Source: Mesoterricola silvestris (GTDB lineage: Bacteria > Acidobacteriota > Holophagae > Holophagales > Holophagaceae). From it: DNA of 64,000 nucleotides. The stretch is from positions 558,001 to 622,000 of the forward strand of contig NZ_AP027080.1 in NCBI RefSeq assembly GCF_030295405.1, given 5' to 3'. The translations under genes were made by a program, and so were the position numbers. The notes beneath the pieces were generated by a model. The model ran no database searches. It saw nothing but the letters and a program-made list of their open reading frames with translations, and had not been told where the DNA came from. Below are positions 1 to 64,000 of the stretch, in pieces. Position 1 is the stretch's first letter. Every line of letters begins with the position of its first letter.

Positions 1-7
1 GACCCCC

Positions 8-3000
8 ATGCCCGCCATCCGCCGCCTTTTCGTGGAGAAGAAGCCCGAGTTCGCCGTGGAGGCGAAGAAGCTCCGCCACGACCTGCAAGAGCAGCTGGGG
101 ATCCGGGGCCTGGAGGGCGTGCGCCTCGTGGTGCGCTACGATGTGGAGGGGCTTTCCGAGGCCCACCTGGAGGCGGCGCGGTGGACCGTGTTCGCCGAGC
201 CCCCGGTGGACCTGGTGTTCGACGAGGAGCTGCCCCTGGCGCCGGACGAGACGGCCCTGGCCGTGGAGTACCTGCCCGGCCAGTACGACCAGCGGGCCGA
301 CAGTGCCGCCCAGTGCCTCCAGCTCCTGTCCCACGGCGCCCGGCCCGCGGTGGCCGGGGCCCACGTGTTCGTGTTCCGGGGCGCCCTGGAGCCCGGGGCC
401 CTGGACCGCATCCGCGCCTTCCTCATCAATCCCGTGGACAGCCGGGAGGCCGCCTGGCCCAAGCCCGCGACCCTCGTCCCCGTCCTGCCCGAGCCCGCCG
501 AGGTGGCCGTGCTGGAGGGCTTCAACGACGGGGGACGCCCCTTCCTGGAGGCCCTCCACGCGCGCATGGGCCTGGCCATGACCCTGGCGGACCTGGAGCA
601 CACCCGCACCTACTTCCGGGGCGAGGGCCGCAATCCCACCGAGACCGAGCTGCGCCTCCTGGACACCTACTGGTCCGATCACTGCCGCCACACCACCTTC
701 CTCACCCGCGTGAAGGACGTCTCGGTGGACGACGGCCCCATGGCCCGGCCCATCCGGCGCGCCTACGGGGCCTACCGGGACCTGCGGTCCCAGGTCTTCG
801 GGGAGGACCTGGCCGAGCGGCCCGAGTGCCTCATGGACATCGCCCTGCTCCCGGCCCGGGCCCTGCGCAAAGCCGGCAAGCTCGACGACCAGGAGCTCAC
901 CAGCGAGATCAACGCCTGCTCCGTGGTGGTGGACGTGGACAACACGGCGGCCCCCGGCGGGCGCGAGCCCTGGCTCCTGATGTTCAAGAACGAGACCCAC
1001 AACCACCCCACCGAGATCGAGCCCTTCGGCGGGGCCGCCACCTGCCTGGGCGGGGCCATCCGGGACCCCCTCAGCGGGCGCTCCTACGTGTACCAGTCCA
1101 TGCGCGTCACGGGCTCCGGGGACCCCCGGGTGCCCCTGGACGCCACGCTTCCCGGCAAGCTGCCCCAGCGCAAGATCACCCAGGAGGCGGCCCAGGGCTT
1201 CGCCTCGTACGGCAACCAGATCGGCCTGTGCACGGGCCAGGTCACCGAGTACTACGACCCCGGCTTCGTGGCCAAGCGCATGGAGATCGGCGCGGTGGTG
1301 GGCGCCGTGCCCCAGGCCCAGGTGCGCCGGGAGGAGCCCGCCCCCGGCGACGTGATCATCCTGGTGGGGGGCCGCACCGGAAGGGACGGCATCGGCGGCG
1401 CCACGGGCAGCTCCAAGAGCCACACCGAGGAGTCCATCGGGACCTGCGGCGCCGAGGTGCAGAAGGGGGATCCCCCCATGGAGCGCAAGCTCCAGCGCCT
1501 GTTCCGCGCCCCGGAATTCTGCCGGCTGGTGAAGAAGTGCAACGACTTCGGCGCGGGCGGCGTGGGCGTGGCCATCGGCGAGCTGGCCCCGGGCCTGGTC
1601 ATCGACCTGGACGTGATCCCCCGGAAGTACGAAGGGCTCAACGGCACCGAGCTGGCCATCGCCGAAAGCCAGGAGCGCATGGCCGTGGCCGTGGCCGCCC
1701 AGGACGCGCCGGAGGTGCTGCGCCTGGCCGCGCTGGAGAACCTGGAGGCCACCCTGGTGGCCCGGGTGACGGAAGAGCCGCGCCTGCGCATGACCTGGCG
1801 GGGCCGCACCATCGCCGACCTCTCCCGGGAGTTCCTGGACACCAACGGCGCCGCCCAGTTCACCACGGTGCGCATCGAGGCGCCCGCCGCCGCCACCCCC
1901 TTCGCCGCCCCCGCGGTGGCCCCGGAGGACCTGGAGCGCCGCTGGCTGGAGGGCCTGGCGGACCTGAACACCTGCAGCCAGCGGGGCCTGGGCGAGAAGT
2001 TCGACTGCACCATCGGCGCCGGCACGGTGCTGGCCCCCTTCGGAGGCCGCACCCGGCGCACCCCGAACGAAGCCATGGTGGCCAAGTTCCCCGTGCAGGA
2101 CGGCGAGACCCTTTCCGCCAGCGCCATGAGCCATGGCTACTTCCCGTCCCTCAGCCGGTGGAGCCCCTTCCACGGCGCGGTGTGGGCCCACGTCCAGGCC
2201 GCGGCGCGCCTGGCGGCGGTGGGCGCCGGCCCCCGGGGGCTGCGCTTCACCCTGCAGGAGTACTTCGGCAAGCCCAAGGACGACCCCGCCCGGTGGGGCC
2301 AGCCCTTCGCCGCGCTCCTGGGGGCCCTGCACGCCGAAATGGCCCTGGGCGCCCCCGCCATCGGGGGCAAGGATTCCATGAGCGGCACCTTCCGGGACCT
2401 GGACGTGCCGCCGACCCTGGTGGCCTTCGCCGTGGACGTGGTGAAGGCCGACCGGGTCACCAGCCCCGAATTCAAGGGCCCCGGCCACGCCGTGGTCCTG
2501 GTGGATCTCCTGCGCACCGAGGAGGCCCTCCCCGACTGGGAGGTGCTGGACAAGACCTACGCCCACGTGGCCCGCCTCGTGCGGGAAGGCCGGGTGCTGG
2601 CGGCCCGCGCCGTGGGCATGGACGGCCTGGCTCCCGCCCTTTCCATCATGGCCTTCGGCAACCGCGTGGGCCTGGCCCTGGAGCCCCGGGAGCCCTCCCA
2701 CTGGTTCGCGCCGCGACCCGGCGCCCTGGTGCTGGAACTGGACGGGGACCTGGAGGAGCTCATGGACGGCCTGGCCTGGACCCTCCTGGGCACCACCCGG
2801 CCCGAACCCGAAATCTCCACCCGGGGCATGGCCCTCCCCCTGGACCGGGCCCTGGCCGCCTGGGAGGCGCCCCTGGAGCCCGTCTTCCCCACCCGCCTGG
2901 AAGCCCCGGCCGAGCCCCTTCCGCCCTTCCAGCCCCGGATCCTCCAGGCGCCCCCGGCCCCCGCCCTGGGCATCGCCCGCCCCCGGGTGGTCCTCACCGT

Positions 3001-3772
3001 CTTCCCCGGCACCAACTGCGAGTACGACACCGCCCAGGTCTTCGAAAAGGCCGGGGCCGTGGCCGAGACGGTGGTCTTCCGCAACCTGGACGCCCGGGCC
3101 GTGGAGGAATCCCTGGACGCCATGGCCGCCGCCATCGCCCGGGCCCAGATCCTCATGATCCCCGGGGGCTTCTCCGCCGGCGACGAGCCCGAGGGCAGCG
3201 GCAAGTTCATCGCCGCCGCCTACCGCAACCCCCGGGTGAGTGACGCCGTGCACGATCTCCTGAGGCGCCGCGACGGCCTGGTGCTGGGCATCTGCAACGG
3301 CTTCCAGGCCCTCATCAAGCTGGGCCTGGTGCCCTTCGGCGAGATCCGCGCCCTGGATGAGCGAAGCCCCACCCTCACCTTCAACAACCTGCGCTACGCC
3401 AGCCGCTTCGCCCAGACCCGGGTGGTCTCCAGCGGAAGCCCCTGGCTGTCCCGGCTCCAGCCCGGCGCCCTGCACACCGTGGCCATCGCCCACGGCGAGG
3501 GCCGCATCGTGGGCCCCGCCGACGTGCTGCGGGACCTCCTGGACCGGGGTCAGGTGGCCACCCAGTACGTGGACGACCAGGGCAACCCCACCCTGGACCT
3601 GGAATTCAATCCCAACGGCAGCTCCCTGGCCATCGAAGGGCTCACGAGTCCGGACGGGAGGGTCTTCGGGAAGATGGCGCACCCGGAGAGGTACACCCCG
3701 CACACGTGGTTCAATGTGCCGGGAGAAAAGGACATGGAAATCTTCCGGGCGGGGGTGGAGTACTTCCGGTAG
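8..3772 (+). CDS. purL: Phosphoribosylformylglycinamidine synthase, single-chain
   Basis: This 1254-residue enzyme makes FGAM from FGAR, glutamine and ATP in cytosolic purine synthesis. The N-terminus (IRRLFVEKKPEF...) and the length fit the long one-chain PurL type common in Clostridia and Bacteroidetes. Two AIR-synthase-like halves are visible; the first carries KNETHNHPTEIEPFGG near residue 330. A class I glutaminase domain occupies roughly residues 990-1254. Its nucleophile lies in GICNGFQALIK (Cys near 1096), and the triad is completed in HPERYTPHTW near 1225. The ATG lies only 7 bases from the window edge, so its ribosome-binding site cannot be judged. The gene is followed by a 290-bp non-coding stretch and a convergent transporter gene, so it ends its transcription unit. 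It appears intact. Confidence 0.97.
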   Translation: MPAIRRLFVEKKPEFAVEAKKLRHDLQEQLGIRGLEGVRLVVRYDVEGLSEAHLEAARWTVFAEPPVDLVFDEELPLAPDETALAVEYLPGQYDQRADSAAQCLQLLSHGARPAVAGAHVFVFRGALEPGALDRIRAFLINPVDSREAAWPKPATLVPVLPEPAEVAVLEGFNDGGRPFLEALHARMGLAMTLADLEHTRTYFRGEGRNPTETELRLLDTYWSDHCRHTTFLTRVKDVSVDDGPMARPIRRAYGAYRDLRSQVFGEDLAERPECLMDIALLPARALRKAGKLDDQELTSEINACSVVVDVDNTAAPGGREPWLLMFKNETHNHPTEIEPFGGAATCLGGAIRDPLSGRSYVYQSMRVTGSGDPRVPLDATLPGKLPQRKITQEAAQGFASYGNQIGLCTGQVTEYYDPGFVAKRMEIGAVVGAVPQAQVRREEPAPGDVIILVGGRTGRDGIGGATGSSKSHTEESIGTCGAEVQKGDPPMERKLQRLFRAPEFCRLVKKCNDFGAGGVGVAIGELAPGLVIDLDVIPRKYEGLNGTELAIAESQERMAVAVAAQDAPEVLRLAALENLEATLVARVTEEPRLRMTWRGRTIADLSREFLDTNGAAQFTTVRIEAPAAATPFAAPAVAPEDLERRWLEGLADLNTCSQRGLGEKFDCTIGAGTVLAPFGGRTRRTPNEAMVAKFPVQDGETLSASAMSHGYFPSLSRWSPFHGAVWAHVQAAARLAAVGAGPRGLRFTLQEYFGKPKDDPARWGQPFAALLGALHAEMALGAPAIGGKDSMSGTFRDLDVPPTLVAFAVDVVKADRVTSPEFKGPGHAVVLVDLLRTEEALPDWEVLDKTYAHVARLVREGRVLAARAVGMDGLAPALSIMAFGNRVGLALEPREPSHWFAPRPGALVLELDGDLEELMDGLAWTLLGTTRPEPEISTRGMALPLDRALAAWEAPLEPVFPTRLEAPAEPLPPFQPRILQAPPAPALGIARPRVVLTVFPGTNCEYDTAQVFEKAGAVAETVVFRNLDARAVEESLDAMAAAIARAQILMIPGGFSAGDEPEGSGKFIAAAYRNPRVSDAVHDLLRRRDGLVLGICNGFQALIKLGLVPFGEIRALDERSPTLTFNNLRYASRFAQTRVVSSGSPWLSRLQPGALHTVAIAHGEGRIVGPADVLRDLLDRGQVATQYVDDQGNPTLDLEFNPNGSSLAIEGLTSPDGRVFGKMAHPERYTPHTWFNVPGEKDMEIFRAGVEYFR

Positions 3773-3849
3773 GTTCTTGGCTGATGGGATCAGCGTGTGC
3801 CGGCATGCCCCGGGTGCCTTGATACCGTGATGAACGGGCTGATCCAGGT

Positions 3850-4010
3850 TGAGCGGATCCCCGTTCATCCCATCGATCGGCGTTCATCCCGGTTTTCGCA
3901 GGGCTGATGCAGAGTTGGGTCGGAGCGCAGGTCCCTCGACGTCCATGACCCAAAGCTGGCGACAACCCCCGGTGAAGTTCTAACAGGGATGAACAGGATC
4001 CAGGGGAAAT
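3850..4010. repeat. Dispersed imperfect palindromic repeat, copy 1
   Basis: The 290-bp gap after purL holds no gene. It contains segments such as TTCATCCCGGTTTTCGCAGG and, further on, GGGATGAACAGGATCCAGGG, which recur in the same order near 61.3-61.4 kb. The two copies align over TTCATCCC..GCAGGGC....GCAG..TGGGTCGG on one arm and GGATGAACAGGAT.CAGGGG on the other. The arms are roughly complementary, so the transcript could fold into a long imperfect hairpin between the convergent purL and transporter genes. The edges are approximate. Confidence 0.55.
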
Positions 4011-4062
4011 AGCAGGATAAAGAACGCCCGGCCTAAGCTGGATCCAGATCGCCCCGCACCTG

Positions 4063-4902
4063 CTACGGCCTCCGCTTTCCGAGGAGAAAGGCCACGGCGA
4101 TCACCCCGCCCCCCACGCCCAGACGGAACCACTCCACCCGCTCCCCGAACACCACGGCCGAGGCGAGGATGGCCAGGGGGACCTTGGCGTTGTTGAAGAC
4201 CGCCAGCGTGCCCACGTCGACCCTGCGGGCGCCGGCGTTGAAGAGGAAGAAGCCCAGGCCGGAGGCCACCAGGCCCAGGTAGGCCAGTACCAGGAACTGG
4301 GTCGGGGTGGCGTGGAGGACCTTCGCGACATCCACCCCGGGGGCGGCGATGGCCAGGGTCACCGCGGCGGCGCCGGCGTACAGCAGGCCCATGAGCTGGT
4401 GGTCCGGCCTGGAGAGCTTCCGGGCCAGGCGGCGGTAGAGGATCTGGCCCGCGGCGAAGCAGGCGTTGGAGGCCATCATCAGGAGGAAGCCCCGGAGCAC
4501 GCCCTCCTGGCGCACCCGGGTCCCCAGGCAGATGGCGGTGCCGGCCACGGCCAGGGCGGCGGCGCCCAGGATGGGCCAGGACACCCGCCGGGAGAGGACG
4601 TCGTCGGCCAGGGCCACGAGGATGGGCGTGAAGATGGTGAAGAGGGCCACTTCTCCGGGGAGCAGCCACCGGAAGCTGGCGGTGTAGAAGACGTACATCA
4701 GGCCGAACTGCAGCGCGCCCACCAGGGCGAGGGCGGAGCGGTGCCGCCAGGCCAGGCCCTTGACCCGCAGGAAGGGCAGGAAGAGGGCCAGGGCCAGCAC
4801 GGACCGCGCGGCGGCCACGAAGGGCGCCCCCATCGGACTGACCCGGGGGATCAGTCCGAAGGAGAGGGCCCAGAGGATGGAGACGGCGAGAAGGAAGGCC
4901 AT
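4063..4902 (-). CDS. EamA/DMT-superfamily transporter
   Basis: This is a 279-residue integral membrane protein with about ten hydrophobic segments arranged as two similar halves, the EamA-type architecture of the drug/metabolite transporter superfamily. Such carriers export amino acids or other small metabolites, or act as exchangers; the substrate cannot be read from sequence. The N-terminus (MAFLLAVSILWALSFGLIPR) is itself the first membrane segment. The ATG is preceded by a run of G residues that can serve as ribosome-binding site. It begins only 14 bp after the stop of the D-lactate dehydrogenase gene on the same strand, so it is probably the last gene of the lactate operon. A role in carboxylate or amino-acid efflux is possible but unproven. 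Confidence 0.88.
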   Translation of the reverse strand: MAFLLAVSILWALSFGLIPRVSPMGAPFVAAARSVLALALFLPFLRVKGLAWRHRSALALVGALQFGLMYVFYTASFRWLLPGEVALFTIFTPILVALADDVLSRRVSWPILGAAALAVAGTAICLGTRVRQEGVLRGFLLMMASNACFAAGQILYRRLARKLSRPDHQLMGLLYAGAAAVTLAIAAPGVDVAKVLHATPTQFLVLAYLGLVASGLGFFLFNAGARRVDVGTLAVFNNAKVPLAILASAVVFGERVEWFRLGVGGGVIAVAFLLGKRRP

Positions 4903-4916
4903 CCCCCAACTCTACC

Positions 4917-7754
4917 TCAGGGGCGGGTGGAGGCCTCCAGGAGGTAGACGAAGCTGCGGTAGATGGAGCCCGTGGAGCGGGTCATGCCGATCTCGCAGGT
5001 GCGGCTGCTGGAGAGGTGGGCGTCGAAGGCGCCCTTGCGGACCTCGGAGGACTCGTGCTTCGTGGCCGAGGCCGTGAGCTCGGGCACCATGAAGCCCCGG
5101 TCCCCGGCGAAGCCGCAGCAGCCGGCGTCCTTGGGCACCGTCACCTTCTCGGCCAGGGCCTTGGCGACCCCCTCCAGCTTGGGGACCAGGGCCATCTTCG
5201 TGAGGGAGCACACCGGGTGCAGCACGGCGGAGCCGATCTTCCGCTTCACCTGGAGCTTGGGGAGCAGCACATCGTGGGCGAAGGCCACGGCGTCCAGGAT
5301 GGTGAGCTTGTCGAACTTCGCCTGGTTCTCCGGGGTGAGGTAGCCCCGGCACGTGGTCAGGCCGTAGGTGCAGGGGGAGGTGTCCACCACCACCGGCAGC
5401 TCCCCTTCGTGGCTCCAGGTCCAGAACCTCTCGATGGCCTGGTTCACGGTGAATTTGTGGGCCAGGTCGAAGCCCTTGGAGGAGAAGGGCACGCCGCAGC
5501 AGGTGCCGGCGACGTCCGTGGGGATGTGCACGGGCACGCCGGCCCGGGCCGACACGGCCACCAGGGCCTCCACCAGGCTGATGCTGGGGTCCTCCCCGGG
5601 CAGGTGGCCCATGGTGCGGGAGATGCAGGCGGGGAAGTAGATGGCCTGGGCCCCCTGGCGCTGGGTGACGGGGAGCCTGCCCTTGGCGGGCTTGGGCATC
5701 TCGGGGCTCCACTGGTGGGCCCAGCCGAAGGCCTTCAGGATGCGGGTGAGCATGGGCATGGCGGCGTTGCCGAAGATGCTCTGGACGATGTGGCCCGAAC
5801 GCAGGCCCAGGCGGACCCCGGGTTCCAGCGTGGCGAAGTTGCGGGCCACGGTCAGGGCCAGCTTCTGGGCACGGGGGGAGTGGCTGGCGCGCCGGAAGCG
5901 CTTGGTGAGCTGGCCCGTGTCGATGCCCACGGGGCAGGCCGTGGCGCACAGTCCGTCCACGGCGCAGGTCTTGAGGGCCATGTAGGGGAAGGCCTCGGAG
6001 AGGGAGCCCAGGAGCGCCGCGTTCTCGCGGGTGGCCTCCAGCCGGGCCATTTCCCGGCGCACCACGATGCGCTGGCGGGGGGTGAGGGTGAGCTCGCGGC
6101 TGGGGCACTTGGGCTCGCAGTACCCGCACTCGATGCACTTGTCCACCTCCTCCTCCACGCCGGGCATGGGCTTGAGGTCGGCCAGGTGGCCCTTGGGGTC
6201 GGCGGTGAGGATGACGCCGGGGTTGAGGAGCTGGGCGGGATCCACCAGGGCCTTGAGCTTGGTCATGACGGCCTTGGCCTCGGCGCCCCACTCGGTCTCC
6301 ACGAAGGGGGCCATGTTGCGTCCGGTGCCGTGCTCGGCCTTGAGGGCGCCGTCGTACTTCTTCACCACCAGTTCCACCACGTCGTCGATGAAGCGGGCGT
6401 ACCGGTCCACCGCGGCCTGGTCGTTGAAGGACTGGGTGATGACGAAGTGGAGGTTGCCGTCCTTGGCGTGGCCGAAGATGATCGCCTCGTCGTAGCCGTG
6501 CCTGGCGAAGAGCTTCGTGAGGTCCACGGTGGCGTCGGCGAGCTTCTCGATGGGGAAGGCCACGTCCTCGATGATGACGGTGGTGCCGCGCTTGCGCACG
6601 GCGCCCACGGAGGGGAAGGTGCCCGAGCGGATCTTCCAGAACAGGGCCTGCTCCACGGGGTTGTGGGTGAACTTGGCGGGCTCCAGCAGGGTCAGGCCGG
6701 CCGCGGCTTCCACGGCCTTGGCCTCCAGCTCGTACCGGGCCGCCTCCTCCTGGCCCTGGAATTCCACCAGCAGCGCGGCGGCGCCCCCGGGCAGGTCCTT
6801 GATGGTGGGGGGGATGCCGGCCTGGTTCTCCACGGACCTCAGGCTCGCGCGGTCCAGGAGCTCCAGGGCCGCGGCGCCCGCGTCCCGCAGGGGCACGATG
6901 GCGGCGCAGGCGGCGTGGATGTCGGGGAAGATGAGGAAGCCCGTGACCTTCACGGGCAGGTCGGGCACCGTGCGCAGCACCGCCTCGGCGATGAAGGCCA
7001 GGGTCCCTTCGGAACCCACCAGGAGGTTGCGGAAGATGTCCACGGGCCGCGAGAAGTCCAGGAACGCGTTGAGGGAATAGCCAGTGGTGTTCTTGATCTT
7101 GTACTTGGCCCGGATGCGCGTGGCCAGGGGCGCGTTGGCCTCCAGCTCGGCCTTGAGGGAGAGCAGGCCCTCCCACAGGGCGGGCTCGGCCCGGCGCAGG
7201 GCCTCGTCCGCGTCGGGGCGGGCCGTGTCGATGACGGTGCCCGAAGGCAGGACGAAGGTGAGGGAGTCCAGGGTGTGGTAGGCGTTCTGGGCCACGCCGC
7301 AGCACATGCCGCTGGAATTGTTGGAGAGGATGCCGCCCACCGTGCAGGTGTTGATGGACGCGGGGTCGGGGCCCATCTTGGACTTGAACCGGCCCAGGGC
7401 CTGGTTCACGTGGGCGCCGATGACGCCCGGCTGGACCTTGACCCTGGCCCCGCCGTCCAGCACCTCGATGGCGCGCCAGTTGCGGGCCACCTCCACCAGG
7501 ATCCCGTCGGAGACGGACTGCCCGGAAAGGCTCGTGCCCGCGGCCCGGAAGGTCATGGGAATGCCCATGCCCTGGCTCACGCGGAAGAGGCCCTTGACCT
7601 CGTCCACGCTGCCCGCGAAGACGACGGCCTTGGGGATCAGCCGGTAGAAGCTCGCGTCGGAGGCGAAGGCGATGAGGTCCACGGGGCGGTCCAGGACGCG
7701 GTCCTGGCCGACGATGGCTGCGAGGGAATCCCGGAGGGGGGCGGCGTTGCTCAT
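4917..7754 (-). CDS. FAD/Fe-S D-lactate dehydrogenase (Dld-II type)
   Basis: This 945-residue respiratory oxidoreductase should oxidise D-lactate (or a related 2-hydroxyacid) to pyruvate and pass electrons to the quinone pool. An FAD-binding domain fills about residues 40-200 and an FAD-oxidase C-terminal domain about 240-530. A ferredoxin-like region follows, with CIECGYCEPKCP near 541 and CAVDGLCATACPVG near 598. Two CCG-type modules follow, with TCCGVPFSSKG near 750 and GCCGFAGDRGF near 880. The fused FAD + 4Fe-4S + CCG layout and the length match the Shewanella-type Dld-II family. The ATG at 7754 has GAGGA 7 bases upstream. It lies 87 bp downstream of the lactate permease gene, which supports lactate as substrate. 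Confidence 0.9.
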   Translation of the reverse strand: MSNAAPLRDSLAAIVGQDRVLDRPVDLIAFASDASFYRLIPKAVVFAGSVDEVKGLFRVSQGMGIPMTFRAAGTSLSGQSVSDGILVEVARNWRAIEVLDGGARVKVQPGVIGAHVNQALGRFKSKMGPDPASINTCTVGGILSNNSSGMCCGVAQNAYHTLDSLTFVLPSGTVIDTARPDADEALRRAEPALWEGLLSLKAELEANAPLATRIRAKYKIKNTTGYSLNAFLDFSRPVDIFRNLLVGSEGTLAFIAEAVLRTVPDLPVKVTGFLIFPDIHAACAAIVPLRDAGAAALELLDRASLRSVENQAGIPPTIKDLPGGAAALLVEFQGQEEAARYELEAKAVEAAAGLTLLEPAKFTHNPVEQALFWKIRSGTFPSVGAVRKRGTTVIIEDVAFPIEKLADATVDLTKLFARHGYDEAIIFGHAKDGNLHFVITQSFNDQAAVDRYARFIDDVVELVVKKYDGALKAEHGTGRNMAPFVETEWGAEAKAVMTKLKALVDPAQLLNPGVILTADPKGHLADLKPMPGVEEEVDKCIECGYCEPKCPSRELTLTPRQRIVVRREMARLEATRENAALLGSLSEAFPYMALKTCAVDGLCATACPVGIDTGQLTKRFRRASHSPRAQKLALTVARNFATLEPGVRLGLRSGHIVQSIFGNAAMPMLTRILKAFGWAHQWSPEMPKPAKGRLPVTQRQGAQAIYFPACISRTMGHLPGEDPSISLVEALVAVSARAGVPVHIPTDVAGTCCGVPFSSKGFDLAHKFTVNQAIERFWTWSHEGELPVVVDTSPCTYGLTTCRGYLTPENQAKFDKLTILDAVAFAHDVLLPKLQVKRKIGSAVLHPVCSLTKMALVPKLEGVAKALAEKVTVPKDAGCCGFAGDRGFMVPELTASATKHESSEVRKGAFDAHLSSSRTCEIGMTRSTGSIYRSFVYLLEASTRP

Positions 7755-7787
7755 TATACTGTCCTCGGGCCGTTGGGGCCCTGAAAA

Positions 7788-7818
7788 GGGTCCCGCCAGC
7801 GTGGGGCTGGCAGGACCC
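7788..7818 (-). terminator. Intercistronic hairpin between permease and dehydrogenase
   Basis: GGGTCC-C-GCCAGC pairs with GCTGGC-A-GGACCC, giving a 12-bp stem with one mismatch and a 5-base loop. On the transcribed minus strand it is followed by CTTTTCAGG, a short U-run only. It is therefore more likely to give partial termination or 3'-end protection of the permease message than full termination before the dehydrogenase gene. Confidence 0.5.
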
Positions 7819-7841
7819 GGTCGTGCGGAATCGAACTCGTC

Positions 7842-9590
7842 CTACTTGACGGGCGTCGCGACGGGAGCTGCCACGGCGGGGGCCGGGGCGGCGACGGTGA
7901 CGGCGGGGGCCGGAGCCGTGTGGGTGGGCATCCAGTTGGAGGGGAGGACCTTGGCGTAGAGCATGATCACGATGCCAACCAGGGCCGCCAGGGTGATGCT
8001 GTGCCAGAAGACGTAGCGGAGGATGGTGCCCTCCTGGCCTTCCTGGTGGGTGGCCACGGAGGCCACCACGAGGCTCTGGGCGTCGATCATCTTGCCCATG
8101 ACGCCGCCGCAGGTGTTGGCCGCGGCCGTGAGCACGGGGTTGAGGCCCAGCTGCTGGGCGGTGATCTTCTGCAGGCCGCCGAAGAGCACGTTGGAGGAGG
8201 TGTCGGAACCGGTGAGGGCCACGCCCAGCCACCCCAGCATGGCGCTGAAGAAGGGGAAGACCGCGCCGGTGGCGGCGAAGGCCAGGCCCATGGTGGCGTC
8301 CAGGCCCGCGGACTTGGTGCAGAAGCCCAGCGCCAGCATGGCGGCGATGGTGAGCAGGGAGATGCGCACGCGCTTGACGGTGTTGCCCCAGATCTTGAGG
8401 AGCTGGAGGGGCCCGAAGCCCAGGAGAAGGCCGCCGGCGATGCCCGCCAGCAGGAGGCTGGTGCCGGTGGCGGAGAGCCAGTTCAGGGTGTAGACCGCGG
8501 GCTCCACGGAGGGCTTGGCGACGACGGGCGGGGCCTTGGTGACGGCGTTGTGCAGGAGGGGGATCTTGTAGTCGAGCTTGGAGACGCCGTACAGGAAGTT
8601 GGGGGCGGCCTTGGTGCCGCCGTTGAGGAAATTCTTGACCTGGGGGGTGCCCCAGGCGAACACGAACAGGGAGAGGAAGACCCAGGGCATCCAGGCCTTG
8701 ACGACCTTGCCCGTGGACTGGTCGGGGATCTCGGCGTGGGCCTCTTCACGCTCGTGCTCGTAGCGCCAGAGGGTCTTGGGCTGCCAGAACTTGAGGAGGA
8801 CGACGGTGCAGACCATGGAGACGATGGCGCCGGCGATGTCCACCAGCCAGGGGCCGTGGTAGTTGCTGACGAGGAACTGGCAGGTGGCGAAGCTGGCGCC
8901 GGCGGTGAGGCAGGCCGGCCAGACTTCCATCATGGCCTTGCGTCCGGCCATGGTCCAGATGATCCAGAAGGGCACCACCAGGGAGAAGATGGGCAGGATG
9001 CGGCCGGCGGCGGCGCTGAGCATCTCCAGGGGCAGGCCCGTGACGCCCGCCAGGGCGATGAGGGGGGAGCCCAGGGCGCCGTAGGCCACGGGGGCCGTGT
9101 TGCCGATGAGGGCGAGGCCGGCGGCCTGGAGGGGACGGAACCCGAGGCCGATGAGCATGGCCGCCGAAATGGCCACCGGGGTGCCGAAGCCCGCGGCGCC
9201 TTCGATGAAGGCCCCGAAGCTGAAGGCGATGAGGAGGGCCTGGATGCGCCGGTCCGCGGCGATCCCGGCGATGGAGTGCTTGACCACCTCGAAATCACCG
9301 GATTTCACGGTGATGTCGTAGATGAAGATGGCGTTCAGCACGATCCAGCCGATGGGCAGCAGCCCGTACAGGGCGCCGTTCACCGCGGCCATGCCCGCGA
9401 GCTTGGCGGGCATGTGGTACACGAAGATCGACACCAGGAGCGCCGTGGCCAGGCCCAGGAGGGCCGAGATGTGGGCCTTCACGTGCCAGAAGGCCAGGAG
9501 CCCCAGGAGCACGAATACCGGCAGGGCGGCCACCAGGGCCGACAAGAAGATGTTGCCCATGACGGGCGAGTACACCTGAGTCCAATTCAT
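7842..9590 (-). CDS. lctP: L-lactate permease family transporter
   Basis: This 582-residue polytopic membrane protein belongs to the LctP/LldP family, which imports L- and D-lactate and glycolate with protons. Family signatures include FGAFIEGAAGFGTPVAISAA near residue 130 and LTGSDTSSNVLFGGLQ in the C-terminal half. About a dozen hydrophobic segments are present. The last 28 or so residues are an unusual Ala/Pro/Val-rich tail (APAPAV and AAPVATP repeats) that looks like a low-complexity cytoplasmic or periplasmic extension. The ATG at 9590 has a near-perfect AAAGGAGG ribosome-binding site, which implies strong translation. The gene diverges from the regulator at 9813 and is followed by the D-lactate dehydrogenase gene, forming a lactate uptake and oxidation unit. 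Confidence 0.95.
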   Translation of the reverse strand: MNWTQVYSPVMGNIFLSALVAALPVFVLLGLLAFWHVKAHISALLGLATALLVSIFVYHMPAKLAGMAAVNGALYGLLPIGWIVLNAIFIYDITVKSGDFEVVKHSIAGIAADRRIQALLIAFSFGAFIEGAAGFGTPVAISAAMLIGLGFRPLQAAGLALIGNTAPVAYGALGSPLIALAGVTGLPLEMLSAAAGRILPIFSLVVPFWIIWTMAGRKAMMEVWPACLTAGASFATCQFLVSNYHGPWLVDIAGAIVSMVCTVVLLKFWQPKTLWRYEHEREEAHAEIPDQSTGKVVKAWMPWVFLSLFVFAWGTPQVKNFLNGGTKAAPNFLYGVSKLDYKIPLLHNAVTKAPPVVAKPSVEPAVYTLNWLSATGTSLLLAGIAGGLLLGFGPLQLLKIWGNTVKRVRISLLTIAAMLALGFCTKSAGLDATMGLAFAATGAVFPFFSAMLGWLGVALTGSDTSSNVLFGGLQKITAQQLGLNPVLTAAANTCGGVMGKMIDAQSLVVASVATHQEGQEGTILRYVFWHSITLAALVGIVIMLYAKVLPSNWMPTHTAPAPAVTVAAPAPAVAAPVATPVK

Positions 9591-9662
9591 TGGACCTCCT
9601 TTAGGTGAGGAGTGGGTGGGTTGGAAGAAAGATCAGGGGAGCGAGAAAGCCTACCAAAGGTA

Positions 9663-9679
9663 TGGTGGTCCTACCACCA
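9663..9679. promoter_or_regulatory. FadR/LldR-type operator
   Basis: TGGTGGTCCTACCACCA is a perfect 7-bp inverted repeat around a 3-base spacer. Its core GGT-N3-ACC is the half-site pattern typical of FadR-subfamily GntR regulators (FadR, LldR, PdhR). It lies in the 222-bp gap between the divergent permease and regulator genes, so one site could control both directions. A flanking CCTACCAAAGGT may be a weaker second site. Confidence 0.7.
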
Positions 9680-9812
9680 AAATTTTGGACAACTTCGTCC
9701 GTTTTCTAACTTACCTTGCTACAGCACTTCCACCTTGAACGGAGATATTGCATTCATGATTTGGCCCGGTTCTCCGGCTCCTGGCCCTGCTAGGATCGTG
9801 GCGAGGTTGCCC

Positions 9813-10532
9813 GTGGCCATCGAATTCACACCCGTCAAGACCAAGCGAATATATGAAGAGATCGCCGAGCAGATCCAGCAGCTCATCACCGGCGGCGAAC
9901 TGAAGCCCGGGGACAAGCTCATGTCCGAACGGGAACTGGCCGACCGGCTCCAGGTGAGCCGCGTCTCGGTGCGCGAAGCGATCCGGTCCATGGAGATGCT
10001 GGGGTTCATCGAGATCCGCCAGGGGGAGGGCACGTTCATCCGGGACGCCTCGGCCAACGAAGTGATCCGTCCCCTGGCCATGTTCCTGGCGGTGGAACGG
10101 GGTTCCCTCCTGGACATGTTCGAGGTGCGGCGCATCTTCGAGACCGCCACTTCTGCGCTGGCCGCGGAACGCGCCACGGACGAGGAGATCGAGCAGATAG
10201 GTATGCTCCTGGAGAAGATGAAGGATCGCATCCGGCAGGGAGACTCTGAAAAAGGAGAGGAATACGATGGAGCCTACCACTATGCCGTGGCCGAGGCGAC
10301 CCATAACAATCTTCTGATCAAACTCCTCCGCACCGTCCACGAGGAATGGAGCAAGGCGGTTTCCGCCGGGAGCCAGCAGCTGCTCCTGGACACCCCCAAC
10401 AACGCCCAGAAGATCATCGACCAGCACACCCGGGTCTTCGAGGCCATCCGGGCCCACGACGCCGAAACCGCCTCCAGGGCCATGCTCGAGCACGTGACCT
10501 TCGCGGAGCGGGAGATCCGCAAGCGCCTATAG
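9813..10532 (+). CDS. lldR: FadR-subfamily GntR regulator of lactate genes
   Basis: This 239-residue transcription factor has an N-terminal winged helix (YEEIAEQIQQLI, SERELADRLQVSRVSVREAI, GFIEIRQGEGTFI) at about residues 8-75. An all-helical FCD ligand domain fills about 90-235. I chose the GTG at 9813 because GAGG lies 7 bases upstream and it gives the usual family length; the reading frame stays open upstream to about 9612 but that part has no homologous look. The regulator diverges from the permease gene across a GGT-N3-ACC palindrome. It is convergent with lutC, overlapping its stop by six bases. Lactate as effector is inferred from the neighbours. Confidence 0.9.
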   Translation: MAIEFTPVKTKRIYEEIAEQIQQLITGGELKPGDKLMSERELADRLQVSRVSVREAIRSMEMLGFIEIRQGEGTFIRDASANEVIRPLAMFLAVERGSLLDMFEVRRIFETATSALAAERATDEEIEQIGMLLEKMKDRIRQGDSEKGEEYDGAYHYAVAEATHNNLLIKLLRTVHEEWSKAVSAGSQQLLLDTPNNAQKIIDQHTRVFEAIRAHDAETASRAMLEHVTFAEREIRKRL

Positions 10533-11186
10533 GTTGTCGACAAGCACCACCACCAGCCGCCGGGGACCGTGCACCCCGTAGGCCAGGGTCTGCTCGATGT
10601 CGGCGGTCTTGCTGGGACCGGAGATGAGGAGGGAGTTGCGGGCCGCGCCCCGTCCCCAGCCGCGGTGGCGCACCGCGGACCAGAGGGTGTCCTCGATGGT
10701 GGAGGCCAGCAGCAGCGCGATGTGCACCGGGGGCACCAGGGAGAGCAGGCGCGGTTCCTCGGGGCCGGGCTCCAGCAGGAGGCCTCCGGTTTCCGCCACC
10801 CCGGCCAGGGCGGTGGTGAAGCCCGCCGCCACGTCCTCGAAGAGCGCGGCCTTGAAGGTCTCCACCGGCTCCCGGTAGGGGATCAGCTCCGGATCCCGGG
10901 GCGTCCAGGCCGAGGCCAGGGCCTTCCCCGCGGAACTGGCGGGGCCGTAGAGGAGGTTCGGGAACCCCTGGTCCCGGCAGAAGCCGAGCACCACCGAGGG
11001 CCATTGGCCCGGAACGGCCTCCAGGAATTCCGTGTGCACGGCCTCCATGCCCCGGCGGAGCCGGGCCACCCGTTCCGCGGGGGGCCAGGCGCGGGCCGCC
11101 AGGACCTCGGTGGAGGGCAGGGGCACCGGTTCGCCACCGCCCCCGGCCCGGAGGCTTTCCAGGATCGTCGCGCGGGCGTCAGCCAT
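10527..11186 (-). CDS. lutC: LutC/YkgG-type LUD-domain protein
   Basis: This 219-residue protein is the third subunit of the LutABC L-lactate oxidation complex. It belongs to the LUD (LutC/YkgG) superfamily; the conserved C-terminal block with ISGPSKTADIEQTLAYGVHGP is clear. It is cytosolic and expected to act with LutA and LutB in converting L-lactate to pyruvate. Its start overlaps the end of lutB by 8 bp, so translation is probably coupled. Its stop overlaps the stop of the convergent regulator gene (CTATAG), leaving no room for a conventional terminator between them. The gene order lutA-lutB-lutC matches Bacillus and many proteobacteria. Confidence 0.92.
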   Translation of the reverse strand: MADARATILESLRAGGGGEPVPLPSTEVLAARAWPPAERVARLRRGMEAVHTEFLEAVPGQWPSVVLGFCRDQGFPNLLYGPASSAGKALASAWTPRDPELIPYREPVETFKAALFEDVAAGFTTALAGVAETGGLLLEPGPEEPRLLSLVPPVHIALLLASTIEDTLWSAVRHRGWGRGAARNSLLISGPSKTADIEQTLAYGVHGPRRLVVVLVDNL

Positions 11187-12606
11187 GGGGGATCCCCTCC
11201 TCTCTCACCCGTTCCTGCAGGGAGCGCCTCGCCGGCACCGGTTTGCCGCGGGCCAGGGTCCAGGCCTTGAGCAGGGGCAGGCCGCCGGGGATCAGGTTCC
11301 GGAACCGCGTGGCGCACCAGGCCGCGAACCGGTAGGCCCCGGGCCGGGAGAGCACGGCGGCCCAGACGCGCCAGGCCAGGTCCTCGGTGGCGGTCCTCCC
11401 GGTGCCCCGGCCTTCCACGGAGGAGCCCGGGTCCCGGTGGGTGGCCTCCCGGCGGAGGCGGACGATGATCTCGGGGATGGGGATCTCCACGGGGCACACC
11501 TCGGAGCAGGCTCCGCACAGGCTGGAGCCGTGGAGCAGCTCGTGGCGCACCCCCACCCCCTCCATCTGGGGCGTGAGGATCTTGCCGATGGGGCCGGGAT
11601 ACACGGCCTGGTACGCGTGGCCCCCCACCCGGGTGTACACCGGGCAGTGGTTCATGCACGCCCCGCAGCGGATGCAGCGCAGGGTGGCCCGCAGCTGGGG
11701 ATCCGCGTAGATGCGGGAACGGCCGTTGTCCAGGATCACCAGGTGGACCTCGCGGGGGCCGTCCAGCTCCCCGGGCCCGCGCGGGCCCCGGACGAGGTTG
11801 AGGTAGGTGCTCACGGCCTGACCCGTGGCGGAGCGGGTGAGGAGCGCGTAGAGGGGCGCCACGTCCTCCAGGGTCTCCACCACCTTCTCCAGCCCCATGA
11901 CGGCGATGTGCAGGGCCGGCACGTGGGTGCTCATGCGGCCGTTGCCCTCGTTCTCCACCAGGCAGAGGGTCCCGGTGTCCGCCACCGCGAAATTCACCCC
12001 CGAAAGCCCCGCGTCCGCCTCCAGGAACTTCCGGCGCAGCACCTTGCGGGCCAGGGCGGTGAGCTCGTCCACGTCCTCCGTATATTTGGCGTCCTTGATC
12101 TTCTGGCTGAACTGCCGGGCGATCTGGGTCTTGTTCTTGTGGATGGCCGGCATGATGATGTGGCTCGGCGTTTCCTGGTCCAGTTGGATGATGTACTCGC
12201 CCAGGTCCGATTCCAGGGCCTCCACCCCGTGCTCCTCAAGGAAATGGTTGAGCCCCATCTCCTCGGACACCATGGACTTGCCCTTGACCAGGCGGGTGGC
12301 GCCCCGGGCCCGCAGGAGGCCCAGGATGAGCTCGTTGCCCTCCTCGCAGGTGCGGGCCCAGTGCACCTGGATCCCGTTGCGCAGGCAGCTGGCCTCCAGC
12401 TGCTCCAGCAGTTCGGGCAGCTTCAGCAGGCTCCGGGCCCGGATGGCCGTGCCCAGGCTCCGCAGGGCCTGGAGGTCGGCGGGATCGGGGAACTGCGCGG
12501 CGCGCTTGGCCATGAGGCCGTCCATGGCCCGGCGGAAATTGGCCCGGATCTGGGGATCCCCCAGGGCCTGGGCGGCGGATTCCCGGAAGCCCGTCTCAGC
12601 GTGCAT
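11179..12606 (-). CDS. lutB: LutB iron-sulfur lactate utilization protein
   Basis: This 475-residue protein has an N-terminal LUD domain (about residues 70-300) and a C-terminal ferredoxin-like domain. The latter has two cluster motifs, CIRCGACMNHCPVY near residue 310 and CGACSEVCPVEIPIP near 360. It is the central electron-transfer subunit of the LutABC complex that oxidises L-lactate. The TTG/ATG region at 12606 overlaps the end of lutA by 11 bp and its end overlaps lutC, so the three genes form one tightly coupled operon. The length is normal for the family and no cysteine of the two motifs is missing. Confidence 0.93.
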   Translation of the reverse strand: MHAETGFRESAAQALGDPQIRANFRRAMDGLMAKRAAQFPDPADLQALRSLGTAIRARSLLKLPELLEQLEASCLRNGIQVHWARTCEEGNELILGLLRARGATRLVKGKSMVSEEMGLNHFLEEHGVEALESDLGEYIIQLDQETPSHIIMPAIHKNKTQIARQFSQKIKDAKYTEDVDELTALARKVLRRKFLEADAGLSGVNFAVADTGTLCLVENEGNGRMSTHVPALHIAVMGLEKVVETLEDVAPLYALLTRSATGQAVSTYLNLVRGPRGPGELDGPREVHLVILDNGRSRIYADPQLRATLRCIRCGACMNHCPVYTRVGGHAYQAVYPGPIGKILTPQMEGVGVRHELLHGSSLCGACSEVCPVEIPIPEIIVRLRREATHRDPGSSVEGRGTGRTATEDLAWRVWAAVLSRPGAYRFAAWCATRFRNLIPGGLPLLKAWTLARGKPVPARRSLQERVREEGIPHG

Positions 12607-13333
12607 GGGTGCGCTCCCAGAGGAATTCCGCGATGTGCTGCGCCCGGAGGGCGGCGCCCTTGGCCTCCAGGGCCCCCTGCACGTTGAGCAGGCACCCCCC
12701 GTCCGTGCTCAGCACCCGGCTCGCCCCCGTGGCCACGGCATCCGCGGCCTTGTCGCAGGCCATGGCCCCCGAGATCTCCGGGTGCCGCACCGAGAAGGTC
12801 CCCCCGAAGCCGCAGCACTCCCGCTCCCGGGCCAGGGGCGCCACCTCCACGTTGGCCAGCTGCCCCAGCAGGGCCTGGGGCTGTCCCGCGAGCCCCAGGT
12901 CCCGCAGGGCGTGGCAGGAGCTGTGCCAGGTGACCTTCACCGGCTCCCCCAGATCCTCCAGCTTCACCTCCAGCACATCCACCAGGAACTGGGTCAGCTC
13001 GAAGACGCGCCCGCTGAAGGCCCGCACCCGCGCCTCGTCGGGCTCCCCATGGAAGAGCTCCGGATAGTGGTTGCGCATCATCCCCGCGCAGCTCCCCGAA
13101 GGCAGCACCACGGGGATGTCCAGGGGAAACAGCGCCACCTGGCTCCGCGCCACCCCCCGCGCCTCCTCCCAGTACCCGCAATTGAAGGCCGGCTGCCCGC
13201 AACACGTCTGCCCGTCCGGAAACAGCACCTCCACCCCCGCCCGCCTCAGCAGCCGGATCCCCGCCATCCCCGCCTCCGGATAGAACAGGTCCACCAGACA
13301 GGTCCCGTAGAAGTACACACGCTCAGGATGCAT
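12596..13333 (-). CDS. lutA: LutA, CCG-domain lactate utilization subunit
   Basis: This is a 245-residue protein with two cysteine-rich CCG modules: CCGQPAFNCGY near residue 45 and SCHALRDLG ... CCGFGGTFS in the second half. This is the LutA/GlpC-like arrangement that binds a non-standard iron-sulfur cluster. It should act with LutB and LutC in L-lactate oxidation. I chose the ATG at 13333 (MHPERVYFYGTCLVD) because GGAGGG lies just upstream and homologues begin here; the frame stays open to 13420 but the extra residues look non-coding. It is the first gene of the operon. Confidence 0.93.
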   Translation of the reverse strand: MHPERVYFYGTCLVDLFYPEAGMAGIRLLRRAGVEVLFPDGQTCCGQPAFNCGYWEEARGVARSQVALFPLDIPVVLPSGSCAGMMRNHYPELFHGEPDEARVRAFSGRVFELTQFLVDVLEVKLEDLGEPVKVTWHSSCHALRDLGLAGQPQALLGQLANVEVAPLARERECCGFGGTFSVRHPEISGAMACDKAADAVATGASRVLSTDGGCLLNVQGALEAKGAALRAQHIAEFLWERTHAR

Positions 13334-13452
13334 GGAGTCCCTCCGGCCCAACCGGGTGGCCAAGCTTAGCAAGGATGCCGGCCCAGGGCGAGACGAAGTC
13401 TCAGGATTTTCCGCGCGCACCGGGGCTTGCGAGCCGGGTGTCGCCGGACGTT

Positions 13453-13947
13453 CTACTCTGCGCGAAAGTAGGCCAGGGGCATGAAGAACCGCGTTGGCGC
13501 GCTCGGGAACCCGTGGAAGCCCAGGTGCCGATAGAACGCTGCTGCATTTTCGTCCAAGGCATCCACTACCAGCATATGGGCAGCGTTCCCTGATCGGGCC
13601 GCTGTTGTCAGGGCGTACGTGATAAGAATTTCCCCAAGGCCTTGCCCTTTGAATTGCTGAGCCACGGCCAACCTACCAAGCAGTGCAGCCGGCACCGGAA
13701 TCCGGGAGGGCAGTCCCTTCCGAAATGCTTCCGGCAGGTTTTCCAGCGGAATGCAATGGGCGGTGAGGGTGAAGTACCCTGCAATCCGACCCTCGGCCGT
13801 GGCAGCCACCCAGCAGGTGACGTAGTTGCGCTCAAGGTCTTGGCTGGCCTGGGCCCTCAGGTAGATATCCAGGGGTTCCTTTCCGCAGGAGAAGTTCTTG
13901 CGGTCATGGGCCTTGGGGTCCAGGGGCCCGAAGGTGAATCGCATCAT
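13453..13947 (-). CDS. GNAT acetyltransferase, TacT-like toxin candidate
   Basis: This protein of about 164 residues is a GCN5-related N-acetyltransferase. The core motif A is RLAVAQQFKGQGLGEILI near residue 95, followed by the VVDALDENAAAFYRHLGF block. The beginning, PLDPKAHDRKNFSCGKEPLDIYL, is the hallmark of the subfamily that pairs with DUF1778 antitoxins (TacT, AtaT type), which acetylate aminoacyl-tRNA and stop translation. The start is uncertain: ATG at 13947 fits the family, GTG at 13977 is preceded by a G-run, and the open frame reaches a TTG at 14034. A DUF1778 gene lies 270 bp away but in the opposite direction, which is not the usual operon order. The toxin role is an inference. 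Confidence 0.8.
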   Translation of the reverse strand: MMRFTFGPLDPKAHDRKNFSCGKEPLDIYLRAQASQDLERNYVTCWVAATAEGRIAGYFTLTAHCIPLENLPEAFRKGLPSRIPVPAALLGRLAVAQQFKGQGLGEILITYALTTAARSGNAAHMLVVDALDENAAAFYRHLGFHGFPSAPTRFFMPLAYFRAE

Positions 13948-14046
13948 CTTTGCCGTGCGGTCTTTCTCGTCTTCCACTTTCCCCCCATCGGGTTCCACCC
14001 GTCCATCCGACGCCAGATGGGTCCCATTTGCCAATAAATATTCATG

Positions 14047-14063
14047 TTCAGAAGTATTCTGAA
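14047..14063. promoter_or_regulatory. Inverted repeat in the divergent toxin/antitoxin gap
   Basis: TTCAGAA-GTA-TTCTGAA is a perfect 7-bp inverted repeat in an AT-rich gap within a GC-rich genome. It sits between the divergent GNAT and DUF1778 genes, where a ribbon-helix-helix antitoxin would be expected to bind. Other palindromes nearby (AAATCGATTT at 14094-14103 and ATTATATAAT at 14121-14130) could be further binding sites. Confidence 0.45.
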
Positions 14064-14090
14064 ATAACTCGATTCCCTGGATTTAACCAA

Positions 14091-14118
14091 TTGAAATCGA
14101 TTTAATTGCTATTATAAT
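14091..14118 (+). promoter_or_regulatory. Sigma70-type promoter for the DUF1778 gene
   Basis: TTGAAA at 14091-14096 and TATAAT at 14113-14118 are separated by 16 bp and read toward the DUF1778 gene. The palindrome AAATCGATTT overlaps the -35 end of the spacer. A second palindrome begins right after the -10 box, a layout expected for autorepression. Confidence 0.65.
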
Positions 14119-14220
14119 GGATTATATAATGAATATCCGTTTTCAAGGAAAGTCCTTGACCGGAATGGCGTCTACTCCGTCTCCGGCAATTTGCCGTATG
14201 CTTTGGGAGAGGCATTCACC

Positions 14221-14496
14221 ATGGCCATCCCAACGGCACGACTTGAAGCTCGCATCAGCACCGACCTCCATGCCCTCCTCCGGCGTGCGGCCGAGCTTCA
14301 GGGTCGCACCGTGACTGATTTCGTCGCGGACTCGCTCCGAGTGGCCGCCTACAAAGCGCTGGACGAGGCCACCATGACCCGGCTCTCCAGGGAGGATCAG
14401 GTCCGCTTCGTGGAGCTCCTCCTCAACCCGCCGCCGCCCAACGCCGCCCTGAAACGGGCCTTTGCTCGACGCAAGAAGCTCTTCACGAACCCCTGA
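14221..14496 (+). CDS. DUF1778 (TacA-like) antitoxin candidate
   Basis: This 91-residue protein belongs to the DUF1778 ribbon-helix-helix antitoxins. The N-terminal RHH part (TARLEARISTDLHALLRRAAELQGRTVTDFVADSL) should bind DNA as a dimer. The C-terminal tail with REDQVRFVELLLNPP is the segment that wraps and inhibits the GNAT toxin in TacA/AtaR proteins. The ATG at 14221 has GGGAGAGG 8 bases upstream, better than the TTG at 14191 where the open frame begins. Its apparent partner, the GNAT gene at 13453-13947, is divergent. It has its own strong promoter at 14091-14118. Confidence 0.85.
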   Translation: MAIPTARLEARISTDLHALLRRAAELQGRTVTDFVADSLRVAAYKALDEATMTRLSREDQVRFVELLLNPPPPNAALKRAFARRKKLFTNP

Positions 14497-14789
14497 CATC
14501 CGCCATCGCGGACACCACAATCCCGGGAAGTGGCTTGCCCCACGTCCTCAGCCGCCCTCGGCCAATGGATCACGGCAAGCGCGAGCAGCAGCTTGCTGCT
14601 GCGGAAGCGCTCCCGCTGGGTCGGCGCCCACCGATGGGACCCCTATGGGTCGCCGATCCCGGTTGGAACCTCCCGATGACGACCCGCGGCCCCCGGCAGG
14701 GCCAGCCTGTCAGCGCCGGAAGGCCCGCACCGCACCCCCCCGGGAAAACTCCCGGCGCCAAAACCCCGATATGCCGTTAACCTGATCAG
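14497..14789. other. Non-coding stretch before the helicase gene
   Basis: There is no convincing gene, RNA or mobile element in these 293 bp. The sequence is GC-rich, without a clear sigma70 promoter or an obvious terminator hairpin for the DUF1778 gene. The helicase ATG at its end has no strong ribosome-binding site. Confidence 0.5.
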
Positions 14790-17700
14790 ATGGCAGTTCT
14801 TTGGGTTTCCGATTTCGACCTGGACAGGCTCCAGCCCCTCCCCGAGGCCCTCCTCATGGCCCTGGGGGCCATCGGGCAGGCCTCGGCCCGGGGACACCTG
14901 GCCCAGACCCTGGTGCGCAGCCGCGTGGCGCCGCAGGCCGAGCCGTGGATCGCGGACCCGGCGGCCATGACGCCCATGCTCAGCCTCCTGAGGGAGGCCG
15001 GATTGGCCCAGGAGGAGCACCGGGGATTCTGGTCGGTGACCGAGGCCGCGCGGGAGGCGGTGTGCCGCCGGGCCCACCGCAAGGGGCTGCTCAAGGCCCT
15101 TTCCGTGGCGGGGCAGTGCTCGTACGACGCGGGCAAGGTCCTGCTGGACCCCCTGGGGCGGGACCTGGCGGCCTTCCGCCTGGCCTTCCTGGAGGGGCGC
15201 ACCGAGGACTGGCTCACGGCCCAGGAAAAGGTGCGCTCCACCCACCGGACCGCCCTGGCCTTCCGGGATCCCCTGGCCCTCATCTGCTCCCGCCCCTTCG
15301 ACCCGGCCTGGTTCGAGGCCCTGCCTCCGGCCCAGCAGAGCCACGGGGCCTGGGCCCTCCTGCACGACCAGACCGTGCACCACCAGCGCAACGAGCCCTT
15401 CCGGGCGTGGCTGGAGGCCCGGAGCCGCACCCGGCCCAGCCCCCTGGGGCCCATGGCGGAATACCTGCTCATGGAAGGCCGGGTGGAGGAGGCCCGCGCC
15501 CTCCTGGAGAAGCTCCAGCCCAGGCAGCGCGCCCTGGTGCCCATCGCCCTGCTGGAGGCGGCCATGGACCTCGTGCAGGGCCGCACGGCGGAGGCCGCCG
15601 GAGGCTTCGAGACCGTCCTGGCCGCCCTGGGCCAGGGCACCCGGCGCAAGGCGGTGCACCTGCCCGGGCTCATGGACCTCTTCTGCTTCCTGGCCTTCAT
15701 CGGACGGGGCGACGACGCCGGCCTGCGCATGGCCGCGGAGCGCCTGGAGCTCCTGGGCCGGCGCCAGCCCGGGGATCCCCTCAGCACCCTTGCCGAGCCC
15801 CTGCAGCGCCTCCTCCTCCACCGCACGGGACTGCCCCCCCGGGAGGAACTGCCTCCCCGGGCCCGTCCCGCGGGGGCGATGCGTTTCGTGGACGTTCTCT
15901 GCGGGTACCTGTGCGAAGCCCGCCTCGCCCCCGCCGCCCTGGAGGGCGCCCAGCAGGAACTCGACGGGCTGCCCCTGGGCCTCTTCGCGGGCGAACTGGA
16001 GGAGATGGGCCGCCGCAGCCGCGGCGGGCTCTCCACGGGCCGCTTCCCCTTCCTGGACCTGGTGCAGCACAGCGAAAGCTGGGAGAAGGCCCTGGAGGAC
16101 CTCCACGGCCTGGTCAAGCCCATGGCCAGCCAGCGCCCCGGGCGCCTGGCCTGGTGGGTGTGGCGCAACGTGGAGGGCAAGGCGCCCTTCGTCATCGAGC
16201 CCCGGGAGCAGCGGCTGGACGCCCGCGGCCAGTGGACCCGCGGCAAGGCCATCTCCATGAAGCGCCTCAAGGAGGAGAGCCGCGCCTACGACTTCCTCCT
16301 GCCCCAGGACCAGGCCGTCATCGCCTGCGTGCGGGAGGGCTGGAAGGGCTTCGAGCTGAACCTGGACGGGGCCCTGCAGGCCCTGGTGGGCCACCCCCTG
16401 GTGTTCTGGACCGAAGGCGACGTGGACCAGGCCTCCCGGGTGGAGGTGGTGGCCGGCCAGCCCGAACTGCGCGTGACCCGCAGGGGCCAGGTGCTGGAGC
16501 TGCGCCTGGAGCCGGCCCTGGAGGAGGGCGACGTGATGGTGGTGAACGACGGCCTCTTCCGGGTGCGGGTCATCACCGTCACCTCCGCCCACCGGAAGCT
16601 GGAGGGCATCGTGGGCCAGGGCCTCCAGGTGCCCCTGGCCGCCGAGGCCCAGGTGCTCAAGGCCCTGCGGGCCGTCGCCCCCATGGTGACCATCCATTCG
16701 GACGTGGCCGTCAAGGACGAGGCCGCGCGCAAGGCCGGCATGGCCAAGGTGGAAGGCGACCCCGCCATCCAGCTCCTGCTCATGCCCTTCCACCAGGGCC
16801 TCAAGGCCCAGCTGCGGGTGGAGCCCCTCAAGGGCGGCGGGTACTATCCCCCGGGCCAGGGCGGCGCCAACCTCATGGTGGACCACCAGGGCACCACCCG
16901 CCTGGTGGCGCGGGACCTGCGGGCGGAGACCGCCGGCGCCGAGGCGCTGCTGGAGGCCCTGCCCACCCTTCCCCTGGAGGAGGGGCGCTCGGAGTGGATG
17001 ATCGACGACCCCGAAAGCTGCATGACCCTCCTTCTGGAACTGGAGCACGCCAAGGGCCTGGCCGTGGTGCAGTGGCCCGAGGGCGGCCGGCTCAGCCCGC
17101 CCCGCACCATCGGCATGGACGCCATGAGCCTGCGGGTGAAGCGCCAGGGCACCTGGTTCGACGCCGAGGGGGAGCTGAAGCTGGACGAAGGCCGCGTGGC
17201 CAGCCTCCAGGAGCTGCTCCAGGCCTCGGAGAAGCCCGGGGCGCGCTTCGTGAAGCTGGGCGACGGCCGCGTCTACGCCCTGGCCGAGACCTTCCGGCGG
17301 CGCCTGGACGACCTGCGGGCCCTGGGGGACGTGCAGGGCGGGGTGCTGCGCCTTCCCGGCCTGGGCGCCCTGGCCCTGGAGGGCCTGGCCGGGGAGCTGG
17401 GCGAATTCAAGGCGGACCGGGCCTGGACGGGCCTCCTGGAGCGGCTCCACGGCGCCATGGGCCTGGAGCCCGCCCTTCCCGAAGGCCTCCGGGCCGATCT
17501 CCGCCCCTACCAGACCGAGGGCTGCCACTGGATGCTGCGCCTGGCCGCGGCGGGCCTGGGGGCCTGCCTCGCCGACGACATGGGCCTGGGCAAGACGGTC
17601 CAGACCCTGGCCATGCTCCTGGCCCGCGCCGGCCACGGGCCGGGCCTCGTCATCGCCCCCACCAGCGTCTGCTCCAACTGGGAGGCCGAGGCGCAGCGGT

Positions 17701-18857
17701 TCGCCCCCCAGCTCAGGGTCAAGCGCTTCGGGGAAGGGGACCGGGAGGCCTCCCTCCAGGGCGCCGGCCCCTACGACCTCTTCATCTGCACCTACGGCCT
17801 GCTCTCCCTGGAGGCCGAGCGGCTCCAGCGGGTGTCCTGGGCCACCGCCGTGCTGGACGAGGGCCAGAACATCAAGAACGCCCTCACCAAGCGAAGCCAG
17901 GCCGTCATGGACCTCCAGGCCGGCTTCCGGGTGCTCCTGTCGGGCACCCCCGTGGAGAACCACCTGGCCGAGCTGTGGAACCTCTTCAACTTCCTCAACC
18001 CCGGCCTGCTGGGGTCCCTGGACCAGTTCCGCAAGCGCTTCCAGGAGCCCATCGAGAAGGACCAGGACACCGAGGCCGTCTCGCGCCTGCGCCGCATCGT
18101 GAGCCCCTTCCTCCTGCGCCGCACCAAGGCCCAGGTGCTCACGGAACTGCCGGCCCGCACCGAGATCGTCCTGGCCCTGGAGCCCTCCGAGGCCGAGATG
18201 ACCTTCCTGGAGGCCCTGCGCCGCCGGAGCCTGGAGGAACTGGACGACAGCCCCGGGCAGACCATGCAGGTGCTGGCCTCCCTCATGCGCCTGCGCCGCG
18301 CCTGCTGCAACGTGTCCCTGGTGCAGGACGGCGCGGAGATCCCCTCCTCCAAGCTGGAGGCCTTCCTGGACCTGGTGGACGAGCTCCGGGAGAACGGCCA
18401 CCGGGCCCTGGTCTTCAGCCAGTTCGTGGACCATCTGGCCCTGCTGCGCGAGGCCCTGGACGCCCGGGGCGTGACCTACCAGTACCTGGACGGTTCCACC
18501 CCCGCCAAGAAACGCGCGTCCTCGGTGAAGGCCTTCCAGGCCGGGGAGGGCGAGCTCTTCCTCATCAGCCTCAAGGCCGGGGGCACCGGGCTCAACCTCA
18601 CGGGCGCCGACTACGTGATCCACATGGACCCCTGGTGGAACCCCGCCGTGGAGGACCAGGCCTCGGACCGGGCCCACCGCATCGGCCAGACCCGCCCCGT
18701 CACGGTGTACCGCCTCGTCCTCAAGGGGACCGTGGAGGAGAAGATCCTCAGGCTCCACGAGCAGAAGCGCCAGCTGGCCGAGGATCTCCTCAGCGGCACC
18801 GCCGTCGCCGCCCAGCTCGACGCCGCCGCGCTCCTGGCGCTGCTGAAGGAAGGATGA
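14790..18857 (+). CDS. SNF2-family DEAD/DEAH helicase
   Basis: This is a 1355-residue SWI/SNF2 ATPase. The motor is in the C-terminal third: motif I DDMGLGKTVQTLAML near residue 930, a DEGQ box (DEGQNIKNA) near 1023, LSGTPVENHLAELW near 1050, VFSQFVDHLALL near 1208, and SDRAHRIGQTRPV near 1290. Such proteins translocate on double-stranded DNA and remodel protein-DNA or RNA polymerase complexes; bacterial RapA/HepA-like members recycle polymerase. The first 870 residues have no domain I can name and contain several TPR-like helical stretches. The start is not well supported by a ribosome-binding site. A CvfB-like gene follows after 18 bp and is probably co-transcribed. The exact cellular role is unknown. 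Confidence 0.9.
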   Translation: MAVLWVSDFDLDRLQPLPEALLMALGAIGQASARGHLAQTLVRSRVAPQAEPWIADPAAMTPMLSLLREAGLAQEEHRGFWSVTEAAREAVCRRAHRKGLLKALSVAGQCSYDAGKVLLDPLGRDLAAFRLAFLEGRTEDWLTAQEKVRSTHRTALAFRDPLALICSRPFDPAWFEALPPAQQSHGAWALLHDQTVHHQRNEPFRAWLEARSRTRPSPLGPMAEYLLMEGRVEEARALLEKLQPRQRALVPIALLEAAMDLVQGRTAEAAGGFETVLAALGQGTRRKAVHLPGLMDLFCFLAFIGRGDDAGLRMAAERLELLGRRQPGDPLSTLAEPLQRLLLHRTGLPPREELPPRARPAGAMRFVDVLCGYLCEARLAPAALEGAQQELDGLPLGLFAGELEEMGRRSRGGLSTGRFPFLDLVQHSESWEKALEDLHGLVKPMASQRPGRLAWWVWRNVEGKAPFVIEPREQRLDARGQWTRGKAISMKRLKEESRAYDFLLPQDQAVIACVREGWKGFELNLDGALQALVGHPLVFWTEGDVDQASRVEVVAGQPELRVTRRGQVLELRLEPALEEGDVMVVNDGLFRVRVITVTSAHRKLEGIVGQGLQVPLAAEAQVLKALRAVAPMVTIHSDVAVKDEAARKAGMAKVEGDPAIQLLLMPFHQGLKAQLRVEPLKGGGYYPPGQGGANLMVDHQGTTRLVARDLRAETAGAEALLEALPTLPLEEGRSEWMIDDPESCMTLLLELEHAKGLAVVQWPEGGRLSPPRTIGMDAMSLRVKRQGTWFDAEGELKLDEGRVASLQELLQASEKPGARFVKLGDGRVYALAETFRRRLDDLRALGDVQGGVLRLPGLGALALEGLAGELGEFKADRAWTGLLERLHGAMGLEPALPEGLRADLRPYQTEGCHWMLRLAAAGLGACLADDMGLGKTVQTLAMLLARAGHGPGLVIAPTSVCSNWEAEAQRFAPQLRVKRFGEGDREASLQGAGPYDLFICTYGLLSLEAERLQRVSWATAVLDEGQNIKNALTKRSQAVMDLQAGFRVLLSGTPVENHLAELWNLFNFLNPGLLGSLDQFRKRFQEPIEKDQDTEAVSRLRRIVSPFLLRRTKAQVLTELPARTEIVLALEPSEAEMTFLEALRRRSLEELDDSPGQTMQVLASLMRLRRACCNVSLVQDGAEIPSSKLEAFLDLVDELRENGHRALVFSQFVDHLALLREALDARGVTYQYLDGSTPAKKRASSVKAFQAGEGELFLISLKAGGTGLNLTGADYVIHMDPWWNPAVEDQASDRAHRIGQTRPVTVYRLVLKGTVEEKILRLHEQKRQLAEDLLSGTAVAAQLDAAALLALLKEG

Positions 18858-18875
18858 TGAGACCGGAGGTGAACC

Positions 18876-19532
18876 ATGTCCCATGAGCCCGTGCAGGTGG
18901 GGGACGTCGCCTACCTGCGCATCGTCGCCGTGAAGGATGCCGGGGCCTTCCTGGCCTGGGGCCGGCCCAGGGATCTCCTGCTGCCCTGGAGCGAAGTGAA
19001 GTTCGAGCAGAAGCGCCGCATCGCCGAGGGGCGCCGCATCATGGTCTGCGTCTTCGAGGCCGAGGACGGCCGCGTGGCGGCCTCGGCGCGCCTGGACGAC
19101 TTCCTCCGGGACGAGGCCCCCGCCTACCGCGCCGGCGACAAGGTCACGGTGCTGGTGGACGAGCCCACCGACCTGGGCCTGCGGGTCATCGTGGACCACC
19201 GCTACTGGGGCCTGGTGCACAAGGCCGACCTCTTCGGGAGCCTGCCCCGGGGCCACCGCCAGGACGGCTGGGTCAAGACCCCCCGCGCCGACGGCAAGCT
19301 GGACATCGCCCTCAGCGCCCCCGGCTACGCCAAGGTGGAATCCGCCGCGGAAAAGGTGCTGGCCGTCCTGGCCCGCGGGGGCGGCCACCTGAAGGTGGGG
19401 GACCGCACCGCCCCGGAGGAGATCTACGCCCTTTTCGGGATGAGCAAGAAGGTGTTCAAGCTGACGCTGGGAGCGCTGTACAAAGCCCGGAAGATCACCA
19501 TGGATGAGGCGGGCATCCACCTCTCCGCCTAG
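18876..19532 (+). CDS. CvfB-like S1-domain RNA-binding protein
   Basis: This is a 218-residue protein with the CvfB/YitL layout: an N-terminal S1-like fold (VQVGDVAYLRIVAVKDAGAFL, with the LLLPWSEV motif), a second S1-like part around residues 85-125, and a C-terminal winged helix (EEIYALFGMSKKVFKLTLGALYKARKI). Family members bind RNA and affect virulence factor or stress gene expression in Firmicutes. GGAGGTGA lies 5 bases before the ATG. It is 18 bp behind the SNF2 gene and shares its orientation. Its TAG stop lies inside the CTAG sequence that flanks the MITE at 19533-19797, so the element inserted exactly at the gene end. Confidence 0.88.
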   Translation: MSHEPVQVGDVAYLRIVAVKDAGAFLAWGRPRDLLLPWSEVKFEQKRRIAEGRRIMVCVFEAEDGRVAASARLDDFLRDEAPAYRAGDKVTVLVDEPTDLGLRVIVDHRYWGLVHKADLFGSLPRGHRQDGWVKTPRADGKLDIALSAPGYAKVESAAEKVLAVLARGGGHLKVGDRTAPEEIYALFGMSKKVFKLTLGALYKARKITMDEAGIHLSA

Positions 19533-19797
19533 GAGCCTGTCCAAGTAATATTCGGCCCCGCGACGGCGCCTGGAGGCCCGATTATCGAGCGCAAGGCCCG
19601 CAGGAAATATAGGTCATATTTTCAAGGGACTTGCGCACGATAGGCGGGCCTCCAGGCGCCGCCTCCGGTGGTGGCAGCGGCCACGGCAATCCCGCGTTCC
19701 GCTCGTCGAACGATTAACCTAATCGCTCTCCTCGCGGGCCTTGTCTTGCCATGGCCGGTGCCACCATCGCGGGGCCGAATATTACTTGGACAGGCTC
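19533..19797. mobile_element. MITE-like element with 31-bp perfect terminal repeats
   Basis: The ends GAGCCTGTCCAAGTAATATT (left, + strand) and its exact complement (right) form 31-bp perfect terminal inverted repeats at 19533-19563 and 19767-19797. CTAG flanks both sides (19529-19532 and 19798-19801), as a 4-bp target duplication would. Inside, a 16-bp perfect inverted repeat (19565-19580 with 19645-19660) continues as a nearly perfect stem over TATCG-GCGCAAG. There is no transposase; the 265 bp cannot encode one. The size, ends and CTAG target fit a non-autonomous derivative of an IS5-group element (inference). Confidence 0.85.
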
Positions 19798-19814
19798 CTA
19801 GAGGGCGGATCGCC

Positions 19815-20174
19815 TCAATCCCGATGCACCGTATCGGGATGGAAGGCCGGCAAACATACGGCCACATACTCCGCCCCCTCCGCCTCCGGCGCGCTGTAGC
19901 GCACCCACTGCCCGGCCCGGGTGATGACGGCCTGGTTGGCCTGCACGTCGGTGATGCCCTCCCGGGTCTCCACCCGCAGGGTCCCCGCCAGCACCAGCGT
20001 GTACTCGTCGAACCGCGGCGTCTGCCCCGGCTCCAGCCAGCCTCCCGCGGCCTTCATGCGCGCGATGCTCACCTCCCGCGTGCCCGTGGCCACGTTGCCC
20101 ACGAACTCCTCGATGAGCTTGGGCTTGTTCCCTTCGGGACGGATGACGAACGGCTGGGTGACGAGCTGGACCAT
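19815..20174 (-). CDS. Cupin-domain protein
   Basis: This is a 119-residue single-domain protein with a cupin-like core: GGWLEPGQTPRFDEYTLVLAGTLRVE followed by VQANQAVITRAGQWVRYSAP. Some of the metal-binding histidines of the classical motif are replaced (for example ETPRFDEYT-like instead of HxH), so metal binding is uncertain. Small cupins like this serve as sensors, isomerases or dioxygenase-like proteins. The ATG at 20174 has AAGGAAG upstream and begins 10 bp after the stop of the adaptor gene at 20185, so the two form a small operon. The MITE lies just downstream. No specific substrate can be named. Confidence 0.75.
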   Translation of the reverse strand: MVQLVTQPFVIRPEGNKPKLIEEFVGNVATGTREVSIARMKAAGGWLEPGQTPRFDEYTLVLAGTLRVETREGITDVQANQAVITRAGQWVRYSAPEAEGAEYVAVCLPAFHPDTVHRD

Positions 20175-20184
20175 GGGCTTCCTT

Positions 20185-20901
20185 TCAGGGGTTGTCGGGC
20201 AGATCCACCACGGCCTTCAGGCCCGCCCGCAGGCCGGGCGCGGGGTCGCGGACCAGGAGCTTGAGGCGCACGAGGCCAGGGGAATCGGGGGAGGGGGAAA
20301 CCAGGACCACCTCGGCGAGCAGCGGAGGCAGGGTCTCGGCGGCAGGCACATGGACGGTGAGCTTCTGGCCCGGTGCCAGCCGGGCCACCCGGTCGGGCCG
20401 GGCCGTGCAGAGGATGGTGGCCCGGCTCAGGTCCAGGATGCGGAAGACCACCTGGGAGGCGTTGACGGTCTCCCCCAGTTCCCGGGTGCGCTCCACCACC
20501 AGGCCGTCCACGGGGGCCAGGATGGTGCGGAGCCGGACGTGCTCGGCGGCGGTCTCGTAGTTGAGGCGCGCCAGGTCCAGCTCGATGCGGGATTCCATGG
20601 CCTTGAACTCCGGGATCACCCGGTTGTCGAAGAGGCTCCGGGCCCCCTTGGCCTCGTACTCCCGGCGGTCCAGCAGCGCCTTGGAGCGCTTCATTTCCAG
20701 TTCCTCGAGCCGGGCGTACAACTGGGCCAGGGGCTGCCCCGCCTTCACCCGGTCCCCTTCGCCCGCCTTCAGCTCCACGATGTGGCTGGAAACGTAGGCG
20801 CTGACCTCCACCTTCCGGAAGGGCTGCACCGTGCCTTCGAGGGTCGGCGCCGCGGGCAGCGGCAGGGCGAGGAGTAGGCAAAGGCTGGTGGCGCGGTGCA
20901 T
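20185..20901 (-). CDS. HlyD/RND-type periplasmic adaptor protein
   Basis: This 238-residue protein has a short signal peptide (MHRATSLCLLLALPLPAAP) and the biotinyl-lipoyl barrel-sandwich elements of membrane fusion proteins. These are EVSAYVSSHIVELKAGEGDRVKAGQPLAQLYARLEELE at about 30-70 and VRLRTILAPVDGLVVERTRELGETVNASQVVFRI at about 125-160, with a helical hairpin between. It would link an inner-membrane exporter to an outer-membrane channel. It is short for the family, and no RND pump, ABC exporter or TolC-like gene is adjacent, so it is an orphan adaptor. It is co-oriented with the cupin gene directly downstream. Confidence 0.8.
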   Translation of the reverse strand: MHRATSLCLLLALPLPAAPTLEGTVQPFRKVEVSAYVSSHIVELKAGEGDRVKAGQPLAQLYARLEELEMKRSKALLDRREYEAKGARSLFDNRVIPEFKAMESRIELDLARLNYETAAEHVRLRTILAPVDGLVVERTRELGETVNASQVVFRILDLSRATILCTARPDRVARLAPGQKLTVHVPAAETLPPLLAEVVLVSPSPDSPGLVRLKLLVRDPAPGLRAGLKAVVDLPDNP

Positions 20902-21010
20902 GGGCTTCCCTGAAAGGCGAGACTCCAGGATACCCTCCCAGGTCCGCCGGGCCGTTGGCCATGGCGGCGCCCGGGTCCCCGGGGGCCTGAAAATTAATTT
21001 TTCCGGTCCA

Positions 21011-21038
21011 TTGACACCTACGAATATGTTCGTATCTT
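21011..21038 (+). promoter_or_regulatory. Promoter with BlaI-type operator, copy 1
   Basis: TTGACA (21011-21016) and TATCTT (21033-21038) are 16 bp apart. TACGAA-TATG-TTCGTA (21019-21034) is a perfect palindrome that fills the spacer. A repressor of the BlaI/MecI type bound here would block polymerase. The same arrangement is repeated at 23289-23316 with almost identical sequence. Confidence 0.75.
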
Positions 21039-21061
21039 GGGGTCATCACCCCGGAGTCGCC

Positions 21062-21202
21062 ATGTGCCCCGACCCCATCCGTCCTTCGGACGGCGAGCTC
21101 GCCCTCCGCAGCGTCCCCTGGCGCCGGGGCCCCTCCACCGTGCGGGACGTGCCCATGGAACGGGCCCGGGAGCCCCACGCGGCGCCGCCGGAGGCGCCGT
21201 GA
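21062..21202 (+). pseudogene. Internally deleted BlaI-type repressor
   Basis: The 46-codon frame starts MCPDPIRPSDGELALRSVPW, matching the intact repressor at 23340 for its first 40 or so residues. It then jumps to the last few codons (..PPEAP) with about 84 codons missing. The start of the winged helix is kept but the recognition helix and dimerisation domain are lost, so it cannot act as a normal repressor. The TGA still overlaps the GTG of the following peptidase gene (GTGA), as in the intact copy, so it may survive as a leader that couples translation. Several substitutions (LRSVP for ILSVL) also suggest relaxed selection. Confidence 0.85.
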
Positions 21203-23253
21203 GCACCGCCGCCCTCGCCCCGTGGCTCCAGGCCTTCGCCTGGGGGCTGGTGCACTTCCTCTGGGAGGGCGCCCTCATCGGGTGCGCCACCTTCCTGGCG
21301 CTGCGCTTCGCCCACCGTCCGCAGACCCGGTACCTGGTGGCCTGCCTGGGCCTCCTGGCCATGGTCCTCGCCTTCCTGGCCACCGTCGTCGCCGCGCGGC
21401 CGGAGACCTTGGCCATCGAGCCGGCGACGACCTTCTCCGGGGTCGTCACCGTGGTGCCCCCGGATCTCCGGGAACGGCTCCATTCGCGGCTCCCGTGGAT
21501 CCTCCTGGCCTGGTCCGCCGGAAGCGGGGCCCTGGCGCTGAGGCTGGCGGCGGGGCTCCTGTGGCTCTACGGGCCCTGTCTCCGGAAGGCCCGCCCCGCG
21601 CCTGCCTCCCTGGAGGTCGACCTGGAGCGCCTCCGCGCGGCCTTCCGTCACGCCCGCCCCGTGCGGCTGCTGGTCTCCGACCTGGTGGACTCGCCCCTGG
21701 TGGTGGGATTCTGGCGGGCCGTCATCCTCGTGCCCGCCGCCGCCCTCCTGGCTCTGCCGGAGGCCTCCCTCGAGGCCGTCCTCGCCCACGAGCTCGCCCA
21801 CATCAAGCGCCAGGATTTCCTCCTGAACTTCCTCCAGAACGTCGCGGAGGTCGTCTTCTTCTTCCACCCGGCCGTGTGGTGGCTCTCCCGCGAGATCCGC
21901 GCGGAGCGGGAGCACTGCTGCGACGACGCCGCCGCGGCCCACTGCGGCGGGGGCCTGCGCTACGCCCAGGCCCTGGCCGACCTGGAAGCCCTGCGCCACG
22001 GACCCACCACCCAACTGGCCCCCTCGGGCCATGGAGGCTCCCTCTTGCACCGCATCAAACGCCTGGTCCTTCCCATGCTGCCCACCCAGACCCTCACCCG
22101 CCCCGGGCTCCTCGCCCTGGCCGCCGTCACCGTGCTCGCGACAGGCGTCCACTGGACGCCCCTCGTGGCCGCGCCTCCGGAACCGCCCCCCCAACCCGCC
22201 GTGGATTCGCCCAAGGCCATGCCCGCGGCACCCGCCCAGGCCGAGCCCACCCATGCCGCCCTCTACCAGCTGCCGCTGGAGGACCCCCCCGGCGCCGCCG
22301 CGCGGTCCTTCGCGGCGCCCCTCCCGGTCCCCGAAGTTCCCGCCCCGGCCCCCGCTCCCCGGCCGAGTGTCTCCCCGGGCCAGGCCCCGACGATCTGGCC
22401 CTTCGAGGGGAGGATCCCGGCCTTCGATTCCGCCCGGGTCTTCAGGGGCGTCACCGCCATCTTCGGGGGGGCGGAATTCGAGATCCCGCCCCACGCCCGG
22501 ATCACCCTCAAGCTCCGGCCCGATGGCGACAATTCCTTGGGGGCCTTCAGAATTGTGGTGCAACGGAAGGAACACCCGGAAGACAACGACCTCCGGTGGC
22601 TCACGAACACCTCCGATAAGGTCCAGTACGTGTACGTGAGCGTATTCCCGCCCCTGATCGTGCATCGCCACGGCGCTTTCAGTATCCTTCCCGGGGGGCC
22701 CTTCATCCTGGAGGTGGAGCGGAGCTGGGATCCGGCCGCCCTGGATCCCAGGGCGAAGGCGGTGGCCTTCACCCAGGCGGCCATCAAGGAGCTGCCCCTG
22801 GTCAAGATTGGTTCCATGCGAGTGCGGTCCCACCCGCGCAGCCTGGACTACCCCCCCGCGGCCCTGGCCGCCCGGATCGAGGGCTCGGTGCGATTGGAAC
22901 TGGTGGTGGACCGGGAGGGCTGGCCGGTCCAGGTAAAGGCCCTGGATGGGCCACCCGAGCTTCGTGCCGCCGCCGAGGACTATGGCTGGCGCTTCTCCTT
23001 CTCCACGCCGCCGGCCCGGAGGAAGTTCAAGGCCGTGCGGGTGGAAATGGCCGTGGACTTCCGCCTGGACCCGGCCGCCTCCACCACCCCGGACACCCCG
23101 GCCCCGCAGTCGGCCCTCCGGTTCAAAAGCGTCTTCATCCCGGCCCACGCCGAAATGGCGGCCATCCAGGGCAACGCGAGCCAGAACCGGTCCTTCTCCT
23201 TCGAGATCCCTCCCCACGCCCGCATCGGGCCGTGCGGGTCTCCTTTGACGTGA
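21199..23253 (+). CDS. M56 (BlaR1-like) metallopeptidase with TonB domain, chimeric end
   Basis: This 684-residue membrane protein has the BlaR1/MecR1-type M56 peptidase domain with several N-terminal membrane segments. The zinc motif HELAH lies near residue 196, and REIRAEREHCCDDAA follows. After a Pro/Ala-rich linker comes a domain with EIPPHARITLKLRP, then a TonB C-terminal-like domain (SLDYPPAALAARIEGSVRLELVVDREG...). BlaR1-type proteins sense a signal and inactivate the BlaI repressor. About 45 residues past the TonB domain duplicate part of the sibling gene (SVFIPAHAEMAAIQGNA.NRSFSFEIPPHARI), then stop after a frameshift (GPCGSPLT). The GTG start overlaps the stop of the decayed repressor. 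Function without that repressor is doubtful. Confidence 0.85.
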   Translation: MSTAALAPWLQAFAWGLVHFLWEGALIGCATFLALRFAHRPQTRYLVACLGLLAMVLAFLATVVAARPETLAIEPATTFSGVVTVVPPDLRERLHSRLPWILLAWSAGSGALALRLAAGLLWLYGPCLRKARPAPASLEVDLERLRAAFRHARPVRLLVSDLVDSPLVVGFWRAVILVPAAALLALPEASLEAVLAHELAHIKRQDFLLNFLQNVAEVVFFFHPAVWWLSREIRAEREHCCDDAAAAHCGGGLRYAQALADLEALRHGPTTQLAPSGHGGSLLHRIKRLVLPMLPTQTLTRPGLLALAAVTVLATGVHWTPLVAAPPEPPPQPAVDSPKAMPAAPAQAEPTHAALYQLPLEDPPGAAARSFAAPLPVPEVPAPAPAPRPSVSPGQAPTIWPFEGRIPAFDSARVFRGVTAIFGGAEFEIPPHARITLKLRPDGDNSLGAFRIVVQRKEHPEDNDLRWLTNTSDKVQYVYVSVFPPLIVHRHGAFSILPGGPFILEVERSWDPAALDPRAKAVAFTQAAIKELPLVKIGSMRVRSHPRSLDYPPAALAARIEGSVRLELVVDREGWPVQVKALDGPPELRAAAEDYGWRFSFSTPPARRKFKAVRVEMAVDFRLDPAASTTPDTPAPQSALRFKSVFIPAHAEMAAIQGNASQNRSFSFEIPPHARIGPCGSPLT

Positions 23254-23270
23254 ACTTCAAGATGAAGTGA
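23122..23270 (+). pseudogene. Remnant of a third M56-TonB copy
   Basis: The last part of the first peptidase gene encodes a segment (FKSVFIPAHAEMAAIQGNA...EIPPHARIG) that in the intact sibling lies upstream of the TonB domain. Directly after it, in another frame, the bases encode AVRVSFDVNFKMK followed by TGA, matching the sibling's very end (AVRVSVVVQFKMN). Both sides share CGGGC at the junction near 23227. The simplest reading is a lost copy whose middle, about 530 bp, was deleted through this short homology. Confidence 0.7.
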
Positions 23271-23288
23271 TTAAAATTTCCCGGCCCA

Positions 23289-23316
23289 TTGACACCTACG
23301 AATATGTTCGTATCTT
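23289..23316 (+). promoter_or_regulatory. Promoter with BlaI-type operator, copy 2
   Basis: TTGACA (23289-23294), the palindrome TACGAA-TATG-TTCGTA (23297-23312) and TATCTT (23311-23316) repeat the layout of copy 1 at the same distance before the repressor ATG. It should control the intact repressor and peptidase genes by autorepression. The shared operator means the surviving repressor could control both copies. Confidence 0.78.
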
Positions 23317-23339
23317 GGGTTCATCACCGCGGAGTCGCC

Positions 23340-23732
23340 ATGTGCCCCGATCCCATCCGTCCTTCGGACGGCGAGCTCGCCATTCTCAGCGTCCTCTGGC
23401 GCCGGGGCCCCTCCACCGTGCGGGACGTGCACACGGAACTGGCCCGGGAACGCGACCTGGGCTACACCACCGTCCTGAAGCTCATGCAGATCATGGCGGA
23501 AAAGGGCATGGTCACGAGGGACGCCTCGGCCATGACCCACGTCTACACCGCGGCCCGGGACCAGGAGCCCACCCAGGCCTTCCTGGTCCAGGACCTGGTC
23601 CGCCGCGCCTTCGCGGGCAGCGCCAAGGACCTCATGGTCCGGGCCCTGGAGTCCCACGCGGCCTCCGTGAGCGAACTTGACGAGATCCAGCGGCTGCTCG
23701 ACGCGGCCCGCCGGAAGGCGGAGGCCCCATGA
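23340..23732 (+). CDS. BlaI/MecI-family repressor
   Basis: This is a 130-residue repressor with the BlaI winged helix: SDGELAILSVLWRRGPSTVRDVHTEL...LGYTTVLKLMQIMAEKGMVTRD at residues 9-65, then a C-terminal dimerisation part. Proteins of this family bind a palindromic operator and are cleaved or released when the partner M56 peptidase is activated. The ATG at 23340 stands 24 bp after the -10 box of the operator-containing promoter. The TGA overlaps the ATG of the peptidase gene (ATGA), so both are translated together. In many bacteria such pairs regulate functions other than beta-lactam resistance; no beta-lactamase gene is nearby. Confidence 0.92.
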   Translation: MCPDPIRPSDGELAILSVLWRRGPSTVRDVHTELARERDLGYTTVLKLMQIMAEKGMVTRDASAMTHVYTAARDQEPTQAFLVQDLVRRAFAGSAKDLMVRALESHAASVSELDEIQRLLDAARRKAEAP

Positions 23733-25618
23733 CCACCGCCTCCCTCGCCCCCTGGCTCCAGGCCTTCGCGTGGGCCCTGGTGCACTTCCTCTGGGAGGGC
23801 GCCCTCCTGGGGTGCGCCGCGTTCCTGGCGCTGCGCTTCGCGCGCCGCCCCGGGACCCGGTACCTGGTGGCCTGCATGGGCCTCGTGGCCATGGTCCTGG
23901 CCTTCCTCGCCACCCTCTTCCTGGCGGTCCCGGAGGCCACGGTGATCCAGGCGCCCGCGGCCTTCTCCGGAACCCTCACCGTCCTGCCTCCGGATCTCCG
24001 GGAGCGGTTGTACGCGCAGCTGCCCCGGATCCTCCTGGCCTGGTCGGCCGGAAGCGCGGTCCTGGCCCTGCGCCTGGGGGCCGGACTCCTGTGGCTCTAC
24101 GGCCCCTGCCTGCGCGGGGCCACGGCGCCCCCGGAAGCCCTGGAGGCGTGCCTGGACCGCCTCCGCCAGGCCTTCGCCCACGACCGCCCCGTGCGGCTCC
24201 GGGTGTCGGACCTGGTGGACTCCCCCCTGGTGCTGGGCTTCTGGCGGGCCGTCATCCTCGTTCCCACCGCGGCCCTCCTCTCCCTGCCGGAGGCCACCCT
24301 GGAAGCCGTCCTCGCCCACGAACTGGCCCACGTGAGGCGCCGTGACTTCCTGGTGAACTTCCTCCAGAACCTCGCCGAAGTCGTTTTCTTCTTCCACCCC
24401 GCCGTGTGGTGGCTCTCCCGCGAGATCCGCGCGGAGCGGGAGCACTGCTGCGACGACGCCGCCGCGGTCCACTGCGGCGGGGGCCTGCGCTTCGCCCAGG
24501 CCCTGGCCGACCTGGAAGCCCTGCGCCACGGACCCACCACCCAACTGGCCCCTTCGGGCCACGGAGGCTCCCTCATGCACCGCATCAAACGCCTGCTCCT
24601 GCCCGTGCTCCCCGCCCAGACCCTCACCCGGCCCGGCCTCCTGGCCCTGGCCGCCGTCGCCGTCCTGGGGGGCGGTGTGCACTGGACGCCCCTGGAGGCC
24701 ACCCCCCCCGCGCCCCCCGCGCCGCCCGTGGAGGCCGTTCAGGCCCCGGTCCCGGCCCCCGCTCCGGAGGCTCCCGCCGTGGCCCTGGCGGCCCTCCACG
24801 CCGCCCCTTCCGTGGACCTGCCCGCGCCCCGGGCGGCCCTGGAAGTCCCGCCCCCGCCCGCCGTTCCCGCCCCCGCGGCGAGGGTGGCGGAGCCCCGCCG
24901 GGACCTGCCCCCGCCGGCCCCGCGCCCCGCCTTCCAAGGCAAGGGCGTGTTCGTCCCGGCCCACGCGGGGATGGTGTCCATCCAGGGCAACGCGAACCTG
25001 AACCGGTCCTTCTCCTTCGAGATCCCGCCCCACGCCCGCATCGGGCTGGACGTGAAGTCCGCCGGGAAGATCCCCCGCTCCACGTACCACCTGGAGGTGG
25101 TTCGCCAGCACGGCCCGCGCGGCTTCAATGAGCGCGCCTTCAACAACACGTCCGACCGCGCCGTCATCGTCGATGTGGAGGTCGTGCCCACCCGGAAGTT
25201 CAACGACGGACCCGGCCTGTCCCTGGATCCCATCGAGGCGGGCCTCTTCACGATCCAGGTGACCCGCACCTGGGATCCCGCCGGCCAGGACCCTCGGGCC
25301 CTGGCCGGGCCCTTCCCCAAGGGCGGCCTGGAGGCGCTGCCCGAGCTGCCCAACGCCGATCTCCAGGTGGCCTACCGCCCCGAGAAGCCCGTGTATCCCC
25401 CCGCCGCCCTCGCCGCCAAGGAGGAAGGCACCGTGAAACTGCGGATGGCGGTGGGAAAGGACGGCAACCCTCTTTTCGTGGAGAGCCAGGGCGGCACCCC
25501 GGAGTTCCGGGCGGCCGCGGAAGCCTTCGTGTGGCGCTGGGTGTTCTTCCCGCCCCGCATCGGGGGGGAGAACCGGGCCGTGCGGGTCTCCGTGGTCGTG
25601 CAATTCAAGATGAATTAA
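23729..25618 (+). CDS. M56 (BlaR1-like) metallopeptidase with TonB domain
   Basis: This 629-residue protein has N-terminal membrane segments around the M56 zinc peptidase (VLAHELAHVRRRDFL near residue 196; REIRAEREHCCDDAA near 230). A long Pro/Ala-rich linker (about 325-400) leads to a domain with FVPAHAGMVSIQGNANLNRSF, then a TonB C-terminal-like domain (PEKPVYPPAALAAKEEGTVKLRM...). It should sense a periplasmic signal and relieve repression by the repressor whose gene overlaps its start. The TonB part suggests contact with the outer membrane or cell wall. It is very similar at DNA level to the gene at 21199, in places identical over 60 bases or more, showing a recent tandem duplication. This copy is intact. 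Confidence 0.9.
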   Translation: MTTASLAPWLQAFAWALVHFLWEGALLGCAAFLALRFARRPGTRYLVACMGLVAMVLAFLATLFLAVPEATVIQAPAAFSGTLTVLPPDLRERLYAQLPRILLAWSAGSAVLALRLGAGLLWLYGPCLRGATAPPEALEACLDRLRQAFAHDRPVRLRVSDLVDSPLVLGFWRAVILVPTAALLSLPEATLEAVLAHELAHVRRRDFLVNFLQNLAEVVFFFHPAVWWLSREIRAEREHCCDDAAAVHCGGGLRFAQALADLEALRHGPTTQLAPSGHGGSLMHRIKRLLLPVLPAQTLTRPGLLALAAVAVLGGGVHWTPLEATPPAPPAPPVEAVQAPVPAPAPEAPAVALAALHAAPSVDLPAPRAALEVPPPPAVPAPAARVAEPRRDLPPPAPRPAFQGKGVFVPAHAGMVSIQGNANLNRSFSFEIPPHARIGLDVKSAGKIPRSTYHLEVVRQHGPRGFNERAFNNTSDRAVIVDVEVVPTRKFNDGPGLSLDPIEAGLFTIQVTRTWDPAGQDPRALAGPFPKGGLEALPELPNADLQVAYRPEKPVYPPAALAAKEEGTVKLRMAVGKDGNPLFVESQGGTPEFRAAAEAFVWRWVFFPPRIGGENRAVRVSVVVQFKMN

Positions 25619-25639
25619 TGCAATGAATAATTCGATGGC

Positions 25640-25668
25640 TTGACATCCTGACCCGCCGGTCCACAATT
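25640..25668 (+). promoter_or_regulatory. Putative rex promoter
   Basis: TTGACA at 25640-25645 is followed 17 bp later by ACAATT at 25663-25668, a weak -10. The -10 overlaps the left end of the 38-bp palindrome, so a protein bound there would block transcription of rex and the hydrogenase genes. Confidence 0.5.
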
Positions 25669-25701
25669 GCTACCGTGGTATCGATACCACGGTAGCAATT
25701 G
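25664..25701. promoter_or_regulatory. 38-bp perfect palindrome before rex
   Basis: Starting CAATTGCTACCGTGGTATC, the 38 bases are their own reverse complement with no spacer (centre ATCGAT). It lies between the -35 box and the ribosome-binding site of rex. It may be an operator, for Rex itself or another dimeric or tetrameric regulator, or act in the RNA as a hairpin just upstream of GGGAGG. It is longer than the usual 18-20-bp Rex site (TTGTGA-N6-TCACAA), and only a loose resemblance can be seen in its centre. Confidence 0.7.
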
Positions 25702-25715
25702 AAAGGGAGGCGGGC

Positions 25716-26357
25716 ATGGCATACGGGTACAAGATCGGGAGCCTCCCGCTCACCACCGTCCAGCGCCTCCCCAGCTACCTGCGCGTCGTGCGGGAGATGC
25801 GCCGGCTGGGCCGGGAGGTGGTGTCCAGCGCCCGCCTGGGCGAGCTGCTGGGGCTGGAGGCCGTGCAGGTGCGCAAGGACTTCGGCTTCATCGGCATCAC
25901 CGGCATGCCCAAGATGGGCTACCAGGTGGAGGAGCTGGTCCTGGCCATCGAGCACTGCCTGAACTGGAACCAGGTGCGGGACGCGGTGCTGGTGGGCGTG
26001 GGGCACCTGGGCATGGCCCTCCTGGGCTACGAGGGCTTCCGGGCCCACGGGCTGGACATCTGCGCGGCCTTCGACATCGACCCGTCCCTGGCGGGGCTGG
26101 TGGTGAACGGCACCCCCGTGTGGCACATGGACCAGCTGGAATCCGAACTGCGCCGCCTCGACGCGCGCATGGCCATCCTCACCGTCTCCCCCGACGCCGC
26201 CCAGGACGTGGCCCTGCGCCTGGCCCGGGCGGGCATCGAAGGCATCTGGAATTTCACCGGGTGCCCGCTGGACCTGCCCCCGGACGTCATCGTCCAGGAC
26301 CAGGACATCGCCATCGGCCTCGCCGTGCTTTCCGCCAAACTCTCCTCCCGGACCTAG
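25716..26357 (+). CDS. rex: Redox-sensing transcriptional repressor Rex
   Basis: This 213-residue repressor has an N-terminal winged helix (LPSYLRVVREMRRLGREVVSSARLGELLGLEAVQVRKDFGFIG, residues 16-60) with the signature QVRKDFGFIG. A Rossmann NAD(H) domain starts at VLVGVGHLGMALLGY near residue 92. Rex leaves its operator when NADH rises and controls fermentative and hydrogen-metabolism genes. The ATG has GGGAGG 6 bases upstream. The gene is first of a six-gene run that ends with a group B hydrogenase, separated by 24 bp or less or overlapping, so it is likely auto-regulated and controls the hydrogenase genes. Confidence 0.95.
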   Translation: MAYGYKIGSLPLTTVQRLPSYLRVVREMRRLGREVVSSARLGELLGLEAVQVRKDFGFIGITGMPKMGYQVEELVLAIEHCLNWNQVRDAVLVGVGHLGMALLGYEGFRAHGLDICAAFDIDPSLAGLVVNGTPVWHMDQLESELRRLDARMAILTVSPDAAQDVALRLARAGIEGIWNFTGCPLDLPPDVIVQDQDIAIGLAVLSAKLSSRT

Positions 26358-26381
26358 GTCCGTCCCACGAAAGGGCTCACC

Positions 26382-26624
26382 ATGCCTGATGCCGAAGGCC
26401 TGCCCACGCTCACCATCTGCCTGGGGAGCTCCTGCTTCACCCGGGGCAACGACGCGATGCTGCCCCGCCTCCAGGCCTTCCTCAAGCGCAAGGGGCTGGA
26501 GGGGACCGTGGCCCTGCGGGGCGCGCGGTGCGAAGGGCGCTGCCAGCACGGCCCGAACCTGCGCCTGGGGGAGACCTTCCTGGACCCGGCCACCTGCCTG
26601 GAGGACCTGGAGAAGGCGCTGTGA
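26382..26624 (+). CDS. Thioredoxin-like [2Fe-2S] ferredoxin, first copy
   Basis: This 80-residue protein has the thioredoxin-like ferredoxin fold of NuoE and HydC C-terminal domains. Its four cysteines are in the expected spacing: C-x4-C in TICLGSSCF and C-x3-C in ARCEGRCQHGP. It should carry one [2Fe-2S] cluster and pass electrons to or from the hydrogenase-like proteins encoded around it. Its TGA overlaps the GTG of the HydS gene (GTGA), which implies translational coupling and a one-to-one functional link. A second, similar gene precedes the group B hydrogenase at 29481. Confidence 0.88.
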   Translation: MPDAEGLPTLTICLGSSCFTRGNDAMLPRLQAFLKRKGLEGTVALRGARCEGRCQHGPNLRLGETFLDPATCLEDLEKAL

Positions 26625-28306
26625 GGCCCGGACCGGTCTATTCCGAACAGGCCCAGTGCCAGGACTGCTACAAGTGCGTGCGGGCCTGCCCGGTCAAGGC
26701 CATCCGGGTCAGCTCGGCCCACGCCGTGGTGATGCCCGAGCGGTGCCTGGCCTGCGGGGCCTGCGTCTCGGCCTGCCCCAGCGGCGCCAAGCGCGTGCGG
26801 GACGACCTGCCCCTGGTGGAGGCCCTGCTGCGGGGGGACCGCCCCGTGGTGGCCTCCCTGGCGCCCTCCTATCTCAGTGAATTCCCCGGGGGGCCCGGCC
26901 GGATCATCGCCGCCCTCAAGCGCCTGGGCTTCGCCGGCGTGAGCGAGACGGCCCTGGGGGCCCAGGAGGTGTCGGCGCGGCTGGCCCAGGACCTGGACGC
27001 CCACACCGGCCGCATCTGGATCTCCACCGCCTGCCCCGTGGCGGTGGACTACGTGCGCACGTACCTGCCCGAACGCATCCCCGACCTCACCCCCCTGGAT
27101 TCCCCCCTGCTGGCCCACGTGCGGCTCCTGCGGGCGGAACTGGGGGAGGCGCCCGTGGTCTTCATCGGCCCCTGCATCGCCAAGAAGCTGGAGGTGGAGG
27201 AGGCTCCGACCCTGGCCGCCGCCCTCACCTTCGAGGACCTGCGGCGCTGGCTGGACCGGGAGGGCATCGACCCCCTGGACCTGGAGCCGGAGGGCGACTT
27301 CCTCCTGGGGCCGGCCGCCGAAGGCTCCCTCTACCCCATCGAAGGGGGCATGGCCCGGGCCACGGCCCTGAACATGGCCACCGGCGACACCCGCTTCGTC
27401 ACCCTCAGCGGCCTGGGCCCCATCCGGGAGGCCCTGGCGGACCTGCCCGCGCCCCGGGGCAATGTCTTCCTGGAACTGCTGGCCTGCCCCGGGGGCTGCG
27501 TGAACGGCCCCGCGGCGCGGCGCTCCCCGGTGGGGGCCCGCATGGCGGTGCTGGACGGGGCCTCCGAGGCCCCCGGCGCCTACCCCCGAGAACCCGCGGT
27601 GCCCCTGGAGCGGGGCTTCACCGCCCGGGTGCCGCCGGCAGCGGGGATCCCCGAAGGCCGCCTGGAGGCCGCCCTGCGGCGCCTGGGCAAGACGGGCCCC
27701 GGGGACGAACTGAACTGCGGCGCCTGCGGGTACGACACCTGCCGGGACCTGGCCGGGGCCATCCTGGGGGGCCGGGCCGAGACGCGCATGTGCGTGTCCA
27801 ACCTCCGCCGCCTCGCCGAGAAGAAGGCCAACGCCCTGCTGCGCACCCTCCCCTTCGGGGTGGTGATCGTGGACGAGGAGCTGCGCATCATCGAAAGCAA
27901 CGACCAGTTCGTGCGGCTCCTGGGCGAGGAGGCCGCGCTGGTGGCCGAGACCCAGCCCGGCCTTTGCGGCGCCCACATCGAGAAGCTCGTGGACTTCGGC
28001 GGGCGCTTCCGGGAGGTGCTGGAAGGCGGCGACGAACTCATCCGCCAGAACCTGGCCAGCGCCGGGGGGACCCTCAGCGCCACCATCTTCACCGTCGAGC
28101 CGGGCCACGTGGTGGGGGCGCTCCTCCTGGACGTCACCGAAACCGAGGCCCGGCAGAAGGAGATGGTGGGCAAGGCCGAGGAGGTCATCCAGAACATGCT
28201 CGCCAACGCCCAGGAGATCGCCTTCAGCCTGGGGCGCAACGCCGCCCGCAGCGAGGGGATCCTCAATTCCATCATCGCGGAGTTCCGGGGGCCCCATGGA
28301 GCCTGA
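26621..28306 (+). CDS. hydS: Sensory group C [FeFe]-hydrogenase-like protein (HydS)
   Basis: This 561-residue protein has two [4Fe-4S] ferredoxin motifs (CQDCYKCVRACP, CLACGACVSACP; residues 13-60), then an H-cluster domain. The cluster ligands are in STACP near 135, GPCIAKK near 182 and ACPGGC near 287. The first motif has Ala where catalytic enzymes have the proton-transfer Cys (TSCCP), as in known sensory group C proteins. A four-Cys motif (CGACGYDTC near 366) and a PAS domain (about 395-510) complete it. It is thus more likely an H2/redox sensor than a turnover enzyme. The start is GTG, inside the stop of the [2Fe-2S] gene; the end overlaps the phosphatase gene by 11 bp. Confidence 0.88.
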   Translation: MRPGPVYSEQAQCQDCYKCVRACPVKAIRVSSAHAVVMPERCLACGACVSACPSGAKRVRDDLPLVEALLRGDRPVVASLAPSYLSEFPGGPGRIIAALKRLGFAGVSETALGAQEVSARLAQDLDAHTGRIWISTACPVAVDYVRTYLPERIPDLTPLDSPLLAHVRLLRAELGEAPVVFIGPCIAKKLEVEEAPTLAAALTFEDLRRWLDREGIDPLDLEPEGDFLLGPAAEGSLYPIEGGMARATALNMATGDTRFVTLSGLGPIREALADLPAPRGNVFLELLACPGGCVNGPAARRSPVGARMAVLDGASEAPGAYPREPAVPLERGFTARVPPAAGIPEGRLEAALRRLGKTGPGDELNCGACGYDTCRDLAGAILGGRAETRMCVSNLRRLAEKKANALLRTLPFGVVIVDEELRIIESNDQFVRLLGEEAALVAETQPGLCGAHIEKLVDFGGRFREVLEGGDELIRQNLASAGGTLSATIFTVEPGHVVGALLLDVTETEARQKEMVGKAEEVIQNMLANAQEIAFSLGRNAARSEGILNSIIAEFRGPHGA

Positions 28307-29468
28307 GGCCCGCTTCATCGAGGTGGACCACTTCGGCCTGGCCTGCGGCGGGGAGCACCTTTCGGGCGACCTCTTCCACTCCCGCAGCCTGGAGGACGGC
28401 CACCGGGTGGTCTCGGTGCTGGCCGACGGCCTCAGCAGCGGCGTGGAGGCCGCGGTGCTGGCCTCGGTGACGGCCTCCATGGCCCTGGAGTACGTGGAGT
28501 GGAACATCGACACCGCCAAGGCCGCCGCCATCCTCATGGATTCCCTGCCGGTGGACCCCGTGCGCCGCATCAGCTACTCCACCTTCACCATCGTGGATGC
28601 GCGCAGGGACGGCCGCACCCGGGTCTTCGAGCACGGCAACCCGCCCTTCCTGCTCATCCGGGACGGGGCCATCCTGCCCCTGGAGAGCACCGTCCTGTCC
28701 CAGCCCCGGTGGGGCAACCGGCGCCTCATCGTGAGCGAATTCCAGAGCCGCGTGGGCGACCGCCTCGTGCTCTGCTCCGACGGGGTGACCCAGTCCGGCA
28801 TGGGCACCCCCGCCCATCCCCTGGGGTGGGGCGAGCCCCAGGCCGCGGCCTTCGCCCTGGACTGGCTGGCCCGGGACCCGGACCTCTCCAGCCGGCGCCT
28901 CGCCGAGCTCCTGGTGGACCAGGCCCTGGGCCTCGACGGCGGCGAGGCCGGGGACGACATCACCTGCGGCGTCATCCACCTGCGCCGGCCCCGGATCCTC
29001 CACGTCCTCACGGGCCCCCCCTTCGACCGGGCCCGGGACCGGGACTTCGCGGCCCTGGTGGAGGCCCCCGGCGCCCGCAAGGTGGTGTGCGGCGGCACCA
29101 CCTCCAATATCCTGGCCCGGGAACTGAACCGGGACGTGGAAATGGACCTGTCCCTCCACGACCGGGACGTGCCCGCGCCCTCCACCATGGCCGGCGTGGA
29201 ACTGGTCACCGAGGGCTGCCTGACCCTGGCCAAGGTGGGGGAGTACCTGGAGGCCGGCGCCTGCCCCCGGCGCAACGCCGCCTCGCGCCTCGTGGAGCTG
29301 CTCCTGGAATCGGACGTCATCCACTTCCAGGTGGGCACCGCCGTGAACGAGGCCCACCAGGACCCGGCCCTGCCCGTGGAACTGGACATCCGCCGCAACG
29401 TCATCAAGCGCATCGCGGCCCTGCTGGAGACGCGGCACCTGAAGAAGACGCTGCTCTCCTACTACTGA
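28296..29468 (+). CDS. SpoIIE-family PP2C phosphatase with C-terminal extension
   Basis: This 390-residue protein has an N-terminal SpoIIE/PP2C-type serine phosphatase domain (about residues 1-230). The metal-binding aspartates sit in VLADGLSSGVEAA, LVLCSDGVTQSG and AGDDITCGVIHL. The remaining 160 residues (from PRILHVLTGPPF) form a separate domain with VCGGTTSNILARELNRDV that I cannot assign. PP2C genes beside HydS-type hydrogenases are a known association in anaerobes. The 11-bp overlap with the HydS gene suggests that the PAS domain of HydS controls this phosphatase. The protein substrate is unknown; no kinase gene is adjacent. Confidence 0.87.
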   Translation: MEPEARFIEVDHFGLACGGEHLSGDLFHSRSLEDGHRVVSVLADGLSSGVEAAVLASVTASMALEYVEWNIDTAKAAAILMDSLPVDPVRRISYSTFTIVDARRDGRTRVFEHGNPPFLLIRDGAILPLESTVLSQPRWGNRRLIVSEFQSRVGDRLVLCSDGVTQSGMGTPAHPLGWGEPQAAAFALDWLARDPDLSSRRLAELLVDQALGLDGGEAGDDITCGVIHLRRPRILHVLTGPPFDRARDRDFAALVEAPGARKVVCGGTTSNILARELNRDVEMDLSLHDRDVPAPSTMAGVELVTEGCLTLAKVGEYLEAGACPRRNAASRLVELLLESDVIHFQVGTAVNEAHQDPALPVELDIRRNVIKRIAALLETRHLKKTLLSYY

Positions 29469-29480
29469 TCCGGAGGTCCC

Positions 29481-29741
29481 ATGGAACCCGTCACCGTGAC
29501 CATCTGCATGGGCACCGCCTGCGTCGTCATGGACGGTTCGCGCCTCGTGCTCCTGGAGGAGCACCTTCCCGAGCGCCTCCGGGGCCGTGTGAGGATCCGG
29601 GGCGAGCGCTGCCTGGAGCTCTGCACCCGCCACTCCGCGGCCCGGGCCCCCTTCGTCCTGGTGGACGGCGAGCCCCTGGCCAACGCCACCTTCGAGGGCA
29701 TCGTCGCGCGCATCGAGGACGTCCTGGCGGGGAGGGCGTGA
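29481..29741 (+). CDS. Thioredoxin-like [2Fe-2S] ferredoxin, second copy
   Basis: This is an 86-residue thioredoxin-like ferredoxin with the same cysteine spacing as the protein at 26382: TICMGTACV (C-x4-C) and GERCLELCTRH (C-x3-C). It should bind one [2Fe-2S] cluster and probably serves the group B hydrogenase, whose ATG follows its stop after one base. GGAGGTCCC precedes its ATG. Having one such ferredoxin directly before each hydrogenase-like gene suggests the two were duplicated as a unit and then diverged. Confidence 0.87.
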   Translation: MEPVTVTICMGTACVVMDGSRLVLLEEHLPERLRGRVRIRGERCLELCTRHSAARAPFVLVDGEPLANATFEGIVARIEDVLAGRA

Positions 29742-29742
29742 C

Positions 29743-31143
29743 ATGGCCCACCCCGCCACCACCACCCGGCTCCGGCGGGAGCTCCTGGTGAAGACCGCCG
29801 AAGCGCTGCGCGCCGGGGACCTGCCCGGGCGCGTGGACCGCTTCCCCCTGGAACTGCGCCCCCGGGGCGAGACCGCCCTGCGCTGCTGCGTGCACCGGGA
29901 GCGGGCCGTGCTGCGGTACCGGGCCATGGCCCTCCTGGGATTTTCCGTGCAGGACGAGGAGGACGAGCTGCGCCCCCTGGCGCACTACGCCCGGGACGCC
30001 CAGGCCCGCACGTCCCGGGATCCGCGCCTGCTTACGGTCATCGAGGAGGCCTGCAGCGCCTGCGTGCGCGCCGCCTACTTCGTGAGCAACGCCTGCCGCG
30101 GCTGCGCCGCCCAGTCCTGTGCCGTGGCCTGCCCGAAACAGGCCATCACCGTGCGGGACGGCCAATCCGCCATCGATCCCGCCCGCTGCGTCAACTGCGG
30201 CAAGTGCAAGGACGTCTGCGCCTTCAACGCCATCCTCCGGATCCCCATCCCCTGCGAGGAGGCCTGCCCGGTGCAGGCCATCGTGCGGGGCCCCTCCGGC
30301 AAGCAGGAGATCCGCCACGATCTCTGCATCGCCTGCGGCAAGTGCATGCAGGCCTGCCCCTTCGGGGCCGTGGCCGAGCAGTCCGAAGTGGTGGAGGTGC
30401 TGGGCGCCCTGGCGGAAGGCAGGCCCCTGGTGGCCCTCTTCGCCCCGGCCCTGGCCGCCCAGTTCCAGGCCCCCCTGGAGCACCTGGTGGGGGCCCTGCG
30501 GCGCCTAGGCTTCGCGGGGACCGTGGAGGTGGCCGCCGGGGCCGACCTGGCCGCCCAGGCCGAGCGGCGCGAACTGGAGGAGGCGCCCTTCCTCACCAGC
30601 TCCTGCTGCCCCGCCTACACGGGCCTGGTGGCCTCCCGCCTGCCGGCGCTGGCCCCCCGGGTGTCCACCACCCCCACGCCCCTGGCCTTCGCCGCGAAGC
30701 TGGCCGCCCAGCGCTTCCCGGGCCTGCCCCGGGTCTTCCTCAGCCCCTGCGTGGCCAAGCGCCGGGAGGCCCTGGGGGGCTCCGTGGAGCACGTGCTCAC
30801 CTTCGAGGAGCTGGGGGCGGCCCTGGTGGCCTGGGGCATCGAAGTGGACGCCTGCCCACCGTCCCCCGCCGATATCCCGGCCACGGACCGGGGCCGGGCC
30901 TTCGCCGCGGCGGGGGGGGTGGCCGCCGCCGTGGGGGCCGACGCGGAGGTGCTCTGCGGCCTGGGCGCCGAAACCCAGCGGCGCCTGCGGCTCTACGCCT
31001 CCGGCAAGGGCCCCGCCCGGTTCCTGGAGGTCATGGCCTGCGAGGGCGGCTGCATCGCCGGGCCCTGCACCCTCGCCGACCCCAAGGTGGCCCGCCGGCG
31101 CATCCCCGCCGCCCCGGACCGGGATCCGGGGCGGCCGGTGTGA
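29743..31143 (+). CDS. Group B monomeric [FeFe]-hydrogenase
   Basis: This 466-residue protein has an N-terminal part of about 95 residues typical of the B1 type and a cysteine-rich region with [4Fe-4S] motifs (CVNCGKCKDVC, CIACGKCMQACPF). The H-cluster domain has TSSCCPAY near 286, SPCVAKRRE near 334 and MACEGGC near 430. All cluster cysteines and the proton-transfer cysteine are present, so hydrogen turnover is possible. Group B enzymes occur in anaerobes and are thought to evolve H2 from ferredoxin, but few are characterised. Maturation genes (hydE, hydF, hydG) are not in the window. It ends three bases from the convergent SDR gene. Confidence 0.88.
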   Translation: MAHPATTTRLRRELLVKTAEALRAGDLPGRVDRFPLELRPRGETALRCCVHRERAVLRYRAMALLGFSVQDEEDELRPLAHYARDAQARTSRDPRLLTVIEEACSACVRAAYFVSNACRGCAAQSCAVACPKQAITVRDGQSAIDPARCVNCGKCKDVCAFNAILRIPIPCEEACPVQAIVRGPSGKQEIRHDLCIACGKCMQACPFGAVAEQSEVVEVLGALAEGRPLVALFAPALAAQFQAPLEHLVGALRRLGFAGTVEVAAGADLAAQAERRELEEAPFLTSSCCPAYTGLVASRLPALAPRVSTTPTPLAFAAKLAAQRFPGLPRVFLSPCVAKRREALGGSVEHVLTFEELGAALVAWGIEVDACPPSPADIPATDRGRAFAAAGGVAAAVGADAEVLCGLGAETQRRLRLYASGKGPARFLEVMACEGGCIAGPCTLADPKVARRRIPAAPDRDPGRPV

Positions 31144-31146
31144 CGC

Positions 31147-31941
31147 CTATTTGGCGATGCCCTTGGGGTAGCAGAGCCCGCCGGTGATCTCGATGGTCGT
31201 GGCGTTGAGGGCCTCGTTCTCCGCGGCGGTGCCGATGATGGAGGCGATCTCCTCGGGGGCCACCAGGCGGCCCAGGTGCACGTCCGCGAGGATGGCCTTG
31301 AGGGCGTCCTGGTTCATGCCCGTGAGCATGGGCGTGGCGGTGTAGCCCGGCGCGATGGCCACGCAGCGGATGTTGCGGATGCCGCGCATGAGGAACTCCC
31401 CGATGATGATCTTGGGCATCAGGGCGTCGGCCACCTTGGCCGAGGAGTAGTTGATCTGCCCCACCTGGCCGCACTTGTTCACGGAGGAGATGGGCACCAG
31501 CAGCCCGGGCCAGCCGCCGTTGACCATGGCCTCCGCGGCGTCCCGCATCGTGAGGAAGGTGCCCGTGAGGTTGGTGTCGATGACCGCGGCCCACTTGTCC
31601 AGGCCCAGCTTCTTGGAGACCTGGCCCGTCTCCTTGTCCAGGCTCAGCATCGTCCCGTCCCGGATGATGCCGGCGCTGGACACGCAGATGTTGAGCTGGC
31701 CGAAGGCCTCCAGGGTGCCCTGGATGAACCGGGCCGTGTCCGCCTCGCTGGTGACGTTGGCCTGGATGCCGATGCACTCGGCGCCCATCTCCTTGACCTC
31801 CTTCACCACGCGGTCGATGTTCTTCTGGACCATGTCGACGATGGCCACCTTGGCGCCCCGCTTGGCGAAGTACTTGACCACGGCCTCGCCGATGCCGTTG
31901 CCTCCGCCCGTGACGAGAACGACGCTTCCCTTGATTTCCAT
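31147..31941 (-). CDS. Short-chain dehydrogenase/reductase (SDR)
   Basis: This is a 264-residue classical SDR. The nucleotide motif TGGGNGIG lies near residue 10, a variant of NAG (SSAGI) near 88, the catalytic serine in ISSVN near 150, and the YSSAK catalytic pair near 168. It should oxidise a hydroxyacyl-CoA or reduce a ketone with NAD(P). It has an insertion around residues 100-115 (LDKETGQVSKKLGLDKW). It is preceded on the same strand by a thiolase and a small unknown gene, so a beta-oxidation-like step (hydroxyacyl to ketoacyl, then thiolysis) is likely. Similar pairs occur in aromatic-compound pathways, but nothing here proves that. Confidence 0.88.
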   Translation of the reverse strand: MEIKGSVVLVTGGGNGIGEAVVKYFAKRGAKVAIVDMVQKNIDRVVKEVKEMGAECIGIQANVTSEADTARFIQGTLEAFGQLNICVSSAGIIRDGTMLSLDKETGQVSKKLGLDKWAAVIDTNLTGTFLTMRDAAEAMVNGGWPGLLVPISSVNKCGQVGQINYSSAKVADALMPKIIIGEFLMRGIRNIRCVAIAPGYTATPMLTGMNQDALKAILADVHLGRLVAPEEIASIIGTAAENEALNATTIEITGGLCYPKGIAK

Positions 31942-31969
31942 GGTGTATTCCCTTTCTTTGGGGTTGGGT

Positions 31970-32281
31970 TCAGGACCTGGGCGTGACGCTGTCCGCGTCC
32001 CAGTGGATGAAATTGGGATGGAGCACGTCGGGCCCCACGATCTTGAGGTCGCCGATGCGGTTGGGATGGGCCACGTCCGGCCCCACGCACCGCACCCCCA
32101 CCGGGAAGACGGTGCGGATCACCCGCAGGGCCCGTGCCGCCGCCTCCTCCTCGGGAGCCCCCGGGAACAGCCCCGCGGCGGCCACGGCCGTGGCGCCTCC
32201 GGCCCGGGTGCAGAGGATGTCCCAGCCCCCGCCCCGCTTCTCGACGGTGAAAATCATATCGTTGTAATGGATGGGGTTCAT
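31970..32281 (-). CDS. Small unknown protein in the thiolase-SDR operon
   Basis: This is a 103-residue protein of unknown function. It lies between the thiolase (11 bp upstream) and SDR genes, on the same strand and with matching codon use, so it is probably expressed and part of the same pathway. It is not the zinc-ribbon DUF35 partner often seen with such thiolases, since the CxxC motifs are missing. The C-terminal third contains a doubled motif, CVGPDVAHPN and IVGPDVLHPN, separated by 15 residues, hinting at a short repeated beta element. The ATG at 32281 is reasonable. Confidence 0.6.
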   Translation of the reverse strand: MNPIHYNDMIFTVEKRGGGWDILCTRAGGATAVAAAGLFPGAPEEEAAARALRVIRTVFPVGVRCVGPDVAHPNRIGDLKIVGPDVLHPNFIHWDADSVTPRS

Positions 32282-32292
32282 GGGCGGGCTCC

Positions 32293-33534
32293 CTAGAGTT
32301 TCCGGAGGACCGTGACGCAGTTGGTGACCGCCGAGCCGCCCACGTTGAAGGCCACGCCGATATCCGCCTTGCGGGCCGGAACGCCGATGGGTTCGCCGAT
32401 GAGCTGCTTGTATATCAGGGCGTGCATGGAAGCCCCCGTGGCGCCCACGGGGTGCCCCTTGGACTTCAGGCCGCCCGACAGATTGATGGCGATGCGGTCC
32501 TCCCGGGTGAAGCGCCCGTCCAGGTAGTCGTAGCCGCCCCGCCCGTCCGTGGAAAAGCCCAGGGCCTCCGTGGAAAGGATCTGATTGATGGTGAAGCAGT
32601 CGTGCACTTCGGCCAGATCCACGTCGCCGGGGCGGATGCCCGCTTCACCGTAGGCCTTGGCGGCGGCGTCCTTGCCGGCCATCAAGTCATACATGTTCGG
32701 CCGGACCCCTTCCGCCAGGCGCTCGCAGGAGTGCCCGATGCCGGCGATGGACACGGCCCGCTTCCGATCGCTCACGTTGGCCGTCTGGGTGATGACCAGG
32801 GCCGCGGCGCCGTCCGTGACCAGGGAGCAGTCGTGGAGCCGCAGGGGGGCGGCGATCATCATGTTCTTGCACCGGCCCTTGTCGTCCACCTCGTTGAGCT
32901 TCTGGATCTCCTCCAGCGAGGCCGGGCCGTTCCTCACGTGGGCCAGGGGGTTTTCCGCCCCGTTGCGGTAGCAGAGGGCGCCGGCCGTCCAGAGCATGCG
33001 CTCCAGTTCCTCGCCGGGGATCTTGTACTGGGCCTGGTAGCCCTTGGCGTACTCCGCGAAGAGCATGGGGAAGGACATGCCCCGGGACCCCTCGGTGGGC
33101 CAGTGGGAGCAGCAGGCCAGCACATGGGTCATCTGGGGGGTGGGGAGGAGGTTCATCTTCTCCACGCCGATGACCAGCACGTGCTTGTACCGCGCGGCCT
33201 CGATGGCGTAGACCGCGTCGTAGAGCGCCACGGAGCTGGAGGCGCAGGCGCACTCGCAGCGGGTCATGGGCTTGAAGCGCAGGGCGGGGTCGATCTCCGC
33301 GGCGAGGGGGGCCACGTGCTCCTGGTTGATGAAGGAGCCCGGGGAGCAGGAACCCACGTAAATGGCGTCGATGTCCTTGGCCTCCAGGCCGGCGTCCCGG
33401 ATGGCCCCACGGCCGGCTTCCACCAGCAGATCGTAGTAGGTCCGGGTGTCCGTCATCAGGCCGGTCCTCTTGTCCTTCCGGACGAAGGCGCCGAACTCCG
33501 TGTTGTGGGCGCCGATGATGCTCGCGTTGCTCAT
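32293..33534 (-). CDS. Thiolase-family (SCP-x-like) acyltransferase
   Basis: This 413-residue protein belongs to the thiolase fold. It has a cysteine-rich nucleophile region (RCECACASSSVALYDAVYAI near residue 92), VHDCFTINQI near 310 and the conserved GGLKSKGHPVGATGASM near 345. The last motif is NVGGSAVTNC instead of the CxG of degradative thiolases, as in SCP-x-like members. It would cleave or form a 3-ketoacyl-CoA. It is the first gene of a three-gene unit with the small unknown protein and the SDR. The exact substrate (fatty acid, branched or aromatic acyl-CoA) cannot be decided. Confidence 0.88.
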   Translation of the reverse strand: MSNASIIGAHNTEFGAFVRKDKRTGLMTDTRTYYDLLVEAGRGAIRDAGLEAKDIDAIYVGSCSPGSFINQEHVAPLAAEIDPALRFKPMTRCECACASSSVALYDAVYAIEAARYKHVLVIGVEKMNLLPTPQMTHVLACCSHWPTEGSRGMSFPMLFAEYAKGYQAQYKIPGEELERMLWTAGALCYRNGAENPLAHVRNGPASLEEIQKLNEVDDKGRCKNMMIAAPLRLHDCSLVTDGAAALVITQTANVSDRKRAVSIAGIGHSCERLAEGVRPNMYDLMAGKDAAAKAYGEAGIRPGDVDLAEVHDCFTINQILSTEALGFSTDGRGGYDYLDGRFTREDRIAINLSGGLKSKGHPVGATGASMHALIYKQLIGEPIGVPARKADIGVAFNVGGSAVTNCVTVLRKL

Positions 33535-34048
33535 GGGGCGGGTCCTTTCGGTGGAGGCCCGGAACCGGGGCTCCTGGGCGCGGCTGGTTGGAGGCGGGGG
33601 GGCCCGGGACCTCCTGCAGCGTGGGTTGGGGTTATAAACCGGCTGGTTGGGTTTTTTTGGGGCGTTGGGGCATCAGTGTCTGAATCAATTACTTGAAAAT
33701 TCCCGGGGCAGGGGGGACCCGACTCCGGGCACGGCTATGGAACTGAACGGCTGAATCAGGTCTCATTCTGGTGCGGAACCGCACGCCGGTCAAGCCCCTA
33801 AATCGACGGCCGTCCCGGTTTGGCGACGCGGTTCCTGGCACCGGGCTCCGGACTGCGGGCAGACCCGTGGATGCCCGCGTCCGCGGGTCGGCCAGGGAAT
33901 TTTTTTACGTCCAGGGTGAAAAATATTAACCGCAATTGACTGTTTCCCCAAAACGTTTGTGCTAGGGTTTTTAGATCCTTCAAACAAGGTGTTGAGCCTG
34001 GGGCAGATTGAGCGCCCGGGCGCTGTTTTCGTCCGCCAAGGAGCGCAG
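33535..34048. other. Intergenic region before the TonB receptor
   Basis: The 514 bp between the divergent thiolase and receptor genes hold no convincing gene. A relatively AT-rich part at 33900-33965 contains TTGACT (33936-33941) followed about 18 bp later by TGCTAG, a possible promoter for the receptor operon. G- and T-rich runs near 33640-33665 have no obvious function. Confidence 0.45.
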
Positions 34049-37000
34049 ATGCATACCAGGAAGTCCTGCTTGATCGTCCTATCGGCCTTGACGTGCGCCA
34101 TGGTGGCCACGGCCCAGACCGGCACCACCTCGGGCGCCGTGAGGGGCAGCGTGAAGGCCCGCAAGGGCGCCCCCGTGGCCGCGGCCACGGTTTCCGTCCG
34201 CAACCTCGAGACCGGCTTCGCCCGCACCCAGGTCACCGACGCCCGGGGCGAATTCCAGTTCCCCTTCCTGCCCGTGGGCACTTACGAGATCGTCGTCACG
34301 GCCAAGGGGCTCAAGACCGCCAAGGACCCCCTGGTGCGGGTGAGCCTGGGCCAGACCAGCACCCAGAACTTCAGCATGGATTCCGCCGAGGCCTCCGCCG
34401 TGGTGGAGGTGGTGGACGTCACCGCCAGCCTGGACGTGGCCCAGATCAATTCCCAGACCTCCCTGAACCAGGACCTGATCTCCGCCGTTCCCCTGGCCAC
34501 CCGGAACTTCACCGACCTGGTGCAGCTCACCCCCGGGGCCGCCGTGGGCGGAACGTCCTACTACACGTCGGTGGAAGGCGCCCGCGGCGTCCAGAACAAC
34601 CTCCAGATCGACGGCGCCAGCTTCAATTCCAAGTTCAACAGCGAGCAGCGCGGCGGCACCCGCGTGCCCTTCTCCTTCGGCGCCGACTCCATCAAGGAAC
34701 TGCAGGTCATCACCAACTCCTTCGACGCCCAGTACGGCGACGCCGTGGGCGCGGTGGTGAACGCCGTGACCAAGACGGGCACCAACGAACCCTCGGGCAT
34801 GGCCTTCATGATGTTCAAGCCCAACTCCCTGGTGGCCCGGGTCCGGCCCGTGGACTACGACCTCAGCGGCGCCAAGAACTCCCTGACGGCTCGCACCCGC
34901 GACTACAAGACCGCCCAGGGCGGCTTCAACTTCGGCGGCCCCATCATCAAGGACAAGCTCCACTACTTCATCAACGTGGAAGCCTCCCGCCTGAAGGAGG
35001 AGAGCGTTCCGGCCTTCGGCTACGACGGCAACTCCGGCAACGCGGTGGGCGACTACACGGCCTTCTGGGCCCCCAAGGGCATGGGCTCCCTGCTCATGAC
35101 CGGCGCCGGGACCACCCTCTCCCAGGAATCCCAGACCCCCTGGACGGACCAGCAGACCAACGTGGTCGTCATGGGCCGCCTGGACTGGACGGTGAACGAG
35201 AACCACACCGCCACCTTCCGGATCAATTCCCAGAACTACAAGGGTCTCAATGACATCTACCCCGGGACCCGGCGCTACGACGTGGCGGTCTCCGGCAACT
35301 CCACCATGACCTTCAAGAGCCTGTCCTCGGTCCTGGAGCTCAAGTCGATCCTGGGCCCGAACCTCCTGAACGAGGGCCGCCTGCAGATCGCCACCGAGGA
35401 CCGGCCCACCACCCCCAATTCAACCACCTGCGCCCCCGTGCGCATCGCCAGCAACTCGATCAACGCGGGCCAGTACTACATCGATCCCCGCACCACCAAC
35501 GAGAAGACCACCCAGTTCCAGGACACCGTCACCTACATGTCCGGGGACTGGAACCTCAAGGCCGGCGTGGATCTGCAGTACATCCACATGAAGAACCGGT
35601 ACCTCCCCAGCCAGAACGGCAACTGGTCCTTCGGCACCTACTCCATGGCCAATGCCTGGTTCGCCGGTTCCGTCGCGGGCTCCGGCCTGTCCTACAGCCA
35701 GGGCTACTCGCCCCTGGACGGCGTGAGCGACTTCAGCGAGAAGTACTTCGCCGGCTTCCTGCAGGGCCAGTACACCGGCCTCCTGGACAAGCGCCTCATG
35801 CTGAGCCTCGGCGTCCGGGCCAGCAGCGAGCGCTGGAGCGGCAACCCCAACCCCAACGGCAAGCTCCAGGGCCTGGACCGGCAGCCTGACGACAAGGCCC
35901 TGGACCCGCGCTTCGGCTTCAGCCTCGATGTCTTCGGGAACGCCAAGACGGTCATCCGCGGCGGGTACGGCTGGTTCAGCATCAGCAACCCGGGCCAGAC
36001 CGCGTCGGCGGCCATCATGAACAACGGCCTGAACCTCGTCTCCTACTCCGTCACCTCCGCCTCCAACGCGGCGATGTTCAATGCGGGCGGTCTCCTGTCG
36101 GCCGCCAACCGCTGGGGCGGCCCCCTCACCGGCACCGGCTCCCTGCGGCCCCTCTCCATGGCCGAACTGGCCCTCCTGCCCCAGGATGCCGTGGCCGTCA
36201 CGGTCATCGACCCCGAGGCCAAGATGACCCAGGCCCGGTCCATGTCCCTGGGCATCGAACAGGATCTGGGCAACGGCTACACGGTGGGCCTCAAGGCCAC
36301 CTACAAGAAGTACCTGAACCTCCAGTACGGCGTGAACATCAACATCGCCCAGAACGTCGACGGCAGCACCTCGGTGCTCAACGGCGGCATCTACAACGAC
36401 GGCTACCCCACCAAGTGGAACCACTTCTCCAATTCCGCCGCCAACCGCCCCTACACCGCCATCGTGCGGGGCCGCCAGCTGGATCTGAGCGGCTTCGGTG
36501 ACGTGATCCTCTCCAAGTACGACGGGGAAGGGCGCTACAAGAACCTGGTGCTGGAGTTCGGCCGGAACATCCCCGAACAGTGGGGCTTCAAGGGCAACCT
36601 GACCTTCGCCAAGGCCGAGGACAACAACTCCAACGAGCGCGCCACCCTCACCTCCGCCAGCGCCCTCACCGAGAATCCCGCCGATCCCCTCCAGTCCTAC
36701 GCCCTCAGCGACAACGACCACAAGTTCCGGGCCGTGCTGGCCTGGTGGGCGCCCAAGGTCTACGGTGTCCGCATTTCCGGTGTCACGACCTTCACCAGCG
36801 GGCGGCCCTACTCGGGGATCTACTACAGCGACGTGAACGGCGACGGCAAGTACATCGACACCGCGGGAGGCCGGAACGCCTACCGCCAGCCCTCCACCAA
36901 GACCTTCGACCTGCGCTTCGACCGGACCTTCCAGATCACCAAGGGGCTGGGCGTGGAAGCCATCGTGGACATCTACAACGTCTTCAACTGGTCCAATATG

Positions 37001-37129
37001 TGGACCTCCCAGACCTACTACGCCGCGTCCCCCCTGGACCGGGGCTCCTACGCCCAGACGTTCGGGCGGCTCGATATGCCCGACAGCAAGACGCGCGAAG
37101 TTCAGTTCACCCTCAAGGCCCGCTTCTAG
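34049..37129 (+). CDS. Oar-type TonB-dependent outer-membrane receptor
   Basis: This is a 1026-residue outer-membrane protein. A signal peptide ends near MVATAQ. A carboxypeptidase-regulatory-like domain follows (GAVRGSVKARKGAPVAAATVSV...GTYEIVVTAKG, about 30-115), then a plug domain (about 130-240, with GARGVQNNLQIDG) and a large beta-barrel that ends in the typical terminal phenylalanine (LKARF). This layout is the Oar/SusC-like receptor type abundant in Acidobacteriota, for uptake of large or unknown substrates. The ATG at 34049 with AAGGAG 5 bases upstream was preferred; the frame is open back to 33959. Two very large surface lipoprotein genes follow in the same direction. Confidence 0.92.
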   Translation: MHTRKSCLIVLSALTCAMVATAQTGTTSGAVRGSVKARKGAPVAAATVSVRNLETGFARTQVTDARGEFQFPFLPVGTYEIVVTAKGLKTAKDPLVRVSLGQTSTQNFSMDSAEASAVVEVVDVTASLDVAQINSQTSLNQDLISAVPLATRNFTDLVQLTPGAAVGGTSYYTSVEGARGVQNNLQIDGASFNSKFNSEQRGGTRVPFSFGADSIKELQVITNSFDAQYGDAVGAVVNAVTKTGTNEPSGMAFMMFKPNSLVARVRPVDYDLSGAKNSLTARTRDYKTAQGGFNFGGPIIKDKLHYFINVEASRLKEESVPAFGYDGNSGNAVGDYTAFWAPKGMGSLLMTGAGTTLSQESQTPWTDQQTNVVVMGRLDWTVNENHTATFRINSQNYKGLNDIYPGTRRYDVAVSGNSTMTFKSLSSVLELKSILGPNLLNEGRLQIATEDRPTTPNSTTCAPVRIASNSINAGQYYIDPRTTNEKTTQFQDTVTYMSGDWNLKAGVDLQYIHMKNRYLPSQNGNWSFGTYSMANAWFAGSVAGSGLSYSQGYSPLDGVSDFSEKYFAGFLQGQYTGLLDKRLMLSLGVRASSERWSGNPNPNGKLQGLDRQPDDKALDPRFGFSLDVFGNAKTVIRGGYGWFSISNPGQTASAAIMNNGLNLVSYSVTSASNAAMFNAGGLLSAANRWGGPLTGTGSLRPLSMAELALLPQDAVAVTVIDPEAKMTQARSMSLGIEQDLGNGYTVGLKATYKKYLNLQYGVNINIAQNVDGSTSVLNGGIYNDGYPTKWNHFSNSAANRPYTAIVRGRQLDLSGFGDVILSKYDGEGRYKNLVLEFGRNIPEQWGFKGNLTFAKAEDNNSNERATLTSASALTENPADPLQSYALSDNDHKFRAVLAWWAPKVYGVRISGVTTFTSGRPYSGIYYSDVNGDGKYIDTAGGRNAYRQPSTKTFDLRFDRTFQITKGLGVEAIVDIYNVFNWSNMWTSQTYYAASPLDRGSYAQTFGRLDMPDSKTREVQFTLKARF

Positions 37130-37181
37130 GCCCACGACCATGACGAACCTCTTTTCCGATCCAGCCTCTTCAGGAGTACGT

Positions 37182-40100
37182 ATGTTCACCCGCTTGACCC
37201 CCCGAGGTACCGGCAAGGCCCTGGCCTATGTGGGCACCGGAATCAGCCTGGGCCTCGTGTCCATGCAGCTGGGCTGCACCAACTCGAACAAGGCGTTCGA
37301 GACCCCCTCCCCCAACATCTCGTCCTTCCTCATCTGCCAGCCCAAGCAGGGCACCTGGGACAGCACCGCCACCCGCACCGTGAACATCGCCAAGGGCGGC
37401 ACCGTCCTCATCCGCGCCAACTTCGCCACCACGGGCGGCACGGCCCTCATCACCCCGGGCAACCTCACCCCCACCACCAACGGCATCATCACCCTCAACG
37501 GCATCACGTCCACCACGGTCTACACCCTCACCGTGACCAGCGCCAAGGGCGAGGTGAGCACCAGCACCGTGACCGCCACGGTCCTGCCGGCCCCCTCCAA
37601 CCTCACCTACGCCGTGCCCGACGCCACGTACTACAAGGACGTCTTCGTGGGCACCAACGCGGTGAGCGTGACCGGCGGCGGCACCTACACCTACTCGGTC
37701 ACCCCCGCGCTTCCCGCCGGCATGACCCTCGACGCCACCTCCGGCGCCATTTCCGGGGCCCCCCAGGCCATGAGCTCCGCCACGGCCTACACCGTCACCG
37801 CCGTGGACTCCGTGGGCCAGAGCACCACGGGCACGGTGTCCATCAAGGTCCTGGCCACCCCCGTGACCTTCACGGAAAGCGTCCGGGCCGTGGTCAAGGG
37901 CGATTCCGCCACCCTGACCTGGGACGCCACCTCCGTGGCGGGCCTGTTCAAGGGGGCCACCCTCACCGCCAACCCCGCGGACGCCACCCTCCCGGCCACC
38001 ATCGACCTGGCGGGCAGCATCACCGTCACCCCCACCGCCACCACCACCTACACCCTCTCCCTCACGCCCGCCGCCGGGGGCGCCCCGGTGACCCGCACCC
38101 TGGGCCTGACCGTGGGTTCCGGCCCCTTCTCCTTCGTGGACTTCAAGGCCTCCCCGGCGGTCACGGAGTTCGACGGCTCCAGCGTACTCACCTGGGACTA
38201 CCTGAACACCCCCGACACCCTCACCCTGGACGGCGCCGACGTGCTCAGCCTCACGTCCAAGACCGTGAGCCCCATCCGCCGCCAGACCTACACCCTCACC
38301 GGCGGCAACGCCCTCAACACCACCAACGCCACCATCACCACGGCGGTCGCCGCCAAGGGCTTCGACCTGCTGGCCGGCAGCACCGCCGGCCCCGGCTACC
38401 TGGACGGCACGGGCGCCACCGCCCGCTTCGGCCTGAACTCCGCGGCCATCAGCGGCACCACCGCCGCCTCCATGAACCTGTCCGTGGATCCCAGCGACAA
38501 CATCTACGTGGCGGACAGCCTCCTCGCCAATGTGCGCATGATCAGCCCCACCGGCGTGGTCACCACCCTGGCGGGCAAGGCCGGAGTGCCCTGGATCAAC
38601 ACCACCATCAGCGGCGACGGCAGCGGCAACGGCACCGCCGCCCGGTTCAAGAACCCCGCCCACGTCCTGTACGTGGACGCCAACACCCTCTACGTGACCG
38701 ACTACTACACCAACTCCGTGCGCAAGCTGGCCAAGCAGGGGGATGGATCCTGGACGGTTTCCACCTTTGCGGGCACCGTGGGCACCTACGGGGATTCCAG
38801 CAAGCAGCTCCTGGACGACCCCCTCTGTTCCGTTCTCTACAATGGCAAACTCTACATCGCCTCCGCCTATGACTCGTCCATCCGGATCTTCGATCCGGCG
38901 GCGGCCGCAGGCAGCCAGTTCACCGTGCTTGCGGGCGGAAACGGCGCGGCCAGCTATGGCCTCAAGGACGCCACCGGAAGCCTCGCCCTGTTCCGGACCC
39001 TTTCGTCCATGGCCATCGACCCCGCCAACGGCACCCTCTACGTGGCCGACCGGGAGAACCACGCCATCCGTCAGGTGACCCAGGCCGGCGTGGTGACCAC
39101 CATCGCCGGGGCCTATCCCACCGCCACCGCCGGGAACGTGGACGGCAGCGGCCTCAACGCCCGCTTCGCCCGCCCCGCGGGCATCGTCCGGGCCAGCAAC
39201 GGCACCCTGTTCGTGGCGGACAACAACAACCACACCATCCGCAAGATGGTCTACAACGCCGGGACCTCCGCCTGGGACGTCACCACCATCGCCGGCACCG
39301 GCGTGGCGGGCTACAAGGAGGGCGCCGGCACCCAGGCGGCCTTCAACGGGCCCGAGGGCATCACCCTGGATTCCGCGGGCAACCTCTATGTGGCCGATGC
39401 CGTCAATGCCCTGATCCGCAAGCTGACCCCGTCCGCGGACGCCACCCCGGTGTACACCACCTCGCCCTTCGCGGGCTCCCGGGATTCGGGCACCACCGAC
39501 GAGACCATCGCCACCGCCCGGTTCTACAACCCCAACGGCGTGGCCGTGGACGCCAACAACACCATCTACATCGCCGACGAGGCCAACGACGTGGTGCGCA
39601 AGATCACCCCCGACGGCACCGTGAGCACCATCGGCACCGGCTACACCTTTACCGATCCCTACTGCCTCACCGTGGACGGGAACCAGAACGTGTACGTCCT
39701 GGACCGCCTGGCGACCACCATCAAGGTGGTGAAGATCGACACCGCGGGCGTGGCCACCCCGATCACCCTGGGCTACACCTTCACCGCCAACACGCCCCGG
39801 GGCATCGCGGTCACCAGCGACGGCGCCAGCCTCTTCATCGCCCACGCCACGGCCATCCGCAAGTTCACCGTGGCCACCGGCGCCCAGGCCCCCGCCAACA
39901 TCGCCAGCCAGGGTTCCGTCAACGGCCTGGCCGTGGACGGCACCTCCGTCTACTGGACGGACTTCAGCCTCCACTCCGTCAAGAAGGCCAGCCAGGACTT
40001 CAGCACCACCCCGACCGTGACGGTCGTGGCCGGCGGCAACACCTCCTCCACCTCCGGCTTCGTGGACGGCTCCTGCGTGCCCAGCACCGGCACGGCCCGG

Positions 40101-40436
40101 TTCTTCAACCCCGTGAACCTGGCCATCCTGAAGGACCCCGTCACCGGCAGCGCCAAGTACATCTATGTGGTGGACCAGTCCAACCACGCCATCCGGAAGA
40201 TCGACGTGGGCGCCTCCCTGGTGAGCACCGTCGTGGGCGCCACCGAGACGGTGACGAACTTCAACGGCAGCACCAGCCTCGTGCCCGCCCACCTCAACAC
40301 CACCCGGGGCACCCTGGGCACCGCCGGCACCTCCGGCCTCTACTTCCCCAAGGGCCTTGGGATCACCCCCGCCGGCGACCTCATCGTCACCTCCGGCGAC
40401 AGCGTCATGCAGATCACGGCCCCCGAAGGCCAGTAA
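37182..40436 (+). CDS. NHL-repeat surface lipoprotein with Ig-like domains
   Basis: This 1084-residue protein has a signal peptide and lipobox (SMQLGC near residue 28), so it is likely a lipoprotein. The N-terminal third has Ig-like or putative-Ig folds (GGGTYTYSVTPALPAGMTLDATSGAISG). From about residue 410 there is a long series of NHL-type propeller repeats (NIYVADSLLANVRMISPTG, TLYVADRENHAIRQVTQAG, TIYIADEANDVVRKITPDG and others). I chose ATG 37182 because AGGAG lies 5 bases upstream and the signal peptide begins there; the ATG at 37140 has no ribosome-binding site. It begins 52 bp after the receptor gene. Binding of ligands or surface adhesion is likely, but the ligand is unknown. Confidence 0.88.
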   Translation: MFTRLTPRGTGKALAYVGTGISLGLVSMQLGCTNSNKAFETPSPNISSFLICQPKQGTWDSTATRTVNIAKGGTVLIRANFATTGGTALITPGNLTPTTNGIITLNGITSTTVYTLTVTSAKGEVSTSTVTATVLPAPSNLTYAVPDATYYKDVFVGTNAVSVTGGGTYTYSVTPALPAGMTLDATSGAISGAPQAMSSATAYTVTAVDSVGQSTTGTVSIKVLATPVTFTESVRAVVKGDSATLTWDATSVAGLFKGATLTANPADATLPATIDLAGSITVTPTATTTYTLSLTPAAGGAPVTRTLGLTVGSGPFSFVDFKASPAVTEFDGSSVLTWDYLNTPDTLTLDGADVLSLTSKTVSPIRRQTYTLTGGNALNTTNATITTAVAAKGFDLLAGSTAGPGYLDGTGATARFGLNSAAISGTTAASMNLSVDPSDNIYVADSLLANVRMISPTGVVTTLAGKAGVPWINTTISGDGSGNGTAARFKNPAHVLYVDANTLYVTDYYTNSVRKLAKQGDGSWTVSTFAGTVGTYGDSSKQLLDDPLCSVLYNGKLYIASAYDSSIRIFDPAAAAGSQFTVLAGGNGAASYGLKDATGSLALFRTLSSMAIDPANGTLYVADRENHAIRQVTQAGVVTTIAGAYPTATAGNVDGSGLNARFARPAGIVRASNGTLFVADNNNHTIRKMVYNAGTSAWDVTTIAGTGVAGYKEGAGTQAAFNGPEGITLDSAGNLYVADAVNALIRKLTPSADATPVYTTSPFAGSRDSGTTDETIATARFYNPNGVAVDANNTIYIADEANDVVRKITPDGTVSTIGTGYTFTDPYCLTVDGNQNVYVLDRLATTIKVVKIDTAGVATPITLGYTFTANTPRGIAVTSDGASLFIAHATAIRKFTVATGAQAPANIASQGSVNGLAVDGTSVYWTDFSLHSVKKASQDFSTTPTVTVVAGGNTSSTSGFVDGSCVPSTGTARFFNPVNLAILKDPVTGSAKYIYVVDQSNHAIRKIDVGASLVSTVVGATETVTNFNGSTSLVPAHLNTTRGTLGTAGTSGLYFPKGLGITPAGDLIVTSGDSVMQITAPEGQ

Positions 40437-40496
40437 CCAGCTGATTCCCGAATCCTTCAATCCCTTTCGACCCCACCGCGGGTCAAGGAGTCCACG

Positions 40497-43400
40497 ATGA
40501 ACATCCAACGAGCATTGGCTCGTTTCGCACGGCCCCTTTGCGTCACGGGTGGCTTGACAGTTCCTGCGCTCGCCATCGGCGCGCTGGCGCTTCCGGTCCT
40601 CTTCACGGGCTGCTCCAGCAGCAAGCATGATCCGGACGCTCCGGTCGCCGCCCCCGTCATCACCGCCCAGCCCGCCAACGTGAACGCGGTAGACGGCGGC
40701 ACCGCCACCCTGAGCGTGACGGCCACGGGCGATTCCCTCTCCTACCAGTGGCGGAGGGGCGGCGCGTCCCTCCTGGGCAAGACCTCGGCCACCCTGACCC
40801 TGAACCCCGTGGCCACCACGGACGCGGGCAGCTACACCGTGGTGGTCACCAACACCGTTAACGGCCGCACCGCGACCACCACCAGCGCCGCCGCGGTGCT
40901 GTCCATCGTCGCCAAGGCCGAGGCCCCCGTCTTCACCACCAGCCCCGCGGCCGCCTCGGCCGTGGAGGGCGGGTCGGCCACGTTCAACGCCCTGGCCACC
41001 GGCAACGGCACCGTGACCTACCAGTGGCTCAAGGGCGGCACCGCCCTGGTGAACCAGACCGGCGCCGCGCTCACGATCAGCCCGGTCACCGCCGCCGACG
41101 CCGGCAGCTACACCGTGACCGCCACCAACACCCTCAACGGCACCACTGCAGCCACCACCAGCGCCGCGGCCGTCCTCACCGTCCTGCCCGCGGCCACCGT
41201 CCCGGTCATCGGCACGGCCCCCGCCGCCCAGACCGTCCTGGAAGGCGATTCCGCCACCTTCACCGTCGCCGCCACCGGCAACGGCGCCCTGAGCTACCAG
41301 TGGCTCCTGGGTGGCGTGCCCATCAGCGGCAAGACCAACGCGGCCCTCACCCTGAGCCCCGTGCTGCTCACGGACGCCGGCGACTACACCGTCACCGTCA
41401 CCAACACCCTGAACGGCACCACGGCCACCGCCACCAGCGCCGCCGCCACCCTCACGGTGACCCCCAAGCCGGTCGCGGTCTCCATCACCGCCCAGCCCCA
41501 GCCCGCCGTCGTCACGGCCCCCGCCGGCGCCACCTTCTCGGTGACCGCCACGGGCAACAACCTCTCCTACGCCTGGAAGGACGGCTCCGGCGCGGCCGTG
41601 GGCACCGATTCCCCCACGCTCACCGTGGCCGCCACCGACCTGCACACCGTCTCCAACAGCTACACCGTGACCGTGACCAGCGGCTCGACCCACGTGGTCA
41701 GCGACGCCGCGACCCTCACCGTCTCCGCCCCCAAGCCCGTCTACGCCGGCGACCCCACCGTCACCGACACGACCCGGCCGTACACCGTCGTCTCCTCCTT
41801 CCTCACCACGGCCCCCGCGGATCCCTCCGGTTCCTTCCGGGTGGGCTACGACACCGCCAAGCTTTCCCCGGTGTGGTCCTCCGCGTGCTTCTTCCCCAGC
41901 GCCCCCTGGACCTTCGCCCGTCCTTCCGACTACCCCACGGATCCCCGCATCGCCGGTTCGGCCATCTCGTCCGACTATTCCGGCACGGGCTACAGCCGCG
42001 GCCACCAGACCCAGTTCGCGAACCTGAGGGACGTCTACGGCCCCGACGCCGGCGCCTCCACGATGTACATGACCAACATGTGCCCGCAGGTGCAGGCCCT
42101 CAACGGCGGCGTCTGGGGTGACCTGGAAACGCTCACCACCCAGACCCTCACCGCCGCCTTCGGCCGGGTCTGGATCTACACCGGTCCCATCTTCAGCACC
42201 CCGCTGGTGGCCCCCATCAGCGCCAAGAACATCCCCATCGCCACCGCCTTCTACAAGATCCTGGTGCGCGAGACCCCGGCCGGCCCCAAGGTCCTGGCCC
42301 TCATCGTCCCCCACAGCACCACGGTCTCCGGCACCGCCGGCCCCGCCGTGACCATGGTGGACGCCGACCTCTGGAAGTTCGCCACCACCGTGGACCGGGT
42401 GCAGGAACTCACCGGCCTGAACTTCTTCCCGGCCCCCGCCTCCCCCCTGCCCGCGACCTTCACCTCCGTGGTGGACGTCACCGGATGGGGCAACACCCTC
42501 GAACAGGGCCCCAACCGCCCCAACGTGCACATCATCAAGCCCAGCTGGGATTCCACCTTCACCCACGTGCACAACACCACCAACGCCGTGACGACCATCG
42601 CCACCTCCAACGCCATGGTGGGCGACGCGGTGCCCTTCGAGGGCCAGGCGACGGCCGATCCCGATGCCATCACCGGCACCACCTGGAACTTCGGTGACGG
42701 CAGCGCCACGGTCACCACCCCCTCCACCACCCACGTGTTCACGACGGCGGGCTCGTACACGGCCAGCTTCACGGCCACCGACGCCCTGGGCCACACCAGC
42801 ACCCTCTCCCGGGTGGTCACCATCACCAGCCCCACCCCCACCACGCCCACCTTCACCACCCAGCCCCAGACCCAGACGGTCTTCGCCGGCAATGCGGTGT
42901 TCCTCTCCGCGGCCGCCACCGGCAACGGCACCGTCACCTACCAGTGGCAGAAGGATTCCGTGGACATCCCCGGCGCCACCGCCGCCACCCTGAAGCTGAC
43001 CAGCGTGACCACGGCCAACAGCGGCACCTACACCGTGATCGCCACCAACACGAGCGGTTCCTCCGCCCTCACCGCCACCAGCAACAGCGCCGTCCTGACC
43101 GTGAACGCCGTTCCCGCCAAGGACATGTATGAAGGCTTCGAGACCGGCGCCAAGACGTCGTACACTTCGGGGGTCGTGGCCCTGGGCACCGGTTCCTGGA
43201 CCCTCACCGACGCCCTCCTGGCCTCCTCCACCGCCAATGGCGGCAGCACCAGCGATCACTTCCTGGGCCTCGCCGGCGTTCGCCTGCGCAACTCCGCCCC
43301 CGGCGGCAAGATCACCATGGGCTTCGACTGGGCCCTGGGCGCCCAGAGCGTTTCCGTGAAGGTCGCCAAGTACGGCTCCGAGGCCCCCGGCCCCATCGGC

Positions 43401-43595
43401 CTCTTCTCCTCCGTGGACGGCGGCACCACCTGGGTCCACGTCCTGCCCGACGCCACCATCACGTCCACCACTCCGACCACGGTCACCTGGACGGTGGGCA
43501 TCGCCGGTTCGGTTCGCTTCGAACTCCGCCGCATGGACGCCACCAACAACACCCTGCGTTCCTGCATCGACGACTTCTACATCGTGGGCTACTAA
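40497..43595 (+). CDS. Ig-domain lipoprotein with DNA/RNA non-specific nuclease domain
   Basis: This is a 1032-residue lipoprotein (lipobox LFTGC near residue 40). Four Ig-like domains span about residues 50-415, each with the SYQW / DAGSYTVTVTNT pattern. A NUC1-type non-specific endonuclease domain fills about 418-650: YSRGHQTQFANLRD near 500 in place of the usual DRGH, and MTNMCPQVQALNGGVW near 523, the Mg-binding asparagine region. A PKD domain (WNFGDGSATV, about 700-780), another Ig domain and a C-terminal lectin-like or MAM-like part (MYEGFETGAK...) follow. It may degrade extracellular nucleic acid for nutrients. It ends the receptor operon and is followed by a strong terminator. Confidence 0.87.
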   Translation: MNIQRALARFARPLCVTGGLTVPALAIGALALPVLFTGCSSSKHDPDAPVAAPVITAQPANVNAVDGGTATLSVTATGDSLSYQWRRGGASLLGKTSATLTLNPVATTDAGSYTVVVTNTVNGRTATTTSAAAVLSIVAKAEAPVFTTSPAAASAVEGGSATFNALATGNGTVTYQWLKGGTALVNQTGAALTISPVTAADAGSYTVTATNTLNGTTAATTSAAAVLTVLPAATVPVIGTAPAAQTVLEGDSATFTVAATGNGALSYQWLLGGVPISGKTNAALTLSPVLLTDAGDYTVTVTNTLNGTTATATSAAATLTVTPKPVAVSITAQPQPAVVTAPAGATFSVTATGNNLSYAWKDGSGAAVGTDSPTLTVAATDLHTVSNSYTVTVTSGSTHVVSDAATLTVSAPKPVYAGDPTVTDTTRPYTVVSSFLTTAPADPSGSFRVGYDTAKLSPVWSSACFFPSAPWTFARPSDYPTDPRIAGSAISSDYSGTGYSRGHQTQFANLRDVYGPDAGASTMYMTNMCPQVQALNGGVWGDLETLTTQTLTAAFGRVWIYTGPIFSTPLVAPISAKNIPIATAFYKILVRETPAGPKVLALIVPHSTTVSGTAGPAVTMVDADLWKFATTVDRVQELTGLNFFPAPASPLPATFTSVVDVTGWGNTLEQGPNRPNVHIIKPSWDSTFTHVHNTTNAVTTIATSNAMVGDAVPFEGQATADPDAITGTTWNFGDGSATVTTPSTTHVFTTAGSYTASFTATDALGHTSTLSRVVTITSPTPTTPTFTTQPQTQTVFAGNAVFLSAAATGNGTVTYQWQKDSVDIPGATAATLKLTSVTTANSGTYTVIATNTSGSSALTATSNSAVLTVNAVPAKDMYEGFETGAKTSYTSGVVALGTGSWTLTDALLASSTANGGSTSDHFLGLAGVRLRNSAPGGKITMGFDWALGAQSVSVKVAKYGSEAPGPIGLFSSVDGGTTWVHVLPDATITSTTPTTVTWTVGIAGSVRFELRRMDATNNTLRSCIDDFYIVGY

Positions 43596-43618
43596 CCTCC
43601 AGCCCACCCGGTCCCCGG

Positions 43619-43660
43619 GCCCCGGAACCGCTTCCACGGTTCCGGGGCCTGTTCGTTTGT
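43619..43660 (+). terminator. Terminator after the nuclease lipoprotein gene
   Basis: GGCCCCGGAACC (43619-43630) pairs perfectly with GGTTCCGGGGCC (43639-43650), giving a 12-bp stem with an 8-base loop. A T-rich tail (TGTTCGTTTG) follows. It lies 24 bp after the stop codon and should end the receptor operon. Confidence 0.85.
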
Positions 43661-43739
43661 CTGGTTGTTTGAAATCCCCCCGGAAAACAATAGTTTTTTC
43701 ACGATAGACATCCCCCGGTCGAGGTGTTCTACTCCTTCA

Positions 43740-43790
43740 TCAATTCGAAATTGACAGTTCGTCGTCCGGTAGCCCCCTTCCGGGGCTACC
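43740..43790 (+). promoter_or_regulatory. Palindrome and hairpin in the dctA leader
   Basis: TCAATT-CGA-AATTGA (43740-43754) is a perfect 6-bp inverted repeat that may be an operator. GGTAGCCCC (43768-43776) pairs with GGGGCTACC (43782-43790) in a 9-bp stem 22 bp before the dctA ATG. The second structure lies in the probable leader and could affect translation or mRNA stability. Neither has a matching known class. Confidence 0.45.
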
Positions 43791-43812
43791 TGCATTTCGG
43801 ATTAGGGGGGGA

Positions 43813-45114
43813 ATGGCCATGGTCAGGAGATTTGCTTCCAAGCTGTACAACTGGGTCGCCGTGATGATCGTGCTGGGCGCCCTGCTGGGACACTTCTATC
43901 CCGGGGTGGCCGTGAAGATGCAGCCCCTGGCCGACGGGTTCATCAACCTCATCAAGATGCTCATCCCGCCGGTGATCCTCTGCAGCGTGGTGCTGGGCAT
44001 CGCGGGGGCCGGCAGCATCAAGAAAGCCGGGCGGGTGGGCGCCAAGGCCATCCTCTACTTCGAGGTGGTGAGCACCTTCGCCCTGGTCATCGGCCTGATC
44101 ATGGCCAACGTCTTCGGGCCGGGCCGGAGCTTCCACGCGGACCCCTCCAAGCTCGATCCCCGGCTGGTGGCGGGCTACGTGGCCCAGGCGCACCACATGA
44201 CCGTCACCGACCACCTCCTGAAGATGATCCCCAAGACGCTGTTCAGCGCCTTCACCGACGGGGACATCCTCCAGGTGCTGCTCATCTCCGTGCTGCTGGG
44301 CTTCTCCGCGGCCGCCCTGCCGGAGAAGTACAAGGCGCCCCTCATCGCCATGCTCGAGAACGTCAGCAAGATGTTCTTCGGCGTCATGAAGCAGATCCTC
44401 TACCTGGCCCCCATCGGCGCCGGCGCGGCCATCGCCTTCACCATCGGCAAGTTCGGCCTGAAGTCCCTGGTGCCCATGGCCCAGCTCATCGGCCTGTTCT
44501 ACGCCACCTGCGCGCTCTTCGTCATCGTGGTGCTGGGCACCATCGCCCGGCTTGCGGGCTTCAACATCTTCAAGGTGCTGCGCTACATCAAGGGCGAGCT
44601 CCTCCTGGTGCTGGCCACCAGCTCCTCGGAATCGGCCCTCATCCCCCTGATGACCAAGATGGAGCACCTGGGCCTGTCCAAGTCCATCGTGGGCCTGGTC
44701 ATCCCCACGGGGTACTCCTTCAACCTTGACGGCACCAACATCTACATGACCCTGGCCTCCATCTTCATCGCCCAGGCCATGGGCATCGAGCTGACCCTCG
44801 GCCAGCAGCTGGGCATCCTGGTGGTGACCATGATCACCAGCAAGGGCGCAGCGGGCGTCACGGGCTCGGGCTTCATCACCCTGGCCGCCACCCTGGCGGT
44901 GGTGCCGGGCATCCCCGTGGCGGGCATGGCCCTCATCCTGGGCATCGACAAGTTCATGTCAGAGGCCCGGGCCATCACCAACCACATTGGCAACTGCCTG
45001 GCGGCCGTTCTCATGGCCATCTGGGAGAAGGAACTGGACTGGAAGCGCTTCAACGAGGTGCTGAACCGCCACGAGGACGAGCCCATGCCCGAGGTGGCGC
45101 TGGCGGAGGAGTAG
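43813..45114 (+). CDS. dctA: C4-dicarboxylate:cation symporter (DctA family)
   Basis: This 433-residue inner-membrane carrier of the DAACS family imports succinate, fumarate or malate with protons or sodium. Signatures include ATSSSESALIPLM near residue 275, the substrate region PTGYSFNLDGTNIYM near 300 and DKFMSEARAITNHIGN near 380. About eight membrane helices plus re-entrant loops fit the family. The ATG at 43813 follows a run of G residues; a second ATG two codons on is also possible. The gene is alone, bordered by the strong terminator upstream and a hairpin downstream. Aspartate or glutamate transport by a close GltP relative is the main alternative. Confidence 0.93.
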   Translation: MAMVRRFASKLYNWVAVMIVLGALLGHFYPGVAVKMQPLADGFINLIKMLIPPVILCSVVLGIAGAGSIKKAGRVGAKAILYFEVVSTFALVIGLIMANVFGPGRSFHADPSKLDPRLVAGYVAQAHHMTVTDHLLKMIPKTLFSAFTDGDILQVLLISVLLGFSAAALPEKYKAPLIAMLENVSKMFFGVMKQILYLAPIGAGAAIAFTIGKFGLKSLVPMAQLIGLFYATCALFVIVVLGTIARLAGFNIFKVLRYIKGELLLVLATSSSESALIPLMTKMEHLGLSKSIVGLVIPTGYSFNLDGTNIYMTLASIFIAQAMGIELTLGQQLGILVVTMITSKGAAGVTGSGFITLAATLAVVPGIPVAGMALILGIDKFMSEARAITNHIGNCLAAVLMAIWEKELDWKRFNEVLNRHEDEPMPEVALAEE

Positions 45115-45115
45115 G

Positions 45116-45147
45116 CCCGGACTGCCACTTTTTGGGTGCAGTCCGGG
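45116..45147 (+). terminator. Hairpin after dctA
   Basis: CCCGGACTGC pairs perfectly with GCAGTCCGGG (10-bp stem, 12-base loop with CTTTTTGGG), starting one base after the dctA stop. No T-run follows, so it may end transcription with Rho or protect the 3' end. The rest of the gap up to the convergent CMD gene (45306) shows nothing else. Confidence 0.6.
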
Positions 45148-45305
45148 ATCGCCTTGGAAGGGGAGGAATCGGGGGCCCGGCCGCTTGGGTTTTCCGCAGC
45201 CTTCGCGGAAACGGCGGCCGGAAACCCGCGCCACGGCTATTTCTCGAAGGATTAGCGAATCCGTTGCGCCCCCGCCCTGGTTTTTCAAAGGGGGGGCCTG
45301 GACGC

Positions 45306-45761
45306 TCAGTGCTGGGCGGGCGCGAGCTGGGGCGGGGTCCTGGAGCACACCATCAGGCGGTTCCAGGCGTTGATCTCCGCCACGGCGAAGGAGAGATCCG
45401 CGATCTCCCGGGTGGAGAACTGGGCGCAGGCCTGCTCGTACACCGCGTCCGGGACGTCGCCGCCCTCCAGGCGGGTCAGGCTCTCGGTCCAGGCCAGGGC
45501 GGCCCGTTCCCGGTCGCTGAACACCGGGGCCTCCCGCCAGGCCACCAGCAGGTTCAGCTGGTCCTCCGTGACGCCGTGCTGGCGCCCCAGGGGGATGTGC
45601 ATGGCCAGACAGAAGGCGCAGCCGTTCATCTGGGAGGCGCGGATCTTCACCAGCTCCAGGAGGCCCAGGTCCAGCCCGCTGTGCTGCACGTAGCCGTGGA
45701 CCCCCAGCATGGCCTTGTAGCCGTCGCCGGCGACCTTTGAGAAATCGAATCGTGCTTCCAT
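45306..45761 (-). CDS. Carboxymuconolactone decarboxylase (AhpD-like) protein
   Basis: This 151-residue protein belongs to the CMD/AhpD superfamily. The redox motif CAFCLAMH (C-x2-C and a downstream His) lies near residue 48 within an all-helical fold, preceded by LVKIRASQMNG. Such proteins act as alkylhydroperoxidase-like reductases, for which the CxxC and His are required and are present here. The sequence, with DRERAALAWTESLTRL, resembles the stand-alone peroxidase-like members rather than the aromatic-pathway decarboxylases. It is last of a block of minus-strand genes, 90 bp after the Tet(M)-like gene, and may have its own promoter. Confidence 0.88.
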   Translation of the reverse strand: MEARFDFSKVAGDGYKAMLGVHGYVQHSGLDLGLLELVKIRASQMNGCAFCLAMHIPLGRQHGVTEDQLNLLVAWREAPVFSDRERAALAWTESLTRLEGGDVPDAVYEQACAQFSTREIADLSFAVAEINAWNRLMVCSRTPPQLAPAQH

Positions 45762-45851
45762 GGAAGGCTCCTGTGCGCCGGCGGCTTAACTACCACCTGG
45801 CGAGTCCTAGTTTAAGGGCCCGGCTAGGGCTGTCAAGCCCCGCGCGAGTCC

Positions 45852-47816
45852 TCACAGGGCCTTCCGGGCCGCCAGGATGTACTTCGCCTGGTCCCGGGGG
45901 TCGATGCCCCGGCGGGGGCTGGTGGCGCCGAGCTCCAGGGGGCAGGGCTGGTACCCCGCGAAGCGCGTGGAGAGCACCCCGCGCCCGCCGCTGAGGGAGC
46001 CCAGGCGGGTGGGGTAGTCCAGGGACGTGGCCACGGGGATCGTGGCCTCCACCGTGAATTCGCCCCCCTCCAGGGCCGGCGCCTCGAAGGTGCCCCGCAT
46101 CTGGAGGATGTCCCCGATCACGCGGTTCCCCAGGGCGGCGGGCACGGTGATGGTGCAGGCCAGCATGGGTTCCAGGAGGGTGGTGCCGGTGGCCTCGAGC
46201 CCGTTCATGATGCCCATGGGCGTGGCGACGGCGAAGTCCAGGGGGTGCGTGTGCACCAGGTGGTGCTGGCCCTCCACCAGGGTGATGCGGATATCCGTCA
46301 CCTCCCAGCCGTGGAGGCCCTGTTTCAGGGCCCCGGGCAGGGCGTTCTCCACCTGGTTCTGGTAGCGCAGGAGCATGGCGTCGTTGCGCACGGTGGAGGC
46401 GAAGGCGACCCCCGAGCCCGGCTCCCCGGGTTCCAGGGCGAACTTCATCACGGCCCAGCAGGGCTTGGGCATGGTGTATTCCACGTAGCCCTCCCCCGCC
46501 CCGGACGGGGTCTCCCGGTAGATGACCGAAGGCGGCCCGAACCGCGCCTCCAGGCCGAAGCGCGTGGCCAGGAGGCTCGTGAGCACCTCCATCTGGATGA
46601 CGCCCATGATGCGCAGGTGCAGCTCCCGCTCGTCCCGGAGCCACTCCAGCCCCAGCATGGGATCCTCGTCGGCGAGCTCGCGCAGGGCCGCCACCAGCCG
46701 CGGGAAATCCGCCTCCTGGGCGGCGAAGGCCTGCACCGTCAGGAGCGGCACCGCCAGGGCGCAGCCCTCCGGCACGCCTCCCGCATCCCCCAGGACATCC
46801 CCGATGCGGGCCTGGAGCCCGCACACGGACCCGATGTCCCCGGCCTGCAGCAGGCCCGCGTCCTCGTGGCGCTGGACGCGCACCCGGCGGATCTGGGTGA
46901 TCTTCTCCAGGGTCCCCTGGGTGGCGTTGGCCACCGCGTCCCGGTTCCTCAGCTCCCCGCCGAAGAGCCGCACGTAGGCGATGCGCCCCATGGTCTTGTC
47001 GTGCTCCAGCTTGAACACCAGGCCCGACACCGGGCCCTCCACGTCCCCCGCCGGCGCCGGCAGGCAGTCCACCATGGCGTCCAGGAGCGGCTCCACCCCC
47101 TGTCCCTTGAGGGCCGCCCCGAAGAGCACCGGGTGAAGGCTCCCCCCCCGGGCCAGGTCCGCCATGCGCTCCCGCAGCAGCTCCGGCGCCACGGGCCGGC
47201 CTTCGGCCCAGTGCCCGAGGATCGTCTCGTCCTGCTCCGCCACCCGCTCCACCGTCTGCGCCCAGTCGTTGCCTGGGCACTGCGGAAAGGCCTCCCCCGG
47301 GCAGGGCAGCACCAGGGCCAGGGGCGTCAGCCGGCGCTGCACCTGGGCCAGGACCCCCGCCGGATCCGCCCCCATGCGGTCGGTCTTGTTGATGAAGATG
47401 ATCGTGGGGATGCCCATGCGGCGCAGGGCCTTCCACAGCACCGCCGTCTGGGCCTGGATCCCCTCCACCGCCGAAAGCACCAGCACCGCGCCGTCCAGGA
47501 CCCGCAGCGACCGCTCCACCTCCGCCCCGAAATCCACGTGGCCCGGCGTATCGATGAGATTGATCTCCACTTGGCGCCAGGGGAAGGTGGTGACCGCCGA
47601 GCGTACCGAGATGCCCCGCTCCCGTTCCACCTCCATGCCGTCCGTGTGCGCCGTGCCCAGGTCCACGCTCCCCAGGGCCCGGATGGCGCCGCTGGCGAAG
47701 AGCATCTGCTCCGTGAGCGTCGTCTTCCCCGCATCCACGTGGGCCAGGATCCCCAGGGTGCGCACGGGCCGCCCCTGGGGACGCGGCGGAAAGGGCAGGG
47801 CGGCAGCTTCGGGCAT
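45852..47816 (-). CDS. EF-G-like GTPase of the Tet(M) ribosomal-protection type
   Basis: This 654-residue translational GTPase has G1 AHVDAGKTTLTEQML near residue 16, G3 DTPGHVDF near 80 and G4 NKTDR near 134, followed by domains II-V. AHVDAGKTTLTE..L..SGAI and VLDGAVLVLSAVEGIQAQT are closer to Tet(M)/Tet(W) proteins than to EF-G, and the length matches them (about 640 residues). These proteins bind the ribosome and dislodge tetracycline, though many chromosomal members have no proven resistance role. I chose ATG 47816; the frame is open to a TTG at 47834. It lies 42 bp downstream of the CoiA-like gene. Native GC content argues against recent transfer. Confidence 0.85.
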   Translation of the reverse strand: MPEAAALPFPPRPQGRPVRTLGILAHVDAGKTTLTEQMLFASGAIRALGSVDLGTAHTDGMEVERERGISVRSAVTTFPWRQVEINLIDTPGHVDFGAEVERSLRVLDGAVLVLSAVEGIQAQTAVLWKALRRMGIPTIIFINKTDRMGADPAGVLAQVQRRLTPLALVLPCPGEAFPQCPGNDWAQTVERVAEQDETILGHWAEGRPVAPELLRERMADLARGGSLHPVLFGAALKGQGVEPLLDAMVDCLPAPAGDVEGPVSGLVFKLEHDKTMGRIAYVRLFGGELRNRDAVANATQGTLEKITQIRRVRVQRHEDAGLLQAGDIGSVCGLQARIGDVLGDAGGVPEGCALAVPLLTVQAFAAQEADFPRLVAALRELADEDPMLGLEWLRDERELHLRIMGVIQMEVLTSLLATRFGLEARFGPPSVIYRETPSGAGEGYVEYTMPKPCWAVMKFALEPGEPGSGVAFASTVRNDAMLLRYQNQVENALPGALKQGLHGWEVTDIRITLVEGQHHLVHTHPLDFAVATPMGIMNGLEATGTTLLEPMLACTITVPAALGNRVIGDILQMRGTFEAPALEGGEFTVEATIPVATSLDYPTRLGSLSGGRGVLSTRFAGYQPCPLELGATSPRRGIDPRDQAKYILAARKAL

Positions 47817-47858
47817 GAAGCCATTCCACCACAACCCGGGCCGGAGGGGACCGGTCCT

Positions 47859-49013
47859 TCAGGCCTCCGGGAATCCCAGGGCCAGCGCCTCCGCCCAGAG
47901 CAGCGGCGCCCAGGGCGGGGGCAGGACACCGGCGCAATCCCCTCCGCAGTGGCGGCAGAGAAAGGCCGCGGGCCGGTTGGTGCCCTCCATGCGCAGCCTC
48001 AGGGGATGGGTGGTGTCCGGCCTGCACTGCAGCGCCGGACCGCCCATGGGCTCCAGGAGCCGGACGCCCTTCCGGGCCCCCGGAGGCCGGAGCCCCCCGA
48101 AGACCAGGACGAGGTCCCCGCCGTCCGCCAGTTGGAGCACGACGCCAGCCCGGATGGGCGGGCCGAGGCTGGTGGCCCGGGACGCGTCCAGGATGGCCTC
48201 CCGCACCAGCCGCCTCTGGTTCGGCTTGCGGCACCAGGGACAGCGCCAGGCCACCCGGGGACGCTTGCGGTTCCCGGAATCCCGGAGCCAGGGCGTGAGG
48301 GCCTCCAGGAACCACGCCGCCCCGAGCTCCGCGGCGCAGTCCCCGGGATCGCAGTGCTCCGAGAACCCCACGGCCCGGATCCGCGTGAGCAGGTGGCATC
48401 TCCTGCAAAGGCCGGCCCACGGGAACCAGCCGGCCTCCGGCAGCCAGGTCCTGGGCGCATCCGTCACCCTCCGGGCGTCCACTTCGATCCAGGGATGGAG
48501 GGTCCTCCGCGCCTTGACCTCCTCCACCGCATGGGTGACGAGAACCTCGATGCCCAGGACCGGGGCCCCGCCCTCCAGGAGCAGAACATCCGGGCGCAGG
48601 CCGGTGGAGGTTTCCCGCTCCACCGCGATCTCGTCGAAATCCAGGTTGGCCAGATCAAACCAGGCGGTGCCCGCGCAGCTGCGGCAGGATCCCGACACCC
48701 TGGGCAGCCGGGTGCTGCGGCGCCGGAGGAACCTCGCGAACAACCCCGCGATCCAGGCCTTGACCCCGCGATGGAGGGCCGTTTCCGGGGAGCAGAACCC
48801 GCAACCCCGGTGGGCGAAGTGGGCCGCCCGCACTTCCCCCCTCCTCAGGTTCAGGGGGGAATCGCACCCCGGGCAGCGGTAGGGAAGGCCCGGGGACGCT
48901 TCCGTGGCCCGCACGAGCCGGCCGCGGGGTGTCCGCCCGAAGGGCACCCGGAACTCCGGCCCCTGCCCGGGATCGCTTTCGGGATCCCATGCCTTCAGTG
49001 GCGGCGCTCGCAT
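47859..49013 (-). CDS. CoiA-like nuclease-domain protein
   Basis: This 384-residue protein resembles competence protein CoiA. The N-terminus has the zinc-binding CPGCDSPLNLRRGEVRAAHFAHRG block (residues 46-70). A PD-(D/E)xK-like nuclease core follows with RPDVLLLEGGAPVLGIEVLVTHAVEEVKARR near 140. Further zinc-type pairs lie in CRRCH, CPWCRKPNQRR and CRHCGGDC. CoiA proteins promote recombination of incoming DNA during transformation. The ATG overlaps the end of the small gene upstream by 19 bp, showing tight coupling. No other competence genes are nearby, and the C-terminal half is not typical of CoiA, so a different nuclease role is possible. Confidence 0.72.
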   Translation of the reverse strand: MRAPPLKAWDPESDPGQGPEFRVPFGRTPRGRLVRATEASPGLPYRCPGCDSPLNLRRGEVRAAHFAHRGCGFCSPETALHRGVKAWIAGLFARFLRRRSTRLPRVSGSCRSCAGTAWFDLANLDFDEIAVERETSTGLRPDVLLLEGGAPVLGIEVLVTHAVEEVKARRTLHPWIEVDARRVTDAPRTWLPEAGWFPWAGLCRRCHLLTRIRAVGFSEHCDPGDCAAELGAAWFLEALTPWLRDSGNRKRPRVAWRCPWCRKPNQRRLVREAILDASRATSLGPPIRAGVVLQLADGGDLVLVFGGLRPPGARKGVRLLEPMGGPALQCRPDTTHPLRLRMEGTNRPAAFLCRHCGGDCAGVLPPPWAPLLWAEALALGFPEA

Positions 49014-49438
49014 TCCATGACATCCACGGCGCAGGAGGAGAGGGTTTCCAGATCGAAGGTAGCCGCCTGGCCCCCGTCGAAGAGGTCCCAGAATTCCATC
49101 CGGCCCTGGTCCAGGTCCAGGATGTAGGCGAACTCGCGGTCCCCGCCCAGGGTGAAGGCCAGGTTCTCCCGGGCCACGCGCCGCACCTCACCCTGGGCGA
49201 TCGCCGCGAGCAGCTCCCCGCCTTGCAGGCGGGTGGCCTCCCCGTCCCTGGCGTTGTCCACCCATTCCAGGGCCTCGAGCTTCCGCCCGAAGGCCTCGAT
49301 GGCCGATGGGGAGTGCAGATGCGCCGCGGCAAACCTGCAGACCCCCGCCCCGAGCCCCTTCGGGTAGCTGTCGGAATGGTTGTAGGTGACGTAGTGTCGG
49401 CCGTTGAAGCAGAAGGCAAGCAGGCCTCGGGTGCTCAT
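48995..49438 (-). CDS. Unknown protein coupled to the CoiA-like gene
   Basis: This is a 147-residue protein of unknown function. It begins MSTRGLLAFCFNGRHYVTYNHSDSYPKGLG, a pattern also seen in small proteins that recall peptidase- or glutamine-amidotransferase-like N-termini, but no catalytic set can be confirmed. It has no signal peptide or membrane segment and ends DVMECERRH. GGAG lies 6 bases before ATG 49438, which is better than the TTG at 49450. Its 3' end overlaps the CoiA-like gene by 19 bp, so the two products are probably made together. Confidence 0.7.
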   Translation of the reverse strand: MSTRGLLAFCFNGRHYVTYNHSDSYPKGLGAGVCRFAAAHLHSPSAIEAFGRKLEALEWVDNARDGEATRLQGGELLAAIAQGEVRRVARENLAFTLGGDREFAYILDLDQGRMEFWDLFDGGQAATFDLETLSSCAVDVMECERRH

Positions 49439-49620
49439 GGGGGACTCCAAAGAACTCTGAATGGGAACGGGATGCTCATGGGAGGAAGGACCCGGGAGTG
49501 GCTTCCTCGTTCAAAATATGTACGAAAAAAATACGAAAGCAAGGGGCTGCAACCGTTTTTTTCCTGGCCCTGCGATCGTCGCTTCGCCCGCCCTCGAGGA
49601 TCCCTGATCCGGCCCTTCCC

Positions 49621-50937
49621 TCAGGACGGAAGCAGCCGGGCTTTCCGAAGCAGGTACCCACACGCGACCATCCGGCCAAGGGTGAGGGACAGGGCGGCCG
49701 CCAGGGTCCCCCGCCAGCCCAGCACCAGGGCGAAGAGCACCATGCCCAGGACGATCCCGCCCATTTCCAGGGCGGTGGCCGCGGAAACGAAGCGGGTGCG
49801 GCGGGCGCTGATCCACCGGGAGCGCTGGAAGCCCAGGAGGGCCTCCATGGCCGGCAGCAGGATCAGGAATTGCGCGGGGAGCAGCGCGAAGGGCAGCAGG
49901 TCCCCCGTAAGCCCCACCACGCCCCGGAACCACAGCGCGCCCAGGGGGGAAAGGACGACGGCCACCATGAGGCCGCTGGAAAGGACCGCCAGGAACACCG
50001 CGGCCCGGCGCAGGGCGACCGCATGCCCGTCCTCCGTGCCGCAGAGCGCCACGCCCACCTCCTGGAAGGCGCCGCCCCCGCTGCGGAAGAAGAACACGAA
50101 GTCGTAGACCAGATGCCAGACGGCGATGCAGGGGACGGCATCCTGCCCCCGGCCCAGGAATAAGGTGAGGAGGGGGCCGGTGCTCATGGTGATGATGGAG
50201 GTGAGGGCCAGGGGGAAGTAGAAGCGGACCAGGGAGGCCATGGCCGGCGCGGGGCCGCTTGGGCCGGGGGCCAGGAGGTCCCGCACGATGTGGCGGACCA
50301 TCCACCGGGTGGCGACGGCTTCGGTCACCACCGCGGCGGTGAGTCCCAGGGACCCCACGCAGGCCCCCGGGATCCGGTCGTCCAGGGCCAGGACCGTGGC
50401 CCCCGCCGCCAGGCCCATGGATCCGACCCGGAACAGGGTCCCCAGGGCCACCTTGCGGCCCAGGTGGCGTTGGACCAGGAGGCCCTGGTAGAACCGCCGG
50501 TAGCCGATGGCCGCGGGCCAGGGAATCAGCAGCACGGTGGCGAGATGGGCCAGGCGCGCCACCTCCGGCGGCATCCCCAGCGCGCGCTCCGCCAGGGGCG
50601 TGAAGACCCAGGGCAGGGCCAGGAGCGCCAGGAGCCCGGTCAGGGTTCCGATGAGCAGGAACGTGAACCGGCGCAGGGCCAGGAACCCCTCCCGGTCCCG
50701 GACCAGGGCGGTGGAAGCCGAAAGCAGCATGATCACCGGGGATTCCACCAACCAGGCCAGGGAAAAGGCACACCCGAAGGCGGCGAGGTTATCCACGGGA
50801 TTGCCCAGCCGGGCCACGATGCCCGCCAGGAAGGGCCCCTCCACGCCCATCATCAACCAGGTGGCCTCCAGGGGCAGCCAGAAGCCGAGAATGGATTTCA
50901 GATTCAAAGATCGGCCAATCATTTCAAATTCACACAT
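49621..50937 (-). CDS. MATE-like multidrug/polyspecific exporter
   Basis: This protein of about 438 residues has roughly twelve hydrophobic segments in two repeated halves and looks like a MATE or polysaccharide-flippase-type exporter of the MOP superfamily. There are paired blocks such as FWLPLEATWLMMGVEGPFLAGIVARLG near the start and FYFPLALTSIITMSTGPLLTLFLGRG in the second half. The N-terminus is uncertain: the frame is open to 51066, but the first 43 residues before MCEFEM do not look membrane-targeting, so ATG 50937 is preferred; ATG 50922 is also possible. The substrate is not evident. It is divergent from the hydrolase gene at 51293. Confidence 0.75.
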   Translation of the reverse strand: MCEFEMIGRSLNLKSILGFWLPLEATWLMMGVEGPFLAGIVARLGNPVDNLAAFGCAFSLAWLVESPVIMLLSASTALVRDREGFLALRRFTFLLIGTLTGLLALLALPWVFTPLAERALGMPPEVARLAHLATVLLIPWPAAIGYRRFYQGLLVQRHLGRKVALGTLFRVGSMGLAAGATVLALDDRIPGACVGSLGLTAAVVTEAVATRWMVRHIVRDLLAPGPSGPAPAMASLVRFYFPLALTSIITMSTGPLLTLFLGRGQDAVPCIAVWHLVYDFVFFFRSGGGAFQEVGVALCGTEDGHAVALRRAAVFLAVLSSGLMVAVVLSPLGALWFRGVVGLTGDLLPFALLPAQFLILLPAMEALLGFQRSRWISARRTRFVSAATALEMGGIVLGMVLFALVLGWRGTLAAALSLTLGRMVACGYLLRKARLLPS

Positions 50938-51292
50938 CGCCGGATGAACCGGACATTTGCCATCAGGTCTGGGACCCATGGCTGGCATGGGCCGGAAACC
51001 CGGGGCATCGGGGTGGCGGTAAAGCGGGGGTGTCCCCGGTCCATGGACCCATGAACCGTGCTTCACCGAAGGGAGGGCGGCAACACCCTACTCCTGCACC
51101 CAACAACGCCAACGTTTCCGGCCTGTTTAAAACATTTTTAAATATATAAAACACCAAATATTTAGGCCGTTCCCGCGGACGCCAGGGGAGGGGGGGAGCA
51201 GGCAGGGCCCTCGCTTCCGCAGGGTCGAAAGAAGGCTCTGGATCGGCCTTGCCAAGTCCTTTTGCAGGTACCTTCTTCAAGGAGGTCCATCC
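50938..51292. other. Divergent intergenic region with AT-rich core
   Basis: The 355 bp between the MATE-like gene and the hydrolase gene contain an unusually AT-rich block at 51127-51165 (TTTAAAACATTTTTAAATAT and following). This could supply promoters in both directions. No clear -35/-10 pair could be fixed, and no RNA gene or repeat is seen. Confidence 0.45.
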
Positions 51293-52570
51293 ATGAAGGT
51301 GGGGCTCGCTGCGCTCCCCATCTGCCTTCCCGCCCTGGTCGCCCAGGCTCCGGGACTGGCCCCAGGAACCTTCTCCGGCGCCATTCAACTCGGCCGCATG
51401 GACCTCCAGGTCGAGGTCCACCTGGAGGCCAGGGCCGCCTGGACCGGCACGATCTCCATTCCGGCCCAGGGCGCGAAGAACCTGCCTCTCGAGGCCATTA
51501 CCGTGGACGGTGACACCGTGAGCTTCCGCATCGCGGGGATACCCGGCGCGCCCACCTTCACGGGCAAGGCCCAGGGCAACGCCATCCAGGGCACGTTCAC
51601 CCAGGGGGGCCAGTCCTTCCCCTTCGCGCTCAAGCCCGGTCTGCCCGTGGCGGATCCGCTCCCGCCGGGCCTCCAGGAGACCGACGTGAAGGTGGGCGCC
51701 GAGCCCTGGGTCCTTCCCGGAACCTTCACCGCCCCCGGGGGCAAGGGACCCTGGCCCGTGGTGGTCCTGGTGCACGGCAGCGGGCCCCAGGATCGCGACG
51801 AGTCCATCGGGCCCTCCAAGCCCTTCCGGGACCTGGCCTGGGGTCTTGCCCAACGTGGCATCGCCGTCCTCCGGTACGACAAGCGAACCCTCGTGTACAA
51901 GGGCCACTCCGCGCCCGATATCCACAAACTCACCGTGAAGGAGGAGACCGTGGAGGACGCCGTCCACGCGGTCGCCTTGGCCCGGACCCTGCCAGGAGCC
52001 GATCCCTCCCGGGTCTTCGTCCTGGGCCACAGCCTGGGGGGCATGCTCGTGCCCCGCATCGCCAGGGAGGCCAGGGGGGCCGCGGGCTTCGTGGTGATGG
52101 CCGGGCCGTCCCGCCCCCTGGAGGACCTCCTGCTGGAGCAGACCCTGCGCCAGAACCCTCCCCCCGAGAAACGGAAGCAGATGGAGGCCATCGTGGCCCG
52201 GATCAAGGCCCTGGATCCTGCGCATCCCCCTTCGGACCTCATCTTTTTCGCCCCGGCCTCCTACTGGCTGGATTTGCGAGGCTACCATCCCGCCGAGGCG
52301 GCCCGGGGGCTGGAACGTCCCATGCTCATTCTCCAGGGGGACCAGGACTGCCAGGTGACCCTCGCTGATTTCGCCCTTTGGAAGACGGCCCTGGGCGGCC
52401 GCAAGGACGTGACGCTGTGCCGCTTCGCGAAGCTCAACCATCTCTTCATGCCGGTGGAAGGGAAGAGCACGGGGAGGGAGTACGCGCGTCCCGGGCAGCA
52501 TGTCGATCCCCAGGTCCTGGATGTCATCGGGGACTGGATCCAAAAGCGCGGATCATCCGAGGCGCGTTGA
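51293..52570 (+). CDS. Secreted alpha/beta hydrolase
   Basis: This is a 425-residue protein with a signal peptide (MKVGLAALPICLPALVAQA). An N-terminal beta-rich domain (about 25-115) precedes the alpha/beta-hydrolase core: VVVLVHGSGPQDRDES near residue 160 (oxyanion region), nucleophile GHSLGGMLVP near 243, an acid in LILQGDQDCQV near 347 and a His in KLNHLF near 382. The family includes secreted esterases and dienelactone-hydrolase-like enzymes of the YuxL/YtmA kind. AAGGAGG stands before the ATG. A small membrane protein gene follows after about 55 bp. The substrate is unknown. Confidence 0.87.
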   Translation: MKVGLAALPICLPALVAQAPGLAPGTFSGAIQLGRMDLQVEVHLEARAAWTGTISIPAQGAKNLPLEAITVDGDTVSFRIAGIPGAPTFTGKAQGNAIQGTFTQGGQSFPFALKPGLPVADPLPPGLQETDVKVGAEPWVLPGTFTAPGGKGPWPVVVLVHGSGPQDRDESIGPSKPFRDLAWGLAQRGIAVLRYDKRTLVYKGHSAPDIHKLTVKEETVEDAVHAVALARTLPGADPSRVFVLGHSLGGMLVPRIAREARGAAGFVVMAGPSRPLEDLLLEQTLRQNPPPEKRKQMEAIVARIKALDPAHPPSDLIFFAPASYWLDLRGYHPAEAARGLERPMLILQGDQDCQVTLADFALWKTALGGRKDVTLCRFAKLNHLFMPVEGKSTGREYARPGQHVDPQVLDVIGDWIQKRGSSEAR

Positions 52571-52626
52571 TCGGGAGGTGGCGTTTTCGGTGCCAGGCCC
52601 CCCGGGCGTGCTAATGTCCTAATGTG

Positions 52627-53220
52627 ATGCCACTTCTGGAGGCCCATGCGGCCGCGGTGGTGGCATCCCAAGGCCTTGGCGCCCGGGAAGCCCCGCATGG
52701 GTCCCCTCTGCCGCCGGGTTCGCTTTCCACCGCCCTCACGGAGCATCTTTTGGTACGAAATCCCACGCTGCTGGCCCTGCTGGAAATCCTCACCGTCGGC
52801 CTGCCCTTCTGCATCTTCAAGCTCCTGTCGGGCCTCCTCCTGGGGCGCTGGGGCTATCCGCTCCTGGTCCTGGGGGCCCTGGATCTCTGCCTCAACCTGG
52901 GCAACGTCCTGGCCCTGCTGGTGGAGCGCCGCCGGACCTTTCCCATCTGCACCGCCAACCTCCTGGCCTTCCTCCTGGGCAGGCGGGACCGGCACTGGAG
53001 CGAGATGGCCGCGGCCGTGGACGTGGCCTTGTCCTTCCTGCTGGTGGCGGTGGTGGTGGGCGGAAACTTTCTGCGGCTCCTGCCGGGCTTCGGCATCGCG
53101 GGGTGGAGCACGGCCGTGGTGCTGAACGTGCTGGGGGCGGGTCTCTCGCAGGTCAACCAAGCCTATATTCGGCTGCAGGCCCTCCCGGAAGCCCCGGAGG
53201 AGAACCGGGCCCACGCATAG
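52627..53220 (+). CDS. Unknown small membrane protein
   Basis: This is a 197-residue protein with no recognisable family. Residues 1-40 are Ala/Gly/Pro-rich and soluble-looking. Three or four hydrophobic segments follow (around LLALLEILTVGLPFCIF, LLVLGALDLCLNLGNVLALL, VDVALSFLLVAVVVGGNFL and WSTAVVLNVLGAG), so it should be an inner-membrane protein. The start is weakly supported, with adjacent GTG 52624 and ATG 52627 and no clear ribosome-binding site. Codon use matches the GC-rich backbone. It follows the hydrolase gene in the same direction. Confidence 0.65.
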   Translation: MPLLEAHAAAVVASQGLGAREAPHGSPLPPGSLSTALTEHLLVRNPTLLALLEILTVGLPFCIFKLLSGLLLGRWGYPLLVLGALDLCLNLGNVLALLVERRRTFPICTANLLAFLLGRRDRHWSEMAAAVDVALSFLLVAVVVGGNFLRLLPGFGIAGWSTAVVLNVLGAGLSQVNQAYIRLQALPEAPEENRAHA

Positions 53221-53301
53221 GCCGGTCTCAGACCTGGCATGCGGCAGGTTTCAGGGCGCTGGTCCCGGAGGGTGCGTTGCTCTGCCGGGCGCCCAGGATG
53301 C

Positions 53302-54624
53302 CTACTGCCTCTTAAAAGCCGGATTCGTGATCAAAGTTCCGAGTTCTTCCTGGATGACCTTCGGAATGGTCGCATCCTGCTTCCAGGCCTCCACGAAATC
53401 GGTGACGAGGGGGTGGTGGCGAACAAAGGACCCGAGGGACCAACCTGAGGCACCGTAAGCCATCGCACGGACCAGTTCGATGCTCATGCCATTGGTCCGT
53501 TTGCCTGTCTTCTGATACTCGTCCCGCATCTTCGTGAACACCTTCCAGTCGTCCCGCCATGCCAAAGGCTGGGAAACGGCACGGACAGGCTCCTGGTCCC
53601 CCGTTACCAGGAATAGGCTCCACAGCATGTCCATTCGCGTGGTGACCCTGTAGAGATCACTGGCGTCCGGCCTCAGGTCGTATGGGTCCGGAAGGGCCGA
53701 GGCTGCTTCCCTGGCCTTTTCAAACCAGGCCTGCTCCTCTTCCGTGAGCGTCTTGAGATAGGAGGTCAGGTCATAACCCGCTTCGGATAGGAGGAGGAGG
53801 GCAAACCCACGAAGGGATCGATCCTCACCCTTCAGCCTTAGGAGGAGGTCCTGGGCTGCCAAGGATGAAGACTTCAGCACAGCCACCTTGAAGGCGATTC
53901 CATTGGGTTGCTTGCTGGCTGGATTGTCCTTTTCCATCCTGAGCGCATGGAGGAGACGCGAAGGTTCTGGATGCTGGTAATAGGTCATCATCCAGTCATT
54001 GCTCTCTTTCTGGTCCTTGAAACCGCCTTCCTTAGCAATCCGGTCGAAGGACAAAATTTCCACAGTGCGGTCCTTCAGCGGGGTGACCTTCCCCGTGCTT
54101 GAGGTGAACGTGCCACCGAAGGTGGCCGTGCCATCCTTGGCCTCCGCTGGCACCACCCAATCAACCTCGAACAGGGCGAGGCTGATCATCGACACGGCGT
54201 CCTCAAGCTTGCCAGAATCCACCTTGGCTTCCTTCAGGACAGATAGAACGAAATCAGCCCCTTCAGCCTTGATGCGCCGAGTCTGCGAAGGGTGGAGTCC
54301 CTGGAAGGATTGGGCGGCACCTCTGAACGCCACGGTGAAGGTATAGGTGCCCTCCCTCAGGAGCAGGTCTCGATCCTTCCCTTGGGCACCCACGGCAAGG
54401 GTCAGGTGCTGCCCCGGATACGCCTTGGAACGATGGGCAGGCGCATTGACCGTCGGCAGGAGGCCGTTCCACTGGGCTGCCGTTTCACTTCCGATGATCC
54501 AGGGTTCCAGGATGAGTTCCGTTGGAACGGGCTTGTTCGGGACCGCTTGAACCTTCTGCGCGGTCAGAATGAACGGACTCGCGAGCAGCATGGTAATCAC
54601 AATAAGGAACCTGGTCCGAGCCAT
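53302..54624 (-). CDS. Secreted protein of unknown function
   Basis: This 440-residue protein has a clear signal peptide (MARTRFLIVITMLLASPFIL, cleaved near TAQ). I do not recognise a family. The N-terminal half looks beta-rich (TYTFTVAFRGAAQSFQGLHPS, ATFGGTFTSSTGKVTPLKD); the second half is helical (LLLRLKGEDRSLRGFALLLLSEAGYDL). Base composition is clearly lower in GC than the flanking genes, like the other secreted genes at 56.1-58.8 kb. It lies just outside the tRNA-like repeat at 54712, so it may be older cargo or an independent acquisition. It ends 80 bp from the convergent membrane protein gene. Confidence 0.75.
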   Translation of the reverse strand: MARTRFLIVITMLLASPFILTAQKVQAVPNKPVPTELILEPWIIGSETAAQWNGLLPTVNAPAHRSKAYPGQHLTLAVGAQGKDRDLLLREGTYTFTVAFRGAAQSFQGLHPSQTRRIKAEGADFVLSVLKEAKVDSGKLEDAVSMISLALFEVDWVVPAEAKDGTATFGGTFTSSTGKVTPLKDRTVEILSFDRIAKEGGFKDQKESNDWMMTYYQHPEPSRLLHALRMEKDNPASKQPNGIAFKVAVLKSSSLAAQDLLLRLKGEDRSLRGFALLLLSEAGYDLTSYLKTLTEEEQAWFEKAREAASALPDPYDLRPDASDLYRVTTRMDMLWSLFLVTGDQEPVRAVSQPLAWRDDWKVFTKMRDEYQKTGKRTNGMSIELVRAMAYGASGWSLGSFVRHHPLVTDFVEAWKQDATIPKVIQEELGTLITNPAFKRQ

Positions 54625-54711
54625 ACGCGTCCTGTATGAAGAGAGTCAAGACAAGCCTACCCACCTTCGAGTAAAGCCCAAGCCTGTCTCTGATGGGACA
54701 CGGGTGTTATG

Positions 54712-54750
54712 GGTCGGGGCGAGAGGATTGGAACCTCCGACCCTCTGCTC
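54712..54750 (-). repeat. tRNA-Pro 3'-half fragment (att-like direct repeat)
   Basis: These 39 bases match the 3' half of the tRNA-Pro gene at 59065-59103 with one mismatch (G for C at 54730, in the T-arm TTCGAA). Past the anticodon-arm side the match stops abruptly; no 5' half or acceptor partner is present and the CCA end is altered. Both copies have the same orientation. Such a copy is what integration of an element at the 3' end of a tRNA gene leaves at the far boundary. Confidence 0.75.
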
Positions 54751-54834
54751 TTTAAAAGGGTGCAAGAAGGCCTGGCGGTGGCTGGCAGGGGGGCTATACT
54801 AGTGGTTTGAGCACTTGTATAAAGTGTTAAAACC

Positions 54835-55437
54835 ATGAATAGAGCGTTGGACGCCCCTCATCTCGAACAAGCCCTTCACCTGCTTCAGGATCAACTCCGC
54901 CTGGAGGATTCGGCGCCTGTGCACCTGGTTGTTTGCGGTGGTTCGGCTCTGATCGCGCTGGGTTTGGTGTCCCGGACCACCCGCGATCTCGACGTGTTGG
55001 CGCTGGCGAGGGAGGGTAGGCTGGTGGCGCCCGTGCCCCTGCCGCCCGCCCTCGTTGTGGCGGCGGAGGCGGTGGCCAAGGTGTTCGGCCTGCCCCGGAA
55101 CTGGCTGAACAATGGACCCAGCAGCGGGGAGGGTGGCCTCTTTCAGGTCGGCATGCCTGAAGGTTTGCAAGATCGCTTGGTCACCTGCGCCTACGGCCCG
55201 GCGCTCACCGTTTCCTTCATTGCCCGGGCCGACCAGATCCCTTTCAAGCTTTGGGCCTCGGTGGACCGGGGCGGCTATCACATCGATGACCTGCTCAAGC
55301 TCCAGCCCACCGCGGAAGAGATCCGCGCCGCCGCCCTCTGGACCTTGGAGAAGGACGTCTCCGAGGGCTATCGGATGGTGCTGGGTAGTCTGCTCACGGA
55401 ACTGGGATACGCCGATGTCGCCCGATCCTTGGTCTAG
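54835..55437 (+). CDS. Nucleotidyltransferase-fold protein (AbiEii/DUF6036-like)
   Basis: This is a 200-residue protein with the nucleotidyltransferase-fold start VVCGGSALIALGLVSRTTRDLDVLAL at residues 31-57. The GGSAL turn and the D-x-D pair of TRDLDV are the metal and nucleotide sites. The rest (IPFKLWASVDRGGYHIDDLLKL) fits stand-alone minimal nucleotidyltransferases of the DUF6036/AbiEii group, several of which are toxins that modify tRNA. Its 3' end overlaps the winged-helix gene by 23 bp. An inverted repeat CACTT..AAGTG (54812-54826) sits right before the ATG. It is the first gene inside the tRNA-bounded segment. Confidence 0.75.
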   Translation: MNRALDAPHLEQALHLLQDQLRLEDSAPVHLVVCGGSALIALGLVSRTTRDLDVLALAREGRLVAPVPLPPALVVAAEAVAKVFGLPRNWLNNGPSSGEGGLFQVGMPEGLQDRLVTCAYGPALTVSFIARADQIPFKLWASVDRGGYHIDDLLKLQPTAEEIRAAALWTLEKDVSEGYRMVLGSLLTELGYADVARSLV

Positions 55438-56413
55438 GCGGCTGCGCCGCATCCTGCTGGACCACCTCTGGGGCCAGTGGTCCGCCCTGGGTGTCGCCGG
55501 CTATGGCGGCGCGGATCATCGCATCATCGACCCCGAGGCGCTGCTGCTGTGTTCCCTGGAGCAGGCGCGATGGGATGCCCGGCTTTTCGACGTCATTCTG
55601 GATTGGTGCGGAATCAACGGGGATCTCCTGGCCGTCCCCCGGCTCAAGGCCCTCCGCGGGCGCCATCCGGTGGCCCGGCAGTTGGCTGCCCTGGCGGAGC
55701 TCTGCCACGCCTCGGGAGGCGGGAACCGCTGGAGGCCTCTCCTGGATCCGGGCAAGGCGACTTCCCCTCCTGAGCCCCTGTTCTTCACGCTGGAAGGCGT
55801 CCCGCTGCCTCAGGTCGGACTGCCGGATCCCGCCTTCCTCCGGCAGGGCCTTCGGCGCGAAGCCTACCTGTCCCGCGGTCAGGCAAGTCCCTTCCAACCG
55901 TGGGTGCCCGCCGCGCTCATCCTGTCGCTCCGGGCGCTCATGGGCAGTTCGGCTCGCTGCGAGATCGTGGCTTGGCTATGCGGCGGCATGGAGTGGACCC
56001 CCTCCCAGCTGGCGCGCCAAACCGGCTATTCCCAGAAGAACATCCAAGATGCCATGGTGGATATGGCTCGTTCAGGCCACGTGCAGGTGCGCCAAGCTGG
56101 CCGGGAAAAGCGCTACCGCCTGGATGAGCCGTCCCGCCGGTTCCTGACCGCCGGGAAGGTCCTGACGCCTTACCCGTGGATGACGGTGTACCCCCTCGTG
56201 TCGCAGACCCTCGCCCTGTTGGCCAAAGCGGAGGACATGGGCCTTGCCGGGGATTCCGTTCATCCCAAACTCCATCAGGCCATGGACGCCAGTCTGCCTG
56301 CACTCCTTGAAGGCGGCCAGCGTCCCGAGCCATTTGCATGGAGCCAAACGGAAGACTTCCTGGCGCTGTTGTCCGAACTGCTGGTGGGGAAGGAAGGGGC
56401 TGCGGCTCGGTAG
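55415..56413 (+). CDS. Winged-helix regulator-like partner of the nucleotidyltransferase
   Basis: This 332-residue protein has a DNA-binding winged-helix region at about residues 190-245: RCEIVAWLCGGMEWTPSQLARQTGYSQKNIQDAMVDMARSGHVQVRQAGREKRYRLDE. The first 180 residues have no family I can name. The ATG at 55415 lies within the end of the nucleotidyltransferase gene (23-bp overlap), so the two are translated together. This resembles two-gene AbiE-like or HTH/MNT-type toxin-antitoxin modules, in which the HTH protein represses and neutralises the enzyme. The 3' end overlaps, on the other strand, the open frame of the next gene. Confidence 0.72.
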   Translation: MSPDPWSRRLRRILLDHLWGQWSALGVAGYGGADHRIIDPEALLLCSLEQARWDARLFDVILDWCGINGDLLAVPRLKALRGRHPVARQLAALAELCHASGGGNRWRPLLDPGKATSPPEPLFFTLEGVPLPQVGLPDPAFLRQGLRREAYLSRGQASPFQPWVPAALILSLRALMGSSARCEIVAWLCGGMEWTPSQLARQTGYSQKNIQDAMVDMARSGHVQVRQAGREKRYRLDEPSRRFLTAGKVLTPYPWMTVYPLVSQTLALLAKAEDMGLAGDSVHPKLHQAMDASLPALLEGGQRPEPFAWSQTEDFLALLSELLVGKEGAAAR

Positions 56414-57424
56414 CCAGGATCCAAGGGTTGACTTAAGGGTGTCAGATCCCTTCTCCACGAGCATGGCACCCAAGTACTGCCCGTCCCCATCCCTAGTGAG
56501 GATGACTTCCCACCCGTCAGTCGCGGCAAGTTTGAATGCCGCATCAGGCGCGATTCTTTCTGGTGAACAGGCGTAACGCCGGACCTCCACCTCCTTATCC
56601 CACTTGAATTTGATGGTCCCCTTGACGGGAAACCAGAGGTCCGGTCCGGTCCCCTTTCGCCAGACTTGTTTGCCGGGCACCTTGGGAATCGAATCGTGCG
56701 ACGCGCTTGCGGTGCCCCCGGAAGCGTCGGAGTTGAGGATGTTCCAGGCAACGGACCGCCATCCCTGGTACTCGGCATAATCTGGATTCGGTGATTTGAT
56801 GTCGGACCAGAAACGGAACCAAGAAGGGTACCCGTACTCAAGCTGGTAGAGGACCGCCGGAGTGCTGCTGCGAATCCCGTTCAACCTGCGGGAGACCTTC
56901 CACTCATGCTTGACCCTCAGGGGGCGTTTGTCCTCTTCGTCATCCCACCGGAATACCAGATCATCGCCCTTCTGGATGGGGCCCTCGATGCTCTCCGCAG
57001 CGATCCTACCGCTACCGACCGTCCAATCCCTGGTTTTCCGGTCAATCACGATCAGGATGTAGTAGTCCAACCCGATTCCGTTTCTCCCTGTGTCGATGCG
57101 AACCCTCAGGCACTCCCACATCCGGTGCTGCCATCGCTGGATGTCATCTGTGCTGATGGACATCCCGCCATGGGGGTGCGCTTCAATTGGGAACGTCTTA
57201 TCCAGCGCCTTGCGGGACCCGTCCGGGGAAGTCACAGTTACCGCTTTGGAGTCCCACGAGATCTGCCAGGGGGAACCCGTTGTGTCCTTCCCCCTAATGC
57301 TCTGGAAGGATTCATAACCGCTGGAATCCTGGGTGAATTTTGGAGTTACATTCCACGGCAACCAATCTTGCGCCACAAGGTAGGACCCTGCCATGCAGAC
57401 TGCGCCAAGAAGGAACCGTTTCAT
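56072..57424 (-). CDS. Secreted unknown protein with displaced 3' end
   Basis: The frame encodes 450 residues with a signal peptide (MKRFLLGAVCMAGSYLVAQ). Residues to about 335 look like a genuine, lower-GC secreted protein (YILIVIDRKTRDWTVGSGRI, GQYLGAMLVEKGSD). The final 115 or so residues (from PFLPHQQFGQQRQE on) are the antisense of the winged-helix gene and are Arg/Gly/Gln-rich like a shadow frame. The true stop has therefore been lost, and the 3' end was probably cut off by a rearrangement near 56415-56430. I do not know a function. Confidence 0.6.
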   Translation of the reverse strand: MKRFLLGAVCMAGSYLVAQDWLPWNVTPKFTQDSSGYESFQSIRGKDTTGSPWQISWDSKAVTVTSPDGSRKALDKTFPIEAHPHGGMSISTDDIQRWQHRMWECLRVRIDTGRNGIGLDYYILIVIDRKTRDWTVGSGRIAAESIEGPIQKGDDLVFRWDDEEDKRPLRVKHEWKVSRRLNGIRSSTPAVLYQLEYGYPSWFRFWSDIKSPNPDYAEYQGWRSVAWNILNSDASGGTASASHDSIPKVPGKQVWRKGTGPDLWFPVKGTIKFKWDKEVEVRRYACSPERIAPDAAFKLAATDGWEVILTRDGDGQYLGAMLVEKGSDTLKSTLGSWLPSRSPFLPHQQFGQQRQEVFRLAPCKWLGTLAAFKECRQTGVHGLMEFGMNGIPGKAHVLRFGQQGEGLRHEGVHRHPRVRRQDLPGGQEPAGRLIQAVALFPASLAHLHVA

Positions 57425-57504
57425 CTAACCCTCTACGCCGACGAGGTTCTAAGTTGGGATGGATAAACGCGACTAGAACTGAGTAATAGTATTCCCACAG
57501 CGTG

Positions 57505-58800
57505 TCAGAGGATGCCCTGGAGACTCGCCAATACTTTGGGGTCTTTGGACTCATGGGCATGGTCCAAAGCAGTCTTTCCTGCCTTGTCCTTCTTCTTGGG
57601 ATCAGCGCCGTTTTCGACAAGCCACTTGGCAAGCTGGATGTCCTGGCGCTGTATGGCGACCATGAGTGGGGTCAACCCGTCGCCATCTACATCATCAATA
57701 GGTGTTCCCGCCCTTTTGAGTAGTTCCGCGACCTTTGTCCTCTTCTCCGCACGCTGGACGTACGCCCTTGACCATTCGGGCAGTTCCGTTTTCCCGGTCC
57801 TGAACCCTGGTCCGTATTCATCCGGGAGAAGGCGGATTGCCGATTCTCCATTAAGGTTCACTGCGCGGGGATCCGCGCCCGCCTCCAAGAGGATTTTGAC
57901 GACATCCAGTTCGTATGACTGGGCAGCGGAAAGCAGGGCGGTCCTTCCGTCCCAATAATCCACTCCGTTGACGGGCACACTCAGCTTAAGAAGCTGCCTG
58001 ACATCGTCGACGTTCCCAGAACCGGCAGAAGCACGTAGGAGAACCGGTCCGATACAGTCCTTGTCCACGGAAGTGATGGGGTGCCCCTTCATCCCGTGAA
58101 CAGGGTCTTCGTTTACCAGCTTCCAGATGACCGAATGACAGTCATCTGCCCACTTGGCAAGCGGGTTGTCTGGGTCGGGATTGTCGGTGTGAACGTCGAA
58201 GTTCCAGGACGGTGCCCTGCCCTTGAAGCTGTATGAAATCCCATCCAGGACCATTGCCTTGGGGTCCGAGAAGAAGAATTGCGCCTTCAGCTCCTTGAAG
58301 TCGCGGATCATCCGTCTAACATCCGGGAATTCCATTTCCGTGAGGCGAATCCTGACAAATGCCAGCCTCTTCGCCGTTTCTTCGACAATTAGAGTTTGCC
58401 CGGTCAGGCATGGTTCAGACATCTGGTACCAGAAATTGATCCCACCCCGGGGGACGAGGACGATCATCGCCGCGGTGCCATCTGTCATCTCTTGCAGAGT
58501 GAGAAGCGTCTCGTCACCCGTGAGGGCAGGGGCGATATGAACCTGCAGGAACCAATTCAGAGCGGGGGGATCCCCCCTCCGCTGCCAGCTGACCACATTG
58601 GGAGGCATGGCATCATTGCCGTCCAAAAGGTACTGGATGACTTCGCCGTAGAAGGATAGGGCAGGCAATTTGGCAGACCTGACAGGCCTGGTGCCGTCAT
58701 CCATGGTTTGGACGATGCCTTCCTGCTTGGATGAGTCGATTGCCTGGGCATTTAGCAGGGCGCACGATAGGCAGGTAAGGATGATCGGGGCGCATTTCAT
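57505..58800 (-). CDS. Secreted ankyrin-repeat protein
   Basis: This 431-residue protein has a signal peptide (MKCAPIILTCLSCALLNAQ). An N-terminal part of unknown fold (20-230) is followed by about four ankyrin repeats: GPVLLRASAGSGNVDDVRQLLK, GRTALLSAAQSYELDVVKILLEAGADP, GLTPLMVAIQRQDIQLAKWLVENGADP, and KAGKTALDHAHES at the end. Such repeats bind partner proteins in the periplasm. The base composition is lower in GC than the core genome. It lies inside the tRNA-bounded segment, 80 bp upstream of the truncated secreted gene on the same strand. The partner is unknown. Confidence 0.8.
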   Translation of the reverse strand: MKCAPIILTCLSCALLNAQAIDSSKQEGIVQTMDDGTRPVRSAKLPALSFYGEVIQYLLDGNDAMPPNVVSWQRRGDPPALNWFLQVHIAPALTGDETLLTLQEMTDGTAAMIVLVPRGGINFWYQMSEPCLTGQTLIVEETAKRLAFVRIRLTEMEFPDVRRMIRDFKELKAQFFFSDPKAMVLDGISYSFKGRAPSWNFDVHTDNPDPDNPLAKWADDCHSVIWKLVNEDPVHGMKGHPITSVDKDCIGPVLLRASAGSGNVDDVRQLLKLSVPVNGVDYWDGRTALLSAAQSYELDVVKILLEAGADPRAVNLNGESAIRLLPDEYGPGFRTGKTELPEWSRAYVQRAEKRTKVAELLKRAGTPIDDVDGDGLTPLMVAIQRQDIQLAKWLVENGADPKKKDKAGKTALDHAHESKDPKVLASLQGIL

Positions 58801-59063
58801 CAGGATTCCGGGAATAGTGCCTATGTTCCCACTTCCTGTTCAAGGAGGCGATGATTCTTGCGCTTTCCCATCCTGAGAACCCGCAAGCCTGTCCGATCTC
58901 CAAGCGGGTGGGCAGCTGGTGCTGTATCCTGCGGCGGAAGTTGTCGCGTAGTCGGCTGTGTGGAGGGGCCCCCTGTGCTGCCCTTCCCCACCGGTCCCGA
59001 GAGCGTGGCGGTCAAATTTGCACTTCGGCATCTTTGACCAAGTTTGTAAGTATCTGATTCTAT

Positions 59064-59140
<77 letters not shown>

Positions 59141-59262
59141 ACTGATGGGCAAGTATAGCAAGGCGGCGTCCAAGGCCAAAGAAGGTGGGGAGCGCTGGAA
59201 ATTCACAGGGGTTTGACGGGGGGGGCGGTCATACTTGGCGCATCACTTCCTGGAGCGCTGTC

Positions 59263-60249
59263 ATGGTCGATCTGTCCGTCGGGATTCCCCTGGGCTGCAC
59301 GCTGGGGGTCATCGCGTGGTTCCTGGTGCGGTATCTGGCGGCGGGGATCTATACGGTGGACCAGAACCAGCGGGCGGTTAAGACCTCCTTCGGGAGGGCG
59401 GAGCGGGTGGGGACGGCCACCACGGCGGAGGATCCCATTTCGGCGATGCTGACGCCGGAGGAGAGGGAGCGGTACGCGGTGCCGCAGGTGCGGGTGATCC
59501 CGCCGGGGGGGCCCTATTTCAAGTGGCCCTGGGAGCGGGTCTACAAGGTGTCGGTGGCCACGGAGACGGTGAGCATGGCGTGGGATCCGGGGACGCCCTC
59601 GGCCAACAACGGGGGGACGGTGCTGGAGGCGGTGACCAAGGACCAGCTCAATACGGGGCTCACGGGGCAGATCCGGTTCCGCATCAGCGAACGCAACCTC
59701 TACGCCTTCCTCTTCGGCGTCAAGAACCCCATCGCCCACGTCATGGGCTACTTCGTGTCGGTGCTGCGGGAGCGCATCGCGAACTTCGAGGCGCCGGCGG
59801 ACGCGGACGGGGTCCCGGCGGTGCAGACGGGGATCTCCATCAATGATCTGCGCAAGAACCTGAGGGACCTCAACGAGCACATGGACAGGGAATGCGCCTC
59901 GGCCCAGGCGCGGTACGGCATGCTGCTGGAGGCCTCGCTCATCACGGCCATCGATCCGCCCCCGGATGTGGAATCGGCCCTGGCGGCCATCAACACGGCC
60001 CACAACCAGGTGTCCTCGGACATCAGCCTGGCCCAGGCCTCGGCGGACCAGAAGATCGTCCAGTCCCGGCGCGCGGTGGAGATCGAGACCCTCAAGGCCC
60101 AGGCGGAGGTGGAGCCCCTGCGGCTCCTGGCCTCGCAGATCGCGGAGCTCAAGGCCCGCGGCGGGGAGGGGGCGCTGGAGGCCTACGTGCGCAACGTGCG
60201 CCTGGGGCTCTACGGCGAAGCCGGCCGCATCGTGCTGGAGGTGAAGTGA
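59263..60249 (+). CDS. SPFH/band-7 protein, first of a pair
   Basis: This 328-residue membrane-anchored protein has one N-terminal hydrophobic segment (about 4-26), then an SPFH/band-7 domain: GIYTVDQNQRAVKTSFGRAERVG, FKWPWERVYKVSVATETVSMAW, VTKDQLNTGLTGQIRFRI. A long helical C-terminal part (Ala/Glu-rich, about 225-320) is typical of flotillin/prohibitin-like oligomers. Such proteins form large rings that organise membrane domains or regulate proteases. ATG 59263 with GGAG upstream is preferred; the frame is open to 59185. Its TGA overlaps the ATG of the second SPFH gene (TGATG), so the two likely form one hetero-oligomer. Confidence 0.85.
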   Translation: MVDLSVGIPLGCTLGVIAWFLVRYLAAGIYTVDQNQRAVKTSFGRAERVGTATTAEDPISAMLTPEERERYAVPQVRVIPPGGPYFKWPWERVYKVSVATETVSMAWDPGTPSANNGGTVLEAVTKDQLNTGLTGQIRFRISERNLYAFLFGVKNPIAHVMGYFVSVLRERIANFEAPADADGVPAVQTGISINDLRKNLRDLNEHMDRECASAQARYGMLLEASLITAIDPPPDVESALAAINTAHNQVSSDISLAQASADQKIVQSRRAVEIETLKAQAEVEPLRLLASQIAELKARGGEGALEAYVRNVRLGLYGEAGRIVLEVK

Positions 60250-61154
60250 TGGAAACCCTCATCGTCGCCTTCATCACCTTCGTCGCGTGCTTCCTGGTGG
60301 TGCCCCTGGTGCTGGGGGTGCTGCGGGCCATCGGATTCTACGCCATCGTCCAGGAGCGCCGCTGCCAGGTGTACGTGCTCTTCGGGAAGGTGGTGGGCGT
60401 GCTGGACGAGCCGGGGCTGCACTTCCTCTGGTTCCGCCTGGGCTGGCGCGCGCCCCTGGTGCGGTTCCTGGGGCGCTGCTACGAGATCGACCGCCGCCTG
60501 GACCAGGAGTACCTGCGCAGCGCCCCCGTGAACTCCGAGGAGGGCGCGCCCATGGGCATCGGGATCTGGTACGAGATGTTCATCAGCGATCCGGTGGCCT
60601 ACCTGTTCAAGAACACGGATCCCCGGGGCTCCCTGGCGGCCAACGTGAGCAACTCCACCGTGCGCTGCCTGAGCAACATGCCCCTGGGGGACATGCTCAG
60701 CAGCCGCCACTCCATGAGCCAGACCGTGCGGAACGAAGTGTCGCCGCTGTCCCACGACTGGGGCTACAAGCTGGGCTCCATCTACATCCGCAAGGTCCAC
60801 TTCCGGGACGCGGACATGATCCGCCAGATCGAGAGCAAGGTGGTGAACCGGCTCCGGCAGGTGACCTCCAGCATCAAGCAGGACGGCACGAACCAGGTGA
60901 ACATCATCACCAGCACCGCGGAGCGCCAGGCCGCGGTGGAGTTCGCCAAGGCCGGGGCCGTGCGGCCCGAGATCGTGGGCGCCGCGCTGGAGGAGATCTC
61001 GAGGGATCCGGCGGTGTCCGAGGCCCTCTTCGACGTGCTGGAGACCCAGAAAATGCTGGCGGGGAAGGGGGCAATAACCCTGATCCCGGCCCGGGGCGCA
61101 TTGCTGCCCGACCTTCTGGCCGCGGCCCCGGAGGGACCGCGGCCGCGCCCCTGA
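60249..61154 (+). CDS. SPFH/band-7 protein, second of a pair
   Basis: This is a 301-residue protein with an N-terminal membrane segment (METLIVAFITFVACFLVVPL), the SPFH domain (YAIVQERRCQVYVLFGKVVGVLDEPGLHFLWFRLGW, VNSEEGAPMGIGIWYEMFISDP) and a helical tail. Its start overlaps the stop of the first SPFH gene, and the two differ in the SPFH core, so they look like an HflK/HflC- or prohibitin-like pair. No protease gene is next to them. A palindromic repeat region follows. Membrane organisation or quality control is the likely role. Confidence 0.85.
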   Translation: METLIVAFITFVACFLVVPLVLGVLRAIGFYAIVQERRCQVYVLFGKVVGVLDEPGLHFLWFRLGWRAPLVRFLGRCYEIDRRLDQEYLRSAPVNSEEGAPMGIGIWYEMFISDPVAYLFKNTDPRGSLAANVSNSTVRCLSNMPLGDMLSSRHSMSQTVRNEVSPLSHDWGYKLGSIYIRKVHFRDADMIRQIESKVVNRLRQVTSSIKQDGTNQVNIITSTAERQAAVEFAKAGAVRPEIVGAALEEISRDPAVSEALFDVLETQKMLAGKGAITLIPARGALLPDLLAAAPEGPRPRP

Positions 61155-61274
61155 GGAGGGATCCCAAGTCCCCCACCCATCCCGACATTCACTACCGAAG
61201 CCAACAAAAAGCTATCCCATAATTCGACAGCCCGGCTCCCCAGCCGGGGACGGCCTGAGTTCAAGGCCTGATCC

Positions 61275-61425
61275 CCTTCATCCCTTTCATCCATCTTTAT
61301 CCCTGTTCCGCAGGGCCAGCGCAGGGATGGGTCGGCGCATGCGGATCCGCTGCGCGCCGCCCCACTTCATCCCTGGCCCTGCGGGAACGGGGATGGAAAT
61401 GGATGAACAGGATGCAGGGGATGAA
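61275..61425. repeat. Dispersed imperfect palindromic repeat, copy 2
   Basis: The left arm (ATCCCTGTTCCGCAGGGCCAG) and the right arm, which on the opposite strand reads ATCCCCGTTCCCGCAGGGCC, are imperfect inverted repeats around a core with GCGGATCCGC. The family also occurs at 3850-4010. The right arm extends into the 3' end of the glycosyltransferase gene and encodes its last 20 or so residues. From 61155 to 61366 nothing else is seen. Confidence 0.6.
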
Positions 61426-63025
61426 ATCCCGCCATTCTCCGGTACGCGTCCTCCAGGTCCCGGGTGAAGCCCTCGGCGTCCATGAGCGGCGAGGCCTCCA
61501 TGCGCGCCCTCAGCCCGGCCCGGAGCGCCCCCAGGCGCGGCAGGTCCCCGGCGTGGGACGCGGCGATCTCCACGAAGGCGTCGTCGTCCCACGCGGCCAG
61601 TCCGGGCAGGCCCAGGTTCTGCAGCTGGCTCCAGCCGGCGCGGCCCACGACGGTGGCGCCCACGCGGGTCACCACGGGCACGCCCATCCAGAAGGCGTCG
61701 AGGCTGGTGGTGTGGCCGTTGTAGGGGAAGGTGTCCAGGCAGAGGTCGATGCTCCGGTACTGCTCCAGGTAGTCCCGCCGGGACAGGAAGGGGGTGAAGT
61801 CGATGCGGGACGGGTCGGCGAAGGCGTCCAGGATCAGCTGGCGGTGGCTGCCGGGGTGAGCCATGAGGCGCAGGCGGGAGCCGGGGACGGCCTGGAGGAC
61901 GCGTTCCCACAGGGCCAGGACGGCGGGGTTCACCTTGCAGGGATTGTTGAGGCATCCGAAGGTCACGTGGCCCGCGGCCAGGGCGGGGAGGGGGCCCGGA
62001 TCGGGTTCCCCGGCCAGGGGGTGGTAGCACCAGAAGGTGTGGGGAAGGCGGACGGAGCGCTCCGCGTAGGCGTCCTCGGTGACCCCGGGGGGGTCCAGGA
62101 AGGGGTCCGTGATCCGGTAGTCCATGGCCGACAGGCCCGTGGTGCCGGGGTAGGCGAGCCAGGCCACCTGGACGGGGGCGGGCCGGCGGGCGAAGAGCAG
62201 GGGGCGGCCCCCGGCCATGTGCATGGTGAGGTCCACGAGGACATCGATGCCGTCCTCGCGGATGATCCGGGCCAGGTCCCCGTCCGGGAGCCCCGCGCAG
62301 TCCCGCCACACGTCGCAGGAGGCCCGGAGCCGCTCCGTGACGGCGTCGGGGCGTTGCACGCTCGAGTAGGCGTGGATGGCGAAGGCGGCGCGGTCGTGGT
62401 GCGCGAAGAGGGGCAGGGTGAAGAAGGCCTGGCAGTGGTACCGGAAATCCGGCGAGACGTACCCGATGCGCAGCCTGGGGCCGGGCCGGGGGGTGGGGGG
62501 CTCCCCCCCCAGGTCCCGGGCGTGGACGCGGTCGAAGTTCCGGGCCTCCTGGAGGATGTCCCCGGCGGAGGCCTCCGGGTCGAAGGCGCGCAGGTAGGCC
62601 AGGTTCCCCATGGGCACGGGGTCGGCCGGATCCAGGGCCTGGGCCTCCCGGTGGCAGGCCAGGGCCGCGTCGATGCGGCCCAGGTCCTTGAGGAGGTTGC
62701 CCAGGGCCGTGTAGGCCAGGGGGTTTCCCGGCTGCGCCCGGAGAGCCTTTTGGAGGAGGTCGGAAGCCCGGCCGGTATCCCCCAGGGCCCTCGCGGCGAC
62801 GCTGGCGTTGATCCAGGCCTCGGGGCAGTCCGCGTCCAGGTAGGCCGCGAGGGCGCCGGTAAGGTCGCCCAGGGCCATCAGGGCGTTGCCCAGGTTGTTG
62901 GAGGCTTCGGGAAAGGGCGAAGCGGCCAGGGCCCTGCGGTAGGCCCGGACCGCTCCGGCGAGGTCACCGCGCGAGAGCGCCTCGTCCCCGAGGGAGCAGC
63001 TGGCGAGCGCCTCGGGGTCGGGCAT
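61367..63025 (-). CDS. GT41 (SPINDLY/OGT-like) glycosyltransferase with TPRs
   Basis: This is a 552-residue protein. TPR-like repeats fill about residues 8-150 (EALSRGDLAGAVRAYRRALAASPF, PLAYTALGNLLKDLGRIDAALACHREAQALDP). The GT41 catalytic part follows: RIGYVSPDFRYHCQAFF near 190, VDLTMHMAGGRPLLFARRPAPVQVAWLAYPGTTG near 265, FGCLNNPCKVNPAVLALW near 350 and CLDTFPYNGHTTSLDAFWMGVPVVTRVG near 430. It may add a sugar (GlcNAc or similar) to proteins or lipids. The C-terminal HPLHPVHPFPSPFPQGQG comes from the palindromic repeat and looks acquired. The start is 6 bp from the end of the gene at 63032. Confidence 0.9.
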   Translation of the reverse strand: MPDPEALASCSLGDEALSRGDLAGAVRAYRRALAASPFPEASNNLGNALMALGDLTGALAAYLDADCPEAWINASVAARALGDTGRASDLLQKALRAQPGNPLAYTALGNLLKDLGRIDAALACHREAQALDPADPVPMGNLAYLRAFDPEASAGDILQEARNFDRVHARDLGGEPPTPRPGPRLRIGYVSPDFRYHCQAFFTLPLFAHHDRAAFAIHAYSSVQRPDAVTERLRASCDVWRDCAGLPDGDLARIIREDGIDVLVDLTMHMAGGRPLLFARRPAPVQVAWLAYPGTTGLSAMDYRITDPFLDPPGVTEDAYAERSVRLPHTFWCYHPLAGEPDPGPLPALAAGHVTFGCLNNPCKVNPAVLALWERVLQAVPGSRLRLMAHPGSHRQLILDAFADPSRIDFTPFLSRRDYLEQYRSIDLCLDTFPYNGHTTSLDAFWMGVPVVTRVGATVVGRAGWSQLQNLGLPGLAAWDDDAFVEIAASHAGDLPRLGALRAGLRARMEASPLMDAEGFTRDLEDAYRRMAGFHPLHPVHPFPSPFPQGQG

Positions 63026-63031
63026 GGGGCC

Positions 63032-64000
63032 TCACTTGCTGGTGAGCGTCACGCTCCGGAGGTTGAAACCGCCGCGCTGGAGGTCCAGCACCTTCCCGGC
63101 GAGGTTCACCAGGAGCATGGTCTCCAGCTCGTCGCCGCCCTTCTTGGTGGCGCCCACGGGGGGGATGGTGCCGGCGAGCTTGCGCTCCCCGGTCCAGGTC
63201 ATGTTCACGTCGAAGCGCATGGTGCCCACGGGGAAGCCCATCTGGCCCGCGAGGTGGTCGATGCGGCCCTGGGCGTTGTACGAGACGGTGAGGGTGGCCG
63301 GGCCTTCCATGCCGCGGCTCTGGTTCTCGATGGTCACGCTGGTGGGGCGGGTGCCGGTGTAGTGGAAGGTCATGCGGGTGGTGATGCCCTGGGCGGAGTT
63401 GCTGTAGTTCATCTTCGTGGGCAGCTTGGTGGCCTTGTCGAAGACCACGTCCAGCTTGCCCCGCTTCCAGAATCCCAGGCTCTCGGCCATGCTCTGCTCG
63501 CGCTTCTTGGGATCGTAGGCGGAGGTGGGCGACTGGAAGGAGAGCATCTGCCCGCCGGCGCCGTCCTCGCGGCCCAGGGAGGCCTTGAAGAGGGTGCCCT
63601 TGACGTAGACCTCGCGCACGTCGTTCACGCACTGGCTGAACCACCCCAGGAAGGACACGGGGGCGTCCGCCGGGGGCGGATCCACCTTGGTGGTGTAGGC
63701 GTTCATCTCCTTGCTGTACAGGAAGCCCTTCAGGCCGGACCGGTAGTAGAGCAGGGTCCCGAAGTCGCCCTTGAGCTCGGTGCGGAAATCGGCGTTGGCG
63801 AAATAGGTGCCCTTCAGGGTCATGTTGACGGTGCCGCCCTTGGTGAGGCCGCCCTTGACGGCGCCCTGGCCGAGCTGGTCGACCTTCGCGTTGGCGGCGG
63901 CGGCGGTGAAGGCGATGGACAGGGACCCGTCCAGGTCCACGGCCCGCACGTCCTGGTAGGGCTTCCCGAACCACCCGGCGTTGACGGCGTCCAGGACCTG
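63032..64000 (-). CDS. Unknown conserved-looking protein, partial at the window edge
   Basis: The open frame runs off the right edge of the window, so the true start lies beyond it; a GTG at 63949 is only an internal in-frame candidate. The visible 322 residues have FLGWFSQCVNDVREVYVKGTLFK, KLPTKMNYSNSAQGITTRMTFHYTG and a conserved-looking C-terminal block (LAGKVLDLQRGGFNLRSVTLTSK). It looks like a beta-rich secreted or lipid-carrier-type protein, perhaps LolA-like in layout, but I cannot assign a family. It ends 6 bp before the GT41 gene, so they are probably co-transcribed. Confidence 0.65.
   Translation of the reverse strand, partial: QVLDAVNAGWFGKPYQDVRAVDLDGSLSIAFTAAAANAKVDQLGQGAVKGGLTKGGTVNMTLKGTYFANADFRTELKGDFGTLLYYRSGLKGFLYSKEMNAYTTKVDPPPADAPVSFLGWFSQCVNDVREVYVKGTLFKASLGREDGAGGQMLSFQSPTSAYDPKKREQSMAESLGFWKRGKLDVVFDKATKLPTKMNYSNSAQGITTRMTFHYTGTRPTSVTIENQSRGMEGPATLTVSYNAQGRIDHLAGQMGFPVGTMRFDVNMTWTGERKLAGTIPPVGATKKGGDELETMLLVNLAGKVLDLQRGGFNLRSVTLTSK

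Follow-up and report, generated by a model that had tools for sequence, protein, structure and literature searches.

Organization of the locus

The locus lies in a window of 64,000 nucleotides from the genome of the anaerobe Mesoterricola silvestris and consists of six genes on the forward strand. In order these are rex (25716–26357), trx1 (26382–26624), the gene for a sensory [FeFe]-hydrogenase, HydS (26621–28306), a phosphatase gene (28296–29468), trx2 (29481–29741) and the gene for a group B [FeFe]-hydrogenase (29743–31143). The most likely start of HydS is the GTG at 26621, which overlaps the trx1 stop, and the HydS and phosphatase frames overlap by 11 bases. The gaps are short as well, with 24 bases between rex and trx1, 12 between the phosphatase gene and trx2, and 1 between trx2 and the group B gene. 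A promoter-like site on the forward strand, TTGACA-N16-CACAAT (25640–25667), matches 10 of 12 consensus positions and is the only one between 25000 and 32300, a region of 7.3 kb in which 0.2 would be expected. Its TTGACATCC and CACAATTG are kept in two other Holophagaceae, UBA692 (L013) and G097 (L034). In the same 7.3 kb no terminator-like site was found, and the SDR gene that follows the group B hydrogenase (31147–31941) is convergent. The first-pass annotation had grouped the six overlapping or closely spaced genes in one unit; their coordinates, the overlaps or gaps of 1–24 bases, the one promoter and the lack of a terminator-like site bear this out, and it is very likely that the six genes form a single operon behind one promoter. 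Because the same order is conserved in other genomes, it is not a product of chance.

Just upstream (21037–25618) are two genes for M56 peptidases (BlaR1-like) with a TonB C-terminal domain. The second is preceded by a BlaI-type repressor, and the pair is an apparent tandem duplication.

Encoded proteins

The first gene is predicted to encode Rex, the NADH/NAD+-sensing repressor. This assignment is secure, as the product combines a winged helix with an NAD(H)-binding Rossmann domain, scores 229 bits against NF003994 (cut-off 130) and matches CoA_binding and Put_DNA-bind_N in Pfam. The two trx genes encode thioredoxin-like [2Fe-2S] proteins. The trx1 product matches PF01257 just under the cut-off (E 1.5e-4), while that of trx2 is HoxE-like (E 2e-4) and matches PF01257 below the cut-off (E 0.017). 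A trx1-type gene directly before HydS is conserved in most loci, and a trx2-type gene between the phosphatase and the group B hydrogenase in many. The earlier claim that each hydrogenase-like gene is preceded by its own thioredoxin-like gene thus holds for the presence and position of both, with trx2 weak in Pfam.

HydS consists of two [4Fe-4S] sites, an H-domain (PF02906, 129 bits; PF04060), a Cx2Cx4Cx16C motif, a PAS domain (PAS_8, 21.6 bits, just under the cut-off of 21.8) and a conserved coiled-coil tail. The Cx2Cx4Cx16C motif has been described for the HydS class (PMC8163306). In the alignment every cysteine ligand of the H-cluster is present. Where catalytic enzymes have T-S-C-C-P, HydS reads ACC-GCC-TGC-CCC (T-A-C-P), with the alanine codon at 27029–27031. 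The alanine in place of the proton-transfer cysteine, together with a PAS domain, had been noticed at first reading, and both observations stand with the PAS_8 score as given. This alanine is ordinary, because about 43% of sensory sequences share it and TmHydS, which also carries it, is still active (PMC10055695). The maturases HydF (529 bits) and HydG (662 bits) are encoded elsewhere in the same genome, so an H-cluster could be built. A PAS domain and a Cx2Cx4Cx16C motif after the H-domain, with an altered proton-transfer cysteine, are the features of group C sensory enzymes, and by architecture HydS is assigned to group C3 of HydDB, in which an H-domain and PAS protein has a linked Ser/Thr phosphatase (PMC5037454).

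The group B enzyme is a monomeric hydrogenase with TSSCCP and catalytic-type H-cluster motifs. It matches TIGR04105 over residues 5–461 of 462 and PF02906 with 126.5 bits. The TIGR04105 score of 441 bits far exceeds that of every other hydrogenase model, but lies 9 bits below the curated cut-off of 450; the description of a full, catalytic-type group B enzyme therefore fits in length and motifs and falls slightly short in score.

The phosphatase is of the SpoIIE type (PF07228, 48 bits), with the PP2C domain at residues 1–230. Its model (pLDDT 83.5) resembles SpoIIE structures 5ucg (Z 24.1) and 3pu9 (Z 24.9), and the metal-binding Asp motifs are kept, all of which agrees with the earlier reading of a SpoIIE phosphatase overlapping HydS. 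Residues 229–390 (28980–29465) form a second, C-terminal domain, which modelled alone reaches a pLDDT of 90.6. Its motifs TGPP, GGTT, VTEG and NEAHQD are conserved in nearly all homologues. No Pfam family covers this domain, and Foldseek returned no match below E 0.001. In VIA-align the best match is to FhcB (Z 10.6, 2.9 Å over 115 residues), followed by FwdB and NuoG domains at about 8.9. This likeness may amount to no more than a shared Rossmann-like arrangement and says nothing about function. The domain was matched 16 times in 12 genomes, always within this phosphatase and never apart from it. Clustering of 410 neighbouring ORFs revealed no recurrent kinase, STAS or anti-sigma partner, and a target encoded in cis was rejected on this basis.

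Promoter palindrome and Rex operators

A perfect 38-bp palindrome (25664–25701) overlaps the −10 box and the presumed transcription start, and occurs once in the 5-Mb genome. The palindrome recurs in UBA692 with symmetric changes, G to A in one arm and C to T in the other, while in G097 the promoter and the palindrome core are kept and the rest differs. The 10-base core, GTATCGAYAY, has no more than three occurrences in the genome, all of them immediately preceding hydrogenase operons (25678–25687 in the window, 15484–15493 in L009 and 11441–11450 in L012), although the pattern was shaped on these three sites and the count is no independent test. In 13 other genomes its matches are mostly scattered, with hydrogenase promoters among them (G097, UBA692 and G316). 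An RNA hairpin is less likely here, since the presumed transcription start falls inside the left arm, and a terminator is unlikely, since no T-run follows. The palindrome is a candidate operator of the operon, with Rex as the first candidate to bind it.

The M. silvestris genome encodes eight H-domain proteins, and three of its other hydrogenase loci bear on this candidate. L009 (rex-hydCBA-trx-HydS-phosphatase) resembles the window operon in its Rex (44% identical), HydS (48%), phosphatase (45%) and operator core; however, its partner enzyme is an electron-bifurcating NuoE-NuoF-HydA set rather than a group B hydrogenase. The bifurcating HydA of this locus (10288–12312) carries a fused C-terminal thioredoxin-like [2Fe-2S] domain and is followed by a separate trx and then HydS. 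L010 (7875–17589) combines rex-hydCBA with a HydS–histidine kinase fusion, which by architecture belongs to class C1. Unlike at the other rex loci of the genome, its Rex operator, TTGTGACGTCCGTCACAC, is close to the canonical form. L012, a hydrogenase operon, has the core but no rex.

No canonical Rex operator (TTGTGA-N6-TCACAA type) was found before the window operon, where the best site matches 7 of 10 positions and is not above shuffles; Rex control here therefore rests on the palindrome as a putative operator. The missing canonical site bears on the regulatory site and not on the membership of the protein in the Rex family. One could suppose that Rex heads the operon without controlling it, and that the palindrome belongs to another regulator, for instance of the CRP/FNR family, common to the three hydrogenase operons. 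The palindrome and its core are indeed unlike the canonical site that is nearly realized at L010, and L012 shares the core while lacking rex. However, two of the three core-bearing promoters directly precede rex genes, and the Rex of L010, a paralogue about 33% identical to that of the window, is further removed. Equivalent operons in Bacillota, moreover, have clear Rex sites: operators matching all 10 informative positions precede ten of them (L100–L105, L110, L118, L119 and L124), including the group B operons L118 and L124. We consider a different regulator possible, though less likely than not. Among the 71 phosphatase genes examined, 26 have rex within 7.5 kb. The comparison with Bacillota makes the probable link to Rex stronger than it would be from the window alone.

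Relation to known systems

The operon adds a further case, from a different phylum, to a type of control unit studied in ethanol-producing clostridia. That HydS-phosphatase neighbours are known, as the first-pass annotation said, is confirmed by hfsABCD (PMC5707799, PMC11837493) and by the phosphatase-linked class C3 of HydDB (PMC5037454). In Thermoanaerobacterium saccharolyticum and T. thermosaccharolyticum, hfsABCD encodes, in the same order as here, a small protein, a HydS with a PAS domain, a serine phosphatase and a ferredoxin-linked hydrogenase (PMC5707799, PMC11837493). In the window, likewise, a HydS with H-domain and PAS is followed in one unit by a SpoIIE/PP2C phosphatase and a ferredoxin-type [FeFe]-hydrogenase. 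The window operon differs in its heading rex and its two thioredoxin-like genes. By position trx1 would correspond to hfsA, whose product has been described as unlike known proteins (PMC5707799, PMC11837493), and HydS, the phosphatase and the group B gene would be the equivalents of hfsB, hfsC and hfsD, respectively.

Strains deleted for hfsA or hfsB express more adhE and make more ethanol, and hydrogenase activity goes up when hfsB is lost (PMC5707799); these genetics agree with HfsA and HfsB acting together in regulation. Of the four genes, hfsD by itself is enough to bring back the ethanol phenotype in T. thermosaccharolyticum deleted for hfsABCD (PMC11837493). The phosphatase is thus dispensable for that phenotype, and the output may be carried by the hydrogenase instead. 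A similar cluster in Ruminococcus albus encodes a group C sensory hydrogenase with PAS, a phosphatase and a ferredoxin-only hydrogenase, but comprises eight genes including adhE, which the window operon lacks, and its hydrogenase is assigned to group A1 (PMC6776011). Its HydS, phosphatase, hydrogenase and adhE genes fall 111-fold in co-culture with an H2 consumer, so that expression tracks H2 (PMC6776011). In C. bescii, [FeFe]-hydrogenase genes are repressed by Rex (PMC6391272). The suggestion that little has been described of a coupling to Rex and to a second, group B enzyme within one unit was too strong, given the deletion genetics of hfsABCD (PMC5707799, PMC11837493), the equivalent cluster of R. 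albus (PMC6776011) and class C3 of HydDB (PMC5037454).

Distribution and gene order

The phosphatase profile matches 9 of 396 genomes of Acidobacteriota, 8 of these in Holophagaceae, as well as 121 of 398 in the phylum of Faecalicatena (Bacillota) and 15 of 149 in Spirochaetota. Gene order and a phosphatase tree were compared for 71 phosphatase genes. The cassette trx-HydS-phosphatase-trx-group B is present in Holophagaceae, Spirochaetota, Thermotogota and Bacillota; some loci have lost one of the two trx genes. The exact six-gene order with rex first, a search for which had been proposed at the outset, occurs in three Holophagaceae (M. silvestris, UBA692 and G097) and at a spirochaete locus (L086). 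At other loci the partner is a bifurcating NuoE-NuoF-HydA set, or there is no hydrogenase nearby. In the tree the window gene groups with loci of Spirochaetota and Thermotogota, many of the group B type, and judging from these comparisons the type of partner hydrogenase has changed more than once.

Some loci have no hydrogenase gene nearby, either as HydS-phosphatase pairs (L036, L037 and L038) or as rex-trx-HydS-phosphatase (L032 and L035), so the target of HydS and phosphatase there must be elsewhere. A gene for an adhE-type alcohol/aldehyde dehydrogenase adjoins the cassette at L014, L118 and L121, in agreement with the published link between hfsB and adhE.

This distribution also bears on whether HydS senses at all. 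It could instead be a slow or biased catalytic hydrogenase, with the phosphatase acting on unrelated targets and the operon being a set of merely co-expressed redox genes. The relatives TamHydS and TmHydS do turn over H2, slowly (PMC8163306, PMC10055695), and we count the lack of a known phosphatase target in favour of this reading. Nevertheless it appears quite improbable, as the adjacency of HydS and phosphatase is kept across four phyla with any partner hydrogenase or none, the PAS domain and tail are conserved, and deletion of hfsB raises hydrogenase activity rather than lowering it (PMC5707799).

Loci without a hydrogenase domain

Three loci in Spirochaetota (L096, 3145–14755; L097, 585–13211; L098, 32–8923) and one in Acidobacteriota (L040, 20–1933) consist of trx, a stand-alone PAS protein and the phosphatase, with no H-domain. 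The PAS proteins are of 167–186 amino acids and have a coiled-coil tail as in HydS. In the spirochaetes the set belongs to a CODH/ACS operon that also encodes NuoE, NuoF and a NuoG-like Fe-S protein. No description of such sets was found in the open-licence literature searched. Apparently, then, the PAS-phosphatase module can do without a domain that binds H2; H2 need not be the signal, and cannot be the sole possible input of the module.

A general sensor of electron poise is accordingly conceivable. In such a sensor trx, PAS and phosphatase would respond to how reduced the [2Fe-2S] protein is, with ferredoxin or NADH as the source of electrons, and the H-domain would be an optional addition that links the sensor to H2 where its partner enzyme is a hydrogenase. 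Besides the four loci above, this would account for trx being the most constant neighbour of the sensor gene and for the shared phenotype of hfsA and hfsB deletions (PMC5707799). We judge it less likely than not. Wherever else the sensor gene is intact, it keeps a full H-domain, which would be costly if unused, and the PAS-only systems are lineages apart from the window phosphatase in the tree.

A broader joint proposal, which seems unlikely in its entirety, takes trx-PAS-PP2C as a general redox-to-phosphorylation module that serves electron-bifurcating and carbon-fixing complexes of anaerobes and has an exchangeable hydrogenase domain. H2-reading versions would accompany hydrogenases, and versions without the H-domain would accompany NuoEF and CODH/ACS in acetogenic-type operons. 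It also includes a private operator in Holophagaceae, the palindrome, that ties their hydrogenase operons together and would probably be bound by divergent Rex paralogues, and a conserved C-terminal phosphatase domain that would act as a second, undescribed input.

Proposed function

Sequence comparison shows one compact, probably singly transcribed unit that pairs a sensory hydrogenase of the C3 type with a PP2C phosphatase and includes a catalytic-type group B hydrogenase. A redox and H2 control unit is the best reading of the six genes, within which a relay is plausible. Taken together with the mechanism below, we think it likely that this is an H2-sensing hydrogenase operon of the hfsABCD type, headed by its own rex. 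At high NADH, Rex would come off its operator, for which the 38-bp palindrome is the most likely site, and so allow expression of the operon. At the H-cluster, the trx1 protein and HydS would sense the pressure of H2 or the electron poise; the extra Fe-S site, the PAS domain and the coiled-coil tail would then carry the signal on to the phosphatase. By dephosphorylating a target encoded in trans, the phosphatase would adjust hydrogenase and fermentation genes. The trx2 protein would serve the group B enzyme, which would dispose of electrons as H2 and be both effector and part of the feedback. Rex would thus set the amount of the unit that is made, and HydS with the phosphatase the extent of feedback by H2.

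This explanation is supported by the gene families, the overlapping frames, the one promoter and the SpoIIE fold with its Asp residues; by the same cassette order in four phyla, rex near 26 of 71 phosphatase genes and the Rex operators of Bacillota; and by the presence of HydF and HydG, the hfs deletions (PMC5707799), the 111-fold response in R. albus (PMC6776011) and Rex in C. bescii (PMC6391272). It is weakened because there is no canonical Rex operator here and no recurrent target or kinase beside the loci, because hfsD alone rescues (PMC11837493), and because PAS-phosphatase pairs occur without an H-domain.

The operon bears on how strict anaerobes choose between H2 and other products, and HydS has been proposed as the sensor of H2. 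The comparative map shows Rex and HydS-phosphatase control recurring on the same operons in several phyla. The sister loci without a hydrogenase domain make the input of the PAS-phosphatase pair directly testable, and may deserve more attention than the original six-gene finding.
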